The notes under the pieces were generated by a model that ran no database searches, was not told the origin of the DNA, and worked only from the letters and a program-made list of their open reading frames with translations. From Coriobacteriaceae bacterium (GTDB lineage: Bacteria; Actinomycetota; Coriobacteriia; Coriobacteriales; Coriobacteriaceae): 18,380 nucleotides of DNA. Positions 1-18,380 of this stretch are shown one piece after another. Position numbers and translations under genes: made by a program. The stretch's first letter is position 1. Every line of letters starts with the position of its first letter. The stretch is from NCBI GenBank assembly GCA_902362275.1, contig CABIWB010000003.1, positions 127,116 to 145,495 of the forward strand, read 5' to 3'.

Positions 1-40
1 AAGGAGCAGGATAAGGGGGTTTCCATGGTCGAGGACGTTC

Positions 41-69
41 TGAAAATTAAGTCCAGCACGGGCCCGGAC
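41..69 (-). terminator. Weak terminator-like hairpin after oppF
   Basis: On the minus strand GTCCGG and CTGGAC can form a 6-bp stem with one G-U pair, followed by TTAATTTTC. It lies 12 bp past the oppF stop. The stem is short, so this is only a candidate end of the opp transcript. Confidence 0.3.
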
Positions 70-81
70 GAGAACAACCGA

Positions 82-1110
<1,029 letters not shown>

Positions 1111-2202
1111 TTACACCTCGCCTCCCTTCTTGGAATCCTTGCGCGTACGGGACGTCTCAGGGGCGTTCTTGAGGAACTCGGGGTCACCGGAGTAGTGGCA
1201 CGCAGAGTAATGACCAGACTCGGTGACAACGCGCTCGGGGCGCTGCTTGCGGCACTTGTCCGTCGCATAGGGGCAGCGAGGAGAGAAGACGCAGCCCTCG
1301 GGCAGGTTCATGAGCGAAGGCGGGTTGCCGTGAATCGGCGTAAGCGGCTTCTTCTCTTCGATGGCCTGCTCCGGGATGGAGCGGATAAGGCCCCAGGTGT
1401 AGGGGTGGCGGCTCTCGTAGAAGATTTCCTCAGCAGTACCGAACTCGACGGGACGGCCGGCGTACATAACCATGATCTTGTCGGCCATGTCGGCGACGAC
1501 GCCCAGGTCATGGGTAATCATGATGATGGCGTTGCCGTTCTTCTCCTGCATTTCCTGCATAAGCTCGATAATCTGAGCCTGGATGGTAACGTCCAGAGCA
1601 GTCGTGGGCTCGTCGGCAATCAGAATATCGGGATCGCAGGCAAGAGCCATAGCAATCATGACGCGCTGACGCATACCGCCAGAGAACTGGTGCGGATACT
1701 CATTGACGCGCTTCTCGGGCTCGGGAATACCAACGAGGTCCAGAAGCTCGGTGGCGCGCTTGAGCGCCTCCTGCTTGGAGTAGCCACGGTGCAGACGAAG
1801 GCCCTCGCCTACCTGCTTGCCGATCTTATAGACCGGGTTCAAGGAGGTCATAGGATCCTGGAAGATCATCGCGATATCGTTGCCGCGAATGTGCTGCATC
1901 TCTTCCTCGGTCATTTCGAGGATCGAACGACCGCGATAGCGAACGTCGCCGCCCTCGATCTTTCCCGGAGGCATCGAGATGAGGCCCATGATAGTCATGG
2001 CGGTCACGGACTTACCGGAGCCGGACTCACCGACGACGCCCAGGGTCTCGCCGCGATCGAGCGTGTAGGAGACACCGTCGACAGCGCGAACGACGCCATC
2101 CTCGGTGTGGAAATACATCTTAAGGTCATCGACCTCGAGCAGATGCTGGCCCTCGGGAACCGGCTGGTCCTTCAGGTCCACATAGTTCTTGTTCTTCTTC
2201 AT
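1111..2202 (-). CDS. oppD: Oligopeptide ABC transporter ATP-binding protein OppD
   Basis: This is the partner ATPase of OppF in the peptide importer. The 363-residue product carries Walker A GESGSGKS (58-65), signature FSGGMRQ (173-179), Walker B IADEP (195-199) and THDLG (230-234). The C-terminal extension has cysteines at about 304, 310, 317 and 335 (C-x5-C-x6-C-x17-C), matching the peptide-importer ATPase tail thought to hold a [4Fe-4S] cluster. A basic, lysine- and arginine-rich stretch closes the protein. The start lies 2 bp after the oppC stop, with AAGGA 9 nt upstream, and its own stop abuts the oppF start. Assignment to the OppD/DppD family is firm; the exact peptide preference is not visible. 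Confidence 0.94.
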
Positions 2203-2204
2203 CC

Positions 2205-3140
2205 TTATGCGTCCTTCATCTTGACGTCGAGGGCGTCGCGCAGACCATCACCCAGCAGGGTGAAGGCGAGCACCGTCGAGAGAATTGCCAGACCTGGCAT
2301 GATCATCATCCAGGGAGCGGTCAGAAGATACTGCTGACCGTCCTGAATCATGGAGCCCCACGAAGGCGTAGGCGGAATAACGCCCATGCCGAGGAAGGAC
2401 AGAGCGGACTCGGTCAGAATGGCGCCACCAATGTTCATGGTCGCATAGACCACGATGGAGGCGACGGAGTTCGGGAAGATGTGACGCACGACGATACGAG
2501 CATCAGATGCACCCATCGCGCGCGCAGCGTCAACATAGTCGTTTTCCTTGACCGTCAGGATCGCGGATCGGAAGACGCGCGCAATCGAAGGCCAGCCGAG
2601 AATACCGATGGCGATAAAGACGTTCTGAAGACCACGGCCGATAACGGCGATCATGGCGACAACGAACAGCACGTAGGGGAACGCCAGGAAGATGTCCGCA
2701 CAGCGCATGATGATCGTATCCCAGATGCCGCCGTAGAAACCGGCCAGAGCACCCATGACCAGACCGATCAGCGTGGAGATCGCGGTGGCCATAATGCCGA
2801 CGGACAGTGAAACGCGCGCACCGTAGATAACACGGACGAGAATGTCACGACCAAGGGCGTCGGTGCCAAACGGGTGCTCTGCACACGGAGCCAGCAGCGA
2901 CGTCTGGGCCATGGTGGTCGAGTCGGAAGCCGTCGGCGAACCGAGCCAGGGCTTAGCCCACAGATCTGCGGTCAGGGCAACCACAACGACGATGATGATC
3001 CAGCAGACACCGATAACGGCGAGCTTGTTCTTACGAAGACGCTTAAAAGCGTCGCCCCACAGCGTGCGGGACTTGGCGGGAGCAGATGCGGCCTTGGTGG
3101 CGGTAGCCTGCTCCTGAGACTGAGAATCAGTTTCCTGCAT
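2205..3140 (-). CDS. oppC: Oligopeptide ABC transporter permease OppC
   Basis: This is the second membrane permease of the peptide importer, 311 residues. A polar N-terminal tail of about 30 residues precedes a first hydrophobic helix (about 40-60). The characteristic family stretch HPFGTDALGRD (89-99) and several further helices follow. The cytoplasmic EAA loop that contacts the ATPases is DAARAMGASDARI (about 204-216), followed by the HIFPN stretch usual in OppC/DppC. The end reads LGDGLRDALD, typical of the family. A GGGAGG ribosome site sits 8 nt before the ATG, in the 14-bp gap after oppB. The gene lies between oppB and oppD in the classic permease-permease-ATPase-ATPase order. Confidence 0.94.
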   Translation of the reverse strand: MQETDSQSQEQATATKAASAPAKSRTLWGDAFKRLRKNKLAVIGVCWIIIVVVVALTADLWAKPWLGSPTASDSTTMAQTSLLAPCAEHPFGTDALGRDILVRVIYGARVSLSVGIMATAISTLIGLVMGALAGFYGGIWDTIIMRCADIFLAFPYVLFVVAMIAVIGRGLQNVFIAIGILGWPSIARVFRSAILTVKENDYVDAARAMGASDARIVVRHIFPNSVASIVVYATMNIGGAILTESALSFLGMGVIPPTPSWGSMIQDGQQYLLTAPWMMIMPGLAILSTVLAFTLLGDGLRDALDVKMKDA

Positions 3141-3154
3141 GAGACGTACCTCCC

Positions 3155-4192
3155 TTAGGCCTTATCCGACGGACCGCCAAGGCGGATGCGCGGGTCGAGG
3201 AATGCATAGCTGATGTCGACGAGCAGGTTGATCACCATGACGACGACGACGATGAGCGTAACGCCGCCCATAACGATGGGCCAGTCACGCATGCTAATGG
3301 CGCGATAGACCTCATAGCCGATACCGGGCCAGTTAAAGACCGTCTCGGTCAGGATGGCGCCCGAAAGCATGCCGCCAAAGTCGACACCAATATAGGTAAC
3401 GACGGGGATGAGTGCATTCTTAAGCGCATGCTTGATGATGATCGCGCGATTGGAGAGACCCTTGGCCTTTGCCGTGCGAATGTAATCCTGGTTCATGACG
3501 TCAAGCAGCTGCGAGCGCATAATGCGGGCGGCATAAGCGGTCGAAACCGAAGCCAGCGTAATGGTCGGAAGCACATAGTGCATCCAATCCTGATACTGAG
3601 AGCTGGAACCACCGGCGCCCGAGATCGGCATGGAGAATGCACCGCCCGTGGCGTCCTTGAGAATGACGCCAAAAAACAGCTGCAGCAACATACCGAGCCA
3701 GAAAGCCGGGACGGCAACGAGAATCGACGTGGTGAGCGTTACCAAAATATCCCAGAAGGAATAACGCTTAACCGCCGAAATGATGCCCGCACCGATACCC
3801 ATGATTGCCTCGAGCACGATGGCGCACGCGGCAAGTTTGACCGTATACGGATACTTCTGAGCAAAGATTTCCGTAACCGGCAGCTTGCGCTGATACGAAT
3901 TGCCCAGATCGCCATGAAGCAGGCCGTTCATGTAATACAAGTAACGGTCCACGAGCGACGTTTGAACGGGGTCGCCGTTCTCGTCAAGGATCGCGTTGCC
4001 GTCCTCGTCCGACTGGACCAGGTGATAGCGGACGCGAAGCTGAAGCTCCACCTCGGGGGACAGAGCCTTGTCTCCACCGATCAGCTTGATCGGATCTCCC
4101 GGCACGATATTCTGGAGGGCGAACAGAATCAGCGTAACGCCCAAAAACACCGGGATGAACTGAAGCACACGTTTAACGATGTACTTACCCAT
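3155..4192 (-). CDS. oppB: Oligopeptide ABC transporter permease OppB
   Basis: This is the first membrane permease, 345 residues. It has an N-terminal helix (about 9-30) ending in the family motif IVPGDP, and the GDLGNSY stretch (94-100). The EAA loop is RTAKAKGLSNRAIIIKHAL (239-257), and the TETVFNWPGIG motif (282-292) is also present. The segment at about 61-76 is acidic and Asp/Gly/Asn-rich (DEDGN...DENGD), inserted in the external region between the first two helices. It resembles a beta-hairpin or Ca-binding-like loop, but I do not assign a function to it. The start has GGGGAG about 4 nt upstream. It is separated from oppA by a 156-bp spacer that holds a stem-loop, so its expression may be lower than that of oppA. 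Confidence 0.94.
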   Translation of the reverse strand: MGKYIVKRVLQFIPVFLGVTLILFALQNIVPGDPIKLIGGDKALSPEVELQLRVRYHLVQSDEDGNAILDENGDPVQTSLVDRYLYYMNGLLHGDLGNSYQRKLPVTEIFAQKYPYTVKLAACAIVLEAIMGIGAGIISAVKRYSFWDILVTLTTSILVAVPAFWLGMLLQLFFGVILKDATGGAFSMPISGAGGSSSQYQDWMHYVLPTITLASVSTAYAARIMRSQLLDVMNQDYIRTAKAKGLSNRAIIIKHALKNALIPVVTYIGVDFGGMLSGAILTETVFNWPGIGYEVYRAISMRDWPIVMGGVTLIVVVVMVINLLVDISYAFLDPRIRLGGPSDKA

Positions 4193-4222
4193 ACCACTCC
4201 CCTATCTAGGGATTAACCTAAA

Positions 4223-4252
4223 TGGGATGCCGATCGCCAGACCGGCATCCCA
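4223..4252 (-). terminator. Intercistronic stem-loop between oppA and oppB
   Basis: A 10-bp perfect inverted repeat (TGGGATGCCG / CGGCATCCCA) with a 10-nt loop lies in the oppA-oppB spacer. On the minus strand it is followed only by CATTTAGGTTAAT, not a clean U-tract. It is therefore more likely a partial terminator or a 3'-end mRNA stabiliser than a full stop. This position is common for setting binding protein above permease levels; that role is inference. Confidence 0.6.
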
Positions 4253-4348
4253 AAATTACCATCAGCCAGTTTACCCCAGGTTAGGGAGAACTGTATGTTT
4301 CCCATGAGGTCTACGTAAATACTTGACCCTCACGGAAGCTGCAAACTC

Positions 4349-6025
4349 TTAGGCGAGCTCAGCGGTACCCAGCTCGGCATGCTTCTGCGGATCGACATAG
4401 AGGTGCTTGATGCGATCGGAGCCGACGATGGTGTGCGTGTAGAACATCACCGGGATGACCGGGCAGTCGGCAGCGACCATAGCGTCGGCCTCCTGCATCT
4501 TAGCGACGCGCTCATCGTCGTCAACAATGGTACGAGCCTCGTCGACCTTGGCGTCGAACTCGGGGTTGTTGTAACCAGAGCGGTTATCGCCACCGAGGGA
4601 ATCGGAGTGGAACAGCGGATACAGGAAGTTGTCCATGATCGGGTAGTCGGCAATCCAACCCATACGACCGAACTGATAGTTAAAGTTCTGATACTGCTCG
4701 AGCAGGGCAGACCACTCAGGGGTATCAGAAGTAGCGGTAACGCCCACCTTGGCGAGGTCGCCGATGATGGACTCCATGATCTCCTTGTGGCCACCGTCCT
4801 GGTTGTAGGACAGAGTCACGTTAATGCCACGATCGCCGTTAGCGTCAGCGGGAGCAACCTTGTCGAGGTACTCGTTAGCCTTGTCGACGTCGTAGGCGCA
4901 GAACTCCCATGCGCCCTCCTTGTAGCCATCGATACCCGGAGGAACAATGCCGTCGGCGGGGGTACGGGTACCCTTGAAGATAGTCTTGCAGATGGCCTCA
5001 CGGTTGATGGCCAGGGAGATACCCCTACGCAGGTCGGCGTTGTTGAACGGCTCGGCCGTGTTGTTGCAGGTCAGATAGTAGGTGGAAGGCTCGGAGCCGA
5101 GCAGCATACGCTCGCCGTCACCCATGGTGTAGCCGTCCTTGGACACGCCGCGATCCTTCTTGGCGGCGTCGATCTGAGCAACGGGAACGTCGCAGACATC
5201 GAGGTTACCGGCCTGGAACTCCTTGTAAGCGGTCTCCATGTCCTTGATGACCTGGAAGTGGATGCCATCAATCTTGGCCTTGTCGCCATAGTAATCGTCG
5301 AACTTCTTGAGGTTGATCTCCTGACCATCCTCCCACTTGCCGTCCATCATGAACGGGCCGTTACCGACCGGTGCAAGGTAGAAGCTCTTGGCATCGGACT
5401 CGGCACACTCGGGAACCGGGGCCAGAGCCGGGTGAGAGACGACGAAGGGGAAGTCGGCGTAAGCGGAAGACAGCTTGACGACGAGGGTCTCATCGTCGGG
5501 GCAAGTAACACCGCTGAGCTCGGTAGCGTTACCGGCAAGCAGGTCGTCATAGCCCTCGACCATGGAAAGGTGATAGGAGACCTCGGAAGGGCCGTACTCG
5601 GTAGCGATGGCCGACTTGGTGTTGACCAGACGCTCCCAACCGAGCTTGAAGGACTTGGAGGTAACGTCGTCACCGTTGTGGAACTTGGCCTTCTTGATCT
5701 TGAAGGTAAACTCGGTGGCATCGTCGTTGGCCTCAAAGGACTCGCAAGCCAGCGGAACGATCTCGCCCTTCTCGGCGTCATAAGAGGTCAGAGAATCAAA
5801 GAGCTGGTACTCGACCTGAGTGCCCTGGTCCTCCTGGACATTGTAGGGGTCGATGCAGACCGGGTTGTTGATGTAGAAGTTCAGCGTCGAACCGGACTCA
5901 GAACCGGAAGCGTCGCCGCCCTTCTTGCCACATGCGGCAAGAAAAGCCATGGAGCTCGCAGCAAGGGTGCCGCCGACAAAGGCGCGACGACCCATAACGG
6001 GCTGGTGGAACATAGAATCAGCCAT
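4349..6025 (-). CDS. oppA: Oligopeptide-binding lipoprotein OppA (SBP family 5)
   Basis: This is the extracellular peptide-binding lipoprotein that delivers substrate to OppBC. I chose the ATG at 6025 because AAGGAGG lies 5 nt upstream; this gives 558 residues, normal for the family. The N-terminus has a twin-arginine-like motif (GRRAFVGG, 12-19), a hydrophobic stretch and a lipobox FLAAC with Cys32 as the lipidation site. A Gly/Ser linker then leads into the binding fold. Family 5 hallmarks are visible: the FHNGDDVTSKSF segment, the FNNADLRRGISLAINRE segment, and a C-terminal DYPIMDNFLYPLF region. It heads the transporter cluster, separated from oppB by a stem-loop. A longer in-frame start at 6073 would place 16 uncharacteristic residues before the leader and is rejected. 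Confidence 0.92.
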   Translation of the reverse strand: MADSMFHQPVMGRRAFVGGTLAASSMAFLAACGKKGGDASGSESGSTLNFYINNPVCIDPYNVQEDQGTQVEYQLFDSLTSYDAEKGEIVPLACESFEANDDATEFTFKIKKAKFHNGDDVTSKSFKLGWERLVNTKSAIATEYGPSEVSYHLSMVEGYDDLLAGNATELSGVTCPDDETLVVKLSSAYADFPFVVSHPALAPVPECAESDAKSFYLAPVGNGPFMMDGKWEDGQEINLKKFDDYYGDKAKIDGIHFQVIKDMETAYKEFQAGNLDVCDVPVAQIDAAKKDRGVSKDGYTMGDGERMLLGSEPSTYYLTCNNTAEPFNNADLRRGISLAINREAICKTIFKGTRTPADGIVPPGIDGYKEGAWEFCAYDVDKANEYLDKVAPADANGDRGINVTLSYNQDGGHKEIMESIIGDLAKVGVTATSDTPEWSALLEQYQNFNYQFGRMGWIADYPIMDNFLYPLFHSDSLGGDNRSGYNNPEFDAKVDEARTIVDDDERVAKMQEADAMVAADCPVIPVMFYTHTIVGSDRIKHLYVDPQKHAELGTAELA

Positions 6026-6267
6026 GCCATCCTCCTTATGAGATAGGACAAAGAAATGTTCAGTCGGACACATATCGAGACAATCCGATCCGAACCATCA
6101 AAACGCCGCCCGTTGCTATGGCTGGTTATGCACAACAGACCAACGTTTCTTAATACAGTAGCGCATTTTATGCACGATTTGGGGCTAATTCCGGTCAACG
6201 GTCGAGAATTTCTTTAGTTGGGCGAAGTATGTGGGGATATTTTGACTCTGTTACAAATATGTAAACA

Positions 6268-6297
6268 AAAAGGGTCCCGCACTCGCGGGACCCTTTT
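6268..6297 (-). terminator. Rho-independent terminator after secG
   Basis: A 13-bp perfect inverted repeat (AAAAGGGTCCCGC / GCGGGACCCTTTT) has a 4-nt loop. On the minus strand it runs into TTTTTGTTTA. It lies 22 bp past the secG stop, so it ends the secG transcript. It also separates secG from the roughly 240-bp, AT-richer leader of oppA (6026-6267), in which I could not fix a convincing promoter. Confidence 0.9.
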
Positions 6298-6319
6298 CAA
6301 GTATTTATGCGGCTCGTAC

Positions 6320-6574
6320 TTAGTAGCCCACGATGCCCTGCGGGAAGAAGAACATGCACAGCACGACGCACACGGCAAACACGACAGCCATGATGACGGT
6401 CAGGCGGTCAAGGTTCTGCTCCATAACGCCCGTGGCAGAGCTGGAGTTATACAGCGAGCTAGCAATCATATCCGACACGCCGGTGCCCTTACCGGAATGC
6501 ATCAGAACGAGAATCGTCAACGCCACGGCAGAGATAGCCCAAACGACAAACAGAAGAATCTGGAACGGACCCAT
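6320..6574 (-). CDS. secG: Preprotein translocase subunit SecG
   Basis: This is a small membrane subunit of the SecYEG protein-export channel, 84 residues as usual for the family. It has a first transmembrane helix (about 5-25), the conserved cytoplasmic loop starting HSGKGTGVSD (26-35), the NLDRLT motif (54-59) that opens the second helix (about 58-78), and a short tail. AAGGAG sits 7 nt before the ATG. A possible extended -10 (TGGTACAGT) lies about 40 bp upstream, and a strong terminator follows. secG downstream of the triose glycolysis genes is a recurrent actinobacterial arrangement. Here terminators on both sides suggest it is transcribed alone. Confidence 0.95.
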   Translation of the reverse strand: MGPFQILLFVVWAISAVALTILVLMHSGKGTGVSDMIASSLYNSSSATGVMEQNLDRLTVIMAVVFAVCVVLCMFFFPQGIVGY

Positions 6575-6610
6575 AGATAAGCTCCTTAATAGAACAATTC
6601 ATACTCCAGT

Positions 6611-6619
6611 ACTGTACCA
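6611..6619 (-). promoter_or_regulatory. Possible extended -10 promoter element of secG
   Basis: On the minus strand TGGTACAGT fits an extended -10 (TGnTAnAnT) about 37 bp before the secG start. The -35 position is poor, which is tolerable for extended -10 promoters. It lies between the gpmI terminator and secG, where a promoter is needed. Confidence 0.35.
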
Positions 6620-6681
6620 CAATCCCCCGCTCTCCCCTACCTGCCGCTCGGGAACGAGGTAGAAATGGCAGAAATACCAAA

Positions 6682-6709
6682 GGGGGTTGTCCGATTGTGG
6701 ACAACCCCC
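6682..6709 (-). terminator. Rho-independent terminator after gpmI
   Basis: An 11-bp perfect GC-rich inverted repeat (GGGGGTTGTCC / GGACAACCCCC) with a 6-nt loop lies about 28 bp past the gpmI stop. On the minus strand it is followed by TTTGGTATTTCT, an imperfect U-tract. It ends the pgk-tpiA-gpmI unit. Confidence 0.8.
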
Positions 6710-6737
6710 CTTACTAGAAAACGGTATTTGTTTTCTA

Positions 6738-8291
6738 TTAGGCCTCGGTGGCGAGCACGCGGCCCGTCATCTCGGCGGAAGGCTCCAGACCAGCCATGGT
6801 GAGCATAGTCGGGGCGATATCGGAAAGACGACCGTCCTCGATACCGGTGAGCTGTGCCTTCTCATCAACGATAATGAACGGCACGCGATTGGTGGTGTGA
6901 GCCGTAAACGGATGCTTAGAACCGTCGGAAGCAACGTCAAACATGTGATCGGCGTTGCCGTGGTCGGCGGTAATCAGCGCAAAGCCGCCCTTGGCGAGAA
7001 TCGCCGGGACAACCTTGGACAGGGCATCGTCAACAGCCTCGACGGCCTTAACGGCAGCGTCGAAGACACCGGTGTGACCAACCATGTCGCAGTTCGCGAA
7101 GTTCACGATATAGAAATCAGCGCGATCCTCGTTGATGGCGGCGACAAGCTTCTCGGTAACCTCAGGAGCGCTCATCTCGGGCTGCAGATCGTAGGTAGCG
7201 ACCTTGGGGGAAGCGACGAGCACGCGCTCCTCGCCCTCCTTGGGCTCCTCGATGCCGCCGTTGAGGAAGAACGTCACGTGGGCGTACTTCTCGGTCTCGG
7301 CGGTGTGCAGCTGCTTCAGGCCATTGGCGGCGATAACGTCGGCCAGGACGTTCTCGGGGAACGTCTTGGGGAAGGCGACCTCGACGTCAAACGTTGGATC
7401 GTACTCAGTCATCGTCACAAAGTGCGAAAGCTTAATCTGCTCGCGCTCAAAGCCGTCGAACTCCTTGTCCGTGAACACGCGGGTCATCTGACGAGCGCGG
7501 TCGGGACGGAAGTTGAAGAAGATGGCCGCGTCGCCCTCGTGGATGCCCTCGTTGTGGGCAACGAAGGGCTCGACAAACTCGTCGCCGCGCGGATCCTTCT
7601 CGTAGTAGGCCTTGATACCGGCCACGGGGTCGGTATCGGCATCGGACGCGTTGACCATGACGTCGTAGGCGCGCTGGATACGCTCCCAACGATTATCGCG
7701 GTCCATGGCCCAATAACGGCCCGAGACGGTGGCAACGCGAGCGTCGCAACCGGTCTCCTCGGAGATCTTGGCCAGGAAGGCGCAGAACTCACTCATGTAA
7801 CCGGCACCGGACTGCGGGTCAACGTCGCGGCCATCCATGAAGGCGTGGACGCGAACGGTCTTGACACCATGCTCGGCAGCCATCTTGACCAGAGCCTCGA
7901 CGTGGTTCATGTGAGAATGAACACCGCCAGGGCTCATAAGGCCCATGAGGTGGAGAGTCTTGCCGTCAGCCTTGACGTCGTCCATAGCCTTGACGAAGAC
8001 CTCGTTCTTGGCGATGGAGCCATCCTTGATAGCGTTGTTGATGCGCGAAAGCTCCTGGAACACGATGCGGCCGGCACCGATGTTGAGGTGACCCACCTCG
8101 GAGTTGCCCATCTGACCGTCGGGAAGGCCCACGTCCTCGCCCGAAGCGCCGAGCGTAGTGTGGGGATACTTCTCGTACAGGCTATCAAGGAAGGGCGTCT
8201 TGGCAGCGGCGACGGCGTTCTCGCCATCGGCCGGAGCAAGGCCGCAGCCGTCCATGATGATCAGGAGTGCAGGAAGATGACGCTGTGCCAT
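6738..8291 (-). CDS. gpmI: 2,3-bisphosphoglycerate-independent phosphoglycerate mutase
   Basis: This cytoplasmic glycolytic enzyme interconverts 3- and 2-phosphoglycerate without the bisphosphate cofactor, using two metal ions. The 517-residue product begins with the metal-site MDGCGL (Asp14). It has the nucleophile in MGNSEVGHLNIGAGR (Ser64), the phosphatase-like ITADHGNADHMFD motif near residue 450, and HTTNRVPFI. Length and motif order match the family. The start is 5 bp after the tpiA stop with only a weak AGG upstream, so translation probably depends on coupling. It closes the pgk-tpiA-gpmI unit and is followed by a terminator. Confidence 0.96.
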   Translation of the reverse strand: MAQRHLPALLIIMDGCGLAPADGENAVAAAKTPFLDSLYEKYPHTTLGASGEDVGLPDGQMGNSEVGHLNIGAGRIVFQELSRINNAIKDGSIAKNEVFVKAMDDVKADGKTLHLMGLMSPGGVHSHMNHVEALVKMAAEHGVKTVRVHAFMDGRDVDPQSGAGYMSEFCAFLAKISEETGCDARVATVSGRYWAMDRDNRWERIQRAYDVMVNASDADTDPVAGIKAYYEKDPRGDEFVEPFVAHNEGIHEGDAAIFFNFRPDRARQMTRVFTDKEFDGFEREQIKLSHFVTMTEYDPTFDVEVAFPKTFPENVLADVIAANGLKQLHTAETEKYAHVTFFLNGGIEEPKEGEERVLVASPKVATYDLQPEMSAPEVTEKLVAAINEDRADFYIVNFANCDMVGHTGVFDAAVKAVEAVDDALSKVVPAILAKGGFALITADHGNADHMFDVASDGSKHPFTAHTTNRVPFIIVDEKAQLTGIEDGRLSDIAPTMLTMAGLEPSAEMTGRVLATEA

Positions 8292-8296
8292 ATGTC

Positions 8297-9064
8297 CTAC
8301 TCGCCTGCCTTGACGACCATAGAGGCGAAGTCGGCAGCCTTGAGCGAAGCGCCGCCCACGAGGGCGCCGTCAACGTCGGGCTTGGCGACGAGCTCGGCAA
8401 TGTTGCCGGGCTTGGCGGAACCACCGTACAGGACGCGGATGCCGTCGGCGAGCTCCTCGCCAAACATCTCCTTGAGGGTCTCACGGATAGCGCCGCAGAC
8501 CTCCTGAGCGTCCTCAGCAGTAGCGGTCTTGCCGGTGCCGATGGCCCAGATGGGCTCGTAGGCGACGACGACCTGCTTGGGGCAGGTGATCTCAAGACCA
8601 GCAAGGCCAGCCTTGACCTGGTTCACGACGTGCTCGACATAGGTGCCGGCCTCGCGGACCTCGAGGGACTCGCCGCAGCAGAAGACGGGAACAAGACCGG
8701 CGGCAACGAGGGCCTTGGCCTTCTTGTTCTGGTCCTCGTCGGTCTCGTGGAAGTAGTCACGACGCTCGGAGTGGCCAATGATGCAGTAGGTGCAGCCAGC
8801 AGACTTGAGCATGTCGCAAGAGGACTCACCGGTGAAGGCACCCTTGGCTTCCCAGTACACATTCTGTGCACCGAGGGCGATGGGGGCAGCCTGAATGCGG
8901 TCATGAACCGTGGTGATGTCGATGGTCGGAGGGCAGACGAGCACCTCGACGCCAGCCGGAACCTCGGGAAGAGCCTGAGCCAGCTCGTCGGCGAGCTTGG
9001 CGGCCTCGGCGACGTCGTTGTTCATCTTCCAGTTACCAGCGATAAGAAGGGTGCGATTAGGCAT
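8297..9064 (-). CDS. tpiA: Triosephosphate isomerase
   Basis: This enzyme interconverts dihydroxyacetone phosphate and glyceraldehyde 3-phosphate. The start at 9064 gives 255 residues, the usual length, and begins directly with the family N-terminus leading to AGNWKMN (Asn11, Lys13). The electrophile His98 is in IIGHSERR, the catalytic Glu170 in AYEPIWAIGTGK, and the phosphate loop is LYGGSAKPGN (212-221). The ATG overlaps the pgk stop by 8 bp (ATGCCTAA), so the two genes are translationally coupled. A longer frame start at 9127 would run into pgk and adds unrelated residues. All catalytic residues are present. Confidence 0.97.
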   Translation of the reverse strand: MPNRTLLIAGNWKMNNDVAEAAKLADELAQALPEVPAGVEVLVCPPTIDITTVHDRIQAAPIALGAQNVYWEAKGAFTGESSCDMLKSAGCTYCIIGHSERRDYFHETDEDQNKKAKALVAAGLVPVFCCGESLEVREAGTYVEHVVNQVKAGLAGLEITCPKQVVVAYEPIWAIGTGKTATAEDAQEVCGAIRETLKEMFGEELADGIRVLYGGSAKPGNIAELVAKPDVDGALVGGASLKAADFASMVVKAGE

Positions 9065-10247
9065 CGAGAAGCGCCTCCACTCCGGGCAGGGCCTTACCCT
9101 CGACGAGCTCCATGGAAGCGCCACCACCGGTGGAGATCCAGCTCATCTTGTCGGCCAGGTTGAACTTGTTGACAGCTGCGACAGAGTCACCACCGCCAAT
9201 GATCGAGGTGCAGTCAGCCTCGGCGACAGCCTCGGCGATAGCCTGGGTGCCGTGAGCGAAGTTGTCGAACTCGAAGACGCCCATGGGGCCGTTCCAGAAC
9301 ACGGTCTTGGCGCCCTTGACAGCCTCGGCATAGAGCTCCTCGGTCTTGGGGCCGATGTCCATACCCTCACGATCGTCGGGGATAGCGTCGGAAGCGACAA
9401 CCTCGGGGACAGCGTCCTCGCCAAAGTGATCGGCAACACGGTTGTCGATGGGGAGCAGGATCTTGACACCCTTCTCCTCGGCCTTCTTGAGCATCTCGCC
9501 GGCGCGCTCGACCCAGTCCTCTTCCTTGAGGGACTGACCAACGGACAGGCCCTGAGCCAGGAAGAAGGTGTAGGCCATGCCGCCACCGATGATCAGGGTG
9601 TCAGCGGAGTCGATGAGGTGATCGAGAACGCCGATCTTGGAGGAAACCTTGGAACCGCCGACGATGGCGACGAAGGGGCGCTCGGGCTCGGCGAAGATGC
9701 CGGTCAGCGTGTCGACCTCCTTCTCGAGCAGGAAGCCGGCGACGGCAGGCAGGTAAGCGGCGGGGCCCACGACGGAACCCTGGGCGCGGTGAGCGGTGCC
9801 GAAGGCATCGAGAACGAAGACATCACCATAGGAAGCGAGCTTCTTGGCGATCTCGGGATCGTTCTTCTTCTCACGCTTGTCAAAACGGACGTTCTCGAGA
9901 ACGAGGACCTTGCCCGGCTCGACGGCGGCGACAGCCTCAGCAGCCTTCTCGCCGTAGGTGTCGGCGACAAAGGCAACGTCGAGACCAGAGAGCTCAGCGA
10001 GCTTCTTGGCGACGGGCTCGAGGGACAGCTCGGGCTGGAAGCCGGTGCCCTCGGGACGGCCGAGGTGGCTCATGAGGATGACGCGAGCGTTGTGCTCAAC
10101 GAGGTAGTTGATGGTGGGCAGGGCAGCCTTGATACGGGTGGTGTCGCCAACGACGCCATCCTTGATAGGCACGTTAAAGTCAACGCGGACGAGAACGCGC
10201 TTGCCGTCGACATCGATGTCGCGGACGGTCTTCTTGGTAAAGGCCAT
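9057..10247 (-). CDS. pgk: Phosphoglycerate kinase
   Basis: This enzyme transfers phosphate from 1,3-bisphosphoglycerate to ADP. The start at 10247 gives 396 residues. Visible family features are RVDFNVP (21-27), the substrate loop HLGRPEG, VGGSKVSSK, the GGGMAYTF segment, the nucleotide site GGGDSVAA (351-358) and ISTGGGAS (371-378). A GAAAGG lies 11 nt upstream of the ATG. The preceding 54 nt contain a 7-bp stem-loop immediately downstream of the gap terminator, leaving little room for a promoter. pgk is therefore either read through from gap or driven by a promoter overlapping that terminator. Its stop overlaps the tpiA start. Confidence 0.97.
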   Translation of the reverse strand: MAFTKKTVRDIDVDGKRVLVRVDFNVPIKDGVVGDTTRIKAALPTINYLVEHNARVILMSHLGRPEGTGFQPELSLEPVAKKLAELSGLDVAFVADTYGEKAAEAVAAVEPGKVLVLENVRFDKREKKNDPEIAKKLASYGDVFVLDAFGTAHRAQGSVVGPAAYLPAVAGFLLEKEVDTLTGIFAEPERPFVAIVGGSKVSSKIGVLDHLIDSADTLIIGGGMAYTFFLAQGLSVGQSLKEEDWVERAGEMLKKAEEKGVKILLPIDNRVADHFGEDAVPEVVASDAIPDDREGMDIGPKTEELYAEAVKGAKTVFWNGPMGVFEFDNFAHGTQAIAEAVAEADCTSIIGGGDSVAAVNKFNLADKMSWISTGGGASMELVEGKALPGVEALLDA

Positions 10248-10270
10248 GTTTGCTTCTACCTTTCGTACAT

Positions 10271-10293
10271 GTCTGCCTCCCATTACGGCAGAC
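10271..10293 (-). promoter_or_regulatory. Stem-loop in the pgk leader
   Basis: A 7-bp perfect inverted repeat (GTCTGCC / GGCAGAC) with a 9-nt loop lies just upstream of the pgk ribosome site and 8 bp downstream of the gap terminator tract. It has no U-tract. It could mark an RNA processing or stability site, by analogy with cleavage between gap and pgk in other Gram-positives; this is inference. Confidence 0.45.
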
Positions 10294-10301
10294 GATTTCT
10301 T

Positions 10302-10350
10302 ATAAAAAGGGCGCGACCCTAGGGTGTAAGCCCTATGAGGCCGCGCCCTT
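10302..10350 (-). terminator. Rho-independent terminator after gap
   Basis: The arms AAGGGCGCG (10307-10315) and CGCGCCCTT (10342-10350) enclose a second internal pairing of AGGG with CCCT. On the minus strand the stem is followed by TTTTTAT. It lies about 37 bp past the gap stop. A TATAAG hexamer overlaps its 3' end (10299-10304) and is the only -10-like sequence before pgk. Confidence 0.85.
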
Positions 10351-10387
10351 CTTTAGACGCTCAACGAGCTATTCGCTAAAAGCTAAA

Positions 10388-11413
10388 TTAAGCAACGAAC
10401 TTCTCGAAGTACTTGATGGTGCGGACCATCTGAGAGGTGTAGGAGTTCTCGTTGTCGTACCAAGAGGTGACCTGAACGAGGGTCTGGCCGTTGCCAAGAT
10501 CAGAGCACATGGTCTGAGTGGCGTCGAAGATGGAGCCGTGGGTCTCGCCGATGATATCGGTGGAGACGATGTCGTCCTCGTTGTAACCGAAGGTCTCGGA
10601 GATGGTGGCAGCGTAGGCCTTCATAGCAGCGTTGACCTCGTCGACGGTGACCTTCTTGTCAACGACAGCGTAGAGGTTGGTGATGGAGCCGGTCGGCGTC
10701 GGGACGCGCTGGGCGGCACCGATGAGCTTACCGTTGAGCTCGGGGAGAACCAGGCCGATAGCCTTGGCAGCACCGGTGGTGTTGGGGACGATGTTGACGG
10801 CGCAGGCGCGGCTACGACGCTTGTTGCCCTTGCGCTGCGGGCCGTCGAGCGGCATCTGGTCACCAGTCCAGGCGTGAATGGTGGTCATGATGCCGGACAC
10901 GATGGGAGCGAAGTCGTTCAGACCCTTGGCCATCGGGGCGAGGCAGTTGGTGGTGCAGGAAGCAGCGGAGATGATGTTGTCCTCAGCGGTCAGCGTCTCA
11001 TGGTTGACGTTGTACACGATGGTGGGCAGATCGCTGCCAGCCGGAGCGGAGATGACGACCTTCTTGGCGCCAGCGTTGATGTGGGCCTGAGCCTTAGCCT
11101 TGCTGGTGTAGAAGCCGGTGCACTCGAGAACGACGTCGACGTCGAGGTCGCCCCAAGGCAGGTTGTTGGCGTCGGCCTCCTTGTAGATCTTGATCTCCTT
11201 GCCGTCAACGGTGATGGAATCCTCGCCAGCAACGACCTCGTGATCGCGAGCGTAGTTGCCCTGCGTGGAGTCGTACTTCAGCAGGTAAGCGAGCATATCG
11301 GGAGAGGTGAGGTCGTTGATAGCGACGATCTCGGAGCCCTCATGACCGAACATCTGACGGAAGGCCAGACGACCGATGCGACCGAAGCCGTTAATAGCAA
11401 CCTTTACTGCCAT
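10388..11413 (-). CDS. gap: Type I glyceraldehyde-3-phosphate dehydrogenase
   Basis: This enzyme oxidises and phosphorylates glyceraldehyde 3-phosphate to 1,3-bisphosphoglycerate. I chose the ATG at 11413 because GGAG lies about 7 nt upstream (AAAGGAGACACA); this gives 341 residues. The NAD-binding fold starts with INGFGRIGR (7-15), and Asp34 in AINDL points to NAD rather than NADP use. The active site is [10 protein letters not shown] with Cys153, and the base is His180 in [10 protein letters not shown]. The C-terminal WYDNENSY is present. The gene has its own promoter and a strong terminator, so it appears to be expressed at least partly alone, between whiA and pgk. Confidence 0.97.
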
Positions 11414-11485
11414 TGTGTCTCCTTTCGTAAGGCCCCCGCAAGCTACAGCGCCTGCCGTTGAGGCCCACAAACTAACCACTCGCCT

Positions 11486-11515
11486 AATATACCTTTTTTT
11501 TGACTTGAATTTCAC
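11486..11515 (-). promoter_or_regulatory. Probable sigma-A-type promoter of gap
   Basis: On the minus strand GTGAAA (11510-11515, 4/6 to TTGACA) and TATATT (11486-11491, 5/6 to TATAAT) are 18 bp apart, with an A8 run in the spacer. This predicts a leader of about 65 nt before the gap start. The surrounding 100 bp are much more AT-rich than the flanking genes. Confidence 0.6.
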
Positions 11516-11531
11516 GAGAATGCTCGAAATT
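11508..11531. promoter_or_regulatory. Imperfect dyad overlapping the gap -35 region
   Basis: AATTTC and GAAATT flank an inner pairing of GAG with CTC, with a 2-nt asymmetry. The dyad covers the -35 hexamer, where a repressor would block polymerase. No regulator is encoded nearby, so the binding protein is unknown. Confidence 0.35.
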
Positions 11532-11547
11532 GAAAATCAAATTTGCG

Positions 11548-11561
11548 TTAAAACGTTTTAA
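11548..11561. promoter_or_regulatory. Perfect 14-bp palindrome upstream of gap, LacI-family-like operator
   Basis: TTAAAACGTTTTAA is a perfect palindrome with a central CG, the shape usual for LacI/GalR-family operators. It sits about 33 bp upstream of the gap -35 hexamer, in the whiA-gap spacer. The match to a family-type operator is visible; binding and function are inference. Confidence 0.4.
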
Positions 11562-11606
11562 AGAATAAAATAACAGCTAAATCCGTATATAAGTCGATAC
11601 TTTAAC

Positions 11607-12536
11607 CTACCTGTTTGCTTCAATGAGCTTTTCAAGCCGTAAAACACGATGGTAGAGGGCCGACTTCGACAAGGGAGGGTCAGCCATCTCCCCTAAATCA
11701 CGCAGCGAAAGATCGGGGTAGCGCTCGCGAAGGTCGCAAAAGACCGCCAAGGCATCCGGAAGCGTATCGCGCAGGCCTCGCTGCTCGAGCTCATCGATAA
11801 GCGCAAGCTGATGCTGGGCAGCACCGGCGCTTCTGGTCTGGTTGGCGAGCTCGGCGTTCACGCGACGGTTCACATCGTTCTTAACCAACTTGACCGCGCG
11901 CGCCTCCTCAATCTCGGCAACGCTGCGCTTGGCACCAATCAGCTTTAATAGATGCTCGATTTCCTCGGCGCTCTTAATGTACACGGCATATGACCCCCGC
12001 CGCGCATTAACACGAGCATGGGCCCCAATCTGCTCCAACAGATCGCAAAGCCCCTTGGCATATTGCTCGCCCTGCACCGCGATCTCCAAATGAAAGTCGC
12101 CGCGGGGATCGGCCACGAAACCGCCGGCGATGAGCGCGCCGCGGATGTAGGCAAGCCTGCAGCAGGGACGGGCAACGATATGTCGGGGTACGCCGGCGAC
12201 AAGTCCTCCCCTACGGTCGAGGATACCCAGCAGCACCAGAGCCTTATCCAAGTCTGGCTGATCAGGCAAGGTGATGAGGTAGTTTCGAACCTTATGCAAG
12301 ACCGATTTACGAACGGTGAATTCCGTTTTGAGCTTAAGGATGCGATACGTCAGTGTGATCATCGTGCGCGCGACGGCTCCCGTCTCGGTCGCGACCGTCA
12401 AACGATACCGCCCGGAGCCGGCCAGCGAAAGTGTACCGCTCACACGCGTCAAGGCGGCAAGCGTCGACAAATCGCAGTATTCACATTCGGGTTCGCAGCG
12501 CGCGAGCTCGTCGCGCACCTCAGCGGTAAACGACAT
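11607..12536 (-). CDS. whiA: WhiA-family DNA-binding protein
   Basis: WhiA is a Gram-positive chromosome-associated protein linked to cell division or sporulation gene control. The 309-residue product has the expected two parts. The homing-endonuclease-like (LAGLIDADG-type) region includes YIRGALIAGGFVADP (130-144), without nuclease acidic residues. A C-terminal helix-turn-helix covers about 276-302 (SLRDLGEMADPPLSKSALYHR). The N-terminal segment has an unusual Cys cluster, CEPECEYC (14-21). The start lies 6 bp after the rapZ stop, with GAAGG some 12 nt upstream, so it is co-transcribed with rapZ. No clear terminator follows; the spacer before gap is AT-rich. Confidence 0.94.
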   Translation of the reverse strand: MSFTAEVRDELARCEPECEYCDLSTLAALTRVSGTLSLAGSGRYRLTVATETGAVARTMITLTYRILKLKTEFTVRKSVLHKVRNYLITLPDQPDLDKALVLLGILDRRGGLVAGVPRHIVARPCCRLAYIRGALIAGGFVADPRGDFHLEIAVQGEQYAKGLCDLLEQIGAHARVNARRGSYAVYIKSAEEIEHLLKLIGAKRSVAEIEEARAVKLVKNDVNRRVNAELANQTRSAGAAQHQLALIDELEQRGLRDTLPDALAVFCDLRERYPDLSLRDLGEMADPPLSKSALYHRVLRLEKLIEANR

Positions 12537-12542
12537 GCAGGC

Positions 12543-13445
12543 CTATGCCTTCGTGTTGGCGCGTGACAGGTCGCGGTGGGAGATGCTCACATGATACTGA
12601 GCGCCTTCCAGGTAACGGGCCGTGGCCTCGGCAATGGCAACGCTGCGGTGCTGGCCGCCCGTGCAGCCGATGGCGATAGAAAGCTGCGGCTTACCCTCCG
12701 CGATATAGCCCGGCATAACCGTATCGAGCAGCTGTGTCCAAGCCTTCCAAAACTCCTGCGTCTTGGGATGGTCCAGAACAAAATCGGAGACCTTTTTATC
12801 GAGACCGGTCATCGTGCGCATCTCGGGATCGTAGAACGGATTAGGCAGGAAGCGGACGTCGATCATAATGTCCGCCTCGACGGGCATGCCGTGCTTAAAG
12901 CCAAACGAGAACACGTGGACGTCCATGAGCTGCTGGTCGGACAACTCGGAGAACGCCATGCGCAATTTGTTGCGCAGGGCAGAGGTGCGCAGGCGGCTCG
13001 TGTCGATGATCATATCGGCTCGATCGCGCACACCCTGCAGCTGCAGGCGCTCGCGCTGAATGGCATCGGCCGTAGTCTCCCCCGGCTTGGCAATGGGATG
13101 GCGGCGGCGGTTTTCGCTATAACGACGGATCAGCACCTCGTCAGAGGCCTCGAGAAACACGATGTCACAGCTCATCTCGCGCTCCTCGAGTGCGGCAACG
13201 GCATCGAGCAGCTCATCGAACAAGCCCTGGCTGCGCAGGTCACAGGTGACGGCGAGATGCCTGCCCACGCCCGTATTGATGCCGACGAGCTCGGCAAGCT
13301 GGGCGATGAGACGCGGAGGCAGGTTATCAATGCAAAAATAGCCCATGTCCTCGAACACGTGCATGGCCTGTGTGCGGCCCGATCCGGACATTCCGGTGAT
13401 GATGACGATATCGGGGATGCGCTCCGAGCGCTCCGCCGCATCCAT
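12543..13445 (-). CDS. rapZ: RapZ-family nucleotide-binding RNase adapter
   Basis: RapZ (YvcJ) family proteins bind nucleotides and, in enterobacteria, steer small-RNA decay in amino-sugar metabolism; the role in Actinobacteria is less clear. From the ATG at 13445 it has 300 residues. The P-loop is GMSGSGRT (18-25), with Arg where other phyla have Lys, as is common in Actinobacteria. Other features are FCIDNLPP (37-44), CDIVFLEASDEVLIRR (93-108), VRFLPNPFYDPEMR (197-210) and the C-terminal IGCTGGQHRSV (259-269). A second in-frame ATG at 13463 has an equally good GGGAGG 6 nt upstream, so a 306-residue form is possible. whiA follows after 6 bp; yvcK, usually between them, is missing. Confidence 0.93.
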   Translation of the reverse strand: MDAAERSERIPDIVIITGMSGSGRTQAMHVFEDMGYFCIDNLPPRLIAQLAELVGINTGVGRHLAVTCDLRSQGLFDELLDAVAALEEREMSCDIVFLEASDEVLIRRYSENRRRHPIAKPGETTADAIQRERLQLQGVRDRADMIIDTSRLRTSALRNKLRMAFSELSDQQLMDVHVFSFGFKHGMPVEADIMIDVRFLPNPFYDPEMRTMTGLDKKVSDFVLDHPKTQEFWKAWTQLLDTVMPGYIAEGKPQLSIAIGCTGGQHRSVAIAEATARYLEGAQYHVSISHRDLSRANTKA

Positions 13446-13476
13446 GGCATCTCCCTTTTGCATGTGCTGCCTCCCG

Positions 13477-13513
13477 AAAACAAGCGCGGGACCCAGCAAC
13501 CCGGATCCCGCGC
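13477..13513 (-). terminator. Terminator-like hairpin between nanE and rapZ
   Basis: GCGCGGGA and TCCCGCGC form an 8-bp perfect stem, which can be extended by inner CC/GG pairs. On the minus strand it is followed by TTGTTTTC. It lies about 50 bp past the nanE stop and directly upstream of the rapZ ribosome sites. It can therefore end the nan transcript or act as an attenuator in the rapZ leader. A TATACT -10-like hexamer (13532-13537) lies upstream of it without a good -35. Confidence 0.65.
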
Positions 13514-13564
13514 GGTCATTTGCCTATATTGAGTATACCGCCCCGAGCGGATACGAGGCCTGTC

Positions 13565-14251
13565 TTACGCCTCAAGTGCAGCCTTGAACCAACTCGTAAT
13601 ACTCGTGGGGTGCGTGATGGCGGTGCCGACGACAACGGCCCAGGCGCCAGCATCGATCGCGGCGCGAGCCTCCTCGGGCGTGTGCACGCGGCCCTCGCAG
13701 ATGATGGGAAGACCGGGGAATTCCTCAGTCGCCTGACGCAGGAGCGGCAGGTCGGGGCCATCGGCCATGGTGCAGTCGATGGCGGCGACGCCGTGAGAAA
13801 GCGTGGTGGATACCAGGTCAAAGCCCATATCAACAGCACGGCGAATGTCCTCGATGGTGGCACAATCCGCCATCAGGAGCACACCCTCCTCGTGCAGCGG
13901 GCGGAAGGTATCCTCGACCGTCTTGCCATCGGGGCGCGGACGATCGGTGGCGTCGATCGCCACGATATCGGCACCGGCAGCAACGCAGGCGCGAGCGTGA
14001 CGCAGCGTCGGCGTGATGTAAACGCCCTCGTGCCCATCCTTCCACAGGCCGATGACGGGAACCTCACAGCGACCCTTAATGGCGGCAATGTCGGCAAGGC
14101 CCTGGCACCGAATGGCGGCGGCGCCGCCGAGCTCGCAAGCGCGAGACATTTGCGCCATGGTCTCGGGCGTACGAAGCGGCTCGCCCATATACGCCTGAAC
14201 GCTCACAACGAGCTTGCCCTTCAGGGACTGGATCAAAGGATCAACGGTCAT
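13565..14251 (-). CDS. nanE: N-acylglucosamine-6-phosphate 2-epimerase (ManNAc-6-P epimerase)
   Basis: NanE converts N-acetylmannosamine 6-phosphate to N-acetylglucosamine 6-phosphate, which joins amino-sugar metabolism. The start at 14251, with GAAAGG about 11 nt upstream, gives 228 residues, the usual size for this TIM-barrel family. Visible hallmarks are the N-terminal LVVSVQA, PVIGLWK with Lys71, YITPTL (79-83), the signature DATDRPRP (100-107), CEGRVHTPEEA (185-195) and VVVGTAITHP (206-215). The longer in-frame start at 14290 would fall inside the adjacent stem-loop. It is the last gene of the nan-type cluster, after nanK, and is followed by a terminator-like hairpin. Confidence 0.93.
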   Translation of the reverse strand: MTVDPLIQSLKGKLVVSVQAYMGEPLRTPETMAQMSRACELGGAAAIRCQGLADIAAIKGRCEVPVIGLWKDGHEGVYITPTLRHARACVAAGADIVAIDATDRPRPDGKTVEDTFRPLHEEGVLLMADCATIEDIRRAVDMGFDLVSTTLSHGVAAIDCTMADGPDLPLLRQATEEFPGLPIICEGRVHTPEEARAAIDAGAWAVVVGTAITHPTSITSWFKAALEA

Positions 14252-14276
14252 GTTCGACTCAACCTTTCTCAAAACA

Positions 14277-14374
14277 GCCTTCTGAGACACCGCACCTTGA
14301 CGTTCAAACCGTCGCTCGCGTACCGAAGTACGCTTCGCTCCTCTTTCACGTCAATCTGCGGCACCTCAGAAGGC
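14277..14374 (-). ncRNA. Long structured intergenic element between nanK and nanE
   Basis: A 98-nt imperfect inverted repeat fills the nanK-nanE spacer. Outer arms GCCTTCTGAG / CTCAGAAGGC (14277-14286, 14365-14374) are perfect. The next 17 positions pair CCGCA and TGACGT blocks. The three mismatches after the outer arms become G-U wobbles only in minus-strand RNA. The apex is a 6-bp stem GCGTAC / GTACGC closed by a cUUCGg tetraloop on the minus strand, flanked by GA-type purines. It starts 17 nt after the nanK stop and ends 8 nt before the nanE ribosome site. I do not recognise it as a named RNA class. Confidence 0.55.
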
Positions 14375-14391
14375 GCACTTGGTAGTTATGT

Positions 14392-15357
14392 TTACTTCAA
14401 CGATGCAAGAAGGTGTTCGGCGGCACCGATGAGCGGAGCATCGCCCTCCAGAGAACCGATGAGGATCGGTGTGTTCTGAAGCGGATCGAGCGCCTGGCTG
14501 GCATAGCCCTCGTGCACCGAATCCTTCCACGTCTGCGAACGCCAATCGGGACCTTGGTGAATCACGCCGCCCGAAAGCACGATGACCTCAGGGTCCAGGA
14601 TGTTAGCGAGCGAGCCCAAGCTGGCCCCCAGCGCAAAGCCGGCGTCATGGATGACCTCGGTCGCCTTTGCGTCGCCCGCACGGCACAGGTCGTTCACATC
14701 GCGACCGACCGAAGGACGGCTGGGGTCGACGCGGCCAAAACGTTCATCGTACATTCGACCAATGGAAGTGCCCGAAGCAACCGACTCCAGATGGCCGGAA
14801 CGCCCACAGGCGCAGGGAATGCCGGTGGCAGCCGAGCACTCGATGTGGCCCATATGACCGGCAGCACCATGGAAGCCCTGCATCACGCGGCCGTTCTCGA
14901 CATATGCGCCGCCGATGCCCGTGCCGATGCCCAGGCACAAGACGGAGAACTTGCCCTTGCCGACGCCCCAGTGGGCCTCGCCCAGAGCATGAGCCTGCAC
15001 GTCGCCCACAACGGCAACGGGAAGACCGAGGTCCTCGCGCAGACGCGGCCCCAACTGAACGCCGGACCAGCCGGGCATGATCTCGTTGGCATACGCGATG
15101 GCGCCCGTCTTGGGATCGACGACGCCGGCGGCACCGATACCGACGCCAAGGACCTCGACATCGGGATTCGCCTCGAGAGCAGCCTTGATGGACGCCTCGA
15201 TACGCTGGAAGACGGCCTCGCCGCCCTCCTGGGCCTCGGTAGGAACCTCGGCCTCAAAAACGGGATGGGGCACACTACCGTCAGCCGGGTACTCCATGAT
15301 GGCGGTCGCGATCTTAGTTCCGCCGATATCGACAGAGCAGACGTACTTGTTCTCCAT
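14392..15357 (-). CDS. nanK: ROK-family sugar kinase, probable N-acetylmannosamine kinase
   Basis: It would phosphorylate ManNAc to ManNAc-6-phosphate for the neighbouring NanE. The 321-residue ROK protein has the phosphate motif DIGGTK (10-15), the catalytic Asp119 in GDVQAHALGE, GIGTGIGG (143-150), and a zinc-type motif CACGRSGHLES (182-192). In that motif the usual third Cys is His. The sugar-contact segment reads AGHMGH (166-171) rather than the common ROK AGExGH; as I recall, E. coli NanK also has AGHxGH. AAGGAG lies 6 nt before the ATG but sits inside a tight 5-bp hairpin with an upstream TCTCC. The neighbourhood with nanE and a NanA-type aldolase favours ManNAc over glucose as substrate. 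Confidence 0.85.
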   Translation of the reverse strand: MENKYVCSVDIGGTKIATAIMEYPADGSVPHPVFEAEVPTEAQEGGEAVFQRIEASIKAALEANPDVEVLGVGIGAAGVVDPKTGAIAYANEIMPGWSGVQLGPRLREDLGLPVAVVGDVQAHALGEAHWGVGKGKFSVLCLGIGTGIGGAYVENGRVMQGFHGAAGHMGHIECSAATGIPCACGRSGHLESVASGTSIGRMYDERFGRVDPSRPSVGRDVNDLCRAGDAKATEVIHDAGFALGASLGSLANILDPEVIVLSGGVIHQGPDWRSQTWKDSVHEGYASQALDPLQNTPILIGSLEGDAPLIGAAEHLLASLK

Positions 15358-15362
15358 GTCAC

Positions 15363-15375
15363 TCTCCTTAGGAGA
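15363..15375 (-). promoter_or_regulatory. Hairpin enclosing the nanK ribosome binding site
   Basis: On the minus strand TCTCC-TAA-GGAGA forms a 5-bp stem with a 3-nt loop. It buries the AAGGAG that lies 6 nt before the nanK ATG. A short occluding hairpin of this kind could tune nanK translation, for example through coupling to upstream ribosomes. Confidence 0.4.
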
Positions 15376-15426
15376 TAAAAAACAACTACAGGAAATGCGC
15401 CGTCAGGCTAGCCGTCACAGCGCGGT

Positions 15427-15532
15427 AAAGGTTTTCCAGGTGCCCGAGATCGCCGAGAAACCGTGTGACCATTGACCTAATGGGTCATGGCCGCACGGTT
15501 GAACGGCGAGGTCGGGTGCCTGGGAAAGCTTT
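15427..15532. repeat. Long imperfect inverted repeat between the aldolase gene and nanK
   Basis: Two 29-nt arms (15427-15455 and 15504-15532) match at 23 of 29 positions. Inside them is a perfect 7-bp pairing AACCGTG / CACGGTT, and then TGACC-ATT against AATGGGTCA at the apex. The whole forms a stem-loop of about 106 nt. The right arm includes the last bases of the aldolase gene and most of its stop codon. Several mismatches become wobble pairs on plus-strand RNA. No terminal direct repeats or encoded protein suggest a mobile element. Confidence 0.55.
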
Positions 15533-16451
15533 AAAGGAGACCGTTGTCCTGAAGGACCTTCTTAATCGCCTCAACGTTCTCGCCGGTCATGGCCTTCACC
15601 GGGCGCGGCATGGTCGGGCTGTCGAAGATGCCCATAAGGTTCATAGCGGTCTTGAAGGCGCCGACGCCACCGGCATAGCCCTGGACGCCCGAGGTGACAT
15701 CCCAGATGTGCGAAATCTCATTGAGGCGATCCTGCTCGGCCTTGACGGTAGCCCAGTCACCAGCCTGAGCGGCCTTCCACTGACGCACGTAGCCCTCGGG
15801 CTCAACGTTGGCGAGACCCGGGACGGAACCGTCGGCGCCACCGAGATAGGCGCCGTCGACAACAACCTCATGACCGGTGAGGATGCTCATCGGATGGCCG
15901 TTCTTCTCGTTCTCCTGAACGAGGTAGCGGAACGAGATGTCATCACCCGAGGAATCCTTGACGCCAGCAAGGACGCCCTCGGCGCCGAGCTTGGCAAGGA
16001 GCTTCCAGGGGAGCTTGGTGTGAACGCAGACGGGAATGTCATAGGCGAAGATGGGCAGGTCGAGCTCCTCGTGCAGGATACGGAAGTGCTCCTCGACCTC
16101 GGTCATGCCCTGCAGGGCATAGAACGGGCAGGTGGCGACGAGGGCATCGGCGCCCAGCTCCTGAGCGACCTTGCCGTGCTCGATCATGCGCTCGGTCTCG
16201 GTATCGATGATGCCGACCAGAACGGGCACACGGTGGTCGACGATACGGACGGCCTCGGCGATAATCTGGCGACGACGCTCGTCGGTGGAGAAGACGACTT
16301 CGCCCGAGGAGCCCAGGAAGAACAGGCCATCGACGCCGGCATCGATCATGCGGTTAATGCTGCGCTCAAAGGAGGCAACGTCGAGCTGGTGATCTTCGGT
16401 ATCGGGAACAACGACGGGAGGGATAACGCCGGTGAATTTCTGAGTTGCCAC
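15531..16451 (-). CDS. DapA/NanA-family aldolase, probable N-acetylneuraminate lyase
   Basis: A class I pyruvate-dependent aldolase that, by context, would split sialic acid into ManNAc and pyruvate. I chose the GTG at 16451 because AAGGAG lies 6 nt upstream; this gives 306 residues, normal for the family. The Schiff-base Lys165 is in GVKDSSGD, the catalytic Tyr138 in FAYDIP, and the pyruvate carboxylate site is GSSGE (47-51). CPFYALQ (108-114) resembles the PFYY of sialate lyases. However, the substrate segment reads GHEV where E. coli NanA has GYDE. The N-terminal DGLFFLGSSGE is also close to YagE-type 2-keto-3-deoxygluconate aldolases. Family is certain, substrate probable only. It lies 68 bp after the esterase-like gene. 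Confidence 0.82.
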   Translation of the reverse strand: MATQKFTGVIPPVVVPDTEDHQLDVASFERSINRMIDAGVDGLFFLGSSGEVVFSTDERRRQIIAEAVRIVDHRVPVLVGIIDTETERMIEHGKVAQELGADALVATCPFYALQGMTEVEEHFRILHEELDLPIFAYDIPVCVHTKLPWKLLAKLGAEGVLAGVKDSSGDDISFRYLVQENEKNGHPMSILTGHEVVVDGAYLGGADGSVPGLANVEPEGYVRQWKAAQAGDWATVKAEQDRLNEISHIWDVTSGVQGYAGGVGAFKTAMNLMGIFDSPTMPRPVKAMTGENVEAIKKVLQDNGLL

Positions 16452-16519
16452 AAGAATCTCCTTAGTTGTCTGGCGGGCGACCCTGTGCCACCCACTCTTG
16501 TTGGCAGTGTCCAGGCCGT

Positions 16520-17371
16520 CTAGGCCAAAGAACACGAGTAGAACGTTTGGTTAAAGAAGTCGACGACTTCGTTTTCGAACGCATTGATGCGCTCGTGAGC
16601 GTATTTGGCATAGATGATATGCCTCCGGTCACACTCAAGACCGTTGAATACGGCAAACTGGCCCTTGGGGTCGCTCGCGGCATCCATGAGCGATGTGCCC
16701 ATGAGCACCGATCCGCGCACCCGAGACGACAGCGCCTCGAGGCCGCTAGGAAGCGGATTGGCAACCGCCGTGCAGGCGAGGCCCCGCTCGTCCAGAGCAG
16801 AAACCGCCAGCGCGACTCCGCCACCAAGACCCTCGCCCCATGCAAAGATGCGGTCGGGGTCCATGCCATCAAGATTGCGCGCCACCTTCGCCAGCGCGCA
16901 ACCCCAACGGACGCGCTCGACAAAAGCGGGCGAAGAAATCCCCCGCCGCAGGTCGTCCGCACCAGCAACATCGTCATCCAGCGCGAGGACGGCATACCCC
17001 AGGGCGGCAAATCTCGTCATGTGATGCCAGCCGCGCACAGGCCGATCGATGTCGTGGAACATCAGGCACAGCGGCACGCGCTCAGATACTCGGGCACGAC
17101 CGACAGGCTCGATCAAACGAGCGTGAATCGCATCGTCACCGAGCTCAAAGGAGACCTCCGAGTAACGGGCGCAGGGGTTAACAAAGTCAATCGCCGTAAT
17201 GGCCAGGCCTTGAATCTCAAGATTCAAAGCGCATGTCTCTAAATCAGAAACATCTGCTTGGACATCACCGCGCCAGTCCCGATATTCTGCGAGCCTTGAC
17301 GAAACCGTTCCAGGAATTCCCACGAGTCCGGGGACAATCAGCTCGTCAACATTGCTCTCGCACTTAGACAT
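16520..17371 (-). CDS. CE7 acetyl-esterase-like protein lacking the catalytic serine (probable pseudoenzyme)
   Basis: A shortened paralogue (283 residues) of the CE7-type esterase encoded just upstream. The C-terminal halves align clearly: GTSLMDAASDPKGQFAVFN against GTGTADIVCPPATQFAVYN, and YAHE against FGHEE. Asp230 and His259 therefore match the catalytic Asp and His. The nucleophile elbow reads WGEGLGGG, with Gly181 (codon GGT) where the partner has Ser in GASQGG. The HGYPG oxyanion segment is HDIDR, the PGQGG loop is absent, and about 45 residues between elbow and Asp are missing. The frame is intact with a good ribosome site, and the start overlaps the upstream gene by 8 bp (ATGTCTAA). 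Esterase activity is unlikely; a regulatory or binding role is possible. Confidence 0.8.
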   Translation of the reverse strand: MSKCESNVDELIVPGLVGIPGTVSSRLAEYRDWRGDVQADVSDLETCALNLEIQGLAITAIDFVNPCARYSEVSFELGDDAIHARLIEPVGRARVSERVPLCLMFHDIDRPVRGWHHMTRFAALGYAVLALDDDVAGADDLRRGISSPAFVERVRWGCALAKVARNLDGMDPDRIFAWGEGLGGGVALAVSALDERGLACTAVANPLPSGLEALSSRVRGSVLMGTSLMDAASDPKGQFAVFNGLECDRRHIIYAKYAHERINAFENEVVDFFNQTFYSCSLA

Positions 17372-18341
17372 GAGCCTCCCCTCCCTTGCAGAAAAACGGA
17401 ATGATCAGATCGTCAAAATCCTGAATCTCCTCGTGGCCAAAGCCTTCAAAGAACTCATGACGCTTTTCGCAGGTCAGGTTGTTATAGACCGCAAACTGCG
17501 TCGCTGGCGGACAGACGATATCGGCTGTGCCAGTGCCAAACAGCACGGGGCATTTGACCATAGGGGCAAAGTTCTTTGAATCGAAGTACGCCAGCTTGGC
17601 ATAGGCTTCGTCAATACGAGTCGAGTCCTCGTCAAACCAGCGAGACCAATAGCGCAGGCCCTCGTAGGCAATGTCGTCGGCATCCAAATCCCAGACTAGG
17701 CGGAAATCTGACAGGAAGGGATAGAGGATGGCGGCACGATTGATAAGCTCGCTGTTAAGCGCACAGGTCGCAATGCCCAAACCGCCGCCCTGCGACGCGC
17801 CGTTCACAAACACACGCGCAAGATCGATGCCCTCGAGCTCGCGAACGATGCGGCACAGGATGCGAATATCTTGGTGCAAGCGGACATAGTAGAGGTTGGC
17901 CGGGTCGCCGTCGATACCGACGACGATATGACCGGCAACCGTTGTGCCCTCAAATCCACCAATGTCCTCGGAGGGACCTCCTTGGCCGGGGCAGTCGAGG
18001 GCGATGAGTGCCATGCCCATACCCGCAAACGACGCCTGCTCAAACCAGCTGCGGCTTGCACCCGGATACCCATGGAACTGAAGTACCAATGGCACGGGCT
18101 CGTCCGAGACGGGTTTAAGGTACTTGGCATGCAGGCGCGCGCCACACATGCCGGTATACCAGAGGTCGAAAAGCTGGCAGGTCGCGGCATCGGCGACCGA
18201 TGCCGTCTCGATCGCATAGTCAAGCCCGACGGCGTCGGCCTCGGCCATGCGATCCTTCCAAAAGAGATCGAAATCTGATGGACGGGGCATGGCGCCTCGA
18301 TATTCATCAAATTGATGTTGTAGCTCCTGAGCACTTGGCAT
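17364..18341 (-). CDS. CE7-family acetyl esterase (acetyl xylan esterase / cephalosporin C deacetylase type)
   Basis: An alpha/beta-hydrolase that removes acetyl groups from sugars. The ATG at 18341 gives 325 residues, the usual length; an in-frame TTG at 18356 is possible but lacks space for a ribosome site. GAAAGG lies about 15 nt upstream. The oxyanion segment is HGYPG (90-94), the nucleophile Ser183 is in GASQGG, Asp274 is in GTADIV and His303 in GHEE. The CE7 signature RGQ reads PGQ here (118-120). There is no signal peptide, so it acts in the cytoplasm on imported sugars. Next to sialate-type genes, O-acetylated sialic acid or acetylated amino sugars are plausible substrates, but this is inference. 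It is the first gene of the visible cluster; its promoter lies beyond the window. Confidence 0.88.
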   Translation of the reverse strand: MPSAQELQHQFDEYRGAMPRPSDFDLFWKDRMAEADAVGLDYAIETASVADAATCQLFDLWYTGMCGARLHAKYLKPVSDEPVPLVLQFHGYPGASRSWFEQASFAGMGMALIALDCPGQGGPSEDIGGFEGTTVAGHIVVGIDGDPANLYYVRLHQDIRILCRIVRELEGIDLARVFVNGASQGGGLGIATCALNSELINRAAILYPFLSDFRLVWDLDADDIAYEGLRYWSRWFDEDSTRIDEAYAKLAYFDSKNFAPMVKCPVLFGTGTADIVCPPATQFAVYNNLTCEKRHEFFEGFGHEEIQDFDDLIIPFFCKGGEAHV

Positions 18342-18380
18342 GGCTCGTGAACCCAACCTTTCGAAATCGCAACGGAGGTG

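Follow-up and report, generated by a model that had tools for sequence, protein, structure and literature searches.

Gene organization of the locus

The window, the whole 18,380-nucleotide stretch of Coriobacteriaceae DNA analysed here, carries on its minus strand a gene for an intact esterase of family CE7, an overlapping gene for a CE7 paralogue whose nucleophilic serine is missing (hereafter the partner), and the following genes of a nan-type operon. The features are:

17364..18356, minus strand: intact CE7 (AXE1) esterase, Ser188-Asp279-His308; frame open to the window's end, start uncertain
17375..17385, minus strand: GGGAGGGGAGG, a ribosome-site-like run before the partner ATG (sequence)
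17364..17371, minus strand: 8-bp stop/start overlap ATGTCTAA between CE7 and partner (sequence)
16520..17371, minus strand: Ser-less CE7 paralogue (partner), 283 aa (open reading frame, Pfam AXE1, BLASTP, residue inspection)
17009..17059, minus strand: FHD..RPVRGWHHMTRF motif (residues 105-121), in which D107, H117 and R120 replace CE7 G96, E106 and S109 (alignment)
16817..16840, minus strand: elbow WGEGLGGG (residues 178-185), with E180-G181 where the CE7 has A-S (alignment)
16829..16831, minus strand: Gly181 codon GGT at the nucleophile position (sequence)
16682..16684, minus strand: Asp230, equivalent of the catalytic Asp (alignment)
16574..16597, minus strand: HERINAFE (residues 259-266), with His259 equivalent to the catalytic His and R261, N263 and E266 switched relative to the CE7 (alignment)
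15531..16535, minus strand: DHDPS-family lyase, NanA-like by context, start uncertain (profile match, locus comparison)
14392..15357, minus strand: ROK-family kinase, NanK-like by context (profile match, locus comparison)
13565..14290, minus strand: NanE, ManNAc-6-P epimerase family (profile match)

The partner frame (16520-17371, minus strand) begins with ATG, and its product matches Pfam AXE1 (PF05448) with an E-value of 3.7e-24 and 85.5 bits against a cut-off of 21. BLASTP aligns it to the neighbouring CE7 with 27% identity over 252 columns (E 9e-24). In Pfam and NCBIfam, no curated family besides AXE1 exceeded its cut-off for the window partner, and no DNA-binding domain matched.

Relatives of the window lyase and ROK kinase come after the CE7 gene in all 51 operon loci compared (19 named Collinsella contigs, 30 loci of a second family, f3, and the loci of genomes G052 and G017), and 50 of them also have a NanE relative. 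Oligopeptide-type ABC genes lie upstream of the CE7 in 46; in the other five (L033, L040, L108, L110, L119) the sequence ends before that region. Searches by tblastn with the window partner detect a partner in 40 of the 51 loci, while the remaining 11 hold partners too divergent for tblastn that a profile detects. NanE exceeds its NCBIfam cut-off and the lyase and kinase fall below all of theirs, so the naming of sialic acid as the sugar draws on genomic context. The lyase (15531-16535, minus strand) reaches the cut-off of neither the dapA model nor the N-acetylneuraminate lyase model.

The two genes are tightly arranged wherever they are separate. All 26 unfused pairs (25 loci and the window) have an in-frame start codon within -13 to +6 nt of the CE7 stop, and the 8-bp overlap is identical in 21 of the 22 genus copies, the G017 genes having none.

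Two further observations concern the rest of the window. A second oligopeptide-type ABC transporter (OppBCDF and a binding protein) occupies 82-6073 on the minus strand, downstream of a glycolytic cluster; an OppBCDF-like set lies directly upstream of the CE7 in relatives and may be paralogous to it. Very long antisense frames at 343-2337, 4379-6046 and 6687-8507 (plus strand) stand opposite known genes; they probably arise, as is common in GC-rich coding DNA, without indicating genes.

Loss of the catalytic serine and its surroundings

The CE7 elbow GASQGG, with Ser188 encoded by TCG, corresponds to GEGLGG in the partner. A preliminary description of this DNA had placed Gly181 (GGT) of WGEGLGGG at the nucleophile position, HDI in place of the oxyanion motif HGY, and an 8-bp overlap with the active paralogue, and had considered the PGQ loop and cap region missing. 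All of these readings hold. HDI occupies residues 106-108, the overlap is ATGTCTAA, and alignment to the CE7 shows neither the PGQGG stretch, which the CE7s of these loci retain, nor the long insertion between elbow and Asp. From the description in the accessible part of PMC6209228, these two gaps in the partner are assigned to the beta-interface loop and three-helix insertion of CE7 enzymes. The equivalents of the catalytic Asp and His, placed through alignments, were correctly described as kept in the window (Asp230, His259); in the wider family they are not universal.

The same description had remarked that GGT is one transition from the serine codon AGT, a point that carries no weight. Across the 22 Collinsella copies (the window and L001-L021), the Gly181 codon is GGC in 17 and GGT in five, and the CE7 serine is TCG in 21 and TCT in one. 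The mixture of glycine codons, together with the TCG and TCT serine codons of the CE7, indicates that the serine was not lost recently. A recent Ser-to-Gly transition is ruled out by the varying glycine codon and by the presence of Gly across families.

Family-wide substitutions

A joint alignment set 72 partners (33 loci and 39 fused database proteins) against 71 CE7s. Locus L108 gave no CE7 row, and P0168, which carries both GASQGA and GEGLGG, was left out, so that 39 of the 40 fused proteins were used. The nucleophile column is Gly in 72/72 partners and Ser in 71/71 CE7s. Three database protein searches, of which the best 120 of 286, 303 and 575 proteins were taken, extend this result: Gly stands at the elbow in 130 of 131 close partners among the matches listed. 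The exception, P0114, is missing a segment that contains the elbow; in P0055, Val replaces the Glu ahead of the Gly. Each may be a real variant or an assembly fault. The Ser-less form is thus conserved beside an intact CE7, and no inspected homologue keeps the serine.

Besides S188/G181, nine further positions are switched between CE7s and partners. Given as CE7 residue, partner residue and count among the 72 partners, they are G96 to D107 (68 D and 2 E), S103 to G114 (67), E106 to H117 (69), S109 to R120 (71), A187 to E180 (69 E and 3 D), Y212 to N205 (65), E310 to R261 (72), Q312 to N263 (71) and D315 to E266 (72). Among the CE7s most of the corresponding residues hardly vary, but A187 (54/71) and Q312 (53/71) do. 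If the HGY tyrosine is taken as Tyr95 and residues are counted from it with no gaps, CE7 E106 corresponds to Glu104 of PbAcE, a substrate-site residue according to the available portion of PMC6209228. When the partners were thinned at 70% identity to 50 rows, G181, R120, R261 and E266 remained in all 50, H117 in 49 and D107 in 48.

The old triad residues vary more than the most conserved of the new ones, with His in 69/72 partners and Asp in 67/72. In genus g99 (L124-L126), His has become Tyr and Asp is lost while ERxNxFE is kept, which indicates that the old dyad is dispensable there. Together, the fixed switches and the absent serine indicate a site that was rebuilt and then held, and they rule out the usual serine hydrolysis.

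Distribution and co-inheritance

Scored at E 1e-3, the pair is inherited as a unit in the Collinsella genus: 22 of 43 genomes have both genes, 21 have neither, and none has only one. The preliminary description had asked whether the gene is absent at random in sister strains, and this pattern answers that it is not. NanE occurs in 33 of the 43 genomes and in 12 of the 21 that lack the pair (in G022 as a partial match), so the pair is missing as a unit and not merely along with the operon. G033, a genome 72% complete, has the pair, and NanE was not found in it. CE7 and partner are therefore accessory genes, present or absent together. The 19 named contigs with the pair all belong to Collinsella, 11 of them to C. 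aerofaciens.

Among 396 genomes sampled from the class, a profile built from six partners matched 58 at E 1e-3, comprising 52 with CE7/partner pairs and six weak matches (G128, G131, G156, G236, G266, G378) that were excluded from the pairs. Four of these six were inspected (L130-L133) and have Ser-type elbows; the other two are G128 and G131. A CE7 profile matched 61 of the same 396 genomes, namely the same 52 (E <= 3.3e-140) and nine weak ones (E 5.5e-7 to 9e-4). Since both profiles return the same 52 strong genomes, there are 52 pairs, and no strong orphan CE7 or orphan partner was seen in the 396 sampled genomes. By family, 22 pairs fall in f1 (21 in the Collinsella genus, and G052) and 30 in f3. 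From the presence of Collinsella, we take f1 to be Coriobacteriaceae and the class to be Coriobacteriia.

Beyond the close Collinsella group, all 32 loci (30 of f3, G052 and G017) encode a partner domain with the Gly elbow, and 31 also encode a GxSQGG CE7; in L108 the CE7 is partial at a contig end. In a sample of 396 genomes from the phylum, 126 had matches, class members included. No Ser-less partner was found in the 15 loci from outside the class that were inspected, most of them among the highest-ranked matches: 14 have GxSQGG elbows, and L154 has GTSFAGG with the Ser still there. Among fused database proteins, P0159 carries the source name Atopobiaceae, and P0169 is labelled as an Oscillospiraceae MAG. 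These are the two fused homologues to which a source gives a protein name, and both are called simply "acetylxylan esterase".

Selection and age

Pairwise Nei-Gojobori dN/dS was computed for the window and L001-L021, with 223 of 231 pairs having dS > 0.05. The median for the partner, 0.186, is about four times that of the CE7 (0.049), so that the partner is under correspondingly weaker constraint. As a ratio of means, residues 1-66 of the partner give 0.247 and residues 67-275 give 0.147. Three motif windows, picked after inspection of the alignment, give 0.007 (residues 99-132), 0.014 (173-195) and 0.029 (251-272). Overall, then, constraint is weaker on the partner than on the CE7, but the partner's former active-site motifs are nearly frozen. 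Two points raised earlier find support here: dN/dS, at 0.19, lies well away from 1, and the maintained frame extends to all 22 genus copies, which are open with none broken.

In a quick tree (LG+G4, 74 rows), for which the program warned of joined long branches, the partners fall into one clade (SH-aLRT 100) and the CE7s into another (99). A mirror-tree comparison over 32 pairs gives r 0.78, with 0 of 999 permutations as high, a correlation to which species history partly contributes. Arg102 is present in 71/71 CE7s of these bacteria and Trp104 in 67/71, and each recurs in 70/72 partners. The 14 CE7s examined from other parts of the phylum all lack both residues, which fits a duplication within this CE7 lineage. 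As judged from alignment and tree, the partner is a conserved family that forms one ancient clade of CE7 paralogues.

Fusions and structural models

In seven of the 32 loci, CE7 and partner form a single polypeptide: L102, L105, L109 and L110 of genus g123 and L106-L108 of genus g89. Genus g123 also holds four separate pairs (L115, L116, L119, L123), which makes the fusion or fission younger than the duplication; it perhaps occurred more than once. At least 40 fused CE7-partner proteins are found among the database matches listed, retrieved with a fused profile and fused queries that would not detect fusions to other domains. P0170, a CE7 with PF02153 and no partner motif, was removed from this set. 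Several of the fused chains have a short linker.

For one fused chain, AlphaFold2 placed the two domains confidently, with pLDDT 93.9 and pTM 0.93. The structure alignment (A4) comprised 36 of the 40 fused proteins. Loosely tethered domains of such sizes would be expected to give a pTM of about 0.6. The predicted arrangement of the fused chain may differ from that of the separate window proteins. Modelled alone, the window partner reaches pLDDT 76.3 and pTM 0.74 with residues 1-57 mostly poor; in the underlying alignment, the N-terminal part seems to be matched to CE7 stretches of fused rows.

Proposed role of the partner

The association between CE7 and partner is well supported by inference. 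The most probable reading, to which we assign a probability of roughly 0.72, is that the partner would serve as a dedicated non-esterase subunit of the adjacent CE7 deacetylase in a sialic-acid operon. Of the three roles offered in the preliminary description (a pseudoenzyme subunit, a binding or allosteric partner, a sugar sensor), the first appears best supported by these comparisons.

That the partner is instead a new type of enzyme, with non-serine chemistry in a rebuilt crevice (D107, H117, R120, E180, D230, H259, R261), for example on a lactone, anomer or anhydro form of sialic acid, is unlikely. The nearly frozen motif windows, the charged residues fixed at former active-site motifs and the mostly retained His and Asp would all suit such an enzyme. 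However, L124-L126 lose both His and Asp and keep ERxNxFE, the strict pairing with the CE7 and the fusions would not be expected of an independent enzyme, and for the window partner AXE1 is the only curated Pfam or NCBIfam family above cut-off.

A soluble sensor or regulator that reports sialic acid somewhere other than at the CE7 is improbable. Although Arg/His-rich motifs and the nan-type operon would be a natural setting for one, the gene's presence matches that of the CE7 exactly, with 12 genus genomes that have NanE and neither gene of the pair. It is also found fused to the CE7, in a search that used fused queries, and matches no DNA-binding domain in Pfam or NCBIfam.

The overlapping genes and co-inheritance are compatible with a copy that acts only as a chaperone or assembly factor for CE7 folding or solubility, its crevice having no role, as is an overall constraint below that of the CE7. 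Such a function is quite improbable, since the strongest constraint lies at the former active-site motifs and not across the fold. Finally, the loss of the serine, loop and insertion and the faster evolution might suggest a decaying duplicate, which is ruled out to a negligible residual chance by frames that are intact in the 22 genus copies and in the inspected f3 and G052 loci, a dN/dS of 0.19, fixed substitutions identical in two families, and a serine never seen; with the conserved pairing, this bears out the earlier view that the gene is not decay debris.

A dedicated non-esterase subunit would act as follows. CE7 enzymes mostly form hexameric rings whose contacts involve the beta-interface loop, the N-terminal extension and the three-helix insertion, as described in the accessible part of PMC6209228. 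The window CE7 and partner would be produced together and pack into one complex, in which the CE7, retaining its own oligomer modules, would form the catalytic core and perform hydrolysis. With the beta-interface loop and three-helix insertion missing, the partner probably does not take a simple CE7 seat in the ring. Having neither modules nor nucleophile, it would dock on the CE7 as a structural or regulatory extra lobe, a placement suggested by the short linker of fused chains. Its crevice, lined with Arg, His and acidic residues, may hold or gate sialic acid, possibly O-acetylated, or a pathway metabolite; our guess is that Asp, His, Arg and Glu there would suit an acidic sugar or a phosphate. 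The operon's lyase, kinase and epimerase would then receive the deacetylated sugar. A more specific picture can be offered only tentatively: a two-component CE7 of six catalytic chains and Ser-less lobes, whose rebuilt, charged crevice would bind either sialic acid or a metabolite further along the pathway, gating the substrate or presenting it to the CE7.

Relation to known systems

There are known cases of a live enzyme served by a dead paralogue, and in prozyme-type pairs the latter activates or completes the former. The partner is likewise a dead paralogue co-inherited with a live one. Prozyme-type partners have another fold and belong to another pathway, and they activate or complete the live enzyme, whereas any such effect of the partner is putative.

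Axe of Streptococcus pneumoniae, which we take to belong to family CE7, is like the window CE7 an esterase in a nan region. It is an intracellular esterase with a Ser-His-Asp triad, encoded beside sialic-acid genes (PMC5352144, PMC3658417, as available in part). Compared by description alone, it differs in that the accessible parts of both articles mention no Ser-less partner. In vitro, the pneumococcal enzyme released acetate from mucin and helped the sialidase; it had no measured role in growth or mucin use, colonisation or virulence, according to the available text of PMC5352144. A 2013 review reports an Axe-like match in C. aerofaciens (34%, 108/314) and, in its accessible part, does not mention the partner (PMC3658417).

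Also among the closest known systems is the CE7 acetyl xylan esterase/cephalosporin C deacetylase family itself (AXE1; PDB 6fkx, 3fcy, 1l7a, 1vlq, 6agq). From these enzymes, the partner differs in having no Ser, HDx for HGY, neither the beta-interface loop nor the three-helix insertion, and nine further fixed substitutions. The loop-truncation variant of TM0077 (PDB 5hfn) was made in the laboratory by shortening a CE7 that is active, whereas the partner is a natural Ser-less paralogue. In the literature searched, part of it available as excerpts, we found no description of a Ser-less protein dedicated to the CE7 of Coriobacterial nan operons.

Biological significance

Pfam alone, through AXE1, would label the partner an esterase. 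The data show instead a protein in which serine esterase activity is not possible and which is kept beside such an esterase, and this suggests an enzyme made of two parts, one of them dead yet required. If the tentative picture of a two-component CE7 is true, the partner would amount to an allosteric pseudo-esterase subunit of natural origin, joined to its enzyme as one chain in some lineages. The family offers a setting in which to test how an inactive paralogue turns into a permanent subunit of an enzyme; in living relatives the two genes occur both overlapping and fused. The operon as a whole probably serves the use of host sialic acid by common human gut bacteria.
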